From the NCBI GenBank assembly GCA_903861125.1, contig CAIOTF010000042.1, positions 124,001-188,000 of the forward strand: a stretch of DNA of 64,000 nt, read 5' to 3'. The first letter of the stretch is position 1, and each line of letters starts with the position of its first letter. This DNA comes from an uncultured Ignavibacteriota bacterium (GTDB lineage: Bacteria; Bacteroidota; Ignavibacteria; UBA10030; UBA8401). The position numbers and the translations under genes are program-made. Positions 1-64,000 of the stretch are shown in pieces. The notes beneath the pieces are model-generated. The model ran no database searches. It worked only from the letters and a program-made list of their open reading frames with translations, and had not been told where the DNA came from.

Positions 1-2097
1 TTTCCCTTTTTCGAAAAGATATTTGCTAGTCCTTCTGCCGTTTACTTTATCATAATCATAGAAACGGTATGAGCTGCTGCCGCTGATACCGAGATACTGT
101 CCGATATCGGTGCGGTAGCTCATGGAGAGATCGGCCAGCCTGAAACTGTCCGCTGCAAAATTATAACTCGTGCTGAGATTCAGATTCATCAGCTGATACT
201 TCTGTTCTTTTTCGGACGAATCCTTGGCGGATGTTTTCATTTCGAAGATATTACCGACCGACAGACTGACCGATTGCTGTTCGCCTGCCGATGCACCGCC
301 GTAAATTTCTTTTTGGAACCGGTTGAATTTTTGTTCCCGGCCCAATCCATCCTTGTATCGTGTGAAATACCCGTATTTCTCTGCAGAAAAATCGGGCTGA
401 TAATTATAACTGAGTGAAGGAAGAACAGTATGACGGAATCCTGCAACACCGGGAATCGGCGGCTGCAGTATACCGTACAATTTTGTGGATGCTCCAACTC
501 CCATACTGAATGTCCGGACAGCTTCGAATCCGCTCTTATCGGCAATAATCGGATTTTTAAGAGTATCATATCCAACAATCGCGGAGCTTTTATCATACCA
601 TTTTTCATTATAACTGAAGTATGGCGAGATTGTGAAATAGCCGGCCTTCGGAGCCGCGTTGAACGAAAGATTATGCGAAACTCCCTGGCGGTTATACGAT
701 GTAAACGGAATCGTATCGACAGAGCGAGTCTTATTGTCTACCTTCTGGTAGTTTCCTCCGTAGCTCATTCCGATCATTTCGTACCATGAATAGTCGGATT
801 GCGTTGATGACTTATTGCTGCCGAAGCGGAACGGATACGATTGCGAGTGTGAGAATGATATCGACGGCAGCGTGTTCGTGATAGATCCGTTGATCAGATT
901 CTGCCGACGATTGATGTTCATGCTCATACTGTTGCTCGTCCCTTCCCAACTTTTGCTCAGCGTTGCGTTAGAAATGATTTCCTGGTTTAGATACTCGGTC
1001 CGTGTTAACGCGCGTTTGAAATTTTCGGAACTGGCAAAGGAAAAATTCACACTCATCTGCGTTGTGGGATTGAACGTTTGATTGTGAACAAGATTGGCAT
1101 AATAATCTGCACGGTCCAAATAATCAAAATCGCGCGATTCGTTCTCGATAGAGCGCTGATAGTATCCGGAGAGCGATCCGGAAAAATCGTATCGCTTTGT
1201 GTAACGGATGTTCGGACTTGCGCGCCAGGTTCCGCTCGTGAGCCAGTCTCCGACGACAGCAGCGTCCATATAATCGCTCAGAGCAAAATAATAACCGAAA
1301 TGTTCAAGGCCGGTTCCCCGCGATCCTTTGTCGACGAATGCCGGTGCAATGATCCCTGAACGTCGTCCCCCCTGACTCGGGAAGACTCCGAAGGGAAGCG
1401 CAAAGATCGGCACATCGGCAATATACAAATAGATCGGCCGTGCGACGATCTTATCACGGACGGTCACACGCATTTCGGGACTGAAAAAATAAAAATGAGG
1501 ATGGCCGTTTTCGCACGTTGAATAATATCCGTCGGAGATAAAGAGCATGTCCTTGTCAACTTTTTTAATCTGCTGACCCTGATAATATCCCTGATCCTCC
1601 GCTGTTTCACCGAGCGTTACTCTACCCTGCTGCGACTTAAAATTATATGAAATCTTCCATCCTTCGTATTTGTCGGCCCCTTCTATCATTACCGGTGTTC
1701 CGGAATACCGTTCTTTCAGCGAGTCTGTCCGCTGCGCTTTAGCAGAATCCAGCACACCGAACGATTCCAATTCATTCGTATTCCAATTCACATTGATCCG
1801 TTCTGATTTCAGACTGAGGTCTTTGAAACGGACATCCCCTTTTCCAAAGATCTTCATCTGCTTGGTTTCAAAGGTGAAGACGATGGAATCGTTGGCGTTG
1901 TATGTTACAACGGAATCGATACCGCCGGATGTTGCTTTAAGCGTATCAGCAGATGCAAGAGTGGAATCGGCAGGAACAGCGAGAGAGTCTATTGTCTGAG
2001 CTTGTGCGGAAACAACTGCAATCACCGCTAAAAAAATAAATAATGCAAAATTGTGCGTTCCATACTTCCATTTTGCATTAAAGAAAAATTGTCTCAT
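1..2097 (-). CDS. lptD: LPS-assembly outer-membrane protein LptD (OstA), C-terminus missing
   Basis: The frame is open from an ATG at 2097 to the left edge, 699 codons, so the end of the barrel lies outside the window. It starts with a signal peptide (hydrophobic stretch followed by SAQAQ), then an OstA-like N-terminal region in which a long run of beta strands alternates with charged residues, and around residues 235-260 the stretch FPSQGGRRSGIIAPAF, which is the junction motif between the periplasmic OstA domain and the barrel in LptD proteins. The remainder is rich in alternating aromatic and polar residues, as in a large beta-barrel. In this family the protein inserts lipopolysaccharide into the outer leaflet of the outer membrane. 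It is last in the minus-strand run with the ROK kinase; the 96-base gap between them shows no hairpin. Confident on family; whether the cell makes true LPS cannot be told here. Confidence 0.88.
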   Translation of the reverse strand, partial: MRQFFFNAKWKYGTHNFALFIFLAVIAVVSAQAQTIDSLAVPADSTLASADTLKATSGGIDSVVTYNANDSIVFTFETKQMKIFGKGDVRFKDLSLKSERINVNWNTNELESFGVLDSAKAQRTDSLKERYSGTPVMIEGADKYEGWKISYNFKSQQGRVTLGETAEDQGYYQGQQIKKVDKDMLFISDGYYSTCENGHPHFYFFSPEMRVTVRDKIVARPIYLYIADVPIFALPFGVFPSQGGRRSGIIAPAFVDKGSRGTGLEHFGYYFALSDYMDAAVVGDWLTSGTWRASPNIRYTKRYDFSGSLSGYYQRSIENESRDFDYLDRADYYANLVHNQTFNPTTQMSVNFSFASSENFKRALTRTEYLNQEIISNATLSKSWEGTSNSMSMNINRRQNLINGSITNTLPSISFSHSQSYPFRFGSNKSSTQSDYSWYEMIGMSYGGNYQKVDNKTRSVDTIPFTSYNRQGVSHNLSFNAAPKAGYFTISPYFSYNEKWYDKSSAIVGYDTLKNPIIADKSGFEAVRTFSMGVGASTKLYGILQPPIPGVAGFRHTVLPSLSYNYQPDFSAEKYGYFTRYKDGLGREQKFNRFQKEIYGGASAGEQQSVSLSVGNIFEMKTSAKDSSEKEQKYQLMNLNLSTSYNFAADSFRLADLSMSYRTDIGQYLGISGSSSYRFYDYDKVNGRRTSKYLFEKGK

Positions 2098-2193
2098 CTA
2101 ATAATTTTGCAATCGTGTAATAAAAACATCTGAATCATCGTTGATCAATATGACAATCTACTGTTGAAACTACAGATGCTTCATGAAAATATA

Positions 2194-3144
2194 TTAAATT
2201 ACCATACCAGCAGCGCCAAAGATCCCCGCATCATTCCCGAGCTGGGCACGTACGATCTTAATACCGTCGCGCAGCGGTTTCTGAACATTGCTTAATACTG
2301 AACGATGAATTGCCTGATAGACAAAATCTCCAACTGCGGAAACACCTCCGCCGATCACCGTTACACGAAAATCAAGCGTATTCATCACTCCGCCAATCAT
2401 CACGCCAAGCAGTGTTCCGGCCTCAACAAGAATTTCGTTTGCCAGTGCATCGCCTGCTTCCGCCGCTTTGGAAATATACACGGGAGAAATTTTTTCCAGA
2501 TCACCGCCAACCAATTCAAGGATCTTTGATTTCGGATTTGATTTAAGTTTTTCAATCGTGCGTTTGGAAAGATGTTTCTGTCCGACATACGCCTCAACGC
2601 AGCCCTTGGTTCCGCAATTGCAGAGCAAACCGTCATAGTTGATGGAAATATGGCCTACTTCGCCCGCACCGCCGCTGAGCCCACGATAGATCTGATTGTT
2701 CATAATGATACCACCGCCGATTCCTGTTCCCCAAATAATGAACAAGAAATTCGGATGGTCTTTTCCGGCACCGAATTTTGCTTCTGCGATGGCCGCAACG
2801 TTGGCATCGTTGTCCACTTCAACACGCATCTTGAACACCTTGGATATTTCATCTGCCAGCGGAACGACATCCCAATTGTTTATATTCGGCGGACTCTTCA
2901 CGATGCCGCCGGGATTTTGGATGAGTCCGGGAGAACCGATACCGATACCCGCAACTGTTCTGCCATTGGCGTGCTGAAGAACTTCCTGAATGCTCTTTAC
3001 AATTTGTCCGATCACTGCCTGCGGGTTCTCCTCGGCCAGCGTGGGGAGTTTTGATTGAGCGAGGATCTTGCCGTCACTGTCGATCAATCCTGTCTTTACT
3101 GTGGTACCACCCAGGTCCACACCGATTGCGAGTTGTTGTAACAT
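2194..3144 (-). CDS. ROK-family sugar kinase (glucokinase-like)
   Basis: This 316-residue cytoplasmic protein has the complete ROK architecture: phosphate-binding DLGGTT at residues 10-15, catalytic Asn112-Asp113 in the EVDNDAN motif, the GTGIGGG loop at 139-145, GEVGH at 161-165, and the zinc-binding CNCGTKGC cluster with Cys175, Cys177 and Cys182. Family members phosphorylate glucose or other hexoses with ATP; there is no helix-turn-helix extension, so it is a kinase and not a NagC-type repressor. The ATG at 3144 is preceded by AGGAAATAT, an adequate ribosome-binding site. Only seven bases separate it from the SGNH hydrolase gene upstream, so the two are almost certainly cotranscribed. Glucokinase is the likeliest assignment, but N-acetylglucosamine or mannose kinase activity cannot be excluded. 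Confidence 0.9.
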   Translation of the reverse strand: MLQQLAIGVDLGGTTVKTGLIDSDGKILAQSKLPTLAEENPQAVIGQIVKSIQEVLQHANGRTVAGIGIGSPGLIQNPGGIVKSPPNINNWDVVPLADEISKVFKMRVEVDNDANVAAIAEAKFGAGKDHPNFLFIIWGTGIGGGIIMNNQIYRGLSGGAGEVGHISINYDGLLCNCGTKGCVEAYVGQKHLSKRTIEKLKSNPKSKILELVGGDLEKISPVYISKAAEAGDALANEILVEAGTLLGVMIGGVMNTLDFRVTVIGGGVSAVGDFVYQAIHRSVLSNVQKPLRDGIKIVRAQLGNDAGIFGAAGMVI

Positions 3145-3151
3145 ATATTTC

Positions 3152-3913
3152 CTATTGTATAGCGGGTGACTGCGTTTGTGAATTAAGGAGGAACATATAA
3201 TTTGTTTCGATGTACTGCATAATCTTATCAGCGATTACTTTGTGTCCCATTTTGTTGGGATGAATTCCATCGCGGCAGATCAACTGTGTATAATCTTCCG
3301 ACTGCAGGAACGCCGAACGGATGTCGATCAATCTGGTCTTTGTTTCCTCTGCAACCCGAAGGATTGCGGCGTTGTACCGTTCATGCCACGAATAGATATG
3401 GGAAACGTCTCCGATGTACTTCAAGATATTCTCTTTTGCCTGATCGCTGCTGCGGCTGATCCAGCTAAAATATTTTTCCGGATCCAACGGCGGCAGGGAC
3501 ACCAGAACAGGTATGATATCTAACGTGTTCAATTTTGTGACCAATCCTGTCAGTAACTGGTAAAATGTCGCACAATCCGTGTTTGGATGAAACTCGCCGG
3601 ACGGATTATCCGCGATCTCATTCCAGTGAAAATCACAATCGTTCCCGCCGAATTCTATAAGAACGATATCGGGCTTTTTTTTCAGCACATCTTCCTGTAA
3701 ACGCTGCAATCCTTCAACGATGGTGCTGCCGAACTTTGCGGCATTATGCACGACACCTTTTAGATTTTCGCGAACCAGGTTCGTAAAGCTTTCCAATATC
3801 AGTGAATGCCTCTGTTTTTCTTCGTCAAAAACAACGCCGCGGGAAATGGAATCCCCGAAAACGACAATCGTACATTGTTCCTTCAGTTTCTCTATCAGCA
3901 ATTGAGTGTCCAT
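3152..3913 (-). CDS. SGNH/GDSL-type esterase or hydrolase
   Basis: The 253-residue protein carries all SGNH blocks: block I VVFGDSISRG with nucleophile Ser22, block II Gly around residue 62, block III FGGND with Asn91, and block V DGIHPN with Asp215 and His218. No signal peptide or membrane segment is visible, so it is probably cytoplasmic. The family hydrolyses esters of acyl chains, acetylated sugars or lysophospholipids; the substrate is not predictable. It lies four bases after rarA and seven bases before the ROK kinase. The pairing with a sugar kinase makes carbohydrate deacetylation conceivable, which is inference only. Confidence 0.85.
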   Translation of the reverse strand: MDTQLLIEKLKEQCTIVVFGDSISRGVVFDEEKQRHSLILESFTNLVRENLKGVVHNAAKFGSTIVEGLQRLQEDVLKKKPDIVLIEFGGNDCDFHWNEIADNPSGEFHPNTDCATFYQLLTGLVTKLNTLDIIPVLVSLPPLDPEKYFSWISRSSDQAKENILKYIGDVSHIYSWHERYNAAILRVAEETKTRLIDIRSAFLQSEDYTQLICRDGIHPNKMGHKVIADKIMQYIETNYMFLLNSQTQSPAIQ

Positions 3914-3917
3914 TGCA

Positions 3918-5207
3918 TCACTTCTTTCTTTTCCACAATGACTCCAACCGTTCCTTGATCTGCTTTTCTCTGCCGTTCTCAGTCGGGTTGTAGTATTTTT
4001 TGTTTTTTAAATGATCGGGCAAATTTTGCTGGTCCACGAAATTGTCTTCAAAGTCGTGTGCGTATTTGTATTCTTTCCCGTAATTCAATTCCTTCATCAG
4101 TTTTGTTGGTGCATTACGAAGATGGAGCGGCACCGGCAGATTCGGAAAACGCCGGACATCGTCCATTGCTTCACTAATCGCAATATACGATGCGTTGCTT
4201 TTTGCCGCACCCGCAAGATAGGTTGCGACATTTGAAAGGATAATGCGTGCCTCCGGCATACCAACATAATCAACAGCAGTAAACGCATCGACCGCCAGCA
4301 TCAGTGCTGCAGGATCGGCATTGCCGATATCTTCCGACGCAAGAATGATCATCCGCCGTGCAATAAACTTCGGATCCTCGCCCCCTTCCAACATACGCGC
4401 CAGCCAGTATACTGCTGCATCGGGATCGCTTCCGCGCATACTTTTTATAAATGCGGAAATAATATCGTAATGCTGCTCCCCTTTTTTATCGTACAGCGAA
4501 TATTTCCGCTGAAACGCCTCTTCCATATTTTCTTTCGACAGGGTGTGGAGGCCGTTCGAATCAGATTGAGAAATTTGAAATGCAATTTCCAATCCGTTCA
4601 GCAATTTGCGCGCATCCCCGCCGGACAGAAGAAAGAAATACTCTTTATCGTCGATTGTAACATTTTTTTTCGTAATCAATTCATCCTGCTCCAGCGCCTG
4701 AGCAAGAATCAGTTCCAGTTCGGATTTACCTAACGGTTCCAAAACAAACACCCGCATACGGGAAAGCAAAGGCGATATCACTTCGAACGACGGATTCTCC
4801 GTCGTTGCACCGATGAGCGTGATCGTTCCCGATTCAACGCAATGCAGTAACGCATCCTGCTGCGCTTTATTGAAACGGTGTATCTCATCAATGAACAGTA
4901 TCGTTTTTCGGAATGACCGTTGAAATTCTTCTGCCCGGGCTATCACCTCACGGACATCCTTGACGCCGGATGAAACCGCATTCAATGCAAAGAATTCCGA
5001 TTTAGTCTGATTCGCAATGATGCGCGCAAGCGTCGTTTTACCGACTCCGGGCGGTCCCCATAAGATGAAAGAACGCAATTCGTCCTTCTCCACCATCTGG
5101 CGGAGCGGTTTCCCTTCGCTCAGCAGATGCGACTGCCCGACGAATTGGTCGAGCGTCTGCGGACGGACGCGCTCAGCTAACGGTATGTTCTTTTCGGATG
5201 ATGACAC
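3918..5207 (-). CDS. rarA: Replication-associated recombination protein A (RarA/MgsA AAA+ ATPase)
   Basis: The 429-residue protein is full length for RarA. It has Walker A GPPGVGKT at residues 51-58, Walker B with DEIH at 107-110, a sensor 1 segment IGATTENPSFEV typical of clamp-loader-like AAA+ ATPases, and the C-terminal MgsA tetramerisation region with NLPVPLHLRNAPTKLMK. In the family it acts at stalled replication forks and interacts with single-strand-binding protein. The ATG at 5207 follows the ftsB-like gene by about 55 bases, and the stop is four bases before the SGNH hydrolase gene, so it sits inside the left-hand operon. Confidence 0.95.
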   Translation of the reverse strand: MSSSEKNIPLAERVRPQTLDQFVGQSHLLSEGKPLRQMVEKDELRSFILWGPPGVGKTTLARIIANQTKSEFFALNAVSSGVKDVREVIARAEEFQRSFRKTILFIDEIHRFNKAQQDALLHCVESGTITLIGATTENPSFEVISPLLSRMRVFVLEPLGKSELELILAQALEQDELITKKNVTIDDKEYFFLLSGGDARKLLNGLEIAFQISQSDSNGLHTLSKENMEEAFQRKYSLYDKKGEQHYDIISAFIKSMRGSDPDAAVYWLARMLEGGEDPKFIARRMIILASEDIGNADPAALMLAVDAFTAVDYVGMPEARIILSNVATYLAGAAKSNASYIAISEAMDDVRRFPNLPVPLHLRNAPTKLMKELNYGKEYKYAHDFEDNFVDQQNLPDHLKNKKYYNPTENGREKQIKERLESLWKRKK

Positions 5208-5262
5208 AATTATTTATACAATCAATTATTCAATGACAAAAATAAATCCTGAATATCAGTGA

Positions 5263-5601
5263 TTATTTTTTTGGAACCACTTTATAGACTTTTTCGTTCT
5301 CGCGCACCATACCGTATTTTTCTCGCGCAACTTTTTCCACTGCTTTAGGATCGCCATCCAGCGCTTTGGACTGGTCCTTCAATTTTTTCTGCTCCTCTTC
5401 GGCACTGCGGATTCTTTCCAATGCCTCGCTCTTTTTCACTTCAAGCCGAACCCGTGCAACTATGCCATTGCTGTTGAACAATACGTATAAGAACAGCAAA
5501 AACGCAGCAACTACAATGGCTGTCGTTCTTTTATTCTCCTTTATCGTTTCAGCGATATTTTCCGGATCGACCTGTTTCTTTATTTTTCGATAAAATTTCA
5601 T
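5263..5601 (-). CDS. FtsB/DivIC-type septum formation protein
   Basis: A small bitopic membrane protein of 112 residues from the chosen start: a basic cytoplasmic N-terminus, one transmembrane helix (AIVVAAFLLFLYVLF), a periplasmic coiled coil rich in Glu and Lys, and the C-terminal signature VAREKYGMVRENE that defines FtsB/DivIC proteins. In the family it joins FtsL and FtsQ in the division complex. The frame is also open from an ATG at 5655, but that start has no ribosome-binding site and lies directly on an AT-rich promoter-like stretch; the internal ATG at 5601 is preceded by GAG and gives the usual N-terminal length. It is divergent from the methyltransferase gene at 5687. Confidence 0.82.
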   Translation of the reverse strand: MKFYRKIKKQVDPENIAETIKENKRTTAIVVAAFLLFLYVLFNSNGIVARVRLEVKKSEALERIRSAEEEQKKLKDQSKALDGDPKAVEKVAREKYGMVRENEKVYKVVPKK

Positions 5602-5686
5602 ATTCTCATTGAAATGTAAGAACAATTGACGTAAGTTAAAAACGGAGAATAACATATAATAGTATATTTGAAAAGAGATAAATCCG

Positions 5687-6937
5687 TTGAAAAAACTATC
5701 AGAATTGCTGACAGAAGCAGTATCGCAGCATCCTTCCCGAAAACTCAGCGAGGGAGAGTGTCAAACAACAAAACAACAGCGGTGTTCGCTTTGTTTTGCA
5801 TCCAAAATCGACTACGCGACCGAGTTAAAGAATAAACAGCATGCTATCGATGAATTTTGGAGTTCACTGGGAACATCCATCAAGCCCGAGCCACTCATCA
5901 CGTCACCGCTGGGACGCAATTACCGCACGGTAAGTAAACGGAAAGCGTTCATTGTCGGCACCAGTTTTTTCCTCGGATTGATCGGCGTGGATGATGATTC
6001 GGCAAAGAGTTATCCGATGGATATTGACAGGTGCAGTATTGAACCTGAATCACACGCACACATCTATTCCATTATTCAGGAATTGCTGCAGCGGAAAGAA
6101 CAGTCAAACCTTGTGAAGGAATTCAACTATGTGATCGTGAAAGGTGATGACAGAGAAGCAACGGTCATTCTGAATTTGAATCATTTTTCATCATCAAACC
6201 GGAGAGAAGTAAACGCGCTTTCAAAATCGCTGACGTTTAAGGCGAAAAATGTTCAAGGTGTCTATGTTTTCGTGGATGAAGAGCGGTCAAAATATTATCT
6301 TTCCGGCACACCGAGAAAAGGGGTGCAATCAAATCCGAAACCTCTGACAAAGATCTACGGGAATGAGAAACTCTTCCATAAAACCGGAAATGTAAAATTT
6401 CTGTATTCACCCCTTTCGTTCTCGCAAACGAATCATTCCATCCTCGAATCGTTCATAGCAACCGCCGGCAATTTACTTTCACTTTCGAAAAGCGACATGC
6501 TTTATGATCTGTATTGCGGATACGGATTATTTTCTCTCTCATTTGCTTCACAGGTAAAGAATGTTGTAGGGATTGAACTTTCGCGCAGCTCCATACAGGA
6601 TGCGATCGAAAATGCGAAACGGAATAAATTGAACAATGTCCGGTTCCATGCTGCCGATATTTCCGCAGAGATCCTTCCCCGCTTCTTCAAAATGGAAACA
6701 CACAATCTGAAATTCCTGATCGACCCTCCGAGGAACGGCACGTCGGAAGATGTTATCGAATTTGCCGCAGAACAGCAGCCGCAAAAAGTGGTTCATATTT
6801 TCTGCAATTCCGAGATCATCGAAAAGGAACTGCGCAAATGGAAGCAATGCGGATATCTCCCGACGAAAGTGCAGCCGTTCGATATGTTCCCCGGGACAAG
6901 TGAAATTGAAATGATGGTGCTGCTCGAAAAGCAGTAA
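5687..6937 (+). CDS. TrmA/RlmD-type class I SAM-dependent RNA uracil C5-methyltransferase homologue
   Basis: The 416-residue protein shows the TrmA/RumA plan. The N-terminal part has a small cysteine cluster (Cys25, Cys33, Cys36 in RCSLC), which may be a remnant of an iron-sulphur site. The methyltransferase part has FSQTNH at 245-250 (canonical FxQxN), motif I YDLYCGYGLF at 273-282, IDPPRNG at 345-351, the nucleophile Cys373 in HIFCNSE (canonical SCNP) and the terminal PFDMFPGTSEIE with Glu406/Glu408 supplying the catalytic base. These parts support methylation of uracil in tRNA or rRNA. The start is TTG at 5687 with AGAGA just upstream. The canonical TRAM domain is not obvious, so it is a divergent subfamily. 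Confidence 0.8.
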   Translation: MKKLSELLTEAVSQHPSRKLSEGECQTTKQQRCSLCFASKIDYATELKNKQHAIDEFWSSLGTSIKPEPLITSPLGRNYRTVSKRKAFIVGTSFFLGLIGVDDDSAKSYPMDIDRCSIEPESHAHIYSIIQELLQRKEQSNLVKEFNYVIVKGDDREATVILNLNHFSSSNRREVNALSKSLTFKAKNVQGVYVFVDEERSKYYLSGTPRKGVQSNPKPLTKIYGNEKLFHKTGNVKFLYSPLSFSQTNHSILESFIATAGNLLSLSKSDMLYDLYCGYGLFSLSFASQVKNVVGIELSRSSIQDAIENAKRNKLNNVRFHAADISAEILPRFFKMETHNLKFLIDPPRNGTSEDVIEFAAEQQPQKVVHIFCNSEIIEKELRKWKQCGYLPTKVQPFDMFPGTSEIEMMVLLEKQ

Positions 6938-7034
6938 ATGTGTGCGAAATATGCTGAATGGCATGGTTGTTTCTGCTGTTGGAATCTCCGGTAATTAATC
7001 GGTACATTTGGTTAGCACTTCTAAGGAGGTCACC

Positions 7035-7658
7035 ATGAAACCTCTCGCGATGTTCGTCCCGTTTACCCTAATCGTATTATTAGCCGCTTGTTCATCCTCA
7101 CAGCAGCAAACAGACATAACGCTTCCCGCATTAGTATATCAGGAACCGCTTCCCCCTTTTCCCAAACCGTTCACAACGCCATTATTGCGCATCGCATTGC
7201 AGATTCATGTACGGAAAGATGGTTCAGTCGATGATGTTCGGCTGCTGAACAGCAGCGGAAGTTATGAGTGGGATTCTGCGGCAGCCACGGTCATTCATCA
7301 ATGGAAATATTCACCGGCCCGATATGAAAATACACCGATCAATATTTGGCTGAACCAAACTGCCATTGTCAAATTTTCCGAGCCGCGGTATCTCTCGCTC
7401 GCTGAGATCCTCTGCAGCACAGCCGGCGAAGCAGACACGGTCTGCGCACTTCTAGAACAGGGAGAGGAGTTCGCCAGCCTGGCACTGATGTATTCAATTG
7501 CAGCCTCCCGGTCCGCACACGGCATTTTGGGTTCTGTTAATATTCAGGTTTATCCGGAACACATAAAGAAATTACTGGCCGGACTTGACGTTGACCAATG
7601 GACGGCACCGGTACGGTTCGGAGAACGATATGCCATTTTCAAGAGGCTGAAAGAATAG
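7035..7658 (+). CDS. Lipoprotein with TonB C-terminal domain fused to a parvulin-like (PpiC) domain
   Basis: The ATG at 7035 is chosen because AAGGAGGTCACC immediately precedes it; the frame extends upstream to 7008 without a comparable site. The 207-residue product begins with a lipoprotein signal ending in LLAAC (Cys19). Residues about 45-115 look like a TonB C-terminal fold: a strand ending VRKDGSVDDVRLLNSSG, then DSAAATVIHQWKYSPA and a closing strand. Residues about 118-207 resemble a parvulin peptidyl-prolyl isomerase: SLAEILCSTAGEADTV, ALLEQGEEFASLALMYS, HGILGSV, and a terminal TAPVRFGERYAIFK that matches the PpiC ending. The GGDLG motif is reduced to HGILG, so catalysis is doubtful. 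A cell-envelope folding or scaffold role is inference. Confidence 0.72.
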   Translation: MKPLAMFVPFTLIVLLAACSSSQQQTDITLPALVYQEPLPPFPKPFTTPLLRIALQIHVRKDGSVDDVRLLNSSGSYEWDSAAATVIHQWKYSPARYENTPINIWLNQTAIVKFSEPRYLSLAEILCSTAGEADTVCALLEQGEEFASLALMYSIAASRSAHGILGSVNIQVYPEHIKKLLAGLDVDQWTAPVRFGERYAIFKRLKE

Positions 7659-7823
7659 TGGCTGCTGCGTTGCATAGATTGATATTTTTAAGGCTATGGA
7701 TCAATGGCTATCACAGTTGGTTCAGCTTAAGTCTGTTTTCTTCTTTACTCTTTTGAACTAAATGAACATATTTGATCCGTTGATATTCCACTCTTCCTTC
7801 AGAATATTGCTGCGGAGGTTACG

Positions 7824-8372
7824 ATGAGATCACTTCGTGTAATACTGCTTGTTTCGGTATCACTTCTTTTTTCCGGCTGTCCGGCACGATCAATCCATCC
7901 ATTGTTCACAGATAAAGAGGCTGTGTTCGATGCATCTCTTATCGGAACGTGGACCAGCAACGAAGAATCGTATACGTTTGAGAAGCTGCAGGAGAAGAAT
8001 TACCGGCTTGTGGTTCGTTCACAGAACGAAAATGATTCTGCTGTATATGCGGTACTGCTCGGGAAAATCGGTTCAGCGTGGTTTCTGGATTCGTATCCAA
8101 TCGTTAACTCCAATGAGCATCATTTTTTATCGGTGCATGTCTTTACGAGAATGACGATGCAGGGGGATTCCTTGACCCTTGCCACGCTTGAGGCAGACTG
8201 GCTTTTGAAAATGATCACAGAAAAAAAGATTACCATTGATCATGCTCAAAGAGAAAACGAAATTATTCTAACAGCATCAACAAACAAACTTCAACACTTT
8301 GTCAATTCTATTCGGGGCAACAACGAAGCATTCCCGAACCCGAATGTTTTTATCCGAACTAAGCGTCAATAA
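7824..8372 (+). CDS. Hypothetical lipoprotein
   Basis: An ATG at 7824 follows GGAGGTTACG, a strong ribosome-binding site. The 182-residue product has a short signal peptide with lipobox LFSGC (Cys19), followed by a beta-rich domain containing IGTWTSNEESYTFEK near its start, a pattern seen in lipocalin-like or small calycin folds where a GTW segment opens the barrel. I do not recognise a named family. It is separated from the preceding lipoprotein by 165 bases with no terminator that I can see and converges with the NTF2-like gene 46 bases downstream. Confidence 0.7.
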   Translation: MRSLRVILLVSVSLLFSGCPARSIHPLFTDKEAVFDASLIGTWTSNEESYTFEKLQEKNYRLVVRSQNENDSAVYAVLLGKIGSAWFLDSYPIVNSNEHHFLSVHVFTRMTMQGDSLTLATLEADWLLKMITEKKITIDHAQRENEIILTASTNKLQHFVNSIRGNNEAFPNPNVFIRTKRQ

Positions 8373-8418
8373 AAAGAGATATAGACTCTACCGTCAGCAG
8401 CATACAACTGCCGCTTAT

Positions 8419-9255
8419 TTATTTCTTGAAAGGTTCAAGAATATCTACGGCGATCTTCCAACCGTTTTCTTTCCGCCAGACGCGGATGTATGTACTCGAA
8501 TCATTCTTTGCGTCCAATGAAAAACCAACAGTATAACCCAGATCGCCGGATGAAGCACTCTTTGCTATCACCGGTGAACACGGCTTCTGTAACGGTAATT
8601 TTTTGAGCAAGCCGAGTGATTCTTTCCGTTTCTGTGACGGATAATTGTTATTTCTATATACACGCATTTGTGCTGAAGCATATTTAGAATATGCTTTTAA
8701 TACACCGCTCTGTGCAGCCATTCGTACAAACGCACGTTCCTGAATCAATAATCCTTCGCGTATTAATCCGCTGTCCCGGTTATCTGCTCTGGCGGCCGGA
8801 AGATCATGAAAATATTCCACACCTTTTCGTTTTTCCTTTAACGGATAACTGATTCCCTGATCGAGAGCCACTTTCCACGTACCATCGGATTGTTTTTTCC
8901 ATACGGAAAAATAATGACCATATGCGACTGTTGTATCGTTTTTTGCGTTGCGGTATTCCCACGGTCCTGATGATATGCCAAAATCACCCGACGCTGAGAC
9001 TTCCACGTGCGAAGGAAACCATGTAAGATATGCAGCATTGGCAGGACGCTGTCTGTACAATTCCTTCCCGTTGACAGGATACGGATTGAACATTAAACAA
9101 TCATCGGAGAGGAATTGAAGGAACGATTCTTTTACGCCGTATTTTTCGGAGGCTGCGGAGAATGACCGTTCAGCCTCTGCCAACTGATGTGCCTTTGGAT
9201 CGTGTTGTGAAAGGATTGCGGCACTTACCGTCAATAACAAAAAAACAATTTTCAT
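8419..9255 (-). CDS. Exported protein with two NTF2-like (SnoaL/DUF4440) repeats
   Basis: The 278-residue protein starts with a short signal peptide (MKIVFLLLTVSAAILS). It then has two halves that resemble each other: AEAERSFSAASEKYGVKESFLQ with SGPWEYR and FSVWKKQSDGTWKVALD in the first, and QERAFVRMAAQSGVLKAYSK with YIRVWRKENGWKIAVD in the second. The ending of each half, WK or WRK followed by GWK and a strand, is the usual finish of a DUF4440/NTF2-like domain. Such domains bind small ligands or act as minor enzymes, and the function cannot be assigned. It lies about 50 bases downstream of the M28 peptidase gene and may share its transcript. Confidence 0.75.
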   Translation of the reverse strand: MKIVFLLLTVSAAILSQHDPKAHQLAEAERSFSAASEKYGVKESFLQFLSDDCLMFNPYPVNGKELYRQRPANAAYLTWFPSHVEVSASGDFGISSGPWEYRNAKNDTTVAYGHYFSVWKKQSDGTWKVALDQGISYPLKEKRKGVEYFHDLPAARADNRDSGLIREGLLIQERAFVRMAAQSGVLKAYSKYASAQMRVYRNNNYPSQKRKESLGLLKKLPLQKPCSPVIAKSASSGDLGYTVGFSLDAKNDSSTYIRVWRKENGWKIAVDILEPFKK

Positions 9256-9305
9256 ATTGTCACCCAGCCGGAAAATATTTTCATGTATTCGAAAATAGTG
9301 AAACT

Positions 9306-11030
9306 CTAATCGGTTATTTCCGCCGGTAATTTTTTGTCAATAAACGGCCGTTTCGGAAGATTCGCTATTTTCCACCCTAATGAATAGACCGTTTTTGTCA
9401 CTTTCATCAGTTTTTCAAAATCGATTTTGCTTACTTCGTCCGAAACGCGATGATAGTCCTCGTGGAGACCGTCAAAGTAAAATACGATCGGTATTCCGGA
9501 CTTAGCATAATTGTAATGATCGCTCCGGTAGAACAATCGGTTCGGATCGGCCGGATCGTCGAATTTAAAATTGAGTTTCATATTATACAACGTTGCATTA
9601 TTGCTTTCATTCAATTTGCCGAGTTCCGAGCTCATCATATTCGAGCCGATGGAAAACACCTCATTCGATGATGAGTAATCATCATTCTTTGATACTGCAC
9701 CGGTGTCCGGTTTGCTTCTGCCGATCATGTCAATATTCAATTGAGTCACTATATTTGAAAGCGGCACAGTCGGATTTTCCACAAAATACCGGGATCCCCA
9801 CAATCCTTTTTCTTCCCCCATGTGCCAGACAAAAAGGATCGACCGTTTCGGTTTGGGACCATGTGAAAATGCTTCGGCCATGGAAAGAAGTCCTACGGTT
9901 CCACTGCCATCATCGTCGGCACCGTTGTTGATGGAATCTCCTTTGATCGGCTCGTTCCGGATTCCGATATGATCATAATGTGCGCCGAACGCAACATATT
10001 CGTCCATCAATTTTTTGTCGGATCCCTGCCACACTGCAACAACATTTTGAGTAAATAGCGTATCGGTAGTAACCGCGATATTCAACGTGATCTTTTTTCC
10101 GGCAGAAAGAATAAATGACGGAACAGAATCAGCCGAGGCACGCATATTCATCGATTGCACGCCGATATTCTCTCCGGCGAAGATCGCATCGATCAGTTTG
10201 GATGAGGCTGTCACCGACAGAACTGAAGGTTTCCCATCCATTTTTATTATTATGGGAAATGTGACTGTCCCCTTTCCCATAACGATGGCCGAATCGTTCA
10301 TTTTAATTGAGACTGTTTTCGGCGGAACTGAGGGTGTTTCGTTCTGTTTGTTGAATGAAGGAACTGAAACGGTACCTTTTTCCGAAACATTGAACAAATC
10401 CCGTTCCCACTGATTTAACGCTCTTGTTGATGGAATGGAAATGATCCCGAGCGCGCCATTTGTTTTGGCATAATTTGACGGCGTATCAAAATCAATTCCA
10501 AGTTTTCCGCTGAAATCGACTGGTGAAATTCCTTTTGGAAATCCTCCCAAAACAACCATGAACTTACCGTTGACATCAATTCCTTCGTACGGGTTAACAT
10601 TCTTTGATTTCACCATGTATCCATTCTTCACGTACACCATGGGCGCTGTTACGTTTCCTTCAGTACTCGACGAAATAAAGTCCTTACCGAATGTGAATTT
10701 CTGTCCGTCAACTTCTACAAAGGTCGTCGCAGGCACAACCCGCGATTTATTTAAAAGGACCTTCTGAAAATACGAACCGCTGTCTCCGGCCGGTGTAAAT
10801 CCCCAGCGTGACAGATGAGTTGCAATAAACTTTGCTGCTATGTTCAGTCCGCGCGACGGAGTGTCGCGGCCTTCAAGTTCATCTGAAGCAATAAACGAAA
10901 GATAGTCACGTAATTGTTCTTGAGTGATATAATCCGCATTTCCGTTATCAGCAGATTTTTTATTGGATTTTTGTGCAACGGCAAACGAACAACTGAGCAG
11001 CAGTACCACAACAAATATTCGGTGTAACAT
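9306..11030 (-). CDS. Secreted M28-family zinc aminopeptidase
   Basis: The start at 11030 is chosen because AAAGGAGTTGTA precedes this ATG and because it opens directly into a signal peptide (LHRIFVVVLLLSCSFAVAQ); the frame is open to 11123 without such support. The 574-residue product has an inserted region of about 200 residues that resembles a protease-associated domain, then the peptidase metal ligands in order: GAHYDHIG, NGADDDGSG, HMGEEKG, NIDMIGR and RSDHYNYAKSGIP. This set is the complete di-zinc site of M28 peptidases. It would release amino acids from peptides outside the inner membrane, consistent with the peptide transporter at 40.4 kb. Confidence 0.88.
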   Translation of the reverse strand: MLHRIFVVVLLLSCSFAVAQKSNKKSADNGNADYITQEQLRDYLSFIASDELEGRDTPSRGLNIAAKFIATHLSRWGFTPAGDSGSYFQKVLLNKSRVVPATTFVEVDGQKFTFGKDFISSSTEGNVTAPMVYVKNGYMVKSKNVNPYEGIDVNGKFMVVLGGFPKGISPVDFSGKLGIDFDTPSNYAKTNGALGIISIPSTRALNQWERDLFNVSEKGTVSVPSFNKQNETPSVPPKTVSIKMNDSAIVMGKGTVTFPIIIKMDGKPSVLSVTASSKLIDAIFAGENIGVQSMNMRASADSVPSFILSAGKKITLNIAVTTDTLFTQNVVAVWQGSDKKLMDEYVAFGAHYDHIGIRNEPIKGDSINNGADDDGSGTVGLLSMAEAFSHGPKPKRSILFVWHMGEEKGLWGSRYFVENPTVPLSNIVTQLNIDMIGRSKPDTGAVSKNDDYSSSNEVFSIGSNMMSSELGKLNESNNATLYNMKLNFKFDDPADPNRLFYRSDHYNYAKSGIPIVFYFDGLHEDYHRVSDEVSKIDFEKLMKVTKTVYSLGWKIANLPKRPFIDKKLPAEITD

Positions 11031-11210
11031 TACAACTCCTTTAGTAATCATTGACTCGTGAATGTAGAAGAAAAAAAAGAGTATTCCAAGCAGGCTGCTC
11101 TTATAATTATATTTCCTTGACATATGTAAACGATCCTTAGAGTACTCATTCCGTCTTTTGAATAATTGAACAGACAGACGGACACCACGTTACTCACATC
11201 TGACGTGTAC

Positions 11211-11247
11211 AAAACAAAAAAGGATCGACAATGACAGATCGATCCTT
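11211..11247 (-). terminator. Intrinsic terminator of the metF-to-DUF1003 gene run
   Basis: The arms AAGGATCGA (11220-11228) and TCGATCCTT (11239-11247) are perfect inverted repeats of nine bases around a ten-base loop. On the minus strand the stem is followed by TTTTTGTTTT. It sits about 40 bases after the stop of the cNMP-binding/DUF1003 gene and so closes that operon. Confidence 0.85.
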
Positions 11248-11289
11248 CCGCAAATTCATAATTACCGGTGATTGGCGTTCTGTTAGAAT

Positions 11290-12159
11290 TTATTTTTTCC
11301 CTAACTTTTTCTTCTTAGCAGGGATTTTCATGGCATTAAACTCCCTTTGAATATGTTCCATTTCCTCGTCGAGCAAGCGGTCCATCTTCTGATGCATCTG
11401 CTGAAGCATGATCTCCGATTTCACATTCACCTGATAATCAAGATCCGCTTTCAGTCTGTCCTTTTTCTGCGCACGGTTCTGGCTCATCATGATCACCGGT
11501 GCCTGTAGGGCTGCAACAGTTGAGAGCATTAAATTCAGGAACGTAAAGGGATACTCGTCAAATGGTTTCACAAAAATCTGCACAACATTGATCCCTATCC
11601 AAAATGCCATGAATGCACCGAAGGAAAGGATGAATTTCCAGCTCCCGCCGAATTCAGCGATCTTGTCCGCAATACGGTCGCCAACGCTTAATTTCTCATC
11701 GATCTCTTCATTCGGATTTTTTGATGCAAGCGATGTGATCAATTCATTCGTCAATTGCAGACGTTTTGCCATTTCGCTCAGCATGGAAATTCCGATGGAC
11801 GGACGCTCCATAACAAATGTGATGAAATCGCCCCGCTGCATCTCAACAAGACGGGTATCGAGCAGGGCGCGTGCCGTAGCCGTTCGCGGTGTATCGGCAA
11901 AAAGGGAAAGCTCGCCGAAAAACTCCCCTTCTTTCAGGCTCGACAACTGAACTTCGTTCACCGGCGGACCGACAGGCAGGATGATCTCGATCTCCCCTTC
12001 TTCGATCACATACATGGAAGAACCCGGCTCTCCTTTGCGGAAAAGAACTTCGCCAGCCTTTAAGGTTTTCATTTTCCATAAACTAACGAGCGAGAGATGA
12101 TCTTCTTCGGGCAGGAATTTGAAAATAGGAATTTTCAAAAGAAAATCTTTGGTGATCAT
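11290..12159 (-). CDS. Cyclic-nucleotide-binding domain fused to DUF1003 membrane protein
   Basis: The 289-residue protein has an N-terminal cNMP-binding domain with the phosphate-binding cassette at residues 81-98 (FGELSLFADTPRTATAR), in which the Arg that contacts the cyclic phosphate is present. Residues about 158-265 are a DUF1003 domain: VGDRIADKIAEFGGSWKFI, two membrane helices, and APVIMMSQNRAQKKDR, ending in a coiled coil and a lysine-rich tail. The DUF1003 function is unknown. The start ATG overlaps the ddl stop by one base (TAATG), so translation is likely coupled. Binding of cAMP, c-di-AMP or another nucleotide is not predictable from this. Confidence 0.88.
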   Translation of the reverse strand: MITKDFLLKIPIFKFLPEEDHLSLVSLWKMKTLKAGEVLFRKGEPGSSMYVIEEGEIEIILPVGPPVNEVQLSSLKEGEFFGELSLFADTPRTATARALLDTRLVEMQRGDFITFVMERPSIGISMLSEMAKRLQLTNELITSLASKNPNEEIDEKLSVGDRIADKIAEFGGSWKFILSFGAFMAFWIGINVVQIFVKPFDEYPFTFLNLMLSTVAALQAPVIMMSQNRAQKKDRLKADLDYQVNVKSEIMLQQMHQKMDRLLDEEMEHIQREFNAMKIPAKKKKLGKK

Positions 12160-13283
12160 TATTCTTTGTACCAGTCTGATTTAGGTGTATAAAATGTTTT
12201 CAATTTTTTCTTAGCTGCATACCGTTCGACTGCAAATCCGATCAGGCGATCGAGCAACTCGGAATACGATATCCCAGATGCCTCCCACAGTTTCGGATAC
12301 ATGCTGATTGATGTGAAACCTGGGATCGTATTGATCTCATTCAAAAATATCGTTCCGTTGCGCTGCACGAGAAAATCGACTCGCGCCATTCCGGAACAAT
12401 CCAGCACAGAATATGCTTTCAACGCGCAAGCTTGCAATTTTTTGATGATTGGTTTGGGAAGATTTGCGGGAATATGGGCGGCAGATTTTCCATCAACATA
12501 TTTTGCGTCGTAATCATAAAACTCATTTGACGGAACGATCTCGCCGGGAAGCGACACAACCGGTTCATCATTTCCCATAACGCTTATTTCGATCTCCCTT
12601 GGGTTTTTCACTGCTTTTTCAACAAGAATCTTTCTGTCATACTGGCCCGCAAGATGAATGGCAGCGGTCAGTTCTTTTTTATTATGCGCTTTGCTGATCC
12701 CGACGCTTGAACCCTGATTCGGAGGTTTCACAAAACAAGGATATTTCAATTTCCGTTCGATCCGCGTGACATATTCTTTTTCATTGCCCGGAAACTGTGA
12801 ATACAGGAAGGATATTCCGGGAGCGACAGGAATGCCAGCATTCTCCAGCAATTGTTTTGCAATGACTTTATCCATGCCAACCGCCGAACCTAACACACCG
12901 GCACCGACATACGGGATATCAGCAAGTTCAAATAATCCCTGGATCGTTCCATCTTCACCGAACGTGCCGTGGATGACCGGAAAGATGACGTCAATTTTTT
13001 GTGCATTCTGCGGAAATGCACCGCTGACGTTGATCAGCGATTGTTTCCGCGGATCAGGAAGGAGCACATGTTCCGGCAATTGTTCGATGGGAGCATGATC
13101 CTTCAACAGCTGAATTGCGTTCACCGTGCTCAGCCATCGTCCATCTTTTGTGATGCCGATCGGAACAATATCGTACTTCGATTTATCAAGTGCATTGATC
13201 ACCGAAGCAGCGGAAACGAGCGACACTTCATGCTCAGCAGAACGGCCTCCGAAGAGAACGCCGATTTTTAGTTTAGTATTCAT
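12159..13283 (-). CDS. ddl: D-alanine--D-alanine ligase
   Basis: The 374-residue protein is full length for Ddl, a cytoplasmic ATP-grasp enzyme that makes the D-Ala-D-Ala dipeptide for peptidoglycan. It has the N-terminal [17 protein letters not shown] signature, [12 protein letters not shown], the ATP-grasp stretch [15 protein letters not shown] and the C-terminal metal site [18 protein letters not shown]. It is fourth in the metF / aldolase / beta-lactamase-like / ddl / DUF1003 run. The gap to the beta-lactamase-like gene is 58 bases without a terminator. Confidence 0.95.
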
Positions 13284-13341
13284 AGAGTTTCTTACTCAAT
13301 TAAATAGTGCTTCTGTGGAACGATAAGCAGGCGATATACTG

Positions 13342-14265
13342 TCAATGGTATTTCATGCTTTCGGGCATCGATTTCCATCTGCTTTTTGGTTCAAAATATT
13401 GCCACAATGTACGCGAAACATTTCTCAGCAGCATATATCCTTCGTTTTCATTAACCCAACTTGTGTCCTTCTGATTTTTTGTGATCACGCAAAATACATA
13501 ATCACCTCCCGGCGCGTTGACAAGAACCACTTCGGATCTCGACTCATCAACAGCACCCTGCTTGGAAGCCGCGTGCACGTAAGGAGGAATTTCGGAAAGT
13601 GCTTCACCGTCCCAATAAATTCTTGCAAGGTTGCGGTACATCCGTTCGCTGGCCCACGGCGAGATCATTTTCCCTTCGCGGATCCGAACGACCAGTTCCG
13701 CCATTTCGCGCGGAGAAGTTACACCCCATCCGTAAAGTGACCGCATCGCTTCTCTGCCGGGCGTTCTTGAATTCACTCTCGTGACCTTAAATCCATTCTC
13801 TTCCATAATCTGATTGATCCGTGTACCAGTACCAGCCATCTTTTGGCACCAAAGACTTGCTGTATTATCGCTTGTCGTGATCATCATCAGTACTACTTTG
13901 CTCAGCGATATTTTTCCGGAATCCTTCAGTGTTCCCACGACATCCTCTCCGGGATAGATGAGTGAATCGCGGAATACCAATGTGGAATCGTATCGCAATT
14001 CTCCTTTTTTAATCTTATCCATTATACCGGTCATGATCGGCACTTTCACCATGCTTGCAGTTGGGAAAAGAGTATCGGCATTGATCTCGACGGTTTTACC
14101 CGTTTTCAAATGGCGGACATATATACCGAACTCGCCCTTAAAATCTTTCGTCAGTTCGTACAATTTTTTCGTCAGCGTCTTATCAGGTTTTGACCCGGGA
14201 AATGCTGATGGTGTTTGTCCGGCAGCGATAACGGTGACGGCAAGGAGAAGAAATAATTTATTCAT
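13342..14265 (-). CDS. Class A beta-lactamase-like exported serine hydrolase
   Basis: The 307-residue protein opens with a signal peptide and has the class A layout: SMVK at 71-74 (Ser nucleophile and Lys), SDN at 132-134, and a KQG at 235-237 in the place of KTG. The omega-loop glutamate motif (ExxLN) is not clear; Glu172 in RTPGREAM is the nearest candidate. The altered KTG and omega loop make strong beta-lactam hydrolysis uncertain. The alternative is a periplasmic peptidoglycan-related serine hydrolase. It sits between ddl and the class II aldolase, seven bases after the latter, so linkage to cell-wall metabolism is reasonable inference. Confidence 0.82.
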   Translation of the reverse strand: MNKLFLLLAVTVIAAGQTPSAFPGSKPDKTLTKKLYELTKDFKGEFGIYVRHLKTGKTVEINADTLFPTASMVKVPIMTGIMDKIKKGELRYDSTLVFRDSLIYPGEDVVGTLKDSGKISLSKVVLMMITTSDNTASLWCQKMAGTGTRINQIMEENGFKVTRVNSRTPGREAMRSLYGWGVTSPREMAELVVRIREGKMISPWASERMYRNLARIYWDGEALSEIPPYVHAASKQGAVDESRSEVVLVNAPGGDYVFCVITKNQKDTSWVNENEGYMLLRNVSRTLWQYFEPKSRWKSMPESMKYH

Positions 14266-14272
14266 AGGTATT

Positions 14273-14914
14273 CTACCGTTGGTACACTGTTTTTGCCAAT
14301 GCTTTCAGCTGCAGCACCTGTTCATTATTTAACGATTTTGCACCACCGAGTGACTCGGCAACAAAAAGCGTGTGTGCAATTTGTTCCACTTTTTCCATTT
14401 TGAAATATGCATCCCAAAGATCGCGGCCGTATGTCACCACACCGTGGTTAGCGAGCAGCACCGCATTATAATCTTTTACGAACGGAAGAAGCGAACCGGC
14501 AAGCTCATCCGTTGACGGTGCTGCATATTGTGCAAGAGGAACTGCACCGAGACCAATAATCATTTCCGGAAATACGTTTTCCATCATCGCAATACCGGCC
14601 GCTGCAAAACCGGTAGCATACACGGGATGACAATGTACAACCGCATTCACATCCGGACGCTGCTGGTAGATGAACAGATGCATTTTTATTTCGGTGGAGG
14701 GCTTTCGCGTCCCGCCGATCTGTATTCCATCGATCGTCACTTCAACGAGATCGCCGGTCGTTACAAATCCTTTATTCATTGAGGTCGGTGTTGCCAGGAT
14801 ATTCCCGTTCGGCAAACGCACACTGATGTTTCCATCCGTTGCCGCCACGAATCCTTTTGCTTCAACCCTTTTAGAGATGTTGACCAGTTCTTGTGCAACT
14901 TCTGTTTCAGACAT
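14273..14914 (-). CDS. Class II aldolase/adducin-family protein (fuculose-phosphate aldolase-like)
   Basis: The 213-residue cytoplasmic protein has the zinc site and catalytic acid of class II sugar-phosphate aldolases: DGNISVR at 27-33, STEIKMH with Glu75, HCHPVY with His94 and His96, and ANHGVV with His157. Family members cleave L-fuculose-1-phosphate, L-ribulose-5-phosphate (epimerisation) or dehydrate methylthioribulose-phosphate. No salvage or fucose genes are nearby, so the substrate is open. It follows metF by 20 bases and precedes the beta-lactamase-like gene by seven. Confidence 0.85.
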   Translation of the reverse strand: MSETEVAQELVNISKRVEAKGFVAATDGNISVRLPNGNILATPTSMNKGFVTTGDLVEVTIDGIQIGGTRKPSTEIKMHLFIYQQRPDVNAVVHCHPVYATGFAAAGIAMMENVFPEMIIGLGAVPLAQYAAPSTDELAGSLLPFVKDYNAVLLANHGVVTYGRDLWDAYFKMEKVEQIAHTLFVAESLGGAKSLNNEQVLQLKALAKTVYQR

Positions 14915-14934
14915 AATGATGGGAGTATAAAATA

Positions 14935-15843
14935 TTACGACAACGGAACGGGAGCTCTTCGTAAACTATCCGAAGATTTTATACCGAGTGAATCGTAGAT
15001 CTTTAATGTCGGTTTCGAACGATTGAGCGTATAGAAATGGATCCCGGCTACGTTGCGGTCAATCAAGTCGCGTACCTGTTCGGTTGCCCAGTGGATGCCT
15101 ACCTTTTCAACGTACTCATCGTCTTCTGCACGAGAGACAGCGCGAAGCAGTTTTGCAGGGAACCGTGCTCCAAGCGCGAGTTCTGCCATTCGCGCAAAAC
15201 CTTTCCGGGATGTAACAGGCATGATGCCGGCAATGATCGGAACTTTGATTCCCGCGATCTCGCACCGTTCGCAGAAATCATAGAAGTCGCGGTTCTCGAA
15301 GAACAACTGTGTGCAGATATAATCCGCACCGGCATCCACCTTCGCTTTAAGATGTTCGATCTCTTTCAACCGATTCGGCGTGTTGGGATGTCCTTCCGGA
15401 AAACCAGCAACGCCGACCCCCATATTGGGGAAATGTTTTTTTATGAATGCAACCAGTTCCGCCGCATACGCAAAACCATTCGCAGGCTGCTCAAATTGCG
15501 GTTGTCCCTTCGCAGGATCACCGCGCAGCGCCATAATGTTTTGAATGCCGTTCTCGTTATATTTGGTTAAGACCTCCAGGATCTCATCTTTTCCGGCACC
15601 GACGCATGTTAAATGCGAGACGATGGTCAACTGCGTCTCTTTTTGCAGCCGAACAACCAGATCGTGCGTCAATTGACGGGTGGATCCGCCTGCTCCGTAT
15701 GTGACGCTGACATAGGAAGGTTTTAACGGCGTCAACTCCTTAATGGATTCAAATAATGATCGTGATGTCTCTTCCGTTTTTGGCGGAAAATATTCGAAAC
15801 TAAAATGTGGTGCCTGCTGTTTAAGAATATCTGCTATATGCAT
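14935..15843 (-). CDS. metF: Methylenetetrahydrofolate reductase
   Basis: The 302-residue protein is the usual length for bacterial MetF. It has FEYFPPKTEE at the N-terminus with the catalytic Glu, SVTYGAGGSTR, ALRGDPAKG and ADYICTQLFFENRDFYDF, all diagnostic of this FAD enzyme, which reduces 5,10-methylene-tetrahydrofolate to 5-methyl-tetrahydrofolate for methionine synthesis. It is the first gene of the five-gene run down to the DUF1003 gene. I see no SAM or B12 riboswitch in the 86 bases upstream, which instead hold the terminator of the previous operon. Confidence 0.95.
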   Translation of the reverse strand: MHIADILKQQAPHFSFEYFPPKTEETSRSLFESIKELTPLKPSYVSVTYGAGGSTRQLTHDLVVRLQKETQLTIVSHLTCVGAGKDEILEVLTKYNENGIQNIMALRGDPAKGQPQFEQPANGFAYAAELVAFIKKHFPNMGVGVAGFPEGHPNTPNRLKEIEHLKAKVDAGADYICTQLFFENRDFYDFCERCEIAGIKVPIIAGIMPVTSRKGFARMAELALGARFPAKLLRAVSRAEDDEYVEKVGIHWATEQVRDLIDRNVAGIHFYTLNRSKPTLKIYDSLGIKSSDSLRRAPVPLS

Positions 15844-15860
15844 TCATCGCTCCGTATAAT

Positions 15861-15890
15861 AAAAAATCCGTCTCATATCATAAGACGGAT
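15861..15890 (-). terminator. Intrinsic terminator after the HNH-like gene
   Basis: ATCCGTCT (15866-15873) and AGACGGAT (15883-15890) form an eight-base stem with a nine-base loop. On the minus strand it is followed directly by a run of T. It lies 40 bases after the HNH-like stop and ends the macA-like/permease/lipid kinase/HNH-like operon just before the metF start. Confidence 0.82.
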
Positions 15891-15929
15891 ACAGTATAAC
15901 AAAAATGTCGGTGTTGTTCAATCGCTGCG

Positions 15930-16259
15930 TTAATTGTTCAAAAGTTCTTTATATAATTTTTCCGTTTCCTGAAGATCCCGTTCGAATTCCACCAATTGGA
16001 TCAAATCAAATATTAACGGGCCGAATGCTTTGTCGTGCAGGTTAACGATCTCCATATGTTTCGGACACAAGGTGATGCCGTTCTTATATTTTTGAGATCC
16101 CGCCGCCGGGTTTCCGTTCTCAGTTTCGATCAAAAACAGAACTTCCGTATCCGGCATACTTCCGCAGCCCGGCCATTGACAGCGCTTATTATCGCGCTTC
16201 AGCACATACGTACGAATTTCTTCATTATGTGTCGATTTATTTTTTTTTGGCGTTGCCAT
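15930..16259 (-). CDS. Small HNH-nuclease-like zinc protein
   Basis: From the ATG at 16259 (MATPKKNK, with GAG upstream) the product is 109 residues; the frame is open to 16313 but that part is not needed. It has TYVLKRDNKRCQWPGC, then ITLCPKHMEIVN, which resemble the first and last zinc knuckles of HNH endonucleases. The central catalytic His-Ile segment is replaced by VLFLIETENG, so it probably lacks nuclease activity. The basic N-terminus suggests nucleic-acid binding. It is the last gene of the run that begins at 19770. Confidence 0.68.
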   Translation of the reverse strand: MATPKKNKSTHNEEIRTYVLKRDNKRCQWPGCGSMPDTEVLFLIETENGNPAAGSQKYKNGITLCPKHMEIVNLHDKAFGPLIFDLIQLVEFERDLQETEKLYKELLNN

Positions 16260-16319
16260 AGTATTGCTCAATATAAAATTTTTTAGTTCGAAGGCAAGAG
16301 AGAAACCGCACACAATTAA

Positions 16320-17237
16320 TCAGTTGTGCGGCACGACAACCTTCAACGATCCTGGATTGATCCGAATTTCCGTTTTTTTCACCTTCCACCCGAATATTTC
16401 CCCGTCACCATGAACCGGAAATCCTTTTTCGCTGGATATTATCAGAGATGCCGTATCGAACGATTCAATGTGATTTTTCCCCAGGTGTTTTCCGGTCATA
16501 ACCAGCGGCAGGATCGGAACCACTTTAAGGATATTATCTCCGGTCACGCCGCACACTTCAAAGAGGCCATCATCGGGAAGCGCGTTCGGTGTAAGCATGA
16601 ATCCGCCTCCTTCCCATTTACCGTTGCCCACGCAGAGTAAAAAATAGTTCTTCTGCCACGTTTCATTATTCCGGGTCACTGTAAGAAAATGCGGCTGATA
16701 TCCCGCCAATGTCTGGAGTAGCGCCGTCAGATACAGCGGGATTCCCCGCATCCATTGAATTAAACTGACTTTTTTTGCCACGGCAGCATCGAATCCTAGT
16801 CCGACGGTATTAAAAAACATACGATCATCTACCGATCCATCTTCGTGTGTAAGACGGATCAGACCGGAATCAAATTTTTTAAAGGAAGGATTTTCAAGAA
16901 GTGAAAGAAGACTTTTCGCATTTTTTGGCGCGTCTACCATCCGGCCAAAATCATTTCCCGATCCCTCGCTCATCACTGCCAATGCGGCATTTGTTCCCAT
17001 CACCCCGCACGCTACTTCATTAACAGTGCCGTCGCCGCCGATGGCAACAACAATAGACGATTCCACACTCGCATTCCGAGCCAGGATTGTTGCATCCCCC
17101 CGGCCGGTGGTGACATGGAATGAATAATTGAGCGAAGAATTTTTCAGTGCCTGCTCCAGCCCGGCAAGAATATGCTTTGCCTTGCCGCGGCCGGCAATTG
17201 GATTGAGTATGCATGTGATATGCGGCTTCGCTATCAT
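16320..17237 (-). CDS. Diacylglycerol kinase-family lipid kinase
   Basis: The start at 17237 is chosen because its ATG overlaps the permease stop by four bases (ATGA); the frame extends further upstream only inside the permease gene. The 305-residue product has the DAGK catalytic signature: NPIAGRGKA at 12-20, GGDGTVNEV at 67-75 and SEGSGNDFGR at 90-99. Family members phosphorylate diacylglycerol, sphingoid bases or related lipids at the inner membrane. No membrane helix is seen. The overlap points to coexpression with the MacA-like transporter, though a functional link is not known. Confidence 0.88.
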   Translation of the reverse strand: MIAKPHITCILNPIAGRGKAKHILAGLEQALKNSSLNYSFHVTTGRGDATILARNASVESSIVVAIGGDGTVNEVACGVMGTNAALAVMSEGSGNDFGRMVDAPKNAKSLLSLLENPSFKKFDSGLIRLTHEDGSVDDRMFFNTVGLGFDAAVAKKVSLIQWMRGIPLYLTALLQTLAGYQPHFLTVTRNNETWQKNYFLLCVGNGKWEGGGFMLTPNALPDDGLFEVCGVTGDNILKVVPILPLVMTGKHLGKNHIESFDTASLIISSEKGFPVHGDGEIFGWKVKKTEIRINPGSLKVVVPHN

Positions 17238-18451
17238 TCGTAACGAAGCGCGTCGATAGGATTGAGCTGCGCTGCTTTCCGAGCAGGATACATACCGAAG
17301 AAAATCCCGACGGCTGCTGAAAATGCAAACGCGAGTATTATAGATACCGGAGAGACGACGGTCTTCCAACCTGCCAATGCGGAAATGAGATCGGATGTGA
17401 GAACACCGAGGATCACGCCGATCAATCCGCCGAGAAGACTTAATACGATCGCTTCGATCAAGAACTGCATTAAAATATTTTTTCCTGTTGCACCAATCGC
17501 CATACGTATCCCTATTTCTTTTGTCCGCTCCGTTACGGAAACAAGCATGATATTCATGATCCCGATTCCGCCGACAATAAGTGAAATAGATGCGATTGAT
17601 GCAAGTAAAATCGTAAGGACCTGCGATGTTGACTCCGCTGCCGTGGCGATCTCGGTTTGACTGCGTACGGTGAAATCGTTCTCATCCCACGGCTGCAGTT
17701 TGTGACGGACACGGAGCAGTTCCGTGATCTGCGTCTGAGCATCCTGCATTGCTTCTTCACTGACCGCTGAAACCAGTATGTTTCCAAGGTATGTCTGTCC
17801 GACCATCTTTTTCTGCACTGTCGTGTAAGGAGCTATAACGATATCGTCCTGGTCGCTCCCTTGAGCCGATTGACCTTTTGTTGAAAGCACACCGACAATT
17901 TTAAATGGCATTTTTCGGATACGGATGACCGAGCCAACCGGATCACTTCCCTTAAAAAGATTATCGGCGATTGTCTGACCGATCACGCATACTTTAGAGG
18001 CTCCGCGAACATCAGCATCGGTAAAGTACTGCCCGCTTGAAACAGGCCAACTCCGGATGGAAAAATATTCCGGTGTTACTCCAATGATGCTTGCTCTCCA
18101 GTTTTGTTCCTGATAGACGATCTGCGCACCATCACGTACGGAGGGAGATGCAAGAGATACGGAAGGACACTGCGTTTGAATTGCCGTGAAGTCTTCTGGA
18201 GTGATCGATGCGGATGTGCCGGTGCCGGCACGAACGCCCCCCTGATTAAATGAACCGGGAAAAATCAGTATGACATTTGTTCCAAGAGATGCAATTTGCT
18301 GTTTGATACTATCCTGCGCACCGGTACCAACCGCCATCATGGCGATAACGGCGCCGACACCAATAATGATCCCTAACATCGTTAAAAATGAGCGGATCTT
18401 GTTGCGCGTAAGAGAGTTCAACGCGATTTCAAATATATCGAGAATACCCAT
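17234..18451 (-). CDS. MacB-type ABC transporter permease (FtsX family), without its ATPase
   Basis: The 405-residue protein has an N-terminal transmembrane helix (FLTMLGIIIGVGAVIAMMAVG), a periplasmic MacB_PCD domain with SLGTNVILIFPGS, and three C-terminal helices of the FtsX fold, including TERTKEIGIRMAIGATGKNI and the final GMYPARKAAQLNPIDALRYE that is characteristic of MacB permeases. No ATPase domain is fused, and none lies in this operon, although MacB proteins normally carry one at the N-terminus or in an adjacent gene. It is two bases downstream of the adaptor gene and overlaps the lipid kinase. Confidence 0.92.
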   Translation of the reverse strand: MGILDIFEIALNSLTRNKIRSFLTMLGIIIGVGAVIAMMAVGTGAQDSIKQQIASLGTNVILIFPGSFNQGGVRAGTGTSASITPEDFTAIQTQCPSVSLASPSVRDGAQIVYQEQNWRASIIGVTPEYFSIRSWPVSSGQYFTDADVRGASKVCVIGQTIADNLFKGSDPVGSVIRIRKMPFKIVGVLSTKGQSAQGSDQDDIVIAPYTTVQKKMVGQTYLGNILVSAVSEEAMQDAQTQITELLRVRHKLQPWDENDFTVRSQTEIATAAESTSQVLTILLASIASISLIVGGIGIMNIMLVSVTERTKEIGIRMAIGATGKNILMQFLIEAIVLSLLGGLIGVILGVLTSDLISALAGWKTVVSPVSIILAFAFSAAVGIFFGMYPARKAAQLNPIDALRYE

Positions 18452-18453
18452 AA

Positions 18454-19770
18454 TTAGAATCTGCGCGGCATACCGCCGCCTCCACCACCACCGCCGCCTT
18501 GTCGCTGCTGATTAAATGGTGATGACGACGCTTGTTGAGAAGTTGAACGCTGAGCGATCGTACCGATAATGATTTCCTGTCCTTCAACAATCTTTCCTCG
18601 TACTACCTCGGTAAATGTTCCGTCGGTAATACCGGTGCGGACCATGATCGGTTCAAGTTTTTTCCGTTCGTTCATGACCCACACACGATTGAAACCGCGA
18701 GACTGTGTCCTGCGCTGCATCATTTGCGTATCACCGCCGGCATTTCCTCCTTCACGCTGCATCCGTTCGGCCCACTGCTTTCTCCGTTCTGCACGTGCGG
18801 AATCGTCGCCGCTGCCCGGGGACTGCGATGAATCCTTGCGCTGTTCAATATATTCTTCCGGCGGATTGAACCGAAGAGCCACGGTGGGAATTTTTAAAAC
18901 GGCTTCTTTCTTAGTGACTTGTATCGTTACTGTTGCAGTCATTCCCGGCATCAATCGCAGATCAGGATTCGGGACATCGATGATCACAGTATAATTGACA
19001 ACATTTTGTTCGACCTTTGGAGAAAGACGCACCTGCCGGACTTTGCCGCGAAATGTCTGTTCGGGATACGCATCAACGGTAAAGGTAACATCCTGTTCCT
19101 GCTCCACTTTCCCTATATCCGCCTCATCGACATTCGCCTGCACCTGCATTTTGGTCAGATCATTCGCAATGGTGAACAGCGTGGGAGCAGATAAACTTGC
19201 CGCAACAGTTTGCCCGACATCAACGGCTCGCGAAATCACCACACCGTCGATCGGAGATTTGATTGTGGCATAACGCAAGTTGATCTTCGCTCGTTCGACC
19301 TGCGCAACGGACTGCTTGCGTGCAGCATCGTTTGATTCGAACTGTGAAAGCGCTGCATCGTAGTCCGCTTGTGACGCTAAATTTTTATCCAGCAGCGTTT
19401 TCATTCTTTCAAAACTTCTTTTTGACTCGCCGTACTGCGCAGTCGTCCGCTGAAGGCTTGCCTCAGCATCACGTACACTTGCCTCCAGAAAGGTCGGATC
19501 GATTTGCGCTACGATCTGTCCCTGCTTTACTTTGTCGTTGAAATCGACATTGACCTTTTGCAGCGTACCGGAAACCTGCGATCCAACTTGAACAGTCCGG
19601 ACAGCACTCAACGTTCCCGTTGCCGTGACAACAACCTGAACGTCGCCGCGAGAAACTTTTTCCGTCCGGAACTGAACCTCTTCGGCACCATTCTTTGTAA
19701 AATAAAAATATCCGGAAAGTCCACCAATCAGCAGAACCCCGACAATGCTCAAAACAATGTTTTTCTTCAT
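18454..19770 (-). CDS. MacA-like periplasmic adaptor (HlyD/RND family)
   Basis: The 438-residue protein has one N-terminal membrane anchor (IVLSIVGVLLIGGLSGYFYF), a lipoyl half-motif VQVGSQVSGTLQKVNVDFND, a coiled-coil hairpin with many Gln and Ala residues, the second lipoyl half INLRYATIKSPIDGVVISR, and beta-barrel strands. This is the standard membrane-fusion protein layout. It would link the permease to an outer-membrane TolC-type channel for efflux or export. The tail is unusual: an insert rich in Ser, Arg and Gln, and a terminal run of nine Gly before MPRRF. It starts the operon; the terminator of maeB lies just upstream. Confidence 0.9.
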   Translation of the reverse strand: MKKNIVLSIVGVLLIGGLSGYFYFTKNGAEEVQFRTEKVSRGDVQVVVTATGTLSAVRTVQVGSQVSGTLQKVNVDFNDKVKQGQIVAQIDPTFLEASVRDAEASLQRTTAQYGESKRSFERMKTLLDKNLASQADYDAALSQFESNDAARKQSVAQVERAKINLRYATIKSPIDGVVISRAVDVGQTVAASLSAPTLFTIANDLTKMQVQANVDEADIGKVEQEQDVTFTVDAYPEQTFRGKVRQVRLSPKVEQNVVNYTVIIDVPNPDLRLMPGMTATVTIQVTKKEAVLKIPTVALRFNPPEEYIEQRKDSSQSPGSGDDSARAERRKQWAERMQREGGNAGGDTQMMQRRTQSRGFNRVWVMNERKKLEPIMVRTGITDGTFTEVVRGKIVEGQEIIIGTIAQRSTSQQASSSPFNQQRQGGGGGGGGGMPRRF

Positions 19771-19849
19771 AATAACGCTGGTTTTAGATGTGTCATATTA
19801 GACAAACCGTTCCTCTATTAAGTTTAGCCATACCGCAGACACACCCCAT

Positions 19850-19884
19850 AAAAAAAATCGTTCCGCATATTATTGCGGAACGAT
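19850..19884 (-). terminator. Intrinsic terminator of maeB
   Basis: ATCGTTCCGCA (19857-19867) and TGCGGAACGAT (19874-19884) form a perfect eleven-base stem with a six-base loop. On the minus strand, in which maeB ends 13 bases earlier, it is followed by a run of about eight T. A T-run is present on the other side as well, so it could stop transcription in both directions. Confidence 0.9.
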
Positions 19885-19896
19885 CATATCTTTTTT

Positions 19897-22155
19897 TTAT
19901 TGGGCCTCGATCGCATCCACAGCGCAGACCGCCGCCATATTGACGATATCCGTCACTTCGGCGCCGCGTTGCAGAACGTGAACGGGTTTCGCCATACCCA
20001 TCAGGATCGGTCCGATAAGTTCTGCTTCACCGATACGCCCCATCAATTTATAGGCAATATTCGCCGAATTCAAACTCGGGAAGATCAGCACGTTAGCCGC
20101 ACCCTGCAATGTGCTGAATGGAAATTCTTTTTCAAGGATCTCCGCAGTTACTGCTGTGTCTGCCTGCATTTCGCCATCGACGATCAGTTTCGGATTCTTC
20201 GATTTGATGATCTCAACAGCACGTTTGATCTTCTCAGAACGCGGATGTTTCGTGCTTCCGAAGTTGCTGAAGGAAAGCAAGGCAACTCTCGGTTCTACAT
20301 CAAATCGGTGAACCGTCTCCGACGTCAGCAATGCAATCTCGGCGAGCGTTTCTGCATCGGGATCGATATTGACTGTCGTGTCGGAAAAGAAATACGTCCC
20401 CTTTTTTGCGATCACAGCATACATGCCCGATACATTCTTGATATCATGCCGCATGCCGATCACCTGCAGTGCCGGACGAATCGTATCCGGATAATTCGTG
20501 GTCAATCCTGCGATCACACCATCCGCATATCCGAGACGTACCATCATCATTGAAAAATAGTAACGCTGAAGCATTGTCCGCTCCGCATAATACCGTGTTG
20601 CACCTTTACGCTGACGGAGTTTATAATACTCTTCCACAAATTGATCCTTCTGCGCGAAAGTTTTCGGATCAACGATCTCCACTTGTGTATCAAATTCAAG
20701 ATGCAGGTCTTGAATCACTTTTTGGATTCGCTCTTCGTTACCAACAAGGATCGGCTTTGCAAGATCCTGGTCTACAAGAATCTGTGCTGCTCTCAGGATC
20801 TTCTCCTCATCACCTTCCGGGAAGATGATCCGTTTCATTTTATGACGCGCCTTCATAAAGAGCAGGTTCGTGAACCGTTTGGAACGGCCCAGACGCTCTT
20901 CCAGTTTGTCGCCGTACTTTTCCCAGTCAGGAATAAGCACGCGTGCGACACCACTGTCCACGGCAGCTTTGGCCACTGCTGTTGCAACGCTGCGCAGTGC
21001 CCGGGGATCAAGCGGTTTCGGAATGATATATTCTTTTCCGAAACGGATCGGTTTGCCGCCGTACGCTTTGATCACGGAATCAGGAACATCCTCTTTCGCA
21101 AGTTCCGCCAGTGCCTTCACGGCAGCTTTCTTCATCTCTTCGTTGATCGTTGTTGCGCGAACATCAAGTGCGCCGCGGAAGATGAACGGAAAACCAAGCA
21201 CATTGTTCACCTGGTTTGCATAATCCGAACGTCCTGTTGCCATGATAACATCATCACGAACAAGTAGTACTTCTTCCGGTGTAATTTCGGGATCCGGATT
21301 TGCCATCGCAAAAACGATTGCATTGGGAGCCATCGTCTTCACCATTTCTTTCGTCACGCTGTCCTTCACCGAAAGACCAACAAACACATCGGCGCCGACA
21401 AGAGCTTCGGCAAGCGTGCGGGCTTTGGTATTGTTCTGGAATTTTTCTTTGTATGGATTCATATCATTCGGGCGGCCCTGGTAGATGACCCCTTTGGTAT
21501 CGCACATGATCAGATTTTCTTTCTTCACACCAAGCGCGATTTGAAGATTCGCACAGGCAATGGCAGCAGCACCCGCTCCATTATAGACAACCTTCACCTG
21601 ATCGATTTTTTTATTTGCGATTTCTAGTGCATTGATAAGAGCAGCAGCCGTGATGATGGCCGTGCCGTGCTGGTCGTCGTGGAATACCGGTATTTTCATC
21701 GTTTTCCGCAATTCTTCTTCTACGATGAAACAATCCGGTGCTTTGATATCCTCAAGATTAATTCCGCCGAATGTCGGTTCCAACGCCTGAACAACTTTGA
21801 TGATCTCTTCCGGTGTTTTCGCACGTATTTCGATATCGAACACATCGATGTCGGCAAATTTTTTGAACAGAACTGCTTTCCCTTCCATCACCGGTTTTCC
21901 GGCTTCCGGTCCGATATTGCCAAGACCGAGCACGGCTGTTCCGTTTGACACAACGGCAACAAGATTTCCCTTGGCGGTATATTTATAAACGTCATCAGGA
22001 TTTTTATCGATTGCCAAACATGGCACGGCCACTCCGGGAGTGTACGCCAGCGAAAGATCGCGCTGCGTGGAGAATGGTTTTGTCGGTGTTACTTCAAGTT
22101 TGCCTTTGCGACCCTGACTGTGATAGTCAAGCGCATCTTGCTCTCGAATTTTCAT
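19897..22155 (-). CDS. maeB: NADP-dependent malic enzyme with C-terminal phosphotransacetylase-like domain
   Basis: The 752-residue protein is typical of MaeB. Residues 1-430 hold the malic enzyme: [14 protein letters not shown], the catalytic region [19 protein letters not shown], and the nucleotide-binding stretch [16 protein letters not shown]. Residues about 430-752 form the phosphate acetyltransferase-like region ([45 protein letters not shown]), which in this family is regulatory and binds acetyl-CoA. It decarboxylates malate to pyruvate with NADP reduction. The gap of 243 bases upstream holds two short inverted repeats without a clear T-run. It is a single-gene unit with its own terminator. 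Confidence 0.95.
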
Positions 22156-22398
22156 AGTGATACCCTCGTTTCAAAAATAAATGTTCCTTCCAAACTGGAA
22201 GGTTTGTGAATGTTTGTCCATTCGACGAATGGAGGTTTACTGCTGTAATAAATAACTATCCCACCAAATCAGCAGACGAAATGCTGATCACACCAACACC
22301 TCATTTGTTGCAATATCTTTTTTTGGTTCAACAACGCTAAGCTGTATTAAATTTTTTCAGTTACCGTCCTCGAATGATAACCATGGTTCTTTAAAAAT

Positions 22399-22992
22399 TT
22401 ATTTTCTGACCGGAACGCTTACTCTCATCCTCCACTCACTTCTCCCCTGTAAATTCGGACTGACCTCAAAATTGAAGAGTGCCGCATCAACGTATGCATC
22501 AAGAATGTTTAAGATATATGTCATGGCGATATACCAACCGAATTCATTCCTCTGACTCTTATGAAAATCCCGGAGACTTCTCAGCTGCGTATCTCCGTTC
22601 GGCTGTTTCGCAGTCATCGATGTGTCATACTGATAGCGGAAAATTTTATAATTATTGTCCTGGTTTTTATACACCGAATAAAAATAGTATCCGAGTCCCC
22701 ACACTACCGGTGCTTTCCAAAAAGAACCATTGTAAATCTGTCCTGCGCCGGGAAGAATCATTGAACTGAGCATAGCTGCCGAAGTCGATTTCGGCGGGAG
22801 GACTGTCGTATCGACGGTGCCGATCTGTGCGGCGATAAGAGAATCTTCGTTGAGATGAATAAGGGAATCGACAGGCGGAACGAAAAAAAACGGTGTGCTA
22901 ATCGGACGTTCGTATCTTGAAATATATTGCGCTGATCCGACCGAGGAATGTAACAGAAGGCAGACCAGCGAATATAATAAGAGATGCTTCAT
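22399..22992 (-). CDS. DUF5683-family exported protein
   Basis: The 197-residue protein has a signal peptide (MKHLLLYSLVCLLLHSSVGSAQ), a linker, then the DUF5683 core SAAMLSSMILPGAGQIYNGSFWKAPVVWGLGYYFYS, two membrane-associated helices with a YILNILDAYVDAALFNF ending, and a final beta strand. The domain is of unknown function. In Bacteroidota it lies directly after parA-parB, and here it follows them with one gene (ridA) between. It begins immediately after the ridA stop, so it belongs to the par operon. Confidence 0.88.
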   Translation of the reverse strand: MKHLLLYSLVCLLLHSSVGSAQYISRYERPISTPFFFVPPVDSLIHLNEDSLIAAQIGTVDTTVLPPKSTSAAMLSSMILPGAGQIYNGSFWKAPVVWGLGYYFYSVYKNQDNNYKIFRYQYDTSMTAKQPNGDTQLRSLRDFHKSQRNEFGWYIAMTYILNILDAYVDAALFNFEVSPNLQGRSEWRMRVSVPVRK

Positions 22993-23457
22993 TTAGGGAA
23001 TAAGTGCAACGACTTCGATTTCAACAAGCGCATCTTTTGGAAGACGAGCAACTTCAACCGTCGACCGGGCAGGCGATGCATCGCCAAAATATTGACCATA
23101 CACTTCGTTCATTGCAACGAAGTCATTAAAGTTTTTTAGGAACACAGTGGTCTTTACTGCATATTTGAAATCGCTGTGTGAGGCCAGCAGAATAGCTTTT
23201 AGATTTTCGCAGACCTGTTTTGTCTGTTCCTGTATGGATGTTCCGACCATCTGACCGGATTTCGGATCCAGTGCAATTTGTCCTGCAGTGAACAATAAAT
23301 GTCCCTGTACGGCAATTGCTTGATTGTATGGTCCGATCGGAAGGGGTGCTTGTTCGGTTTTAATGATTGTCTTCATAGGTTTTTCGGTTTGAGTTTGTGC
23401 GGAAATCAGTGAGCAGAGAGTGAGTATTATTAGAATATATTTCATTATGTTCATCAT
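22993..23457 (-). CDS. RidA (YjgF/UK114) family enamine/imine deaminase with an N-terminal signal peptide
   Basis: The 154-residue protein is RidA with an extra N-terminal hydrophobic segment (MKYILIILTLCSLISAQTQ) that reads as a signal peptide. The core has APLPIGPYNQAIAVQG, LLFTAGQIALD, the substrate-arginine segment ASPARSTVEVARLPKDALVEIE, and the usual length of about 125 residues. Cytosolic RidA clears reactive 2-aminoacrylate; a secreted version would act in the periplasm or outer envelope. It starts three bases after parB, which is unusual company. A second Met at residue 28 (MKTIIKTEQAPLP) could produce a cytosolic form. Confidence 0.88.
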   Translation of the reverse strand: MMNIMKYILIILTLCSLISAQTQTEKPMKTIIKTEQAPLPIGPYNQAIAVQGHLLFTAGQIALDPKSGQMVGTSIQEQTKQVCENLKAILLASHSDFKYAVKTTVFLKNFNDFVAMNEVYGQYFGDASPARSTVEVARLPKDALVEIEVVALIP

Positions 23458-23460
23458 AGA

Positions 23461-24375
23461 TCAGCTGTCCAAAAGGTCTATTAAACGTTCAAGATCATCC
23501 GCGTTATAATATTCTATTTCTATTTCGCCGCCGCCGCTTGAATTTTTCCGTACGCTTACTTTCGTCCCCAGTTTATGCCGTAAGCGCGTCTCGACCTGCT
23601 GGAATGAAGCATCGCCGCGAAGCTTCGATGAGCCGGATGAGGTTGACCGGGACGTTCGTTTTGATTCCTTCCCTTTGATCTCATCTTCGATCTTCCGGAC
23701 CGACCAGCCGTCATCAATAATCTTATTAAACAGCTTCAGCTGTTTCTTCTCGTCGGCAACACCGAGAAGCGCACGTGCGTGTCCCATGGAGATCTTGTTC
23801 TCCCGTACACCCTGGCGGATCTTTTCGGGTAATTTGAGAAGACGTAAAAAATTTGTGACCGTCGAACGTTCTTTCCCCACTTTTTCTGCCACCTGATCCT
23901 GCGTAAGGCTGCACTCGTCGATCAATCGTTTGAACGACAATGAAACTTCAATGGGGTTGAGATTTTCGCGCTGAAGATTCTCAATCAATCCCAGTTCCAG
24001 CATCTCCGCATCGGTCTCAACGGTGATGATATATGCCGGGATTGTTTTTTTTCCGATCTCTTGTGATGCGCGTACCCTGCGCTCGCCGGAGATCAGTTCA
24101 AATGTACCGCCGATCATCCGTCGCACAGTAATCGGCTGAATGATGCCGTTCTGTTTGATCGATTGTTTCAGCTCTTCCAGCGAACGCTGATCGAAATCCA
24201 AACGAGGCTGGTATGGATTGGGTGAGATCCGCGCAATTTCGATCTCCAATGTTGACGATGTTTGAACACCATCCCTGGAAACGGGCATTGCTGACGGTAC
24301 ATTGTGTTCCGGGATCCGCGGTATAAGAGCGCTTAATCCTTTTCCCAATACAGATTTCGATTTTTGATCGGACAT
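23461..24375 (-). CDS. parB: Chromosome-partitioning protein ParB
   Basis: The 304-residue protein has the CTPase/ParB N-domain (IARISPNPYQPRLDFD, QPITVRRMIGGTFELISGERRVRA), the helix-turn-helix EVSLSFKRLIDECSLTQDQVAEKVGKERSTVTNFLRL, and a C-terminal dimerisation region. The N-terminal tail SDQKSKSVLGKGLSALIP is the segment that stimulates ParA ATPase activity in the family. It begins four bases after the parA stop. I could not find a canonical parS palindrome (TGTTTCACGTGAAACA) in the window. Confidence 0.95.
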   Translation of the reverse strand: MSDQKSKSVLGKGLSALIPRIPEHNVPSAMPVSRDGVQTSSTLEIEIARISPNPYQPRLDFDQRSLEELKQSIKQNGIIQPITVRRMIGGTFELISGERRVRASQEIGKKTIPAYIITVETDAEMLELGLIENLQRENLNPIEVSLSFKRLIDECSLTQDQVAEKVGKERSTVTNFLRLLKLPEKIRQGVRENKISMGHARALLGVADEKKQLKLFNKIIDDGWSVRKIEDEIKGKESKRTSRSTSSGSSKLRGDASFQQVETRLRHKLGTKVSVRKNSSGGGEIEIEYYNADDLERLIDLLDS

Positions 24376-24379
24376 TATT

Positions 24380-25198
24380 CTATGTTGAATGTGAGACTGA
24401 TTTCAATGATGCCTGCCTGTGTGACGCACGCTGCTGCTCATAATTCTTGATCACTTCTTTTGCGAGATCGATATAATTCTTGCTCCCCGATGACACCGCA
24501 TCGTATAACAGGATCGGTTTCCCGAAACTTGGTGCTTCACTCAACCGTACATTTCGCGAGACGATCACCGGAAATACCTTTTCGCCAAAATATTTCTTCA
24601 CTTCGTCCACGATCTGATTCGATAAACGAAGCCGGGAATCGAACATCGTCATAAGTACGCCCTCTATATCAAGCGAAGGATTGAACGTTTTTTTCACGCC
24701 GTTAATCGTGTTCAGTAATTGTCCGAGGCCTTCCAGCGCATAATACTCGCATTGCACCGGGATCAGTACAGAATCGGCGGCTGTTAATGCATTCAGGGTG
24801 ATGAGACTGAGCGACGGAGGACAATCGATGATGATATATTCAAATTTTTTCCGGATGGGAGCAAGGGCCGAACGAAGTTTCTGCTCGCGGTTCTCTTCGT
24901 TGACCAATTCCACTTCCAGCCCTACCATATTGATGTGTGAAGGAAGGATTGAGAGAAACGGCATGTGTGTTTTTAAGACCGCTTCTTCTGCCGCGATGCT
25001 GCCGTAGATCACCTCATAGGTACTTTTTTCAAGCGATTTACTTTCTATTCCTACGCCGCTCGTAGCGTTCGCTTGCGGGTCGATGTCTATGAGAAGCGTT
25101 TCATGTTCTGCGGCCGCTAGCGAAGCAGCAAGGTTCACAGCCGTGGTAGTTTTTCCCACTCCCCCTTTTTGATTCGCAATGGCGATTACTTTTCCCAT
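24380..25198 (-). CDS. parA: Chromosome-partitioning ATPase ParA/Soj
   Basis: The 272-residue protein has the deviant Walker [15 protein letters not shown] at residues 10-23, [12 protein letters not shown], and [12 protein letters not shown] at the Walker B position, which together define ParA/Soj. It drives segregation of the origin region with ParB. It is the first gene of the par-ridA-DUF5683 run and is divergent from crcB. The 108 bases between them hold both promoters; no binding site can be named with confidence. Confidence 0.95.
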
Positions 25199-25306
25199 AA
25201 AACGCTTTTTCTTGGTTGAAAAATTCTTATTTTATTCCAAAACGTTCACTAATATACTTCATTTCAAAAATGGAAGCAATGAAATTGCTTTAATTATCAA
25301 TCTCTT

Positions 25307-25681
25307 ATGGAAAAGTACTTATTTATCGGTTTAGGTGGATTTTTAGGAAGTATTGCCCGCTTTGGATTGGCTTCCGTTATTCAAAATAAAACAGAAAGCC
25401 TGTTCCCTTATGGCACATTAGCTGTGAATATTACCGGTTGTTTCATTATCGGTTTGCTGATGACGGTGTTTCAGGAAAGGATCGTTGTGAGCCAGAATGT
25501 ACGACTGCTTCTGATCATTGGTATCCTTGGCGGATTCACAACCTTCTCATCGTTCAGTTATGACACATTCGCTATGATGAAATCGGGGAATTTTTTTGGA
25601 GCGGGATTGAATGCGGGAGTGAGTATGTTCGGATGTCTTGTTGCAACGTGGATCGGATTTTATGTTGGAGAAAATTTCTAA
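25307..25681 (+). CDS. crcB: Fluoride channel Fluc/CrcB
   Basis: The 124-residue integral membrane protein has four hydrophobic helices, Asn41 in NITG, and the GGFTTFSSF signature at residues 75-83, all hallmarks of the dual-topology fluoride channel. Only one copy is present, so it is expected to work as a homodimer. I looked for a fluoride riboswitch in the 108 bases upstream and see none. It converges with fmt with 63 bases between them. Confidence 0.94.
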   Translation: MEKYLFIGLGGFLGSIARFGLASVIQNKTESLFPYGTLAVNITGCFIIGLLMTVFQERIVVSQNVRLLLIIGILGGFTTFSSFSYDTFAMMKSGNFFGAGLNAGVSMFGCLVATWIGFYVGENF

Positions 25682-25744
25682 ATATATTTCAATTTTGTCC
25701 TACCATACGAGGTTGACGTATAACAAGAACAAACTTTGTCGCCG

Positions 25745-26686
25745 CTAGCAAAATTTTTCTTGTTTCATAAATCTGTAACCCCGTAAAAATTCTTCTGCAC
25801 TCATTCTCTTCTTTCCTTCCTGCTGTAGTTCAAGGATCTCAAGAAGACCGTCCGCCGTTTTGACAAAAAGTTTTTTTTCGTCGGTTGTAATTATACCGGC
25901 ATCCGTATTACTGATCCCCGAAAACTGTAACTCGCTTTCCATTTTTTTGCTTTTAAATATCTTGATCACTTTCTCATTGTGAACCGTCCAAGCAGCCGGA
26001 TACGGGGAGAGTCCGCGGATGAAATTGTGAACCGTTTCCATTGGTTGATTCCAATTGATACGGCAAGTCTCCTTGAATATTTTCGGCGCCGGCGAAGCAA
26101 CGGTGTTATCCTGTTGTTTGGCATCGGCATTTCCGCTCTCGATCAATTGCACTGTCTCCAATACTGCTTTGGAGCCGATGTCGGAAAGCGCATCATGCAA
26201 TTCCCCGGCGCTCATTTCGCCGATGATCGGCACACGGCTCTGCAGGATAATATTCCCGGTATCAACCTTGTCCTGCAGGAAGAATGTCGTCACTCCTGAT
26301 TCATTGTCTCCGTTTATAATCGCCCAATTGATCGGAGCAGCGCCGCGGTATTTCGGCAGCAGCGACGCATGGAGGTTGAACGAACCTTTTTCCGGTATCG
26401 TATAGACTTCCTTCGGCAGTATTCTGAATGCAACAATGACAAAAAGATCGGGCTGCAATGCGGTAAGTTGGGAGATGAACAGTGGATCTTTCAGTGAATC
26501 GGGTTGCAGTACTGTAATGGAATGTTTCAGTGCAAATTCTTTAACGGGTGTGAAGCTAACCTGCTGTCCGCGGCCGCGCGGTTTATCCGGAGTTGTAACG
26601 ACCGCCGAGACAGTGAAATTGTTTTTTAATAATATTTCCAGACTTGGAACAGCAAAATCCGGAGTGCCCATAAATACAATTTTCAT
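25745..26686 (-). CDS. fmt: Methionyl-tRNA formyltransferase
   Basis: The 313-residue protein is full length. It has VFMGTPDFAVPSLE at the start, HASLLPKYRGAAPINWAI with the catalytic His and the folate-binding segment, and the C-terminal tRNA-binding part PYPAAWTVHNEKVIKIF. It formylates initiator Met-tRNA. It follows def by 40 bases, the common def-fmt arrangement in bacteria. Confidence 0.96.
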   Translation of the reverse strand: MKIVFMGTPDFAVPSLEILLKNNFTVSAVVTTPDKPRGRGQQVSFTPVKEFALKHSITVLQPDSLKDPLFISQLTALQPDLFVIVAFRILPKEVYTIPEKGSFNLHASLLPKYRGAAPINWAIINGDNESGVTTFFLQDKVDTGNIILQSRVPIIGEMSAGELHDALSDIGSKAVLETVQLIESGNADAKQQDNTVASPAPKIFKETCRINWNQPMETVHNFIRGLSPYPAAWTVHNEKVIKIFKSKKMESELQFSGISNTDAGIITTDEKKLFVKTADGLLEILELQQEGKKRMSAEEFLRGYRFMKQEKFC

Positions 26687-26726
26687 TTTTCACCGCACTA
26701 TCACATAACCATGGAAGATCTGTGGA

Positions 26727-27311
26727 TCACAATACAATTTTTTTATTCTTTGTTTTAGATTTCGGCTCGCCGGCGATCACAACTTCATATTGGGTCTCCA
26801 CATGACCCTTCATGATCTTCTTCAGTTTCGGCCGGAGCAATGTTTTCTTTGTCGAGGTCAGATGGTCCGTGAACAGCACACCGTTCAGATGATCCAGTTC
26901 ATGAAGGATCACGCGTGCAAGCAGGCCGTCCGCCTCCAATTCAACTTTTTTCATGTTCACGTCATTATACTTTAATGTGATCTTCTCGGACCTGGTCACT
27001 TTTTCGCGTATTTCGGGAATGCTCAAACATCCCTCTTCCATTTCCCATTCTCCCTCCTCATCAATGATCTCGGGATTGATAATGGCCAAAGGTTTGCTTC
27101 CTTTTCCCGCCTCCATGTCGGATATGTCGACGACGAGGATCCGTTTCAGTTCGCCGACCTGATTCGCCGCCAAACCGATGCCGCTCGCTTCGTGCATCGT
27201 ATCGAACATATCCTGAATGAGTTTGATGTCGTCGTTGCTTACGCCGGCAACATGTTTTGCTTTTTTCTTGAGAACCTCATTGCCGAACAGATAGATCGGT
27301 AAGATTGCCAT
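26727..27311 (-). CDS. def: Peptide deformylase
   Basis: The 194-residue protein has the three deformylase motifs in order: GIGLAANQVG, EEGCLSIPEIR with the Cys ligand, and HELDHLNGVLF with both His ligands and the catalytic Glu. It removes the N-formyl group from nascent proteins, paired with the downstream fmt. The tail after residue 170 is lysine-rich (SKTKNKK), longer than usual. The 65-base gap to the NlpC gene carries no clear terminator. Confidence 0.95.
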   Translation of the reverse strand: MAILPIYLFGNEVLKKKAKHVAGVSNDDIKLIQDMFDTMHEASGIGLAANQVGELKRILVVDISDMEAGKGSKPLAIINPEIIDEEGEWEMEEGCLSIPEIREKVTRSEKITLKYNDVNMKKVELEADGLLARVILHELDHLNGVLFTDHLTSTKKTLLRPKLKKIMKGHVETQYEVVIAGEPKSKTKNKKIVL

Positions 27312-27376
27312 AGTTCATTCCGGTTTTTTAAAATCCTAAATTCAACAATTATAATTCAGGATTTAGTACATAAGAT

Positions 27377-28084
27377 TTATTGAATTATTCTTCTTGCCTC
27401 AGTATAACGTTTTTTATAATAGGATGAATATAAGGAAGAAAGTGTTACTCCGAAACTGACACTTGCATGCGCGAACATATCATCGCCGATATAGATCCCC
27501 ACATGCGATGGATTCTGTCCCGTGGTATTGAAGAAGATAAGATCACCAAATTTCAAATTCTCCAGCGAAACAGGAGAGCCCAGTTTCATCTGCGCATCGG
27601 TTGTTCGCGGCAGATCCTTCCCGGCGCTTGATCTGAATATTTCCCTCGAAAATGCCGAACAGTCAATACCGCTTTTGGTCTCGCCACCCATTTCGTACGG
27701 TGTTCCCATCCACGCAAGGATCGCATCCATCATTTTCTGCTGCTCAAAACTCCCCGAAGAGGCACTTTCCGATTTTTTTGGCTCACTATTCTCCTTCTTC
27801 GGTGACACAGGTGCAACAGAAGATTTTGCACTACTGAAACGCTGCTCGACCTTTTTAAGATCGACCTTTTTGTCATCCTCTTTCGTTTCTTCTTCTACAA
27901 CGCTCGAAGAGAACCGCACATTTCCTTTTTTCTCTTTCTTCGATTCTTTTTTTGGGCTTTCATCCCCGGCAAAACGAGGAGATGATGATCCGCAGCCGAC
28001 AAGCCATACAGCGAACAGCAAAATAAAAAATGAAAAGCCCCCTCTCAATAAAAGAAGGGGCTTCAATGTATATAACGACTTCAT
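27377..28084 (-). CDS. NlpC/P60 cysteine-peptidase lipoprotein
   Basis: The 235-residue protein begins with a signal peptide ending in the lipobox LVGC (Cys31). A charged, low-complexity linker of about 85 residues, rich in Lys, Glu and Ser, follows and would span the periplasm. Residues about 115-235 are an NlpC/P60 domain with the nucleophile Cys142 in GIDCSAFSREIF, His194 in SHVGIYIG and a further His206 in FAHASVS. Such enzymes cut peptide bonds in peptidoglycan stems. The gene starts three bases after rpoD, and the hairpin of an intrinsic terminator lies in its first codons, so most of its transcripts may be made by read-through or start inside the gene. Confidence 0.88.
   Translation of the reverse strand: MKSLYTLKPLLLLRGGFSFFILLFAVWLVGCGSSSPRFAGDESPKKESKKEKKGNVRFSSSVVEEETKEDDKKVDLKKVEQRFSSAKSSVAPVSPKKENSEPKKSESASSGSFEQQKMMDAILAWMGTPYEMGGETKSGIDCSAFSREIFRSSAGKDLPRTTDAQMKLGSPVSLENLKFGDLIFFNTTGQNPSHVGIYIGDDMFAHASVSFGVTLSSLYSSYYKKRYTEARRIIQ
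28023..28063 (-). terminator. Intrinsic terminator of rpoD lying inside the NlpC signal-peptide codons
   Basis: On the minus-strand transcript AAGCCCCUUCUU pairs with GAGAGGGGGCUU through twelve base pairs, two of them G-U, around a five-base UUAUU loop (28035-28063), and is followed by UUCAUUUUUUAUUUUG. The wobble pairs occur only in the minus-strand RNA, so this is the strand that folds. The stem lies 25 bases after the rpoD stop and within codons 8-17 of the NlpC reading frame. Confidence 0.78.
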
Positions 28085-28087
28085 CGC

Positions 28088-28945
28088 TTATCCAAGATAG
28101 GACCGCAAATTTTTACTCCGCGATGCATGGCGCAGACGTCGGATTGCTTTTTCTTTAATCTGGCGTACGCGTTCGCGTGTAAGATTGAACTTCTCGCCGA
28201 TCTCTTCAAGCGTTAATGAATGTTCTTTATGCAATCCGAAATATAAACGAATCACTTCGGATTCGCGTTCACTTAAAGTTGCGAGAGCACGTTTCACTTC
28301 TTCCTTCAGCGATTCATCCATCAGGATAGAATCCGGTGCCGGTTGGCGTTCATCCTGAATAACGTCGAGCAGACGGTTGTCTTCGCCCTGAGCGAACGGA
28401 GCATCAACGGAAAGATGCCGTCCCGAAATTTTCAACGTATCGGCAACCTCGAAGACGGACATATCAAGTTCTTCTGCAAGTTCGCTCGCACTCGGTTCGC
28501 GTTCAAATTCCTGTTCAAGCTGGCTGAACGCCTTGCCGATCTTGTTGAGCGCACCGACACGGTTCAGCGGCAGACGGACGATACGGGATTGTTCAGCAAG
28601 AGCCTGCAGAATAGACTGCCGGATCCACCACACTGCATACGAAATGAATTTGAATCCACGCGTTTCATCAAATCTTTTTGCCGCTTTGATCAGTCCAAGA
28701 TTTCCTTCGTTGATCAGGTCGCCAAGCGACAGTCCCTGATTCTGATATTGCTTTGCTACACTCACCACGAACCGGAGATTGGCCTTTGTAAGTTTTTCCA
28801 GTGCACGCTGTTCCCCTTTTTTTATCCGCTTGGCAAGATCGATCTCTTCATCGGGAGTCAGAAGATCCACTTTGCCGATCTCCTGCAGATACTTATCGAG
28901 GGATTGGCTTTCTCTGTTCGTGTATTGTTTTGTTATTTTCACCAT
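28088..28945 (-). CDS. rpoD: Primary RNA polymerase sigma factor (sigma-70, RpoD-type)
   Basis: The 285-residue protein has the sigma-70 regions in order: 1.2 ([24 protein letters not shown]), 2 ([26 protein letters not shown] and [15 protein letters not shown]), 3, and 4 ([29 protein letters not shown]). Region 1.1 and the non-conserved insert are absent, as in the housekeeping sigma factor of Bacteroidota and Chlorobiota. A weak AAGGTG precedes the ATG. The 369-base gap upstream should hold its promoter. Confidence 0.93.
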
Positions 28946-29284
28946 TACTGCTTCACCTTCAATATAATTTCGTTACTCATATTTGTAAGACAGATGTGCA
29001 TTCCTGTTTTTCTTTCAGAACATTCTTACGTTAATTATTTCCATTTTTTTTATCACACAAACATCATTGCTTTTTTTTAGACTCTTTATGTATGCAAAAA
29101 GTTCTATTACATTTAACGCTGTATCAGCACCATTGCCGTTTTGAAAATGTATCCGGATTCTACAATACAGCCACGGTAAACGAATGATCTGTAATTATTG
29201 CGGAATCTACAAGATTTATTTTGCGTTTACCGGCATCCGTTACATTCGCGCTGCAAAACGCTCTGCCTTCTGTCAAAAATCCTT
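28946..29284. other. Intergenic gap between rpoD and deoB, no gene recognised
   Basis: About 340 bases, AT-rich in the half near rpoD, presumably carrying the rpoD promoter. I find no open frame with a plausible start, no tRNA fold and no repeat shared with the other gaps. Runs such as CATTTTTTTTATC and GCTTTTTTTTAGAC near 29045-29080 are just AT-rich tracts. I cannot place a promoter with confidence. Confidence 0.5.
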
Positions 29285-29312
29285 GAAAAATTAAGCACAT
29301 TCCGACGGTGCT
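29285..29312 (-). terminator. Probable terminator after deoB
   Basis: AGCAC (29294-29298) and GTGCT (29308-29312) form a short stem with a nine-base loop directly after the deoB stop, followed on the minus strand by TAATTTTT. The stem is short, so this is a modest candidate. Confidence 0.45.
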
Positions 29313-29314
29313 GC

Positions 29315-30526
29315 TTATTCTTCCGTATTATTACCGGTCATCATAACAACCTGAGTCAGGAAACTCGTCCCCTTTAATTCTTTTCCTTCGAATCCGAAAT
29401 AGCTGACAACCGTTTTCCCGAGATCGGCAAATGTTTGACGGATACCGAGATCGACATTTCTTTTTCCGTCTGGTGAATAGACAATCAAAGGAACATATTC
29501 ACGGGAATGATCGGTGCTGTTATCCGTCGGATCGTTGCCGTGATCTGCCGTGATAATCAGAAGATCATCGCCGCTCAGCGTACTAATAATCCGCGGCAGC
29601 TGAAGATCAAAATATTCAAGTGCTTCCTTCATCCCTTTCGGATCCTGGCGATGACCGAACAGTGCGTCGAAATCGACAAGATTCGTAAAAATAAAACCGT
29701 TCGGCGTTTTGTTCGCCCATGCGATCGTCTCTTCAATCCCTTCGTCATTTGATTTTGTGTGGATCTTCTCGCTCAGACTTTTTCCGGCAAACAGATCGTC
29801 TATCTTGCCGACGGCTACAGTCGGTATAGCACGCTCAAAAAGAATATCGAGCATTGTTGTTCCGGGCGGAAAGAGAGAAAAGTCTCTCCGGTCCGTCGTT
29901 CTCTGATAGTTTCCGTTCGAACCGGTAAACGGACGTGCAATCACTCTTCCCACAGCATGTTTGCCAACCATCACCTGATTGCGCGCAATGGTACACAGTT
30001 CATACAATCTCTCAAGCGGTATTACGCGGTCATTCACTGCGATCTGAAAAACTGAATCTGCCGATGTATAAATTATCGGGAATCCTGTCCGCTCATGTTC
30101 GGCAGCAAGTTCCTCAAGTATAACGGTACCGGACGCTGCTTTGTTTCCCAGAATACCGCCGCACCCGGTCAACGAACAAAATTTTTCTATAACTTCGGTC
30201 GGGAATCCGTTCGGATAGTACGGAAAATCTTTTTCAAGAATGATCCCGGAAAATTCCCAATGACCGGTGGTGCTATCCTTACCTTTTGAAACCTCGCGCA
30301 TCTTGCCAAAGTTTCCGGTTGCAGAAGAATTTTTTGGAACGCCTTTGATCTCAACGATATTACCCAATCCAAGTGCAGAAAGATTCGGAAGATGCAGGCC
30401 GCCGGTCACCGCCGCCGTATTGCTCAATGTATTTGCCGCTTCGTCATGGTACAATGCCGCATCCGGTGCAGCTCCGACACCAACCCCGTCAAGAACGATA
30501 CAAACTATTTTTCCGTTTATCTTCAT
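29315..30526 (-). CDS. deoB: Phosphopentomutase
   Basis: The 403-residue protein is full length for DeoB. It has the metal-binding start CIVLDGVGVGAAPDAA, the phosphothreonine segment KGKDSTTGHWEF, and the metal site ITADHGNDPTDNSTDHSREYVPL. It interconverts ribose-1-phosphate and ribose-5-phosphate in nucleoside salvage. Its ATG overlaps the stop of the GAF/GGDEF gene by one base (TGATG), so translation is coupled to a signalling-type protein, which is not a usual partner. Confidence 0.95.
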   Translation of the reverse strand: MKINGKIVCIVLDGVGVGAAPDAALYHDEAANTLSNTAAVTGGLHLPNLSALGLGNIVEIKGVPKNSSATGNFGKMREVSKGKDSTTGHWEFSGIILEKDFPYYPNGFPTEVIEKFCSLTGCGGILGNKAASGTVILEELAAEHERTGFPIIYTSADSVFQIAVNDRVIPLERLYELCTIARNQVMVGKHAVGRVIARPFTGSNGNYQRTTDRRDFSLFPPGTTMLDILFERAIPTVAVGKIDDLFAGKSLSEKIHTKSNDEGIEETIAWANKTPNGFIFTNLVDFDALFGHRQDPKGMKEALEYFDLQLPRIISTLSGDDLLIITADHGNDPTDNSTDHSREYVPLIVYSPDGKRNVDLGIRQTFADLGKTVVSYFGFEGKELKGTSFLTQVVMMTGNNTEE

Positions 30527-32436
30527 CAGAATACCCTGACAATGTTCCCGCCCGCTTTTTTTGCCAGATCAAGCACATGAGAAACATTTTTTACCAGTTC
30601 GTCACCCGACATTTTTGATGAGGCACCGCTGATGCCGATCGTTACGGAGATTGAAAAACTTTTTCTGCCAACAGTAACAATGCTGCCGGCGATTGCCGTA
30701 CGCAGTTTTTCCGCCCAGAGAAATGCATCGTTGGCTATCGTATCGGCAAGCACAACAGCAAACGTTGATGCATCGAACCGTGCAACGACATCATAAGGCC
30801 GCACACTGGCACGCAAGTGCCTTGCTACGTGTATCAGTCCGGCATCTCTCCCATCGATATCATACCGCTGTTCTATATCAGATATGTTATAGAGTGTGAT
30901 GAACACCAGACTGAGATCCTCATCCCGTTCCGTAGCTCGAATAAGTTCTTCGTTCAATCGTGACGAAAAATATTTCTTAGACAATGTCCCCGTCAGCTCG
31001 TCAACGGCAATATGCTCGTTCAGGATCGTGTTCAGTTCATTGATTTCAAATTCCGGAGCTACGGTCGACGCAAGGAACTGTATCGCCTCAACATCCTTTT
31101 TCGAAAACGCGCTCGCATCCCGTTCTGTAACGATCACTGCTCCGTAACACTTTCCGCCGGATGAGAAGGGTGCTACAACCAGCATGCCGTGTTTCAGTAC
31201 ATCGGACGACCGTTCATGCTCGTTAAAAATCATTTTTGAATTCTGCGCAAGATTCACCGTCTGCATGCTGTTCGACCTAATGGAATGACCGACAATGCTC
31301 TTCTCAAAATCGATTAGCTGCTTGGGAGACACGAACCTGTCGTTCCCGCGCACCCGTGTTGATGCAATACCCCACCCACGCTGCCCTTCATCATAAAGAA
31401 CAACACTGATGGATTCCCATGCAACAATATTTTCCAGCTCTTCCGTCAGCGAATTCATAACAAGAGCGATGGCCGGATGGCCGGAGATCCGTTTCTTCAG
31501 TTTCGAGTCCGCTTCTATCAGTTTCACATCGGCAAAGAGATCGTATTTTTCCGTATAACTAATCAGCAGTGAAGAGATCAATTTGGAGACATGCGATAGT
31601 ACTGCAAAGGTTTCATCGCCGTATGCATCGGCCGCTTTACTGTCCACCGCCAGAACACCGATCGGCCTGGACGATGTATCACCGGCGTAAAAAACAGGAA
31701 CGCCGATAAATGATTTGATATCCTGGAGATTCTTGTAATAACAGAGAACATCGCGTTCAGTTTCAGGAAGGATATTGTTGACAAGCTGCGGCTCACCGTT
31801 TACACCGATCCTGCTGATGATATCCACACCAATGGGAAGTTTACGTTCCTGTGTGAACGCTCCGGAGTCTGTAACCTTACCTTCAATAACAAGCTGTCGC
31901 GTTTCATTCTTCACCCAGAAGAATGTAACTGAGTGTGCAAAGCAAACCTCTTTAACGATCTGCAATGCTTTGACGAGCAAACTATTGAATTCGCTTTGGG
32001 GTTCTGCCTGATTCATTGTTCCTGAATGTTTCTCCTCGAGAAAATCTGTTGCGGAAAAATTGATCGGTCTTGGTTCCTGTTCACGCTGCCGCTGCATCTG
32101 CTCAGAACGTTTCGTCTGAACGACAGGACGTTCAAAGGATGCTGCCGGTATTTCTTCATGCTCTGTTTCTTTTTCATACGAAGCGATCTCTGATTCCTCG
32201 TCGTATGCACCATCTTGATCCGATGTTTCACGCGTTCCGCCAAACTTCGACCTGTATGAACTGTACGCCGCATAAAAAAGCAACGCAGCAATTCCAACTG
32301 ATGCGATGGTGGTCAGCAGCGCGTGACTGAACACTCCTAAAAATACGAGAAGGACTCCCACGCCGACAAGGACCATCTCTTCTAATAGTTGGTTGATCAT
32401 ATTAGAATGGACAGGCTCCCTCTGATTTTCCGGCAT
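30526..32436 (-). CDS. Membrane protein with two GAF domains and a degenerate GGDEF domain
   Basis: The 636-residue protein has two N-terminal transmembrane helices (residues about 20-58), an acidic linker, GAF-like regions at about 150-295 and 320-465, and a GGDEF domain from about 470 with VDELTGTLSKKYF at the start and SISVTIGIS near the end. The active-site GGDEF (RYGGDEF) is replaced by RFDASTF at 553-559, so diguanylate cyclase activity is unlikely. It may bind a nucleotide or act as a sensor. The start at 32436 has AAGGA eight bases upstream. The stop overlaps the deoB start. Confidence 0.85.
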   Translation of the reverse strand: MPENQREPVHSNMINQLLEEMVLVGVGVLLVFLGVFSHALLTTIASVGIAALLFYAAYSSYRSKFGGTRETSDQDGAYDEESEIASYEKETEHEEIPAASFERPVVQTKRSEQMQRQREQEPRPINFSATDFLEEKHSGTMNQAEPQSEFNSLLVKALQIVKEVCFAHSVTFFWVKNETRQLVIEGKVTDSGAFTQERKLPIGVDIISRIGVNGEPQLVNNILPETERDVLCYYKNLQDIKSFIGVPVFYAGDTSSRPIGVLAVDSKAADAYGDETFAVLSHVSKLISSLLISYTEKYDLFADVKLIEADSKLKKRISGHPAIALVMNSLTEELENIVAWESISVVLYDEGQRGWGIASTRVRGNDRFVSPKQLIDFEKSIVGHSIRSNSMQTVNLAQNSKMIFNEHERSSDVLKHGMLVVAPFSSGGKCYGAVIVTERDASAFSKKDVEAIQFLASTVAPEFEINELNTILNEHIAVDELTGTLSKKYFSSRLNEELIRATERDEDLSLVFITLYNISDIEQRYDIDGRDAGLIHVARHLRASVRPYDVVARFDASTFAVVLADTIANDAFLWAEKLRTAIAGSIVTVGRKSFSISVTIGISGASSKMSGDELVKNVSHVLDLAKKAGGNIVRVF

Positions 32437-32654
32437 TGATGAGTCCTTGAACGTTGAGAAACCGCAAAAAACATAGTAAATCTATTGATTTTCTGTTCTA
32501 AAGTCAATGGAGAATTTGTTACTTCTTGTTAGTGAAGAGCAAAGACTTTTGATTTTACACTTTTGATTTTTTCATAAAATAGATGTTGCGCGGTTTTCAA
32601 TTTTTAGCTACACTAAAACACGAAACTCCTTAATCGACCAACCGAGATATCACT

Positions 32655-35168
32655 ATGAAAGCAGTAATCATGTCCGGAGGCTTCGGCACCCGGCTCCGCC
32701 CGCTCACATGCAACATTCCCAAACCAATGGTTCCGATGATGAACAAACCGATGATGCAGCATATCGTCGATCTGTTGAAGAAGCACGGCATCACGGAGAT
32801 CGTCTCAACACTGTTCTATCAGCCGGACATCATCACCGGATATTTCGGAGACGGATCGAAGTTCGGGATAAAGATGCAGTACCGCAAAGCAGAAGCGGAT
32901 TACGGTACCGCGGGAAGTGTCCGCAATGCTGCGGATTTTCTGGACGAACGGTTTATCATTATCAGCGGAGACGTGCTGACCGATTTCGATCTGTCGAAAG
33001 CGATCGAATTCCATGAACAGAAAAAAGCAAAGGCAACGCTCGTACTCACCCGTGCGAAGAATCCACTCGCCTTCGGCGTTGTTATCACGGACAATAGCGG
33101 AAAGATCACCCGCTTCCTCGAAAAACCGTCGTGGGGCGAAGTATTCAGTGATACGATCAACACCGGCATTTATATTATCGAACCGGAAGTACTGAAACTT
33201 ATCCCCTATCAAAAAGAATTCGATTTCAGCAAGAATCTCTTCCCCGCAATGCTTGAACAGGACATGGGGTTATACGGATATATCGCCGAAGGATACTGGC
33301 GCGATGTCGGCAATCTGAACGAGTACCAGGAAGCACATCTTGATGCACTGGATGACGGCGTGAATCTGCATCACGAGGGTGAAATGGTCGGTTCTGCGTT
33401 TGTCGGTGCAAACACGATAATCGAAACATCCATGGATAATCTTCAAGGGAAAGTACTGATTGGAAAAAACTGCAAGATCGGGAAGAATGCGAAGATCATC
33501 AAATCCGTGGTTGGGAATGACTGCGTCATTGAAGACGGCGCGGTGATCCGTAATTCGGTCATCTGGTCGCATACCAATATCGGCAAGGGTGCGGAACTTA
33601 CCTCGTGCGTTGTTGCAAAATGGTGTACGATCGGCGATTATGCTCTCATCAGCGACAACGTGTATATTTCGGATAAGTGTGTGATCGGAAAAGAGAGTAA
33701 ACTCGCTCCGAATATTAAATTATGGCCCGAAAAAGAAGTTGAAGACGGGGCGATCCTTACGCGGTCCCTGGTGTGGGAAGACAAATGGCTGAAGGATCTC
33801 TTTACCGATTCGCGCATCACAGGATTATCGAATATAGAGATGAATCCCGAATTCGGCGCGAAGATCGGCGCATCATTCGGCGCATTGGCCGGAAAAGGAA
33901 AGACCATTCTGATGAGCCGCGATTCGGACAATGTGTCGCGTATGATGAACCGTGCCTTGATGTGCGGATTGATGTCCGCCGGAGTTGAAGCCGGTGATCT
34001 GCGTGCAGTCTCCATTCCGATCCTTCGTCAGGAACTCCGAAGCGGAAAACATGCCGGTGGCGTCCATGTTCGAAAATCGCCATTTGATAAGAATCTTACC
34101 GACATAATTTTCTTCGACGGAAAAGGAAAAGACCTACCTACCAGCAAGACTAAGTCGCTCGAACGGCTGTTCTTCGGCGAAGATTTTCCAAGGGCAAAAC
34201 AGGACGATGTGGGCGGAGTGACATTCCCGGAACGCGCGCAGGAAAGTTATATTCAGAAATTCCTGTCCACAATCAATGTTGATGCTATTGCACAGTCAAA
34301 GTTCAAACTTGTTATTGATTATTCCAGCGGCATTGCTTCGTCGATCTTCCCGAATATTCTTGGCTCATTCAACGCCCAGGTCCTCTCGCAAAACGCGTAT
34401 CTGGACGCCAAGAAGATCACAAGGACCACTGAAGAATTCGACCACAACGTAGCTCAGCTTTCGCACATTGTCACCTCTCTCGGATACGATGTCGGTTTCA
34501 TTCTCGATGCCGGCGCAGAGCGCTGTTTGATAGTTGATGAGAACGGAAAATTCGTGGATACCGACCGGCTGCTCACGCTGGTCACTCATCTCTTCCTCAC
34601 TGTCTATCCCGAAGTGAAGAAGATCGCCGTACCGATCACTGCGTCGGCAGAGATAGACTTGATTGCGCAGCACATGGGTGTCGAGGTGGTGAAGACGCGC
34701 GACAGTCACCTTTCGCTGATGGAAGCGGCAACGAAAGAAGATATCAAATTCGTCGGCGGCACAAAAGGAGGATTCATTTTCACCGATTTTCTTTTTGCCA
34801 GCGACGGAATGTATTCCGTAGCTAAGATCATGGAAATGCTCGCTACCGCCAACACACGTTTCGGTTTATTGGACAAACAGGTGCCGAAACTTCACATGAA
34901 CAAAAAAACGATTCATGTTCCATGGGACAAAAAAGGAAGGGTGATGCGGTATTTGATGAAGGATACCGACAGTCAGCCGAACAGAATACTTCTGGACGGT
35001 GTGAAACTGATTCTCGACCACAAGGCATCCACCTCTGTATTGATGTGGCCCGATAGAGCAAAACCGACCTTCCATGTTCACGCGGAATCGGCTGAGAAAG
35101 AACTTGCTGATATACTCGTTTCGCAGTACGAAGAGAAGATCGTCGAATGGCGCGACACAAGGGATTGA
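32655..35168 (+). CDS. Sugar nucleotidyltransferase (mannose-1-phosphate guanylyltransferase-type) fused to a decayed phosphomannomutase domain
   Basis: The 837-residue protein has three parts. Residues 1-235 are an NTP-transferase with MSGGFGTRLRPLT at 6-18 and the sugar-phosphate site FLEKPSW. Residues about 240-370 are left-handed beta-helix hexapeptide repeats (IGKNCKIGKNAKI). Residues about 400-837 align with phosphomannomutase, but the phosphoserine loop reads VRKSPFD at 472-478 in place of TASHNP, although Ser475 remains, and the metal loop reads DAGAER at 618-623 in place of DGDGDR. So nucleotidyl transfer is likely and the mutase is doubtful. Such fusions occur in several phyla; GDP-mannose or UDP-glucose are possible products. 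Confidence 0.85.
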   Translation: MKAVIMSGGFGTRLRPLTCNIPKPMVPMMNKPMMQHIVDLLKKHGITEIVSTLFYQPDIITGYFGDGSKFGIKMQYRKAEADYGTAGSVRNAADFLDERFIIISGDVLTDFDLSKAIEFHEQKKAKATLVLTRAKNPLAFGVVITDNSGKITRFLEKPSWGEVFSDTINTGIYIIEPEVLKLIPYQKEFDFSKNLFPAMLEQDMGLYGYIAEGYWRDVGNLNEYQEAHLDALDDGVNLHHEGEMVGSAFVGANTIIETSMDNLQGKVLIGKNCKIGKNAKIIKSVVGNDCVIEDGAVIRNSVIWSHTNIGKGAELTSCVVAKWCTIGDYALISDNVYISDKCVIGKESKLAPNIKLWPEKEVEDGAILTRSLVWEDKWLKDLFTDSRITGLSNIEMNPEFGAKIGASFGALAGKGKTILMSRDSDNVSRMMNRALMCGLMSAGVEAGDLRAVSIPILRQELRSGKHAGGVHVRKSPFDKNLTDIIFFDGKGKDLPTSKTKSLERLFFGEDFPRAKQDDVGGVTFPERAQESYIQKFLSTINVDAIAQSKFKLVIDYSSGIASSIFPNILGSFNAQVLSQNAYLDAKKITRTTEEFDHNVAQLSHIVTSLGYDVGFILDAGAERCLIVDENGKFVDTDRLLTLVTHLFLTVYPEVKKIAVPITASAEIDLIAQHMGVEVVKTRDSHLSLMEAATKEDIKFVGGTKGGFIFTDFLFASDGMYSVAKIMEMLATANTRFGLLDKQVPKLHMNKKTIHVPWDKKGRVMRYLMKDTDSQPNRILLDGVKLILDHKASTSVLMWPDRAKPTFHVHAESAEKELADILVSQYEEKIVEWRDTRD

Positions 35169-35274
35169 ATTATTGCTTCCATTTGCAGAGTGAAAACCGT
35201 ATATTTAACACGCTTTGGACAGGTTGAAGGATTTTGAAGAGTGTATGTTTGACAGTTTGGAGATTATTAAAAAA

Positions 35275-35745
35275 ATGAAAATCAGCGATATTTTAGATGA
35301 ATCAGTAGTACGTGTAAAACTCAAGGGAAAATCGAAAGACGAAATCATCAACGAGATGATCGCAATCGTCAATCACTCAAATAGGATCACCGATATTGAA
35401 AAGGTCCGCGAAGCAATCTTTGAACGCGAAAAGATCATGTCCACCGGCGTCGGCAACGGATTTGCAATTCCGCATGGAAAATGCGATGCCGTTCTGGATA
35501 TCGTGGCTGCTTTTGCAATCACCGAAGAAGCGATCGATTATGAATCCCTTGACGAACAACCTGTCCACTTGATCTTCCTGTTGATCGGCAAGGACAGTAT
35601 GGTCGGTCCGCATATCAAACTGCTAAGCCGCATCTCCCGTTTGATGAACAAGGAAGATTTCCGTAAAAAATTACTCGAGGCAAATACACCAAAAGAAGTG
35701 ATCGATATTTTCAAGAGCGAAGAAGCACAATATTTTGATAATTAG
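35275..35745 (+). CDS. PTS EIIA-like protein (PtsN/fructose-type)
   Basis: A fructose/nitrogen-type EIIA domain of about 156 residues beginning at MKISDILDE. It has the phosphorylation site FAIPHGKCD with the active His, and the family stretch VHLIFLLIGKD followed by HIKLLSRISRLMN. No other PTS component is in the window, so it may be a regulatory EIIA that senses nitrogen or energy status and not a sugar importer. The frame is also open from a TTG near 35215 and an ATG at 35245; none has a perfect ribosome-binding site, so the start is uncertain. It lies about 105 bases after the nucleotidyltransferase. Confidence 0.85.
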   Translation: MKISDILDESVVRVKLKGKSKDEIINEMIAIVNHSNRITDIEKVREAIFEREKIMSTGVGNGFAIPHGKCDAVLDIVAAFAITEEAIDYESLDEQPVHLIFLLIGKDSMVGPHIKLLSRISRLMNKEDFRKKLLEANTPKEVIDIFKSEEAQYFDN

Positions 35746-35817
35746 ATCAGCATATTCGATCCTTCAATGTGCACCAAAACACCCGAAGACCCTCTTCCCA
35801 TCATTATAGCATAACCT

Positions 35818-37068
35818 GTGAATTACCGATCAATCAAAGGCACCAAAGATATCCTTCCATCCGAAACGCCCTTGTGGCAATTCGCTGAAGCCACGATCCG
35901 CGACGTGTTCCGCCAGTTCAATTATAAAGAGATCCGCACGCCGATCTTCGAATCTACTTCCCTTTTCGCCCGCAGCATCGGCGAACTTACCGATATTGTG
36001 GGAAAAGAGATGTATACGTTCCAGGACCGAAGCGGAGACAGCACCACGCTTCGTCCCGAAGGTACTGCCTCGGCGATACGTGCTTACATTCAGAACAATC
36101 TGGGGGAATCATTGCCGCTGTCGAAGGTCTATTATATAGGACCGATGTTCCGGCAGGAGCGGCCGCAAGCCGGACGGCTGAGACAGTTCCACCAATTCGG
36201 CGCGGAAGCGATCGGTTCGCCCACGGCCGAAACCGACGTTGAGATTATTGCAATGACGATCGAGATCTACAAGCGGCTGGGAATCACCAGTTATTCGTTG
36301 CAGATCAATTCCGTCGGCGACGAAGAATGCCGGCCGAAATACAAAGAAATACTCCGCGACGAACTCAGAAAGATCGCTGACCAACTTTCCGGTGAAAGCC
36401 AGAAACGGATCGACCAGAATCCGATGCGCGTTCTTGATTCGAAGGATGAGAACGATCAGAAACTGACCGCAACGATGCCTCTCATCACCGATCATCTGAA
36501 CGAGGAATGCTCCAAACATTTTGATCGCGTGAAATCGCTGCTGACGGCATATGGAATACCGTATACCGTGAATGGCCGATTGGTGCGTGGATTGGATTAC
36601 TATACGAAGACAGCATTTGAGATTACCAGCACAGAACTTGGTTCGCAGGACGCTCTTGCAGGCGGCGGACGATACGACCTGCTGGTGAAAGAACTTGGCG
36701 GCAAACAGACACCGAGTGTCGGTTTTGCGGCTGGAATGGAACGGCTGATGATGATTCTTGAGAAAAAAGGGATCACTGCGCCGAAACAGAATCCGAAGAT
36801 TTTTATCGCCGCGGCGGATGAATCGGCGCGCGAATGGGTACTGAAGACCACAATGACCCTCCGGACCAGCGGCATCGCATCGGAATGCGACCTTCTTGCA
36901 CGGAGTCTGAAATCGCAGATGAAAGAAGCAGACCGGCAGCAGGCGGAATTTTCGCTTGTTGTTGGCACAATGGAACTTGAAAGCGGCAAAGCGTTGTTGA
37001 AGAATCTAACCGACCACACTCAGCATGAGATACCGCTGACCGGAATAGTCGGATTTTTCAACAAATGA
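35818..37068 (+). CDS. hisS: Histidyl-tRNA synthetase
   Basis: The 416-residue class II synthetase starts at a GTG (35818) with the family N-terminus NYRSIKGTKDILPSE. It has motif 2 region YIGPMFRQERPQAGRLRQFHQFGAEAIG, the histidine-specific segments LVRGLDYYTKTAFEI and ALAGGGRYDLLVKELGG, and a C-terminal anticodon-binding domain. Length and order are standard. It begins a plus-strand run with the unknown gene, lgt, rlmB and corA, most of which overlap or abut. Confidence 0.96.
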   Translation: MNYRSIKGTKDILPSETPLWQFAEATIRDVFRQFNYKEIRTPIFESTSLFARSIGELTDIVGKEMYTFQDRSGDSTTLRPEGTASAIRAYIQNNLGESLPLSKVYYIGPMFRQERPQAGRLRQFHQFGAEAIGSPTAETDVEIIAMTIEIYKRLGITSYSLQINSVGDEECRPKYKEILRDELRKIADQLSGESQKRIDQNPMRVLDSKDENDQKLTATMPLITDHLNEECSKHFDRVKSLLTAYGIPYTVNGRLVRGLDYYTKTAFEITSTELGSQDALAGGGRYDLLVKELGGKQTPSVGFAAGMERLMMILEKKGITAPKQNPKIFIAAADESAREWVLKTTMTLRTSGIASECDLLARSLKSQMKEADRQQAEFSLVVGTMELESGKALLKNLTDHTQHEIPLTGIVGFFNK

Positions 37069-37095
37069 CGGTACGGCCGCAGATGCGTCCGCCGA

Positions 37096-37602
37096 ATGAA
37101 CGTTCCTATGGCGCAAAAAAATCAAATAATTGAATACCGTTTGCTGGTTCAACCGGCATACGATGAGACACTGAAAAAAAACGGCATTCTTTTTCTGATC
37201 GAGACGGCAAAACAGTTCACAAATTTCAGCTACGTGATCGACGTGAATGATACTGTTGAAGGTACGCAAGTTGTATGGATACTTCGAGGTTTGCGTGCCC
37301 CGTCCATGAACATGCCCGCGACCGGTACGGCGCAGTTTCACAAAATATATTTCGATCTGCCGAAAACTATTCAGTTTACTCTTGTAAAAAAAGGAAAGAT
37401 CAAAGCTGAAACGGAATTCACAACATTAAAAACTTCGGTGAGATCGACAAAGACGCAAAGCACTTTCCTGAAGATCTATACGGACCAGAATGAATTCCAG
37501 ACAAAACGGGTCGATGACATTGTGATGGCTGAACCAAAACCGGACATTGTACGGGAACCATCACCGGAAAAAAAACAAAAAACTAAAAAGACAAAACATT
37601 AA
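37096..37602 (+). CDS. Unknown protein between hisS and lgt
   Basis: I do not recognise this 168-residue protein. It has no signal peptide or membrane helix. The first 130 residues look beta-rich (IIEYRLLVQP, FSYVIDVND, TQVVWILRGL, KIYFDLPKTIQFTLVKKGK), and the tail is strongly basic (SPEKKQKTKKTKH), which suggests binding to nucleic acid or an acidic partner. The start may be at ATG 37108 (MAQKN) as well as 37096; neither has a good ribosome-binding site. The stop overlaps the lgt start by one base (TAATG), so the two are translationally coupled. Confidence 0.72.
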   Translation: MNVPMAQKNQIIEYRLLVQPAYDETLKKNGILFLIETAKQFTNFSYVIDVNDTVEGTQVVWILRGLRAPSMNMPATGTAQFHKIYFDLPKTIQFTLVKKGKIKAETEFTTLKTSVRSTKTQSTFLKIYTDQNEFQTKRVDDIVMAEPKPDIVREPSPEKKQKTKKTKH

Positions 37603-38426
37603 TGCATCCAGTCATTTTTTCTTTCGGCGGTATCACCATCTACAGTTTCGGACTGATGATGGGCATCTCCTTCCTGATCGGCAACTATCTGCTCACCAAA
37701 GAATTCAAACGGCGAAAACTCCACGCAGACCTTGCGTCGAATGTAACATTGATCGCTCTCATCGCTGGCGTATCGGGTTCGAAACTACTCTACCTGATAG
37801 AAAATTGGAAATTTTTTGTTCAGGATCCGATCGGCATGACTTTTTCTCCCGGCGGATTGACGTTTTATGGCGGCTTCATTCTCGCTACCATTTCCGTGTA
37901 TATCTATTCGAAAAAAAAGAAGATCAAGTTCATCGTCATCGCTGATTCGGTCGCGCCGGCATTGATCCTGGCGTACGGACTTGCTCGCATCGGATGCCAT
38001 CTTGCCGGTGACGGCGATTATGGTTTCCCTTCGAATCTTCCGTGGGCTACCGATTATTCGAACGGCACGTATCCGCCGTCCGCTGCGTTCAGAAATTTTC
38101 CCGAAGTAACCTCATTGTATCCCAACGGCATCGTGCCGGACAATACGCTCTGCCATCCGACACCGGTGTATGAAACAGTCATCTGTTCCCTCTTTTTCCT
38201 GATCCTCTGGAAGAACCGCGAGAAATGGAACGCCGAAGGCCAGATGTTCTCGGCGTATCTGATTCTTGCAGGCATTGAACGCTTTTCAGTCGAATTCTTC
38301 CGGCTGAACCCGCGGATGCTTATTGGATTGAGCGAGGCCCAGATGATCTCACTGATCCTGATTGCGATTGGCGCAATCGGATGGAATTCCGCTATGCGCG
38401 TAAAAAAAATCGGTGCCATAAAATGA
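37602..38426 (+). CDS. lgt: Prolipoprotein diacylglyceryl transferase
   Basis: The 274-residue inner-membrane protein has at least seven hydrophobic segments. It has the N-terminal YSFGLMMGISFLIGNYL, the PGGLTFYGGFI segment, the Lgt signature GLARIGCHLAGDGDYG and the C-terminal RFSVEFFRLNPRM. It attaches diacylglycerol to the lipobox cysteine of prolipoproteins, and so serves the several lipoproteins in this window. A region of about 30 residues after the signature (NGTYPPSAAFRNFPEVTSLY) is longer than in the E. coli enzyme. Confidence 0.94.
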   Translation: MHPVIFSFGGITIYSFGLMMGISFLIGNYLLTKEFKRRKLHADLASNVTLIALIAGVSGSKLLYLIENWKFFVQDPIGMTFSPGGLTFYGGFILATISVYIYSKKKKIKFIVIADSVAPALILAYGLARIGCHLAGDGDYGFPSNLPWATDYSNGTYPPSAAFRNFPEVTSLYPNGIVPDNTLCHPTPVYETVICSLFFLILWKNREKWNAEGQMFSAYLILAGIERFSVEFFRLNPRMLIGLSEAQMISLILIAIGAIGWNSAMRVKKIGAIK

Positions 38427-39157
38427 ATCTAATCACCGGACGAAAACCAGTGCTGGACGCGCTGAAGGCAAACACGCCGATCGACAAATTGATGATCGCA
38501 CAGAACTCCCACGGCGAAGTGATCGACGAGATTATGAAGATTGCGCGTCAGAAAAACATTCCGTACAAACTGGCCCCGGCAGACCAGATCGAGAAAACCG
38601 CACAGAGCCGAAATACGCAGGGTGTGCTGGCATTCGTCGGAACGAAGGAATTCTCCGATATCAGCCAGCTATTCGATATTGCCAAGGCGGCAAATGAAAA
38701 ACCGTTCTTCCTGATCTTTGACGAAATTGAGGATGTTCATAATCTCGGCGCGCTCATTCGCACCGCCGTCTGCACCGGCGCACACGGTGGCATCATACCA
38801 AAGCATCATAACGCTCCGGTGAACGATACGGTTGTGAAGACATCCGCCGGCGCCAGCATGCAGTTCCCAATGGCGCGTGTGACAAACATTGCGCAGACGA
38901 TCGACGAACTGAAAGAGAACGGCGTATGGATTGTCGGCACGGAAATGACTGCATCGAAGAGTTTCACTGAAGTGGACTATTCCGTTCCCGTTGCACTCGT
39001 TATCGGCAACGAAGGGAAAGGAATCCGCCGCCTGGTGAAGGACAAATGCGACTTCCTCGTAAAGATTCCGATGAAGGGGGATTTTGAATCGCTCAACGCA
39101 TCGGTCGCCGGTGCAATTGTGATGTACGAGGTATTGCGCAAACGAAATTTCAAATGA
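38423..39157 (+). CDS. rlmB: 23S rRNA 2'-O-ribose methyltransferase, TrmH/RlmB family
   Basis: The start at 38423 overlaps the lgt stop by four bases (ATGA) and gives the standard N-terminus MNLITGRKPVLDAL; an open frame reaching 38381 lies inside lgt and is rejected. The 244-residue product has the substrate-binding N-domain (IPYKLAPADQIEKTAQSRNTQGVLAF) and the SPOUT knot (DEIEDVHNLGALIRTA, VALVIGNEGKGIRRLVKDKCD, IPMKGDFESLNASVAGAIVMYE). It methylates a guanosine in 23S rRNA, or possibly a tRNA ribose. Confidence 0.93.
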   Translation: MNLITGRKPVLDALKANTPIDKLMIAQNSHGEVIDEIMKIARQKNIPYKLAPADQIEKTAQSRNTQGVLAFVGTKEFSDISQLFDIAKAANEKPFFLIFDEIEDVHNLGALIRTAVCTGAHGGIIPKHHNAPVNDTVVKTSAGASMQFPMARVTNIAQTIDELKENGVWIVGTEMTASKSFTEVDYSVPVALVIGNEGKGIRRLVKDKCDFLVKIPMKGDFESLNASVAGAIVMYEVLRKRNFK

Positions 39158-39168
39158 TCCGCTGATCT

Positions 39169-40068
39169 ATGATCACACGCCACATCAATCCCGGGAAAAA
39201 GAAGTTCGAGTGGATCGACGTCATAAAACCGACCGCCGAGGAATTGAAGAACATTGCGGAAGAATATTCCCTTCACAGTAATTCAGTTCAAGACAGCCTT
39301 CAGCCGGAGCATCTGCCAAAGTTCGAGTGGATCGGCGATACGTTTTTTATCATCGCCCGTGTCTACGACTATCTCTCCCCCCGCGACGCGGATACGATAC
39401 AGGAGATCAGCAATAAAGTGGCGATCTTTGTCGGAAAGAATTTTATCATCACCATCCACCGAGTCGAACAGCCGTTCCTTGATGCGATCCGGTCAAAACA
39501 TTTTGATGCGGCGCAATGTGCCTCACCAAACGATCTGCTGATCAAGATATTATACAATATCTTTCAATCGTTCATTTCCCCTTCAATGACGCTCGAAACG
39601 GAACTTGACCAGTTGGAGTCTCTCATCGTCCTGAAGAACCAGACAAACGCCGTACTGCGAAAGTTGTATCATCTTAAAAGAAAAGCTGCGGTCTGTTTAC
39701 GCATTCTGCGACTCTCGAAAACCATCATCGACAATCTCGACAAAAATACATCCGCCGTTATTCACCAGGACCTTCGTGAGTTCTATCTGAGTTTGGACAC
39801 ATCGTTCGATCAAACGATCGAGAATGCTAATAACCTACTGAACCTGTACATCTCCCTTTCGTCGCAGCGGACGAATGAAGTTGTTCGGGTTCTGACGTTG
39901 TTTTCCGTCTTCTTCATGCCGCTCACATTCATCGTCGGGATTTACGGAATGAACTTCGATTTCATGCCCGAACTCCGCAGTCCGTACGGTTATCCCGGCG
40001 TCATTGTTGTCATGATTTTAGTGACTGCCTCCATCTTTTTTTGGTTCAAGAGAAAACGGTGGCTGTAA
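39169..40068 (+). CDS. corA: CorA-type magnesium/cobalt channel
   Basis: The 299-residue protein has a large soluble N-terminal domain, a long helical stalk (residues about 130-240), two C-terminal transmembrane helices (FSVFFMPLTFIVGIYGMN and VIVVMILVTASIFFWF) and the YGMN signature between them. The tail is basic (KRKRWL). It forms a pentameric magnesium channel in the inner membrane. It follows rlmB by 11 bases, so it ends the hisS-to-corA run. Confidence 0.93.
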   Translation: MITRHINPGKKKFEWIDVIKPTAEELKNIAEEYSLHSNSVQDSLQPEHLPKFEWIGDTFFIIARVYDYLSPRDADTIQEISNKVAIFVGKNFIITIHRVEQPFLDAIRSKHFDAAQCASPNDLLIKILYNIFQSFISPSMTLETELDQLESLIVLKNQTNAVLRKLYHLKRKAAVCLRILRLSKTIIDNLDKNTSAVIHQDLREFYLSLDTSFDQTIENANNLLNLYISLSSQRTNEVVRVLTLFSVFFMPLTFIVGIYGMNFDFMPELRSPYGYPGVIVVMILVTASIFFWFKRKRWL

Positions 40069-40081
40069 CATCATAAAACTG

Positions 40082-40237
40082 TTATTGACTGATATCATGC
40101 ATAAATGGATTTATTTATTAAATGGTTCGGCGCGGCGCAGAGAAGATGATCATCCTGAAAAAGTCCCGATTCGTTATTCAATCGGGACGCACCGAAGGAT
40201 GATCAAACAGGTTAAACCTGCGCCTTGCTCACCATGA
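40082..40237. repeat. Imperfect palindrome, repeat family 1, copy A (extended)
   Basis: Between corA and the peptide transporter. It shares TTATTGACTGATAT (40082-40095), ATGGTTCGGCGC (40122-40133) and CTTGCTCACCATGA (40224-40237) with the copy at 57302-57388, in the same order and orientation. Within copy A nested stems are visible: ATGGT with ACCAT, GGCGCAG with CTGCGCC, TGATCATCCT with AGGATGATCA, and GTCCCGATT with AATCGGGAC. The centre is thus longer than in copy B. Confidence 0.75.
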
Positions 40238-40358
40238 CCAGTTTATTTATTTTGCCTACGGTTCGTAGAGTCTTCGACTAATAGAACGTAGCATTAGTGA
40301 TTAAATTACCGGCAAACTTCATCGCTGCATTTATTTTTACCACCATTCAAAAAATATT

Positions 40359-41834
40359 ATGACTGAAACGACGAAACCATCTCTTCTCTCATCATTCCCG
40401 AAAGTATTCTGGACCGCCAACGTTATGGAGTTGTTCGAGCGGGGGGCGTATTACGGAATGAATTCCGTGCTTGCTGTGTATCTCACCAATTCCGTACGCG
40501 AAGGGGGACTCGGATTCACAGAACAGTCGGTCGGATTTCTGCAAAGCCTGATCTACGCCTGCACATACGTTGTGCCTATCCTCGGCGGCGCGCTGGCCGA
40601 CCGTTACGGATACCGGAGAATGCTGATGGTCGCATTCTCTTTTCTTTCCGTCGGATATTTCCTGGCAGGTCAAATGAGCGCGTATGGTGCCGTGTTCGCA
40701 AGTCTGCTGGTGATGGCGACTGGCTCGGGATTGTTCAAACCGATTATCAGCGGAACAATCGCGCGTTCCACCAATGAATCGAATTCCGGATTCGGATTCG
40801 GCGTGTATTACTGGATGATCAATCTCGGCGCTTTCCTTGCTCCGCTTATTGTCAGTTACCTGAAAGGTTTCTCGTGGAATTATGTGTTTGTTGCTTCGTC
40901 GCTCTATTGTGCACTGATGATCATTCCGACAATCTTCACATTTACTGAACCGCAAAAACCGGCGAACACAAAAACGCTAAAGGAAGTTCTGGGCGGTATG
41001 GCAATGGTGCTTGGCGATGCGCGGTTCATGCTGATGATTTTCGTCTATTCGTTCTTCTGGATCCTCTATTTCCAGAATTTCGGATCTGTCCTCTGGTTTC
41101 TGCGAGACTTTGTAAACACAGCGCCGATCGATGCTTTCTTTGCGTCGATGGGGATCCCGATCGTGTTCGATGCGGAGCATGTCACGGTTATTAATGCAGG
41201 AACGATCATTCTTCTTCAGGTGCTCATAAGCCGCATTGTGAAGAATACAAAGCCGTTGTTAACAATGGTCAGCGGTATTGGTTTCGGTGTTCTTGGATTT
41301 ATCTGCCTGGCCTTTGCCACAAATATCTGGATCTTCATCATCGGCATTGCAGTCTTCTCCGTCGGCGAAATGACCGCGCATCCGAAATATTATAGTTATG
41401 TAGGACTTGTAGCACCATCGGATAAAAAAGCTGTCTATATGGGATACGCGTTCTTATACGGAGTCATCGGGAGTCTGGTCGGCTCGAATCTCGGCGGCGC
41501 GATGTACGAGAATATGTTGAAACCGCTTGTGGGTCAGACCGGAATTGAAGAGAGTATCCGCATGTTCTGGCTGATCTTTGCACTGCTCGGAGTCGTTGCT
41601 GCACTCGGATTGCTGCTTTATAACAAATATTTTTCTGCGGATACACCTGAGACAAACGCAAAAGCACGAACGATCATGATCGGTGTCTATTCTGCACTGA
41701 TCGTCATCGGTATTTGGTTCGTCATTCTTTCTGTAACGAAGGATGTTATTTCATATAAAACTCTGGTGCAGGCAACAATCATGCTGCTTATCGGCAGCGG
41801 CGGGATTATTATCAGCAGAAAAAAGCGCGGATGA
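40359..41834 (+). CDS. POT/PTR-family proton-dependent oligopeptide transporter
   Basis: The 491-residue membrane protein has about 12-14 transmembrane helices. The N-terminal VMELFERGAYYGM carries the ExxER-like motif of POT transporters, followed by GGALADRYGYRR and FKPIISGTIA. It imports di- or tripeptides with protons across the inner membrane, and fits the secreted M28 peptidase as a peptide-utilisation route. The plus-strand gene stands alone and converges with the gene at 41879. Confidence 0.9.
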   Translation: MTETTKPSLLSSFPKVFWTANVMELFERGAYYGMNSVLAVYLTNSVREGGLGFTEQSVGFLQSLIYACTYVVPILGGALADRYGYRRMLMVAFSFLSVGYFLAGQMSAYGAVFASLLVMATGSGLFKPIISGTIARSTNESNSGFGFGVYYWMINLGAFLAPLIVSYLKGFSWNYVFVASSLYCALMIIPTIFTFTEPQKPANTKTLKEVLGGMAMVLGDARFMLMIFVYSFFWILYFQNFGSVLWFLRDFVNTAPIDAFFASMGIPIVFDAEHVTVINAGTIILLQVLISRIVKNTKPLLTMVSGIGFGVLGFICLAFATNIWIFIIGIAVFSVGEMTAHPKYYSYVGLVAPSDKKAVYMGYAFLYGVIGSLVGSNLGGAMYENMLKPLVGQTGIEESIRMFWLIFALLGVVAALGLLLYNKYFSADTPETNAKARTIMIGVYSALIVIGIWFVILSVTKDVISYKTLVQATIMLLIGSGGIIISRKKRG

Positions 41835-41848
41835 ATTATTTTTTTATC

Positions 41849-41875
41849 TCCCCGAATATTTTTTGCTTTCGGGGA
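41849..41875. terminator. Possible shared terminator between convergent genes
   Basis: TCCCCGAA (41849-41856) pairs with TTCGGGGA (41868-41875), an eight-base stem with an eleven-base T-rich loop, located between two convergent genes. There is no good T-run directly after the stem on either strand, so its strength is uncertain. Confidence 0.45.
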
Positions 41876-41878
41876 AAT

Positions 41879-42607
41879 TTAATTCGACCTATTCCACAAC
41901 ACATCACTCGGCAGCAGACCATCTTCATGATGAAGCCGAAGACCGAATTCCCTACCCCGTTCATTCGCTAACTGATCTCGCACGTCGTTCCTGCCCCCAA
42001 GCACAAACCGGTCTTCACCCAACTCAAGCAGATCGCCGATCCAGCGGACAATAGTATTAGAATTCAACTCGTAGGCAAGAAACGCCGATCCGAAAAAATG
42101 CTGAAGTTTATCCTTATCGCTCGCACGGAGATTATCGTTCAGAACCTTTTTCGGAAGATGCATTCTCCGCAAACGGAACAGCGAATCATTCTCATATGTT
42201 AATGGAATATAAAGCGATCCAACCACCGGAATTTTGAAACCCAATTGCCGGTGATCCATCACGGCAAACAGTGAAAGCAAAAGTGCCTCCTTCACATTTC
42301 CCTCCGCGAGAAGCATAGCATGGTCGAAGATCGCGTCAACGGCAAGCGTATCGTCATACTGTTTCCGGAGAATGTAGAACCGTTCTTCGCGCAGATAGCG
42401 TTTTAGGTGAATTTCGTTTTTAAGAAGAGATGGAAGGAATCCGGACAGATCGATGAATGATGAGTCGCCGGTCGAATAATACCAGTCGCTGTTGAGCCAT
42501 ACACTGTCGTCCGCTTCACTCTGAGCGCGGAGAAAAGGTGAACAGCAAAGAACGAAGAGAACGGATAATGGAAAATTGATGAATAATAATTGTCTGGTGC
42601 GATTCAC
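41879..42607 (-). CDS. Exported protein of unknown function with a DKLQHF motif
   Basis: The 242-residue protein has a signal peptide (FINFPLSVLFVLCCSPFLRA). The second half contains DKDKLQHFFGSAFLAYEL, which resembles the DKxxH-type motif of YfiM/DUF2279-like envelope proteins, and then ELGEDRFVLGGRNDVRDQLANERGREFGLRL. The motif and length give only a weak link to that family, so I leave it unassigned. It is transcribed alone; the repeat at 42662 lies upstream of its start. Confidence 0.72.
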   Translation of the reverse strand: MNRTRQLLFINFPLSVLFVLCCSPFLRAQSEADDSVWLNSDWYYSTGDSSFIDLSGFLPSLLKNEIHLKRYLREERFYILRKQYDDTLAVDAIFDHAMLLAEGNVKEALLLSLFAVMDHRQLGFKIPVVGSLYIPLTYENDSLFRLRRMHLPKKVLNDNLRASDKDKLQHFFGSAFLAYELNSNTIVRWIGDLLELGEDRFVLGGRNDVRDQLANERGREFGLRLHHEDGLLPSDVLWNRSN

Positions 42608-42661
42608 TTCTTTATTTTCTGATGACTACGCCATGAAATCTTTTCAAATTATAGAATTAGA

Positions 42662-42717
42662 GACATCTGAAAAATCTCACATCAATGTCATTCCGGGCAA
42701 CCAATTTTTCAGATGTC
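42662..42717. repeat. Small palindromic repeat, family 2, copy A
   Basis: GACATCTGAAAAAT (42662-42675) and ATTTTTCAGATGTC (42704-42717) are perfect 14-base inverted repeats around a 28-base loop. The stretch AATCTCACATCAATGTCATT (from 42673) and the right end recur, in the same orientation, in the longer element at 48822-48973. It lies between the exported unknown gene and acyl-CoA carboxylase, and may also act as a terminator for the carboxylase. Confidence 0.8.
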
Positions 42718-42730
42718 ACAATAAGTTACT

Positions 42731-44380
42731 TTATACCTGAAGCACACCCGTCTTGAACTCAGCAATATTCGGATTACAATTTGCCATCGCAATTCCCCGC
42801 GAAATAATTTCACGTGTTTCCAGGGGATCGATGATACCGTCCACCCACAAACGGGCTGCGGCATATTTCGGATCGAGTTCGCTTTCGTAACGCGCTTGGA
42901 TCTCGTCGAGAAGCTGTTTCTGCTGTTCAGCGGAAATGTGCGTTCCACCTTTTTCCATTGCCTGCACTTTTATTGCAAGAAGCGTTTCGCTTGCCTGCTT
43001 TCCCCCCATCACGGCGATCTGCGCCGAATGCCATCCATAGATCAATCGCGGATCGTATGCTTTTCCGCACATGGCATAATTTCCGGCGCCGTAACTATTG
43101 CCAGTGATGATCGTGAACTTCGGAACGACCGAATTCGCAACTGCATTCACCATCTTTGCACCGTCTTTAATGATGCCGCCGTGTTCGCTTCTGCTGCCGA
43201 CCATAAATCCCGTAACATCCTGAAAGAAAACTAACGGTATCTTTTTTTGATTACAATTTAGAATGAACCGCGCAGCTTTCTCAGCACTGTCCGAATAGAT
43301 CACACCACCGACCTGCATCTCTCCCTTTGCCGTTTTGGTGATCGCTCGTTGATTGGCGACAATACCAACGGCCCATCCGTCGATACGCGCATAGCCTGCG
43401 ATAATGGTCTTGCCGTATCCTGTTTTATATTCATCCAACTCGCTGTCATCAATGATGCGCGAAAGGATCTGATATGTGTCGTACGGCTTGTTCCGTTCCG
43501 CCGGCATGATGCCGTAGATCTCTTTCGGATCAAATTTCGGTTTGGAAGATTTTTCGTAGTTGAATCCTGCCACCGGAAAATGTCCGAGTTTGGAAATGAT
43601 GCTTCTAATTTTCTTCAGCGCCGCTTCATCGTTCGCCATTTTATGGTCCGTTACGCCGCTGATCTCGCAGTGAATGGATGCTCCGCCGAGCAGTTCGTTT
43701 TCGATATCCTCGCCGATGGCCGCTTTCACCAGATGCGAACCGGCAAGAAATACCGATCCGGTCTTATCCACGATCATCGCTTCGTCGCTCATAATGGGAA
43801 GGTATGCTCCGCCGGCCACACACGGTCCCATAATCGCCGCGATCTGTGTGATCCCCATGGCGGACATTACTGCGTTGTTCCGGAAGATCCGTCCGAAATG
43901 TTCCTTGTCCGGAAAGATCTCCGACTGCATCGGCAGAAAGACGCCGGCAGAATCGACCAGGTAGACGATGGGCAAACGATTTTCCATGGCGATCTCCTGC
44001 GCGCGGAGATTCTTCTTTGCCGTGATCGGGAACCATGCTCCTGCTTTTACCGTTGCATCGTTCGCAACGATCACAACATCGCGGTTATGGATTTTCCCGA
44101 TGCCGAACACTGTTCCGCCCGATGGTGCGCCGCCGTACTCTTCATACATTCCATACGCGGTAAAGAGACCGACCTCTATGAACTTTGATTTTGGATCGAT
44201 GAGCATGCCGATCCGTTCGCGGGCGGTCATCTTCCCTTTTTTCTTATGCTTTGCAACGGCATCCGCACCGCCCCCAAGCATCACCTGTTTGGCGTTGGCT
44301 TCCAGTTCCTTCAGCGCACGTTTGTTGAATTCTTCGTTGCGTTTGTAGGTTTCGTCTTTTTTAATTTCAGAACCGATCAT
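42731..44380 (-). CDS. Acyl-CoA carboxylase carboxyltransferase (beta) subunit
   Basis: The 549-residue protein has the two crotonase-type halves of biotin-dependent carboxyltransferases. The N-half includes GGGADAVAKHKKKGKMTARERI and VYLVDSAGVFLP; the C-half includes IPLVFFQDVTGFMVG, GAKMVNAVANSVVPKFTIITGNSYGAGNYAM and the family finish. It most resembles methylcrotonyl-CoA carboxylase beta (the leucine route), with geranyl- or propionyl-CoA carboxylase as alternatives. No biotin carboxylase/BCCP (alpha) subunit is in the window, so it must be encoded elsewhere. It follows the acyl-CoA dehydrogenase gene by 34 bases. Confidence 0.92.
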   Translation of the reverse strand: MIGSEIKKDETYKRNEEFNKRALKELEANAKQVMLGGGADAVAKHKKKGKMTARERIGMLIDPKSKFIEVGLFTAYGMYEEYGGAPSGGTVFGIGKIHNRDVVIVANDATVKAGAWFPITAKKNLRAQEIAMENRLPIVYLVDSAGVFLPMQSEIFPDKEHFGRIFRNNAVMSAMGITQIAAIMGPCVAGGAYLPIMSDEAMIVDKTGSVFLAGSHLVKAAIGEDIENELLGGASIHCEISGVTDHKMANDEAALKKIRSIISKLGHFPVAGFNYEKSSKPKFDPKEIYGIMPAERNKPYDTYQILSRIIDDSELDEYKTGYGKTIIAGYARIDGWAVGIVANQRAITKTAKGEMQVGGVIYSDSAEKAARFILNCNQKKIPLVFFQDVTGFMVGSRSEHGGIIKDGAKMVNAVANSVVPKFTIITGNSYGAGNYAMCGKAYDPRLIYGWHSAQIAVMGGKQASETLLAIKVQAMEKGGTHISAEQQKQLLDEIQARYESELDPKYAAARLWVDGIIDPLETREIISRGIAMANCNPNIAEFKTGVLQV

Positions 44381-44414
44381 AATATTTTTCCGTCATGCTG
44401 ATGAATGTCAGCAT

Positions 44415-45566
44415 CTATTTTAAAAGATTACGTGCAATCACCAGTTTCTGTATTTCGCTTGTTCCTTCGCCGATGGTGAGCAGTTTTACGTCGCGGTAGA
44501 ATTTCTCTACCGGAAAGTCCTTCGTGAAGCCGTAGCCGCCGTGGATCTGCACCGCATCACCCGATGCGCGTACGGCAACTTCGCTGGCAAAATATTTTGC
44601 CTGCGCCGCTTCCAGATTCACATCAAGTCCCGCCATCTTCATCGATGCCGCTTTGCGCGTCAATAATCTGGCCGCTTCGATCTCCATTGCCATATCGGCA
44701 AGTTTAAACTGGATTCCCTGATTGTCCGAGATCGGTTTGCCGAACTGTACTCGTTGCTTGGAATATTTTATGCTGGCTTCCAGCGCACCTTGCGCCAGGC
44801 CGACCGAAAGCGCGGCAATGCCGATCCTGCCGCCATCCAGCACGCCGAGCGCCTGTTTGAATCCTTCGCCTGCAACGCCGATAAGATTCTCTGCCGGTAT
44901 GCGTACATTGTCAAACAGCAGCGATGCTGTTTCGCTGCAACGCATACCGAGTTTATTCTCTTTTTTACCGGAGGAAAATCCGGGTGTTCCTTTTTCTACG
45001 ATGAATGCCGAGATCGATTTGTTTTTCGACTTATCGGTCACTGCCAATATCACGAACGTATCGGCGGAAACCGCGTGTGTAATAAAATTCTTGCTGCCGT
45101 TGATCACCCATTCGTTCCCCTCTTTTACCGCAAATGTTCTCATCCCTCCCGCATCACTTCCGGAGAACGCTTCGGTCAAACCCCAACCGCCGAGTTTCCG
45201 GCCGCTGCAAAGATCGGGAAGATATTTTTTCTTCAATGCATTGCTTGCATTATTATAAATGTGACTGACACAGAGTCCGTTGTGTGCACAGAGTCCGAGA
45301 GCGACTGACGGATCGACCTTGGCGATCTCTTCGATGATGACTGTAAAATCGAGCGTGGTGAGTCCGGCCCCTCCATATTCTTCAGGATAATACGCACCGA
45401 GGAAACCGAGTGCAGCCATTTTAGCGAAGATCTCTTTTGGGAATTCCTGCGATTCGTCGTACTTCATAACGTGCGGCTTGATCTCTTTTTCGGCAAAATC
45501 GCGCGCCATTGTTTGGACCATGATCATCTGTTCGGTGGGGGCAAAACTTATGGCTGCGTCGGACAT
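44415..45566 (-). CDS. Acyl-CoA dehydrogenase
   Basis: The start at 45566 is chosen because AAGGAACACTC precedes this ATG; the open frame reaches 45659 through sequence that reads as intergenic repeat. The 383-residue protein has the standard FAD-dependent dehydrogenase layout, with WGLTEAFSGSDAGG in the FAD-binding region and GEGTSEIQKLVIAR holding the terminal region near the catalytic base. The pairing with acyl-CoA carboxylase beta suggests isovaleryl-CoA dehydrogenase in leucine breakdown, though butyryl-CoA dehydrogenase is not excluded. Confidence 0.92.
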   Translation of the reverse strand: MSDAAISFAPTEQMIMVQTMARDFAEKEIKPHVMKYDESQEFPKEIFAKMAALGFLGAYYPEEYGGAGLTTLDFTVIIEEIAKVDPSVALGLCAHNGLCVSHIYNNASNALKKKYLPDLCSGRKLGGWGLTEAFSGSDAGGMRTFAVKEGNEWVINGSKNFITHAVSADTFVILAVTDKSKNKSISAFIVEKGTPGFSSGKKENKLGMRCSETASLLFDNVRIPAENLIGVAGEGFKQALGVLDGGRIGIAALSVGLAQGALEASIKYSKQRVQFGKPISDNQGIQFKLADMAMEIEAARLLTRKAASMKMAGLDVNLEAAQAKYFASEVAVRASGDAVQIHGGYGFTKDFPVEKFYRDVKLLTIGEGTSEIQKLVIARNLLK

Positions 45567-45607
45567 GAGTGTTCCTTCATATGTTTGATGAGGATTTAGA
45601 TTAATAA

Positions 45608-45660
45608 AGTGTGTCTTTCGTGACGCGTCGTGGCAATCTGCCCGTGCGAAGGGTGACACT
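45608..45660. repeat. Imperfect palindrome in the gap between acyl-CoA dehydrogenase and nuclease-helicase
   Basis: The gap 45567-45871 has no gene. Its first part holds an imperfect inverted repeat in which AGTGTGTCTTTCG (from 45608) faces CGAAGGGTGACACT (ending 45660), with GTGGCAATCTGCCCGTG inside. It resembles a small mobile intergenic palindrome. Only one copy is in the window. Confidence 0.5.
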
Positions 45661-45766
45661 AACGAGTAATTTTATCTGGCTAAAATCATGTTTTGATTCA
45701 ATACCGGACATCGTTGTATGAAAATAGAAAAGGCGGAACTGAAGTGCAAATGAAATGTAGTAATAT

Positions 45767-45796
45767 CACCACGGAGGGCACAGAGGACACGGAGAA
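45767..45796. repeat. Short purine-rich direct-repeat tract
   Basis: The tract CACCACGGAGGGCACAGAGG and the following ACACGGAGAA contain the unit ACGGAG twice with a GCACAGAGGAC-like spacer. Tracts of this type occur between genes in many environmental bacterial genomes. It translates in one frame to a 60-residue open frame that I regard as an artefact. It stands 75 bases downstream of the nuclease-helicase stop. Confidence 0.4.
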
Positions 45797-45871
45797 TCAT
45801 TAAAAGATAACCAACTGCCTGCACAAGAGGAGTTCGTTTTGGATCGGCGTACATTTTTCTTAGTCAATATT

Positions 45872-47845
45872 TTATAATACAGTAAATCCGATTTTTTTTA
45901 GATATTCAAACGTAGGATCATAATATTCCGCTTTTCTTGTAGGATCTTCATTGTCTCCTTCAGGAACTACTATTACCATTCCCTGTCTAGCTCGAGTCAA
46001 AAGCACTCGATAAGCATTTTTTTGATAATTTTTACGTTCTTCACTTTTTATGTTATTCCAGCGATTACCTCGAAATGATTTATTAATCCATCCATTTTTC
46101 CCATACCTGAAGTCTGCATCCCAAGTAATACAAGCCCAATCAAGTTCTAATCCTTGCACGGCGAATTCTGTTGCAACATCTTCAAGATAATATGATGAAC
46201 GCACATCATCTTTTTCGTTTAAGAACCAATTAACTGGTTTCATGGGGGATTTTACATCAATTGCATGCGGCTTTAATCGTTCAGCTTGAGAAGATACAAC
46301 GATGCCATAACGTTCCGTACCACGAGATTGCCTTTTTAGCCATTGTTTTGCTTTAAGAAGATTTCTTGTAATAACGATTGGGTATTTGTTTTTAAGATTT
46401 GTAAATGTTTTACTTGCCTCGATATTCTCAAGATCAAGAAGTTGCTTAACCAATAATGATACATTCTCCGCACGGAAAGAACGCATTGAAACTGAAAGAT
46501 GTAAATCACTATTTGGAACTATTTGTGATTGAGATTTTATTTCACTCATTATCTTCCCTGCACCATATTCGCTATCATCAAGATGAGGAGAGAGATATAT
46601 TTTCCAGTTTGGAAATGAACGATTCAATGATTCAATCCATTCACTAATTCCAGCTTCACCAGTATTAATTTCCTGGCCTCCTCCAACTAAACAAACAATT
46701 ACGGCCCAATCTCTATGCCGATCTAAACAAGAAATTAAATATTCTGGCTCGGATTGATTGAAATTTGATATCTTTTTTTTCCGTTGCATGAAGTTTCTTG
46801 TTTGTTGCACATTCCATGCTCGTTGAGCTTCGTCAAATATTGCTACGTGATCACTAGGAGGTGTTTTATCAATAAGATAAGCATCTCGATAATTATGGAC
46901 GTTCTGAATAAACATGCTCACTTCACTCAGCGCAACTTTCTTTGTTATCCTTCGATTTTGCATTTTTTCGCTTTTGACTTTATCTCTAGCCAATGCCTCT
47001 CTGAGTATAGAAACAAGGGGAGCATTGCCAGAGAGATAAACGCTATGCAATCCACTTTTACTATTGACATGTTTAGTGGCAATATTTAGACCAACTAAGG
47101 TTTTACCAGATCCAGGGACTCCTGTGACAAAACAAATTGATTTTTGCAAATTCGACTTTGAAAAATTAATTACATCAGATATCGCTTGCGAAGTTAAAGT
47201 AAGGTTTTTATCACTTGCATCTTTTCGTGATATATCTTCAACTGAATGGTTTTTATATAGTGACATTGCCGCTTCAATAATTGTTGGAGTAGGGCAATAT
47301 CTACCACTGCCCCAATGTTTTGGATCAACAATATCACCTGACGTTGAGTGTAAAACACTATTTATTACATCCCCTAGCATCTCCAAATTGCATTTAATCG
47401 GGAAAAGTAACTTATCGTTTTGTGGAGTAACTTCAATAATTGCAGCAGAAAGCTTTGCTTTTGAAGCAATAAGTATAGGTGCAATAAACTGATTATGACT
47501 TGGTTCGTGAAAATTTTTTAAGTCTAATGCATAATCAAAGACCTGATCAATTGCAGAGGTTAAATATTCTTTTTCTCCCATCTTAAATTCAAGAACAAAT
47601 ATTACCGAACCAATAATGACGACAGTATCAATTCGTTTTCCCATCCGTGGAATAGAGTATTCAAAATATATTGTTCCAGAAAATAACTTTAATGTTTCTT
47701 TTAATATTTCAATTTCTTCCGACCATGAGTCCATCTGAGTAGGTTCAGTTGAGAATTCATTATTGGATGCAATAATACCTATGATCTCATTAGAACTGGT
47801 CCTTCTGAAATTATCTAGCGAATCAGAATAATATTCTCTTTTCAT
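45872..47845 (-). CDS. DUF2075 family nuclease-helicase (PD-(D/E)XK-like N-domain plus SF1-type helicase)
   Basis: The 657-residue protein has two parts. Residues about 1-170 resemble a PD-(D/E)XK nuclease: RIDTVVI with Asp73, then VLEFKMG with Glu86-x-Lys88. Residues about 230-657 form a DUF2075 helicase-type ATPase: Walker A GVPGSGKT at 242-249, Walker [10 protein letters not shown] at 336-344, the [18 protein letters not shown] motif at 386-403, a late [17 protein letters not shown] motif, and [14 protein letters not shown] as the arginine finger motif. The gene is clearly AT-richer than its neighbours, with many A/T third positions, and has no operon partner, which suggests horizontal transfer. 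A role in phage defence or DNA repair is inference. Confidence 0.85.
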
Positions 47846-47853
47846 AATATTTT

Positions 47854-48738
47854 TTATTTCTGCCCCTTCTTAAACGCTTCTTCAGATATTTCCTGTTCCT
47901 CGTCCCGTGAGTAACCTGGACAGAGAGAAAGATCATTCAAAAGCATCTTGCTGTGTTCAATGTCAATCTTGTCGGTACGCAGGCGGAGCGGCAATGTAGA
48001 AACCTTCTGGAGCAGTTCTTTGCCTGCTTCAATATCCTTTTTGTTATCGTTATCCAGTCCGCGGGTGATCAGCGCTACGCCGTACTCCTTCACGATCTCG
48101 ATGCGAGTGGGATCAAGTTCAATTGCTTTTTTGCAGTATTGCACTGCTTTATCCAGGTCCCCGCTGATACCGAAAGTCCATTTCAGCAGAAAAAATGAGG
48201 GGCAGAGCCTGTAATAGACACCGAGTGCGATATTCGCCGATGCTTCCAGATTTTCTCCGTTCGGTGTAACATAATCCGAATGCCGGCTGACGGCAACAAG
48301 CCAGTCCTGCTCGATCTGTTTCGCGGAAAAGAGTGACGAGAGAATCCCTTTGGTGGTAGACATTCGCGCATTGGCGAGTCCGCGCATAAAATAACATTCC
48401 CCTTTGTCCGGCGCCGCTTTCATCCCCTCTTCGGCAATGCCGACCATTTTTGCATAGATATCGAGCTTCCACTGCTTTTCGTCGGACTTCTTCACATCAA
48501 GTTTCTCGGCGATCTCGTAATAGTCCAGACAGATCATTGCACGAACAAGATGATCGTTCGGTTTATACTTCAGCGCCTCACGGCAGCTCTTTATGGATTC
48601 TTCAAATTCGTACTTCCCCAGTTGTTCATCCGCTTTTTTAAAATAGCTATTGTACTGTTCTTCTGCATTCGGACCGCTTTGAGCCGAGAGAATTGTTGCA
48701 AAGAAGAAGAGCGCAAAGAAAACGATGGATGATCTCAT
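47854..48738 (-). CDS. Exported TPR-repeat protein
   Basis: The start at 48738 is chosen because it begins the signal peptide [19 protein letters not shown] with AAAGG just upstream; the frame is open to 48813 without support. The 294-residue product has tetratricopeptide-type repeats: [35 protein letters not shown] style units and a later [29 protein letters not shown]. The protein probably scaffolds interactions in the periplasm. It precedes the nuclease-helicase on the same strand by eight bases, but its composition is that of the rest of the genome. Confidence 0.82.
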
Positions 48739-48821
48739 TGAAACCTTTGATGTGTGAATAAAATGTTCTGATGAATATGGAGAATTGGAATTATTGATGC
48801 AATGGAAAAGCAATCATGTTT

Positions 48822-48973
48822 GACATTTATATAATCTCACATCAATGTCATTCCCAGGTGCGTAGCAACGAGAAATCTCGATTTTCAACCCAAAAAGAAG
48901 AACAAGATTCTTCGCTTGCCCCTTCGGGGCTTCGCTCAGAATGAAAATAGACAACATATTTTTCAGGTGTCAC
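48822..48973. repeat. Palindromic repeat, family 2, copy B (extended)
   Basis: In the 345-base gap between the TPR gene and the GH92 gene, which holds no gene. AATCTCACATCAATGTCATT (48833-48852) is identical to copy A at 42673, and the right end ATTTTTCAGGTGTCAC (48958-48973) differs from copy A by one base. Between them about 100 bases are inserted, including the stem GCCCC-TTC-GGGGC and the sequence AGATTCTTCGCTT, absent from copy A. Confidence 0.75.
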
Positions 48974-49083
48974 TTTTTATATTTTCGAATATTAGATATT
49001 TCGAAAGAGGGTTGGATTAGATTTTGCCTTCCTGCGTATTAATCTCTATTTTCATCATCATCTCTTAATTGACAGGCAGGATC

Positions 49084-51363
49084 ATGAAACGATTGTTCCT
49101 TTTCCCTCTTCTATCAGTATTTATTTTTGCCCAAACAAACTACATTCAATACGTGAAGCCACTCACCGGCACGCAAAGAATGGGACACACGTTTCCCGGT
49201 GCGGCGGTTCCGTTCGGCGCAGTGCAGCTCAGTCCGGACACGGATACGCTCGGCTACGAGAAGAACGGCAAATATCAGGCGGAAGTGTATCAATACTGTT
49301 CCGGTTATCAATATGAAGACCGTACGATCGTTGGATTTTCGCACACGCATTTCAGCGGTACGGGGCATTCCGACCTCGGCGATTTCCTTATCATGCCGAC
49401 AACCGGAACATTGCAGTTGAATCCCGGCACCGCCGATCATCCGGAGAACGGTTACCGGTCGCGATATTCCCATGCGAACGAAACGGCAGAGCCGGCGTAT
49501 TACAAAGTGAAACTGGACGACCACAATATTACCGCCGAAATGACAACCACCACGCGCGTTGGATTCCATCAATACACGTTTCCACAATCGGACTCGGCCC
49601 ATATCATCCTCGATCTGATGCACGGCATCTATAATTATGACGGAAAGAATGTCTGGATATTTGTCCGCGTGGAAAACGATACGCTTGTCACCGGATTCCG
49701 CCAGACCAACGGCTGGGGACGCACGCGCACGGTCTATTTTGCCATGGCGTTCAGCAAACCGTTCACATCGTACGGTCACGCAAAATATGATACATCCATA
49801 TACCGCGGATTCTGGAAGAAATTCGATGTCAGAACGAATTTTCCGGAGATGGCGGGAAAGAACATCAGAGCATATTTCAACTTCTCCACATATGAGAATG
49901 AGAAGATCAAAATAAAATTCGCGCTATCTCCTGTAAGCACCGAAGGTGCATTGCAGAATCTCGTCGCCGAAATACCGGATTGGAATTTTGAACGGGTGAA
50001 GAATGAAAGTCAGCAATTATGGAACGTTGAACTGGGAAAAGTAAATGTAGAAATGCTGACGCAGAAGGATATGGAGACATTCTACACGTCGCTCTATCAT
50101 ACGCTGCTCGGTCCAACAGTTTATATGGATGTAGACGGCAGGTACAAAGGGATTGATCAGAATATCCATCAAGCGGACGGTTTTGTAAACTACACAACAT
50201 TCTCGCTTTGGGATACATACCGTGCGCTTCATCCATTGTTCAACATCATCCAACCGAAACGAAACGGCGATATGATCCGCTCCATGCTTGCACATTACGA
50301 TCAGAGCGTTCATCACATGCTTCCGGTCTGGTCACACTACGCTAACGAAAACTGGTGCATGATCGGCTACCACAGCGTCTCCGTAATAGCCGATGCGGTG
50401 GTAAAAGGAAATATTCCGTTCGATGCGGTAAAGGGACTTGAGGCGTGTGTTACCACGGCAAAACAAAAATATTATGATGGATTGGAATATTACATGCAGA
50501 CAGGTTATGTGCCGGAGGATAAGAATTCTTCTTCCGTTTCCAAAACGCTGGAATATGCATACGACGACTGGGCGATCGCACAGATGGCAAAGAAACTTGG
50601 AAATGAAAAAGTGTATGCTGAATTCATTAAACGATCGGAGAATTTTAACAATGCCTTCGATCCTTCCATAGGATTCATGCGTCCGAAGATGAGCGACGGA
50701 ACGTTCCGGAAGAACTTCAGCACGCTGGAGACCGACGGGCAAGGATTCATCGAAGGGAATTCGTGGAATTATACGCTGTATGTTCCGCACAATGTTCCTC
50801 AACTTGTTCAACTGATCGGCGGGAACAAGCGGTTCTCGTATTATCTCGATTCGCTCTTTACGATGCATCTTCCGGACGAATTCTTTGCCCACAACGAGGA
50901 TATTACTCGCGAAGGGATCATCGGAAATTACGTTCACGGCAACGAACCGTCGCACCATGTGCCGTATCTCTATAATTGGATCGGCGAACCATGGAAGACG
51001 CAAGAAAAAGTGAGGATGATCCTTGATACAAAATATTCCAACACGCCGGACGGGCTAAGCGGCAACGATGACTGCGGCCAGATGTCCGCATGGTACATCT
51101 TCAGTGCACTCGGTTTCTATCCCGTTGCACCTGGTTCGGACCGGTATTCCATCGGAAGTCCTCTGGTGCGATCGGCAGTAATTCATCTGGAAAATGGAAA
51201 GACGATCTCGATCGAAGCGAAGAACCAAACCGCAAAGAATGTGTACGTGCAGAATATTTTGCTGAACGGAAAAGTGTGGAAGGAAAATTATTTTATCCAT
51301 TCCAATCTGATGAGCGGCGCGGCGATTGTGTTCGAGATGGGAGCGAAACCGAAGAAGAGATAG
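49084..51363 (+). CDS. GH92 family alpha-mannosidase, exported
   Basis: The start at 49084 is chosen because it opens a signal peptide (MKRLFLFPLLSVFIFAQ) with AGG upstream; the frame also opens at 49069. The 759-residue product has the N-terminal beta-sandwich start YVKPLTGTQRMGHTFPGAAVPFGAVQLSPDT, FSHTHFSGTGHSDLGDF, the (alpha/alpha)6 domain with FSLWDTYRALHPLFN, GNEPSHHVPYLYNWIGEPWKT, and the calcium/active-site finish GNDDCGQMSAWYIFSALGFYPVAPG. This is the GH92 layout. It would trim alpha-1,2-linked mannose from glycans outside the cell. It is a single gene on the plus strand. Confidence 0.93.
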   Translation: MKRLFLFPLLSVFIFAQTNYIQYVKPLTGTQRMGHTFPGAAVPFGAVQLSPDTDTLGYEKNGKYQAEVYQYCSGYQYEDRTIVGFSHTHFSGTGHSDLGDFLIMPTTGTLQLNPGTADHPENGYRSRYSHANETAEPAYYKVKLDDHNITAEMTTTTRVGFHQYTFPQSDSAHIILDLMHGIYNYDGKNVWIFVRVENDTLVTGFRQTNGWGRTRTVYFAMAFSKPFTSYGHAKYDTSIYRGFWKKFDVRTNFPEMAGKNIRAYFNFSTYENEKIKIKFALSPVSTEGALQNLVAEIPDWNFERVKNESQQLWNVELGKVNVEMLTQKDMETFYTSLYHTLLGPTVYMDVDGRYKGIDQNIHQADGFVNYTTFSLWDTYRALHPLFNIIQPKRNGDMIRSMLAHYDQSVHHMLPVWSHYANENWCMIGYHSVSVIADAVVKGNIPFDAVKGLEACVTTAKQKYYDGLEYYMQTGYVPEDKNSSSVSKTLEYAYDDWAIAQMAKKLGNEKVYAEFIKRSENFNNAFDPSIGFMRPKMSDGTFRKNFSTLETDGQGFIEGNSWNYTLYVPHNVPQLVQLIGGNKRFSYYLDSLFTMHLPDEFFAHNEDITREGIIGNYVHGNEPSHHVPYLYNWIGEPWKTQEKVRMILDTKYSNTPDGLSGNDDCGQMSAWYIFSALGFYPVAPGSDRYSIGSPLVRSAVIHLENGKTISIEAKNQTAKNVYVQNILLNGKVWKENYFIHSNLMSGAAIVFEMGAKPKKR

Positions 51364-51421
51364 AACTTGATTTTTTTTGTAACCGCACCCTACCCTGCCC
51401 TGAAACGAATCAGAAACTTTT

Positions 51422-52672
51422 TCAGCGTTCCCGAAGCCAGACATTCCGGGCTTCAATCGCGGTATCGGTAAAATCGGAGAACACGCCATCGATACCAAGT
51501 CGATAGTACGCGAGATATTCGTTCACTGCGCTTCCCTTGTAATCTGAAGCGATCCGGCGCGACTCGTTGCGGAATGTATAGGCGTGAACAAATAGACCTG
51601 CCTTGTGAGCTTTTGAGATCAGATCCGTCGGTGTAATCGATGTTCCGTCAGCTTCGTTGATTTTGCCATCACCGTTCACATCCATCAAGTTGCCATCGGT
51701 CCCGACGATCCCCTTGATGCTGATGATATAGCGCTTCCATGGACCGATACCATCTGCATATGTCTTGATCTCCGCAAGGCCGGCCGATGTGACCATGACA
51801 TCGAAATTACGCATGTCACCAGCCTTGGTCCAGTCATATGGACGTTCATACGGAATGGCGTATGTCAATGCCCCTGTTTTCATATTAACGTCATCAGCGT
51901 CGATCAATTGAATCAAAAAAGTTTTTAGCCCCTTGCTTCTCATATACTTGAGGCTGCCGGGTTCAAAAGACTGCACGAAGACCTTCTCAGTTTTGCTATT
52001 CCAGCCAGACGCATCGAGCATTGCAATCAACCTGTCCTCCAGCGACAGACCGAGATTTCGGAAGTAGGTGGGGTTCTTTGTCTCGGGATAGATGCCGATG
52101 GAGCGTCCTGTTTCGCGTCTTTTGGTTTTTAGCAAATCAACCACCTCCTGAAACGTCGGGATTTTGTAGAGACCATTGTATTGCTGCGGCCGCTCCGCGT
52201 CAGTCGATATGGCGCCGAGGTTCTTAATCTCGGAGAGCGTGAAGTCGTTGCAAAACCAACCTGTTTGAGTTTCGCCGTCAACTTGAGTAGTCTTCTTGCG
52301 GTTCGCATATTCAGACCGCGTTGCAACATCAGTGCTAATAGCAAGATTGGGATCGTGGCGGCATATCAACACACTGTCTTTTGTAGAGACCAGATCCATC
52401 TCGATTATATCGGCGCCTAACTCTATTGCGCGGACGTAGGCCTCCAGCGTCTCTTCAGGCAGATATCCCGATGCACCGCGGTGTGCGACCACCAGCGGCG
52501 TCTGACCGTTCAGTGTCGGTATTGAAGAAACTGGCGAGACAACACCGGATTTACCGCAGGCAGCAATACCGAGCATAACGAGAATAATAAATGCAGTGAC
52601 GGCAAGGTGCGGCAGCAAAATATTCGTGGTTGTCAATCGGGAATTCATATCGAATTTAAATTTGTAAAGCAT
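51422..52672 (-). CDS. Glycerophosphodiester phosphodiesterase, lipoprotein, with a calcium-loop insert
   Basis: The 416-residue protein has a hydrophobic N-terminus ending in a lipobox-like GIAACG. The core has VVAHRGASGYLPEETLEAY with the catalytic His-Arg, GADIIEMDLVSTKDSVLICRHDP, and later metal-site strands typical of GlpQ-type phosphodiesterases. Within it lies DVNGDGKINEADGT, a dockerin/EF-hand-like calcium loop. It releases glycerol-3-phosphate from deacylated phospholipids. The start at 52672 lacks a clear ribosome-binding site; an internal ATG at 52648 is an equal candidate and gives a cleaner signal peptide. Confidence 0.88.
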   Translation of the reverse strand: MLYKFKFDMNSRLTTTNILLPHLAVTAFIILVMLGIAACGKSGVVSPVSSIPTLNGQTPLVVAHRGASGYLPEETLEAYVRAIELGADIIEMDLVSTKDSVLICRHDPNLAISTDVATRSEYANRKKTTQVDGETQTGWFCNDFTLSEIKNLGAISTDAERPQQYNGLYKIPTFQEVVDLLKTKRRETGRSIGIYPETKNPTYFRNLGLSLEDRLIAMLDASGWNSKTEKVFVQSFEPGSLKYMRSKGLKTFLIQLIDADDVNMKTGALTYAIPYERPYDWTKAGDMRNFDVMVTSAGLAEIKTYADGIGPWKRYIISIKGIVGTDGNLMDVNGDGKINEADGTSITPTDLISKAHKAGLFVHAYTFRNESRRIASDYKGSAVNEYLAYYRLGIDGVFSDFTDTAIEARNVWLRER

Positions 52673-52796
52673 CGTAACTACTCAGTACCAAAATGAAATG
52701 AAACACGGATTAGACGGATTTGCGCGGAGAGAAACAATAAAATATTTTTGTTACTACTTCGCACCACTTTTTTCCGTGCTGAGCAGTTACCACATT

Positions 52797-53735
52797 CTAT
52801 TTCTTCAGCAACTCTTCGGCAACATCATACGGCGTACGGCTGCGAGTGAGAATCCCGGAGAGTTCCAGTTCCAGTTTTTGTTTGCGTTCCGTGTTCCAGA
52901 ACGTAACGGTGAATTTGTCGCTGATGATCTCTTCAATGCGGGCTTTAAGCTGCCGTGCGCGGCGTTTTTCGAACTCGCCGGATCTCGTAAGATATTCCCG
53001 ATGCCGCGTGGTTTCAGAGGCAATACTATCGATGCCAATCCCTTCACTTGCCGTTGTTTTCACCACATCGGCCATCCACGAATGTTCGTCGTGCGCCCGG
53101 AAGCCGAGGATCATCTTAATGGACATCACCGCCTGGTCCGCACCCGGACGGTCCGATTTGTTCATCACAAAGAAATCGGCAATTTCCATCAATCCCGCCT
53201 TCATCGCTTGAATGCCGTCTCCCGATTCAGGAACGAGCACAACCACGGTTGTATCCGCCGCTCCGGCAATATCCAGTTCGGATTGACCGACGCCTACTGT
53301 TTCAAATAAAATGATATTGAATCCTGCCGCATCAAGTATGTCGGCCGCTTCACGCGTTTTTTTGCTTAGTCCGCCTAACGATCCGCGCGACGCCATGGAT
53401 CGGATGAACACGCCCTCGTCCATTTCCACTTCGCTCATCCGCACACGGTCGCCAAGCAGGGCGCCGCCGGTGAATGGGCTCGTCGGATCAACAGCAATAA
53501 TGCCTACCTTCATCGACTGCGAACGGTAATGCTTGGCAAGTTTGTTCGTCAACGTACTTTTACCTGCTCCGGGCGGACCGGTGATACCGATGCGGTATGC
53601 CTTACCGGTATGAGGATAGAGTGCGGAAAGGAATTGTTCCGCGCCGGCATTCTCATTCTCTACAAACGAGATGGCGCGGGCAATACTTCGTCTGTCGCCG
53701 GAAAGCAGTTTTTGTATGTCGATAGTGTTCGTCAT
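52797..53735 (-). CDS. meaB: Methylmalonyl-CoA mutase-associated GTPase MeaB (ArgK family)
   Basis: The 312-residue G3E-type GTPase has Walker A ITGPPGAGKSTL, VDPTSPFTGGALLGDRVRM and NKSDRPGADQ as the NKxD specificity motif. It protects and loads cobalamin into methylmalonyl-CoA mutase. No mutase gene is in the window, so this is a detached part of a propionyl-CoA pathway. It fits the acyl-CoA dehydrogenase and carboxylase genes that generate branched and odd-chain acyl-CoA. Confidence 0.93.
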   Translation of the reverse strand: MTNTIDIQKLLSGDRRSIARAISFVENENAGAEQFLSALYPHTGKAYRIGITGPPGAGKSTLTNKLAKHYRSQSMKVGIIAVDPTSPFTGGALLGDRVRMSEVEMDEGVFIRSMASRGSLGGLSKKTREAADILDAAGFNIILFETVGVGQSELDIAGAADTTVVVLVPESGDGIQAMKAGLMEIADFFVMNKSDRPGADQAVMSIKMILGFRAHDEHSWMADVVKTTASEGIGIDSIASETTRHREYLTRSGEFEKRRARQLKARIEEIISDKFTVTFWNTERKQKLELELSGILTRSRTPYDVAEELLKK

Positions 53736-53806
53736 TGATCGTTAACAGAATTTCATCCCGAGCTCATGTGTGATAAAGTCGAGCGTGTTTACGGATGAAT
53801 AATGTA

Positions 53807-54727
53807 TTAACCTCTTGCCCGGAAAAATTCCACCGTTTTCTTCAATCCTTCTTCAAGCGTTACGGTCGGTTTCCATCCGAGCACATCACCGATCTTTTTC
53901 GATGAGATCACGCTCCGCATCTGTTCGCCTGCTTTTGCCGCTATATGTTTCTCGTCGCAAACTGATCCGGTAAGTTTTTTTATATGGTGGAACAGCTGAT
54001 TCACGTCCGTTTCGATGCCGGTACCAATGTTGAAGATATCCGATCCTTTGTGCTTCAATCCGAGCAGATTTGCCTGCACAACATCACCGACAAAGACATA
54101 ATCGCGTGTCTGTTTTCCTTCGCCGTTAATGATCGGCTGTTCCCCTTTCAGCATCTTCTGCGTAAAGATGGCTACAACTCCCGCATCGCCGTGCGGATTC
54201 TGGCGCGGACCGTAAATGTTCGCATACCGCAGGATCACGTGTTCGATTCCATACGTCTCTTTATAGAAGAAGAGATATTTTTCGGTCACCAATTTTGTTA
54301 TGCCGTACGGAGAGAGGGGGCGTAGCGGATGCTGTTCGTCGGCCGGGAAATAATCCTGCTCGCCGTAGATGGCACCGCCGGTTGAAGAAAAGAGAACTTT
54401 CTTCAGACCGTATCTTCTTCCGAATTCCATTAAATTAAGAAATCCCAGCACGTTCACCGACGCATCGAATTTCGGATCGGCGACAGAGCGCCGGACATCC
54501 ATTTGAGCAGCAAAGTGGCTCATCACGTCGATCTTCTCATCACGGAAAATATTTTCCACGGCGGGATCCTGAATGTCCATCTTGTACACTTTTGCTTTGG
54601 GATTGACATTTTCCTGTTTTCCGCTTGAAAAGTCATCAAGGATGATGACATTGTGTCCTTCCTTAATGAATGCATCAGCTGCATTCGATCCGATAAAGCC
54701 GGCTCCGCCGGTGACTAAAATGTTCAT
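53807..54727 (-). CDS. NAD-dependent sugar-nucleotide epimerase/dehydratase (GalE-like SDR)
   Basis: The 306-residue extended SDR has the NAD-binding TGGAGFIGSNAAD at the start, the catalytic YGITK, the active-site neighbourhood LFSSTGGAIYG and the sugar region RYANIYGPRQNPHGDAGVVAIF. The length and motifs match short bacterial and archaeal UDP-glucose 4-epimerase-like enzymes; dTDP-glucose dehydratase is less likely. It overlaps the purD stop by four bases, so the two are coupled. Confidence 0.9.
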   Translation of the reverse strand: MNILVTGGAGFIGSNAADAFIKEGHNVIILDDFSSGKQENVNPKAKVYKMDIQDPAVENIFRDEKIDVMSHFAAQMDVRRSVADPKFDASVNVLGFLNLMEFGRRYGLKKVLFSSTGGAIYGEQDYFPADEQHPLRPLSPYGITKLVTEKYLFFYKETYGIEHVILRYANIYGPRQNPHGDAGVVAIFTQKMLKGEQPIINGEGKQTRDYVFVGDVVQANLLGLKHKGSDIFNIGTGIETDVNQLFHHIKKLTGSVCDEKHIAAKAGEQMRSVISSKKIGDVLGWKPTVTLEEGLKKTVEFFRARG

Positions 54728-55998
54728 TGGCGCTGTAATCCTTTCTTTCCTATGTCTGTCCTGTAATAGATGTCTTTATATGAAATTTTTTTGACCGCAT
54801 CATACGCCCGTTCGATCGTATCTTTCAATCCGTAGCCGACTGCGGTAACTCCCAGAACTCTTCCGCCGGAGGTCACTGTTTTTCCGTTCTCATTTCGCGT
54901 CCCTGCATGAAAAACAACGGCATTGTCCGCAGTCTCTTCCAATCCGGTGATCATGTTCCCCGTTTGATATTCATCGGGATATCCGTGTGACGCTAACACG
55001 ATACATACAGCCGATGAATCTTTTAACTTAAGCTCATATGAAGAAACATTTCCGGAAGCACACGCATAGAAAAGATCGAATGCATCGCTTTCAACAAGCG
55101 GCATCACAACCTGCGTTTCGGGATCGCCGAGCCGACAGTTGTATTCGACCACTTTCGGTCCTTCCTTCGTCATCATCAAACCGACGTAGAGACAACCTTT
55201 GTACGGATATCCTTCCGCCGTCATTCCGGCAAGCGTTGGCTTGATGATCGCATCTTCAACTGTTTTCAAAATTTCCTTCGTCACGACCGGTGCCGGTGCA
55301 TACGCACCCATGCCGCCGGTATTCTTTCCGGTATCGCCGTCTCCGATGCGTTTATGGTCCTGCGCGGAAGAAAGAAGAACATACTCCTTTCCGTCACACA
55401 GTACAAAGAGCGACGCTTCTTCGCCGGACATGAACTCTTCAATAACGATATTATTTCCGGCATCTCCGAATACTTTGTCCCGGAAATATTCTTTCAGCGT
55501 GGTTATTGCCTCTTCCGCTGTTTGACAGATCGCAACACCTTTTCCCGCCGCCAATCCGTCCGTTTTGATCACGAACGGAGGCAGGGAGTGTGTTACATAC
55601 TGCACCGCTTTTTCAAATTCCGTTTGATTGAATGTTTGATAGTACGCCGTCGGAATGTTGTGCCGTTTCAGAAAATGTTTTAGGAACATCTTGCTCCCCT
55701 CCACCTGCGCCGCCGCTTTGGACGGACCGAAGATTTTCAATCCCCGGCTTTCGAATAGATCAACGATCCCTTTCACAAGCGGCGTTTCACTTCCGACAAT
55801 CGTAAGATCGATCCTGTTTGTCTCTGCAAACCGTACCAGACTATCGATGTCATCCGCTTTGATGGCAACACACTCAGCTATTCCGGCGATCCCGGCATTT
55901 CCCGGCGCGCAGAATATCTTCGTTACCTTCGGACTCTGTTTCACTTTCCATACGATCGCATGTTCGCGTCCTCCGGAACCAATCACCAGAACATTCAT
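54724..55998 (-). CDS. purD: Phosphoribosylamine--glycine ligase
   Basis: The 424-residue protein is full length for PurD, an ATP-grasp enzyme of purine synthesis. It has MNVLVIGSGGREHAIVWKVK, the ATP-grasp stretch PFVIKTDGLAAGKGVAI and VEYNCRLGDPETQVVMP. It begins three bases after the glycosyltransferase stop and overlaps the epimerase. Other pur genes are absent except guaB at 58.6 kb. Confidence 0.96.
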   Translation of the reverse strand: MNVLVIGSGGREHAIVWKVKQSPKVTKIFCAPGNAGIAGIAECVAIKADDIDSLVRFAETNRIDLTIVGSETPLVKGIVDLFESRGLKIFGPSKAAAQVEGSKMFLKHFLKRHNIPTAYYQTFNQTEFEKAVQYVTHSLPPFVIKTDGLAAGKGVAICQTAEEAITTLKEYFRDKVFGDAGNNIVIEEFMSGEEASLFVLCDGKEYVLLSSAQDHKRIGDGDTGKNTGGMGAYAPAPVVTKEILKTVEDAIIKPTLAGMTAEGYPYKGCLYVGLMMTKEGPKVVEYNCRLGDPETQVVMPLVESDAFDLFYACASGNVSSYELKLKDSSAVCIVLASHGYPDEYQTGNMITGLEETADNAVVFHAGTRNENGKTVTSGGRVLGVTAVGYGLKDTIERAYDAVKKISYKDIYYRTDIGKKGLQRQ

Positions 55999-56001
55999 CG
56001 T

Positions 56002-57270
56002 TCAGACCTCGAGGAATTTTGTGAATATCTTCGCCAATTCGCCGGTCAGTTTCATGCGGTTATATTTTTCGGCGACTTCCGGTTTAGCACCGCGAAGTTC
56101 GTTCCGTTCATATTGGTAATACAGTTCCAAGATCAGTTTTGCGATCGCATTGACATCCGTAGGTTCAACACACACACCACCGGCCTCATCAATGATTGAT
56201 CGGATATATCCTTTCGGAACACAACCCATGATCTTTTTTCTTGTCCCGATATATTCAAAGATCTTTCCGGGAGTTGTCCAATCATCCTGCATCATCACCC
56301 ACACAACGTCGGACGCCAGCAGGTACCGCACCGATTCTTTGTGCTCAAGATAGCCAACAAGATTCACCGAATTCTGCATCCCAAGCTGATTGATCAAATT
56401 AATATGCTCGGGACGGAACAATCCCACGAAGCATGCTTCGATCCTGCCGCGAAGCGGCGGATTCTCTTTGAAGACCTTTGCTAGCGCTTGAAGAAAATAA
56501 ACCGGCGTGATATTTCCGTAAAACATTCCCGAATAGGTGATTCTCATCTTTTCGATATGCGGAAGAAGTCCCGGATTTTCTACAACAAGATCTTCCGGAT
56601 CGAATCCATGCGAAAGAATGTTCACATCATCATGCCGGAGAAATTTGTGACGCGTTAAGATCTCTTCTTTCACACGGCGGTGGGTTACTGTGATCATATC
56701 GGACCGGTGAAGAACATTCTTTTCTTTACGGTAATGAATGTAGCGGTGAAGGGGCGTCGGGAAATATTTAAATGGATAACTCAGCCACGAATCGCGGTAA
56801 TCGACCACTACAGGGATCTTGAACCGTTTTTTCAGTTCTATGGCGATCAGAAAATCAGTAGCCGGAGGAGCCGTGGCAAAAATAACATCGAACTTTTCTT
56901 TGGCAATCACTTCGCTTGCAGCTTTTACAGCGTACCGCTTCCACCCTATCTTGTTATCAGGGATAAAGAAAATGTCGCTGATAAAATTCAGGAAGCGGCG
57001 CGTACGCTCCTTCGGCATCTTTATGACGTCATTCTTTTTGCGAAGCATGGAATTCGGACCACTCGATTGCGTCCGGATGATGTTGATATTCAGCTGTTCG
57101 ATCTCTTTCAGCAGGGATTCATCTTTCGCATAATATCCCGTATTACCAACCGTAACGACCGTGGGTTGCCAGCCGAACTGCGGAAGATATTTGACGAATT
57201 TCAGTATCCGCTGCACACCGCTGCCGCCGAGTGGAGGGAAATAATAAGCAATGATTAATACTTTTTTCAT
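56002..57270 (-). CDS. GT4-type glycosyltransferase
   Basis: The 422-residue protein has the GT-B N-terminal motif IIAYYFPPLGGSGVQRILKF, a middle segment with DVIFATAPPATDFLIAIELKKRF, and a C-terminal domain with MRITYSGMFYGNITPVYFLQAL and VWVMMQDDWTTPGKIFEYIGTRK, in which the last Glu is the usual nucleotide-sugar contact. The donor and acceptor are unknown, but its position above purD and a sugar-nucleotide epimerase suggests cell-surface polysaccharide work. Confidence 0.88.
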   Translation of the reverse strand: MKKVLIIAYYFPPLGGSGVQRILKFVKYLPQFGWQPTVVTVGNTGYYAKDESLLKEIEQLNINIIRTQSSGPNSMLRKKNDVIKMPKERTRRFLNFISDIFFIPDNKIGWKRYAVKAASEVIAKEKFDVIFATAPPATDFLIAIELKKRFKIPVVVDYRDSWLSYPFKYFPTPLHRYIHYRKEKNVLHRSDMITVTHRRVKEEILTRHKFLRHDDVNILSHGFDPEDLVVENPGLLPHIEKMRITYSGMFYGNITPVYFLQALAKVFKENPPLRGRIEACFVGLFRPEHINLINQLGMQNSVNLVGYLEHKESVRYLLASDVVWVMMQDDWTTPGKIFEYIGTRKKIMGCVPKGYIRSIIDEAGGVCVEPTDVNAIAKLILELYYQYERNELRGAKPEVAEKYNRMKLTGELAKIFTKFLEV

Positions 57271-57301
57271 TAATTCTTCATCAACTTCAACGTAATTAAA
57301 C

Positions 57302-57388
57302 TTATTGACTGATATTACTCAACAAGGTATTTTTCATACCATGGTTCGGCGCGTCCCGATAAACAGATTCGGGACTTGCTCACCATGA
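57302..57388. repeat. Imperfect palindrome, repeat family 1, copy B
   Basis: Between the glycosyltransferase start and the M24 stop. It contains TTATTGACTGATAT (57302-57315), ATGGTTCGGCGC (57341-57352) and CTTGCTCACCATGA (57375-57388), the same three blocks as the copy at 40082-40237. The inner arms GTCCCGAT and ATTCGGGAC form a hairpin. It is about 70 bases shorter than copy A. Confidence 0.75.
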
Positions 57389-57431
57389 CTATTTTAATCT
57401 TTGTAAGTGTGTTGCAAATAGTTGAAACGAT

Positions 57432-58505
57432 CTATAATACGATCATATCTTTCGGTGAACCAGTTAACAGTTCATACCCATTTTCCCGCACCACAACCGT
57501 GTCCTCGATCCTGAGTCCGAACTGTTTCGGAATATATATTCCCGGCTCGATCGTTATCACATTTCCAATCGCAAGAATTGCCGTGCTTTGCGGAGCAACT
57601 CGCGGCAGTTCGTGTATCTCCAATCCGACACCGTGACCAAGAGAATGTCCGAAATATTTTCCGTAACCTTTGGCCGCAATATGCTTCCGCGCGATGCCAT
57701 CAATATTTTTTGCCAAAATTCCCGGGCGCACTGCATCGCATGCGCGCTGTTGTGCATCGAGAACGATTCGATATACTTTTTTCATATCGGAAGTCGGCGT
57801 GCCGAGACAGATCGTTCTCGTCATGTCGGAATGATAACCATCAACGGTGCATCCGAAATCAAGGGTGACAAATTCCCTCTCCTGTAATTTCTTTGTCGAC
57901 GCGGTACCGTGCGGCAGAGAACCACGTACACCGCTGGCAACGATCACGTCAAATGAATCATTTTCGGCGCCATATTTTTTGTGGAGGTAAGAAATCTCTG
58001 CGGAGAGTTCAAGTTCGGTCATCCCGCGTTTAATGATACCAAGGATCTTTTTGAATACCTTGTCGGAAATATCGAATGCCTGCTTTAGCGTCCGGATTTC
58101 CGAATCATCTTTCACAGCCCGGAGAGATTCAACGATTCCGGAAACAGCCATAAGTTTTTTTGAGCCGGCAGCTTGCCTGATATTCTCAAAGGCGGCAACA
58201 GTAACATGGTCCTTCTCAAATCCGATCGTCTTTACTGCAGAAAAAATCTTTTCTTTCAAGGCCGCCTGCACCAAACTGCCCGATGCAATGATCTTAGTAT
58301 CCGCAGAAACACTGGTTTGAATGATCTCTTTATACCGAAAGTCCGTTAAGAAACTTACCGACCGGTCTGTAACAATGAGCAATCCGTTTGAACCGGAATA
58401 TCCGCAAAGGTAACGCATCGTCGGAGAAAAAGATGAAACAAATGCATCCATTTTTTGGTTGTGCATTTCGTTTCGTAATGCTGAAATTCTTCGGGAAATA
58501 TCCAT
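57432..58505 (-). CDS. M24-family Xaa-Pro aminopeptidase
   Basis: The 357-residue protein has an N-terminal creatinase-type domain and a C-terminal pita-bread peptidase with all metal ligands: DFGCTVDGYHSDMTRT (two Asp), GHSLGHGVGLEIHE (His), TIEPGIYIP (Glu) and RIEDTVVV (Glu). It removes N-terminal residues before proline in the cytoplasm, consistent with peptide use. It is 53 bases after guaB on the same strand. Confidence 0.92.
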   Translation of the reverse strand: MDISRRISALRNEMHNQKMDAFVSSFSPTMRYLCGYSGSNGLLIVTDRSVSFLTDFRYKEIIQTSVSADTKIIASGSLVQAALKEKIFSAVKTIGFEKDHVTVAAFENIRQAAGSKKLMAVSGIVESLRAVKDDSEIRTLKQAFDISDKVFKKILGIIKRGMTELELSAEISYLHKKYGAENDSFDVIVASGVRGSLPHGTASTKKLQEREFVTLDFGCTVDGYHSDMTRTICLGTPTSDMKKVYRIVLDAQQRACDAVRPGILAKNIDGIARKHIAAKGYGKYFGHSLGHGVGLEIHELPRVAPQSTAILAIGNVITIEPGIYIPKQFGLRIEDTVVVRENGYELLTGSPKDMIVL

Positions 58506-58558
58506 ACGTTCATTTCATCGGCATGTCAGCGCGAACGCCGGCAGCCTTCTATTACACA

Positions 58559-60019
58559 TTATCCGTGGTAGTTTGGTGCTTCTTTGGTGATATGAATATC
58601 GTGCGGATGGCTCTCACGCAATCCGGCATCACTCATCTTTACAAACTGAGCCCGCTCCTGCAGAGCAGCAATATTTTCCGCACCGCAATATCCCATAGCG
58701 GCACGCAATCCGCCGACCATTTGGTATACGGTCGCGCCTAATTCTCCTTTGAAGGGAACTCTTCCTTCAATTCCTTCGGGAACCAGTTTCTGCACATCAT
58801 CTTCAACATCCTGAAAGTACCTATCCTTGCTCCCTTCCTTCATCGCATCAATCGATCCCATGCCGCGGTACAATTTGTAGGTTCGTCCTTCATACAATAC
58901 TTTTTCTCCGGGACTTTCCTGCAGACCTGCAAACAGTCCGCCAATCATCACGCAGTCAGCACCGGCAGCGATCGCTTTCGCAATATCACCCGTATGTTTA
59001 ATCCCACCGTCAGCAATCAGCGGAATATTGAATTTTTTCGCCACCGATGCACACTCCATAACGGCAGTCACCTGCGGAACTCCGACCCCCGCGACGATCC
59101 GCGTTGTGCAGATCGAACCCGGACCGATACCAACCTTCACGCAATCCGCACCGGCCTTGATTAATTCCTTCGTTGCTGCCGCTGTTCCGACATTACCGGC
59201 AATCACTTCAACGGAGAATTTCGATTTTACTTTCTTCAGCATATCGATCACACCCTTGGAATGTCCGTGTGCAGTATCGATAATCACTACATCAACACCC
59301 GCTTTCACCAGTGCGTCAACTCGATCAAGCGTATTCGCCGTAACACCCACAGCTGCACCAACGCGCAAACGTCCGTGTTTATCTTTGCAGGCATTGGGGA
59401 AGCGTTTCTTTTTCTGTATATCCTTGAAGGTGATGAGGCCTTTCAGTTTTCCATTCTTATCAACAACGGGAAGTTTTTCGATCTTATGCCGTTGCAGGAT
59501 CACCTCGGCTTCTTCCAGCGTTGTGCCGATCGGCGCAGTGATAAGGTTGGTCGATGTCATCACTTCGGCAACTTTCAGCGAACGATTCGGCTGAAAGCGA
59601 AGATCGCGGTTGGTGAGAATCCCGACAAGTTTTCCTTCGGCAACGATCGGAATTCCCGATACGCTGAATTTCGTCATCAGGTCCAGCACGTCGCCGACCG
59701 TCTTATCCGCTGTCAATGTCACCGGATTCATGATCATACCGCTTTCGGACCGTTTCACTTTGTCTACTTCCTCCGCCTGACGTTCGATCGAAAGGTTTTT
59801 ATGAATAATGCCGATACCCCCTTCACGGGCAAGTGCAATGGCCATTTCCGATTCGGTCACTGTATCCATAGCTGCGGAGAGCAGAGGGATATTCAACCGT
59901 ATATTCTTCGTCAGCCGCGTTGAGACATCGACATCACGGGGAATAACGGAAGAACGAGCGGGAACAAGAAGCACATCATCGTAAGTGATCGCTTCGCCGA
60001 TTATTTTCTTTGATCTCAT
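58559..60019 (-). CDS. guaB: Inosine-5'-monophosphate dehydrogenase
   Basis: The 486-residue protein is full length, with the two CBS domains ([20 protein letters not shown] and [19 protein letters not shown]) inserted in the barrel. The active-site loop [17 protein letters not shown] carries the catalytic Cys, and the flap segment has [10 protein letters not shown]. It converts IMP to XMP for guanine nucleotide synthesis. It lies directly after the terminator of the toxin-antitoxin genes. Confidence 0.96.
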
Positions 60020-60034
60020 ACCGATCCTTTTGTG

Positions 60035-60067
60035 TTAAAACAAACAAAGGATGCGGAGTGCATCCTT
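60035..60067 (-). terminator. Intrinsic terminator after the toxin gene
   Basis: AAGGATGC (60047-60054) and GCATCCTT (60060-60067) form an eight-base stem with a five-base loop, followed on the minus strand by TTTGTTTGTTTT. It ends the glutaryl-CoA dehydrogenase/antitoxin/toxin run 30 bases after the toxin stop. Confidence 0.78.
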
Positions 60068-60097
60068 CGAAATTTCAGACATTCGTTCTGTGAGAAT

Positions 60098-60352
60098 TTA
60101 ATAAAATAAAGTTGTGAAATGTTTATATTTTCCAATCCAAAACCAGATGATAGTGTCGTTCTCAACGACCGCCAGCGCCCTGTGTCTGCTGCCGACCCGC
60201 ATGGACCAGATCTCCTCTACTTTCAGTAGCCGCAGCAATGGATGATCCGGATACTGCTTGATAACGGAAAAATTATGATCGGAGATCTTCCGAACTGTTA
60301 GCGGGAGTGTATTATACATTTCCGAAAATTGTTCAACCGCTACATGTTTCAT
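60098..60352 (-). CDS. RelE/ParE-type toxin
   Basis: The 84-residue protein ends in RVGSRHRALAVVENDTIIWFWIGKYKHFTTLF, the usual closing strands of a RelE-like toxin, with an aromatic and basic surface. The family cleaves ribosome-bound mRNA or poisons gyrase; which applies is not known. Its start overlaps the antitoxin stop by four bases, the usual arrangement, with the antitoxin first. Confidence 0.85.
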   Translation of the reverse strand: MKHVAVEQFSEMYNTLPLTVRKISDHNFSVIKQYPDHPLLRLLKVEEIWSMRVGSRHRALAVVENDTIIWFWIGKYKHFTTLFY

Positions 60353-60549
60353 AGATCTTTGAATTTACCGTCGGAAAAATTCTGCTTTGCCTTCAATGCC
60401 TCCCCATCAAGCTTTTTATTTTTCACGTATTCGTCAAGGTCTTTGTCCCACGAATCTCCGTCAAACTCATCAAACCATTCACGTAATCGTGCCCGTTCTT
60501 CCTTAGTGAGTTCGTAGATCTTCGATTGTATCTGTTCAAGAATATTCAT
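60349..60549 (-). CDS. Small antitoxin partner
   Basis: The 66-residue protein is acidic, with a helical N-terminus (IQSKIYELTKEERARLREWF) and a charged tail (EFDGDSWDKDLDEYVKNKKL), a typical layout for antitoxins that wrap RelE-like toxins. No DNA-binding domain is clear. It lies 11 bases after glutaryl-CoA dehydrogenase and overlaps the toxin. Confidence 0.8.
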   Translation of the reverse strand: MNILEQIQSKIYELTKEERARLREWFDEFDGDSWDKDLDEYVKNKKLDGEALKAKQNFSDGKFKDL

Positions 60550-60560
60550 TCCGTCCGCTC

Positions 60561-61730
60561 TTACATGAATGCGGCGTGACCGGTGATATCCTCGCCGATA
60601 ATCAGCGTATGCATTTCGTGCGTGCCTTCATAGGTGATCACCGATTCCAAATTGGCAGCATGGCGCATAATCGGATACTCGTCCAGAATTCCGTTCGCAC
60701 CGTGGATCGCGCGCGCCATACGTGCAATCTCCAATGCATGGAATACGTTGTTGCGTTTTGCCATTGAGATTTGTGTAAACTTCACTTTCCCCTGATCTTT
60801 TAACCGGCCCAACTGCAAGCACATCAGTTGCGCTTTGGTAATTTCGGTCACCATATAGACCAATTTTTCCTGCGTCATCTGAAACGCGGAGATCGGTTTT
60901 CCGAATTGCACACGTGAGTTCGCATATTGCAGCGAAGAATCATAACACGCCATTGCCGATCCGATCACACCCCACGCAATACCGTACCGTGCCTGGCTCA
61001 GACACATCAGCGGAGATTTCAGCCCATCCGATTTAGGAAGGATGTTTGCTTCCGGTATCCAGCAATCCTGAAACACCAGTTCCGATGTTACAGACGCGCG
61101 GAGGGAATGTTTGCCGTGCATTTCGGGAGCGGAGAAACCTTTCGTTCCTTTTTCTACAAGGAATCCGCGTACAACACCTTCCAGTTTTGCCCAAACCACT
61201 GCAACATCTGCCAGTGTTCCGTTCGTGATCCACATTTTCGCACCGTTCAATAAGTAGCCGCCGTCCTTCTTCTCTGCACGCGTGATCATTCCGCCGGGAT
61301 TCGAACCAAAATCCGGTTCGGTCAATCCAAAGCAGCCTATTTTTTCAGCTTTGGCAAGTTTCGGAAGCCAAAAATCTTTTTGCTCCTCGCTGCCGAACGC
61401 ATGGATCGGATACATCACCAATCCGCTTTGCACGGACGCAAAACTTCGGATACCGCTGTCGCCCCGCTCCAGTTCCTGCATCATTAATCCGTAGGCAACG
61501 TTATTCAATTCCGCACAGCCGTACTTTGCCGGAAGCGTCGGGCCGAACAGACCGATATCAGCCATCCCTTTTATAAGATGCATCGGGAATGTTCCCGCGC
61601 GGTTGTGCTTTTCGATGACCGGGATGATCTGTTCTTCAACAAATTCGCGGACGGTATTGCGGACGAGTATTTCATCTTCGGAGAGGAGTGAATCAATATT
61701 ATAATAGTCGACGCCTTGGAATGCTGCCAT
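60561..61730 (-). CDS. Glutaryl-CoA dehydrogenase-like acyl-CoA dehydrogenase
   Basis: The 389-residue protein has the glutaryl-CoA dehydrogenase N-terminus (DEILVRNTVREFVEEQIIP), FGLTEPDFGSNPGGMITRA, and the C-terminal YEGTHEMHTLIIGEDITG, with the YEG catalytic Glu. The family oxidises and decarboxylates glutaryl-CoA to crotonyl-CoA in lysine and tryptophan breakdown. It starts the run that includes the toxin-antitoxin pair. Confidence 0.92.
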   Translation of the reverse strand: MAAFQGVDYYNIDSLLSEDEILVRNTVREFVEEQIIPVIEKHNRAGTFPMHLIKGMADIGLFGPTLPAKYGCAELNNVAYGLMMQELERGDSGIRSFASVQSGLVMYPIHAFGSEEQKDFWLPKLAKAEKIGCFGLTEPDFGSNPGGMITRAEKKDGGYLLNGAKMWITNGTLADVAVVWAKLEGVVRGFLVEKGTKGFSAPEMHGKHSLRASVTSELVFQDCWIPEANILPKSDGLKSPLMCLSQARYGIAWGVIGSAMACYDSSLQYANSRVQFGKPISAFQMTQEKLVYMVTEITKAQLMCLQLGRLKDQGKVKFTQISMAKRNNVFHALEIARMARAIHGANGILDEYPIMRHAANLESVITYEGTHEMHTLIIGEDITGHAAFM

Positions 61731-61840
61731 GGAAATCCTTTAGGGTTGAACGATGAAGGTAAAAACTTTGTGCACAAAAATACCAAAATATGTGTGCATT
61801 TTCAAGGTAAGAATTTCCGGATCGGGGCATTTAAAATGCG

Positions 61841-61885
61841 AACGTCAGATGCAGCGGACCCCACCGTACGCTACAGTCTGACGTT
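61841..61885. repeat. Long imperfect hairpin between the HEAT gene and glutaryl-CoA dehydrogenase
   Basis: AACGTCAGA (61841-61849) and TCTGACGTT (61877-61885) are perfect inverted repeats. Inside, on the minus strand, TGTAGCG pairs with CGCTGCA with one G-U, giving about 16 base pairs with one bulge around a twelve-base GGTGGGG-containing loop. It could be a terminator of the HEAT gene, but no T-run follows. Confidence 0.55.
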
Positions 61886-61914
61886 TCGTATTGAGAGAAT
61901 ATTTCTCTCGTAGA

Positions 61915-62316
61915 TTATTTCAAGCTCAATTCCTGCGATGTTGCATTGATTAATTGTTCGCAGAACTTTGCAACTTTTTCGCTGCCATCATAGATCGCAG
62001 CTTCTTTCACAGCTTCAATTCCGTCGTTGTCTCCCAATTGAACCAAAGCAACGGCTGCGGCCATACGTAATTGTTCTACTTTATCATTTTTCAGCACTTC
62101 AACAAGAGGTTTCACGGCACCTGTTAATCGGTATTCAGCAAGGAACAATGCTGCACTTTGCCGTAATCCAACGTTATCCGAGGATAGGGCGGCAAGATAA
62201 TTTTTTTCAGCTCTTTGCCAGTCAATTTTATCATAGTTCGTAGATCGTGGTATCGCTGCGTAAGCTGACACTGCGATCATAATTGTCAAAAGTGCGGTCG
62301 CCAATATTTTTTTCAT
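61915..62316 (-). CDS. Exported HEAT-repeat protein
   Basis: The 133-residue protein has a signal peptide (MKKILATALLTIMIAVSAYA) and three helical repeats of the HEAT type: LSSDNVGLRQSAALFLAEY, AVKPLVEVLKNDKVEQLRMAAAVAL and DNDGIEAVKEAAIYDGSEKVAKF. It probably mediates protein contact in the periplasm. It is a single gene, downstream of the sigma-54 regulator on the same strand, with a 160-base gap. Confidence 0.82.
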   Translation of the reverse strand: MKKILATALLTIMIAVSAYAAIPRSTNYDKIDWQRAEKNYLAALSSDNVGLRQSAALFLAEYRLTGAVKPLVEVLKNDKVEQLRMAAAVALVQLGDNDGIEAVKEAAIYDGSEKVAKFCEQLINATSQELSLK

Positions 62317-62476
62317 CTTTTCCCCCTGAGTGTTTAATTGTGTGACCTTGTTGTATTCGTAAGGAAATGAGAAAAGTTGCAGTGTTTTCCTTCTGCATGG
62401 GAAAATAATTGATGATTGTTTAGTACAAGCGAACGGAATCTGTGCCGCACATCAATGTTAATGTTTTCGGAGGAAG

Positions 62477-63853
62477 TTACTTGTTTTCTTCTTGCGTGGG
62501 AATGGAGTAGCGTTTGATCTTCAGATACAGCGTCTTCAGCGTGATGCCGAGTGCCTTGGCTGTCTTGCCCCTGTTGTAGTTGAATCTCTTCAGTGTAAGT
62601 TCGATATGCATTTTCTCCAATTCCTCCATCGTCATTGTCGAAGGATCGGAAGCGGCGACGTTCGGTGCATTCTGTCCGACATTCGATTGCGTCAGTGCAA
62701 AATCTTTCGATGTTATCGTTTCTTCATGTGACAACAGCATTGCACCTTCAATCGCGTGTTCCAACTCGCGGATGTTTCCCGGCCAGTCGTACGCAAGCAG
62801 TGCGTGCATGGCAGTATTGTCAATTTTTTTTGGAGATTTCGTCTTCGCTTTTCTCTTCAAAAAATATTCAACAAGCAGCGGAATATCTTCTTTGCGGTCT
62901 TTCAAAGGAGGGATACGCAATGTAACAACATTCAGCCGATACAGCAGGTCCTCACGGAACCGTCCTGCCTTAACCTCACCGTGAAGATCTTTGTTCGTGG
63001 CAGAGATGATCCTAACATCCACTTTCATAGATGTGTTGCCGCCAACCCTCCGGAATTCTCCCGTTTCCAGAAAGCGGAGCAATTTCGGCTGAACGATAGG
63101 GCTGATATCTCCCACTTCGTCCAGAAAAAGTGAACCGCCGTTTGCGACTTCGACGAGGCCCTGTTTCATCTGATGTGCATTCGTGAATGCACCTTTTTCG
63201 TGTCCGAACAATTCGCTTTCCAAGAGGGTATCCGGCAGCGACGCGCAATTCACCACGACGAACGGTCGATCATGCCTCATACTTTCGTCGTGGATCAAAT
63301 TTGCGATCAGTTCCTTACCTGAACCGCTTGCCCCGTGAATATGCACGATAGAATCGCTCGCCGCAACTTTTTTTGCCGTTGCAATCATGGCCTTCATCGC
63401 CGCGCTTCGTGCAATGATCTCTTTCTCGCCGGTCTTGCGGGAAAGTTCATACTTCATCAATTCAACATCGATCGTCAAACGGCGGTGCTGAATGGCCCGG
63501 TTAACCGTTGCAAGAAGTTCATCCCTGCTGTACGGCTTCCCGACAAAATCATACGCGCCGAGTTTCGTGGCTTCAATAGCGGTCTTCACATCCGCATAAT
63601 TGGAGAGCATGATCACAAGGGTTTTGGGATGATGTTCGTTGATGAATTTCAGAACCTCCATCCCGCCGATGCGCGGCATCTTTACATCCAACAGCACCAC
63701 ATCAATCGGGCGCTGCTGCAATGCATTCATTGCGGCAACACCGTCGTTCGCGGTAAAGACATCGAATTTTTTCTGTTCGGAGAGTTCTTCTTTAAGGAGA
63801 AAACAAACGGATGGTTCATCATCAACAACAAGAATAGTATGATTACGAACCAT
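62477..63853 (-). CDS. Sigma-54-dependent response regulator (NtrC family)
   Basis: The 458-residue protein has a receiver domain with the phospho-acceptor Asp56 in LLDVKMP and Lys106, an AAA+ ATPase with Walker A GASGSGKE at 174-181 and Walker B LFLDE at 242-246, and a Fis-type helix-turn-helix at the C-terminus (FNYNRGKTAKALGITLKTLYLKIKRY). The sigma-54 contact loop reads GAFTNA at 221-226 in place of GAFTGA. It follows a receiver-domain gene at the right edge by 37 bases. No sigma-54 promoter is visible nearby. Confidence 0.92.
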   Translation of the reverse strand: MVRNHTILVVDDEPSVCFLLKEELSEQKKFDVFTANDGVAAMNALQQRPIDVVLLDVKMPRIGGMEVLKFINEHHPKTLVIMLSNYADVKTAIEATKLGAYDFVGKPYSRDELLATVNRAIQHRRLTIDVELMKYELSRKTGEKEIIARSAAMKAMIATAKKVAASDSIVHIHGASGSGKELIANLIHDESMRHDRPFVVVNCASLPDTLLESELFGHEKGAFTNAHQMKQGLVEVANGGSLFLDEVGDISPIVQPKLLRFLETGEFRRVGGNTSMKVDVRIISATNKDLHGEVKAGRFREDLLYRLNVVTLRIPPLKDRKEDIPLLVEYFLKRKAKTKSPKKIDNTAMHALLAYDWPGNIRELEHAIEGAMLLSHEETITSKDFALTQSNVGQNAPNVAASDPSTMTMEELEKMHIELTLKRFNYNRGKTAKALGITLKTLYLKIKRYSIPTQEENK

Positions 63854-63890
63854 TGCTGGCCTTCTTCACAAGGAATGAAAACGGGAATGA

Positions 63891-64000
63891 TTATTCGGCG
63901 GAAAGTACTCGTTCGATCGTCGTGAGCAGATCAACAAGATCGTACGGTTTGCTGACAAAATCTTCTGCCCCGAGTTTTTTCGATTCGATGGCATTCTTCA
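63891..64000 (-). CDS. Response-regulator receiver domain, C-terminal end only
   Basis: The minus-strand frame runs from the right edge to a TAA at 63891 and encodes KKLGAEDFVSKPYDLVDLL, the conserved end of a receiver domain with the signature Lys-Pro. The rest is outside the window, so it could be a stand-alone receiver or part of a hybrid sensor. It precedes the sigma-54 regulator and is likely cotranscribed. Confidence 0.75.
   Translation of the reverse strand, partial: KNAIESKKLGAEDFVSKPYDLVDLLTTIERVLSAE

Follow-up and report, generated by a model that had tools for sequence, protein, structure and literature searches.

The gene described here lies in the window, a stretch of 64,000 nt, and according to the ORF list its 657-aa reading frame is unbroken (Table 1). 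It is co-directional with the TPR-like gene on its right side, 8 nt separating that gene from the start codon of the nuclease–helicase, and an acyl-CoA dehydrogenase gene lies on the other side; the TPR and dehydrogenase labels are our own reading of the ORFs. One of 127 ORFs adjoining homologues matches Acyl-CoA_dh_1.

Table 1. Position of the genes, protein features and sequence segments discussed in the text (window coordinates).
Feature	Position	Strand	Basis
PDC-S41 family single-gene nuclease–helicase, 657 aa, intact	45872..47845	-	ORF, Pfam, PADLOC, composition
SF1 helicase domain PF09848 SLFN-g3_helicase, residues 235–628	45962..47143	-	Pfam
Walker A GVPGSGKT, residues 242–249	47099..47122	-	ORF translation, alignment
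Motif II DEAQRAW, residues 338–344	46814..46834	-	ORF translation, alignment
Predicted N-terminal PD-(D/E)XK nuclease domain, residues 1–200 as modelled, core residues 35–127	47246..47845	-	AlphaFold and structure comparison
Predicted nuclease active-site codons: Glu62 47660–47662, Asp73 47627–47629, Glu86 47588–47590, Lys88 47582–47584	47582..47662	-	57 homologues
Gln101-x-x-x-Tyr105, QhxxY motif as in RecB-like nucleases	47531..47545	-	57 homologues; PMC4625639 (excerpts)
TPR-like gene, right border of exchange site	47854..48813	-	ORF list, congener comparison
Acyl-CoA dehydrogenase gene, conserved left border of exchange site	44415..45659	-	ORF list, congener comparison
CACRGAG tract, three units spaced by 9 nt	45767..45794	+	Repeat scan
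Segment exchanged relative to congener G004	45846..47854		Replaced by 945 bp with HNH-nuclease gene, L097:3355–4299

The composition of the gene is foreign. Measured against 89 non-overlapping ORFs, each 150 aa or longer, from 113 kb of its own contig (sliding windows were also computed), the gene has a GC content of 0.348 compared with an ORF mean of 0.462 (sd 0.029), the lowest value of all 89. Its GC3 is 0.231 versus a mean of 0.495, and its codon-usage distance of 0.284 is the largest among ORFs of at least 300 aa, the next being 0.173. A first-pass annotation, made from the letters of the sequence, had described the gene as AT-richer than its neighbours, and this was correct. The palindromic and tract-like repeats that it had placed around the gene could be traced in part: the CACRGAG tract is present about 80 bp past the 3′ end, and a search for palindromes whose arms measure 7 nt or more and lie no more than 60 nt from each other found none in 45600–45900. 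The same settings gave a single pair of 9-nt AT arms surrounding the start codon, and the repeat scans that were run found no terminal repeats at the gene borders. Mobility of the gene by means of the tract was considered and rejected, as none of 20 further loci has such a tract within 200 bp, the congener G005 has the gene at this position but lacks the tract-containing segment, and two GxxExxY genes of the same genome are bounded by inverted pairs of it. The tract, which also occurs 25 bp past the tblastn end of the homologue in locus L023, may be left over from a GxxExxY element that has nothing to do with the gene. No tRNA gene that could serve as an insertion site was found in the 64-kb window, no Rfam family reached its gathering threshold, and promoter- and terminator-like sites occurred at chance level (three terminator-like sites were found and 2.8 expected).

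An SF1 helicase joined to a predicted PD-(D/E)XK nuclease domain

The helicase domain PF09848, which we take to be the former DUF2075, is complete, with profile positions 1–353 of 354 aligned (E 5e-84, 283 bits versus a cut-off of 24), in agreement with the DUF2075 helicase-type ATPase that had been assigned before. It is the only strong full-domain Pfam match, and other ATPase models overlap the same stretch. Conservation was analysed in 57 of 70 copies (69 loci and the window gene), 13 copies that are truncated or contain in-frame stops being excluded. In these 57 homologues, the helicase motifs are largely invariant, namely Walker A at 242–249, DEAQ at 338–341, and C-terminal motifs near 564–569 and 611–623. 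Invariant cysteines are confined to this part of the protein (C238, C385, and C572).

Residues 1–200 have no Pfam match, and a search of PDB sequences with the protein alone returned none; a profile-based search gave four matches with E-values of 0.011–0.031, which we regard as chance. The AlphaFold model of this domain (pLDDT 91.9, pTM 0.89) places a helix at 35–54, strands at 58–65, 70–78, and 81–88, a second helix at 96–112, and a strand at 120–127, and thereby contains, as a prediction, the alpha-beta-beta-beta-alpha-beta core of the PD-(D/E)XK superfamily. Asp73 and Glu86-x-Lys88, which the first-pass annotation had assigned to a PD-(D/E)XK-like N-domain, are present, and these residues as well as Glu62, Gln101, and Tyr105 do not vary in any of the 57 aligned homologues. 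Position 102 is Val in 90% or more, and Q101-V-x-x-Y105 sits in helix 96–112, after the strand that carries the Lys. In the excerpts of PMC4625639, the QhxxY motif is described as conserved in Cas4 and other RecB-like nucleases. Within residues 1–200, no cysteine column is invariant or nearly so in the 57 homologues, and therefore a Dna2/Cas4-type Fe-S cluster is not indicated.

The best PDB match of the N-terminal model is McrC (E 5.9e-4), the sole one of 264 Foldseek matches with an E-value of at most 0.001, and a second structure comparison lists Can2 first (Z 9.2 over 137 residues, rmsd 3.9), Cdn1 also at Z 8–9, and EndoMS, Hjc, and NucC at Z 5–8. The top neighbours are mostly nucleases of the PD-(D/E)XK fold, which presumably act mostly on DNA; a few unrelated proteins appear lower down. 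Even the best of these matches (Z 9.2, rmsd 3.9) is distant, which weakens the functional reading given below. The nuclease fold that had been suspected in this region is supported by structure prediction.

For the whole protein, a model was computed with the 57 aligned sequences (mean pLDDT 81.6). SLFN11 came first in Foldseek, and Dna2, Upf1, and RecBCD chain D were also among the best matches, all at low TM-scores of about 0.2–0.3, and UvrD leads by VIA Z-score (17.8). SLFN11 rows that extend to the N-terminus have an rmsd of 9 to 15, so that only the helicase match is sound, and the Schlafen core RNase domain is absent among the 14 Pfam families at E-values of at most 1. VIA rows of the full-length model had also prompted the idea that the SLFN linker is a decayed copy of the nuclease domain; it was dropped as unsupported, as the isolated N-terminal domain had no SLFN among the best 50 matches of each program. 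The linker of SLFN5 is described as mixed alpha/beta and of unknown function in the part of PMC8789055 that covers it.

Family membership and distribution

Judged by its sequence, the protein belongs to the already catalogued single-gene phage defence candidate family PDC-S41: the PADLOC model PDLC05014 matches over the full length (E 5.1e-285, 944.9 bits), from residue 1 to 656 and profile position 1 to 652 of 657. The best stretches of the AbiO, Nhi, and GajB models are found only around the Walker A region. PDCs are described as single-gene candidates obtained by “guilt-by-embedding” and mostly unvalidated (PMC12988326, excerpts), and the main text of that study does not name PDC-S41. Our literature search found no paper naming PDC-S41 and no published test of it, and the five papers that mention DUF2075 do not appear to concern defence.

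A scan of genome contigs, whose search patterns are biased toward close relatives, gave 69 loci with 52–88% identity to the window gene, from Bacteroidota, Chloroflexota, Nitrospirota, Planctomycetota, Verrucomicrobiota, Spirochaetota, candidate phyla, and others. The spread across phyla is patchy. The family is present in 22 of 395 genomes of the phylum (own genome included), in 8 of 100 genomes of relatives (own genome included), and in 1 of 14 named control genomes. Relatives on plasmids (4 of 72,556 records, 28–48% identity) and in phages (1 of 50,697, 48.5% identity) are rare, and IMG/VR contains 12 loci with 28–57% identity. In a quick tree of 57 sequences, the 14 phylum labels require 18 changes, compared with a minimum of 13 and an average of 31 after shuffling, which indicates some vertical signal. 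The smallest well-supported set of more than two rows that holds the window gene comprises 16 rows, with six named phyla and three unassigned rows, a reading to which MAG binning errors may add false transfers. Of 68 loci whose flanks are long enough for a comparison, 61 have a lower GC content in the gene than beside it, gene and flank GC being correlated at 0.72; of another 20 loci, the gene is the GC-poorer part in 17 and the GC-richer in 2, with no difference in 1. Low GC may thus partly be a trait of the family, and the foreign composition is then weaker evidence for a recent transfer than it appears.

An HNH gene in place of PDC-S41 in a congener

Within the genus, three of eight genomes contain the gene (the own genome, G005, and G001), and all three copies adjoin the same acyl-CoA dehydrogenase gene. 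This one shared place speaks against a very recent arrival in this lineage. With regard to the first-pass annotation, the composition thus does not match that of the genome, and the position is conserved in a minority of the genus, namely these three genomes.

The congener closest by flanking DNA is G004, whose flanks are 93.6% and 92.4% identical to the window. Its alignment to the window ends at 45845 and resumes at 47855, and the place of the nuclease–helicase is taken by 945 bp with an unrelated 246-aa gene of GC 0.32 in opposite orientation, which has a Pfam HNH match barely above the cut-off and a weak PADLOC REase_II match (E 3e-6). PDC-S41 has no match anywhere in the G004 genome. The same chromosomal site thus harbours one nuclease gene in exchange for the other. 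In G006 and G002, the dehydrogenase gene adjoins an amidohydrolase-like gene (again our reading), and neither nuclease is found there; a close copy of the dehydrogenase is missing from G003 (79% complete) and G007 (82% complete), and their site is not readable. Since G005 and G001 share PDC-S41 at this site yet are more distant than G004, the sequences are most simply explained by a replacement of PDC-S41 in the lineage of G004. The G005 copy has a 69-aa XRE regulator just upstream. The G001 copy is 72% identical to the window gene, compared with 87% for the adjacent dehydrogenase (195 aa compared), and the nuclease–helicase therefore either evolves faster or was replaced. An HNH gene of the G004 type as a regular companion of PDC-S41 was rejected, as one homologous fragment was found in the 69 loci (L036). 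By eye, remnants of a similar kind are seen behind the gene in L024 and perhaps also in L053.

Neighbours of the homologues and a small acidic companion

In some loci, the homologues have neighbours of the restriction type, namely Vsr-like, C5 methyltransferase, HNH_2, YhcG/PDC-S02, and type II REase-like HNH genes, one of the HNH_2 nucleases resembling, below the model cut-off, the phosphorothioate-DNA restriction enzyme NF045808. Many metabolic genes and IS110 transposases are also nearby, and the gene immediately upstream is of the XRE type in L010, L141, and L143. The widest neighbour clusters are generic families of at most eight loci each, so that there is no general operon. Neighbour ORFs were called by a simple script, and among the PADLOC matches listed for adjacent ORFs, no family exceeds 5 of 127, which amounts to a modest defence enrichment; restriction-type and other PDC families also occur among 130 distant ORFs. 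Pooled over all neighbours, 224 PADLOC models matched the 127 adjacent and 74 the 130 distant ORFs, a comparison on which we place no weight, as many models describe one protein and the test is not clean.

One small neighbour deserves separate treatment. GNYK proteins have about 95–145 aa, the motif YRDxGNYK, and a pI of 4.4–5.2 (13 proteins). They are encoded beside PDC-S41 in 9 of 90 loci (89 distinct ones, as L139 is the same contig as L024), eight within 52 bp and one about 1 kb off, and four arrangements occur: GNYK lies downstream in convergent orientation, upstream or downstream in the same orientation as PDC-S41, or behind an HNH_2 gene. All of these loci were fetched via PDC-S41, five of the nine seeded the GNYK profile, and seven belong to one genus. 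In the 21 genomes of the genus richest in such loci, PDC-S41 is present in seven and GNYK in eight; GNYK adjoins PDC-S41 in seven of seven and is found in 1 of the 14 others, a co-occurrence with a one-sided Fisher probability of 6.9e-5 when kinship is ignored. One PDC-S41 copy counted in this genus, that of G376, is broken. The genome with GNYK and without PDC-S41 (G245) has the GNYK gene 38 nt before a PLD-SF2 enzyme that matches PADLOC mREase_IV (E 1.6e-161).

Across the phylum, GNYK is present in 17 of 395 genomes from five genera, four of the 17 having contributed rows to the GNYK model. At all 17 sites it adjoins a nuclease gene, seven times PDC-S41, once mREase_IV, and nine times a member of one HNH_2-type family, in which eight proteins have 253–259 aa and one is truncated, and seven of the nine come from two genera. 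HNH_2 was confirmed by Pfam in five of these nine loci, and the other four were grouped by visible similarity. PADLOC had no match for four GNYK proteins, and Pfam gave nothing above the cut-off for three. Outside the 21-genome genus, which leaves 15 of the 22 phylum genomes with PDC-S41, GNYK occurs in 0 of 15, and it is therefore an optional companion. The window genome has no GNYK, so that the link bears on the family and not on the window copy.

Discussion

Our data make it likely that the gene was acquired horizontally and encodes a self-contained nuclease–helicase of the PDC-S41 family that is directed against invading DNA and carried as a mobile defence gene; the family probably moves between distant bacteria. 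The full-length match to PDC-S41, the predicted nuclease fold and the invariant catalytic residues, the lowest GC rank among the 89 ORFs, the mixing of phyla in the tree, the low frequency in the phylum, the exchange with an HNH gene in the closest congener, and the restriction-type neighbours of some homologues agree with this reading. Several findings argue against it: a reading of the ORF list found no defence neighbour within a few genes of the window copy, the enrichment of defence genes around homologues is modest and restriction-type families also occur among distant ORFs, relatives on plasmids and phages are rare, low GC may partly be a family trait, the position shared in the genus does not suggest a very recent arrival, the structural matches of the nuclease domain are distant, and a published test of PDC-S41 was not found. 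The candidate defence gene of the first-pass annotation has thus gained a family match, homologues across phyla, and restriction-type neighbours in some loci, and it stays a candidate.

From its architecture, we expect an ATP-driven translocase that is preceded by a cutting domain and is Dna2- or RecB-like in its working parts. The SF1 motor would load on free DNA ends or exposed single strands, possibly of phage replication or injection intermediates or of plasmid DNA, and would translocate with ATP, and the fused RecB-like PD-(D/E)XK domain could cut the passing DNA, with the result that the invader genome is destroyed or the infected cell dies. We infer a DNA and not an RNA substrate and the defence role itself, and likewise a trigger and a means of self-sparing, our suggestions for these last two being guesses.

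A selfish or homing-type gene, whose nuclease mainly promotes its own spread or retention, would fit the patchy spread across phyla and the finding that no neighbour family is common to most loci, and the unrelated HNH gene that occupies this site in G004 could then reflect a rivalry of selfish nucleases rather than defence. We nevertheless think this unlikely, as the repeat scans found no terminal repeat at the borders, PADLOC lists the family as a defence candidate, and restriction genes neighbour some loci; to our knowledge, a helicase motor is also unusual for homing enzymes. Quite unlikely, too, is a type IV modification-dependent restriction enzyme that acts on foreign base modifications in the manner of SauUSI or McrBC. 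McrC is the best PDB match of the nuclease model, Vsr-like genes are near 4 of 69 loci (one was checked by Pfam), C5 methyltransferases make up 2 of 127 adjacent ORFs, and the GNYK gene of G245 adjoins a PLD-SF2 enzyme of the mREase_IV type. However, the protein has no recognizable reader of modified bases, Pfam matches being of the helicase/ATPase kind only and the N-terminal 200 residues being empty, and the loci with C5 methyltransferases are few.

The structural neighbours Dna2, UvrD, and RecD, and a QhxxY nuclease type that is common to RecB-like enzymes (PMC4625639, excerpts), would fit a non-essential DNA repair nuclease–helicase of Dna2-like action that has no role in defence. The presence in 22 of 395 phylum genomes and three of eight congeners, the foreign composition, and the tree discordance are not the pattern of core repair, and we regard this explanation as very unlikely. 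The most improbable of the explanations is a Schlafen-like effector whose helicase senses nucleic acid and whose nuclease cuts RNA, so that translation stops: the helicase is classed as Schlafen group 3 and SLFN11 tops the full-length Foldseek search, but Pfam did not find the Schlafen core RNase domain, the SLFN11 rows that reach the N-terminus do so at a poor rmsd, and the nuclease domain resembles the PD-(D/E)XK type, its structural neighbours being mostly enzymes that cut DNA. We therefore keep the anti-invader nuclease–helicase as the preferred reading.

The aspect that may surprise specialists is the link to GNYK. We tentatively suggest, well aware that the odds are against it, that GNYK is an exchangeable immunity or guard companion common to several unrelated defence nucleases, PDC-S41 included. 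As a DNA mimic, inhibitor, or sensor, it might fit PD-(D/E)XK-SF1, PLD-SF2 type IV, and HNH_2 restriction nucleases alike, and solo copies such as that of the window would be controlled otherwise, for instance by autoinhibition or through read-through from the preceding gene. If the link holds, one small protein family joins three unrelated classes of restriction nucleases, which would indicate a shared control step and help to find further systems. The window locus itself offers a small and intact copy, consisting of one gene whose active sites are predicted, and the same site with either PDC-S41 or the HNH nuclease is a natural control pair; the defence claim is thus open to a direct test.

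Among known systems, PDC-S41 itself has the same length and matches over the full length, and no tested feature sets the window protein apart. In Dna2, a nuclease domain is followed by an SF1 helicase, and its structures 5eaw and 5ean are among the full-length Foldseek matches (E about 1e-7, TM-score below 0.3), but the window protein is smaller and has no conserved cysteine in residues 1–200. McrC and the CRISPR ancillary nucleases Can2/Card1 share the predicted PD-(D/E)XK fold of the N-terminal domain, but partner with the McrB GTPase or with cyclic-nucleotide sensors and not with a fused SF1 helicase. Human SLFN11, of Schlafen group III, shares the helicase domain family and is the top full-length Foldseek match, whereas the window protein has a PD-(D/E)XK-like domain in place of the Schlafen core RNase. 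Hna is not among the PADLOC families matched by the protein, in a library that may hold no Hna model, and the Nhi model matches just 43 residues (228–270, E 1.2e-5) and not the full length. Nonetheless, both are similar in plan: Nhi of Staphylococcus epidermidis is a single protein with nuclease and helicase parts (PMC12904381 and PMC10732053, excerpts), and Hna of Sinorhizobium meliloti and E. coli combines helicase and nuclease domains in one protein and is described as activated by phage SSB (PMC10732053, excerpts; see also PMC13381803). Nhi and Hna are antiphage nuclease–helicases, and a tie to phage SSB is described for the two of them in PMC10732053 and for Nhi also in PMC12904381. As both are known as defence nuclease–helicases, an end- or ssDNA-directed attack on invading DNA would be the most likely activity of the window protein.

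Surroundings of the PDC-S41 gene

Between homologous loci of two species of one genus (L150 and L155), the DNA next to the PDC-S41 gene is 95–97% identical over 403 bp in front of it and 1096 bp behind it, whereas the outer flanks share only 84–88% identity; although these values describe flanking DNA only, this difference suggests that the gene was recently exchanged together with its surroundings. In L036, tblastn detected a leftover piece of the C-terminal part of an HNH nuclease immediately after the stop codon of PDC-S41, and a similar remnant was recognized by eye just after the gene in L024 and possibly in L053. The PDC-S41 gene may thus have been inserted into an HNH gene. Copies with a broken frame, found at L060, L061, L065, L074, L076, L077, and L078 and in another genome of the phylum (G376), reflect either decay or assembly errors of the MAGs. 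In the congener that carries an HNH-nuclease gene at the PDC-S41 site (G004), the TPR-like border gene is split into two frames.

Associated genes and repeats

An XRE-type regulator of 68–69 aa overlaps the PDC-S41 start codon or lies directly upstream (L098, L141, L143). As for the small acidic protein GNYK, a nuclease gene abuts it at every site in the phylum sample (17/17). GNYK adjoins three unrelated nuclease classes, namely PDC-S41, PLD-SF2 mREase_IV, and an HNH_2-type, and it is also present on a viral contig, 11 nt behind a 278-aa gene.

Locations of the features
Feature	Location
HNH C-terminus remnant	L036:9970-10080
Split TPR-like gene, G004	L097:4302-5184
XRE-type regulator gene	L098:11645-11854
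GNYK sites	L148-L151, L154, L155, L158, L049, L051, L182, L201-L209
GNYK, viral contig	L200:3519-3851
GxxExxY genes (TIGR04256), own genome	L167:988-1381; L168:996-1431
CACRGAG tract, window	45767-45794

Each of the two GxxExxY genes in the genome containing the window has CACRGAG tracts at both ends, in inverted orientation and about 400 bp apart. Each gene with its inverted tracts resembles a small mobile element, and the window tract may be a remnant of one.
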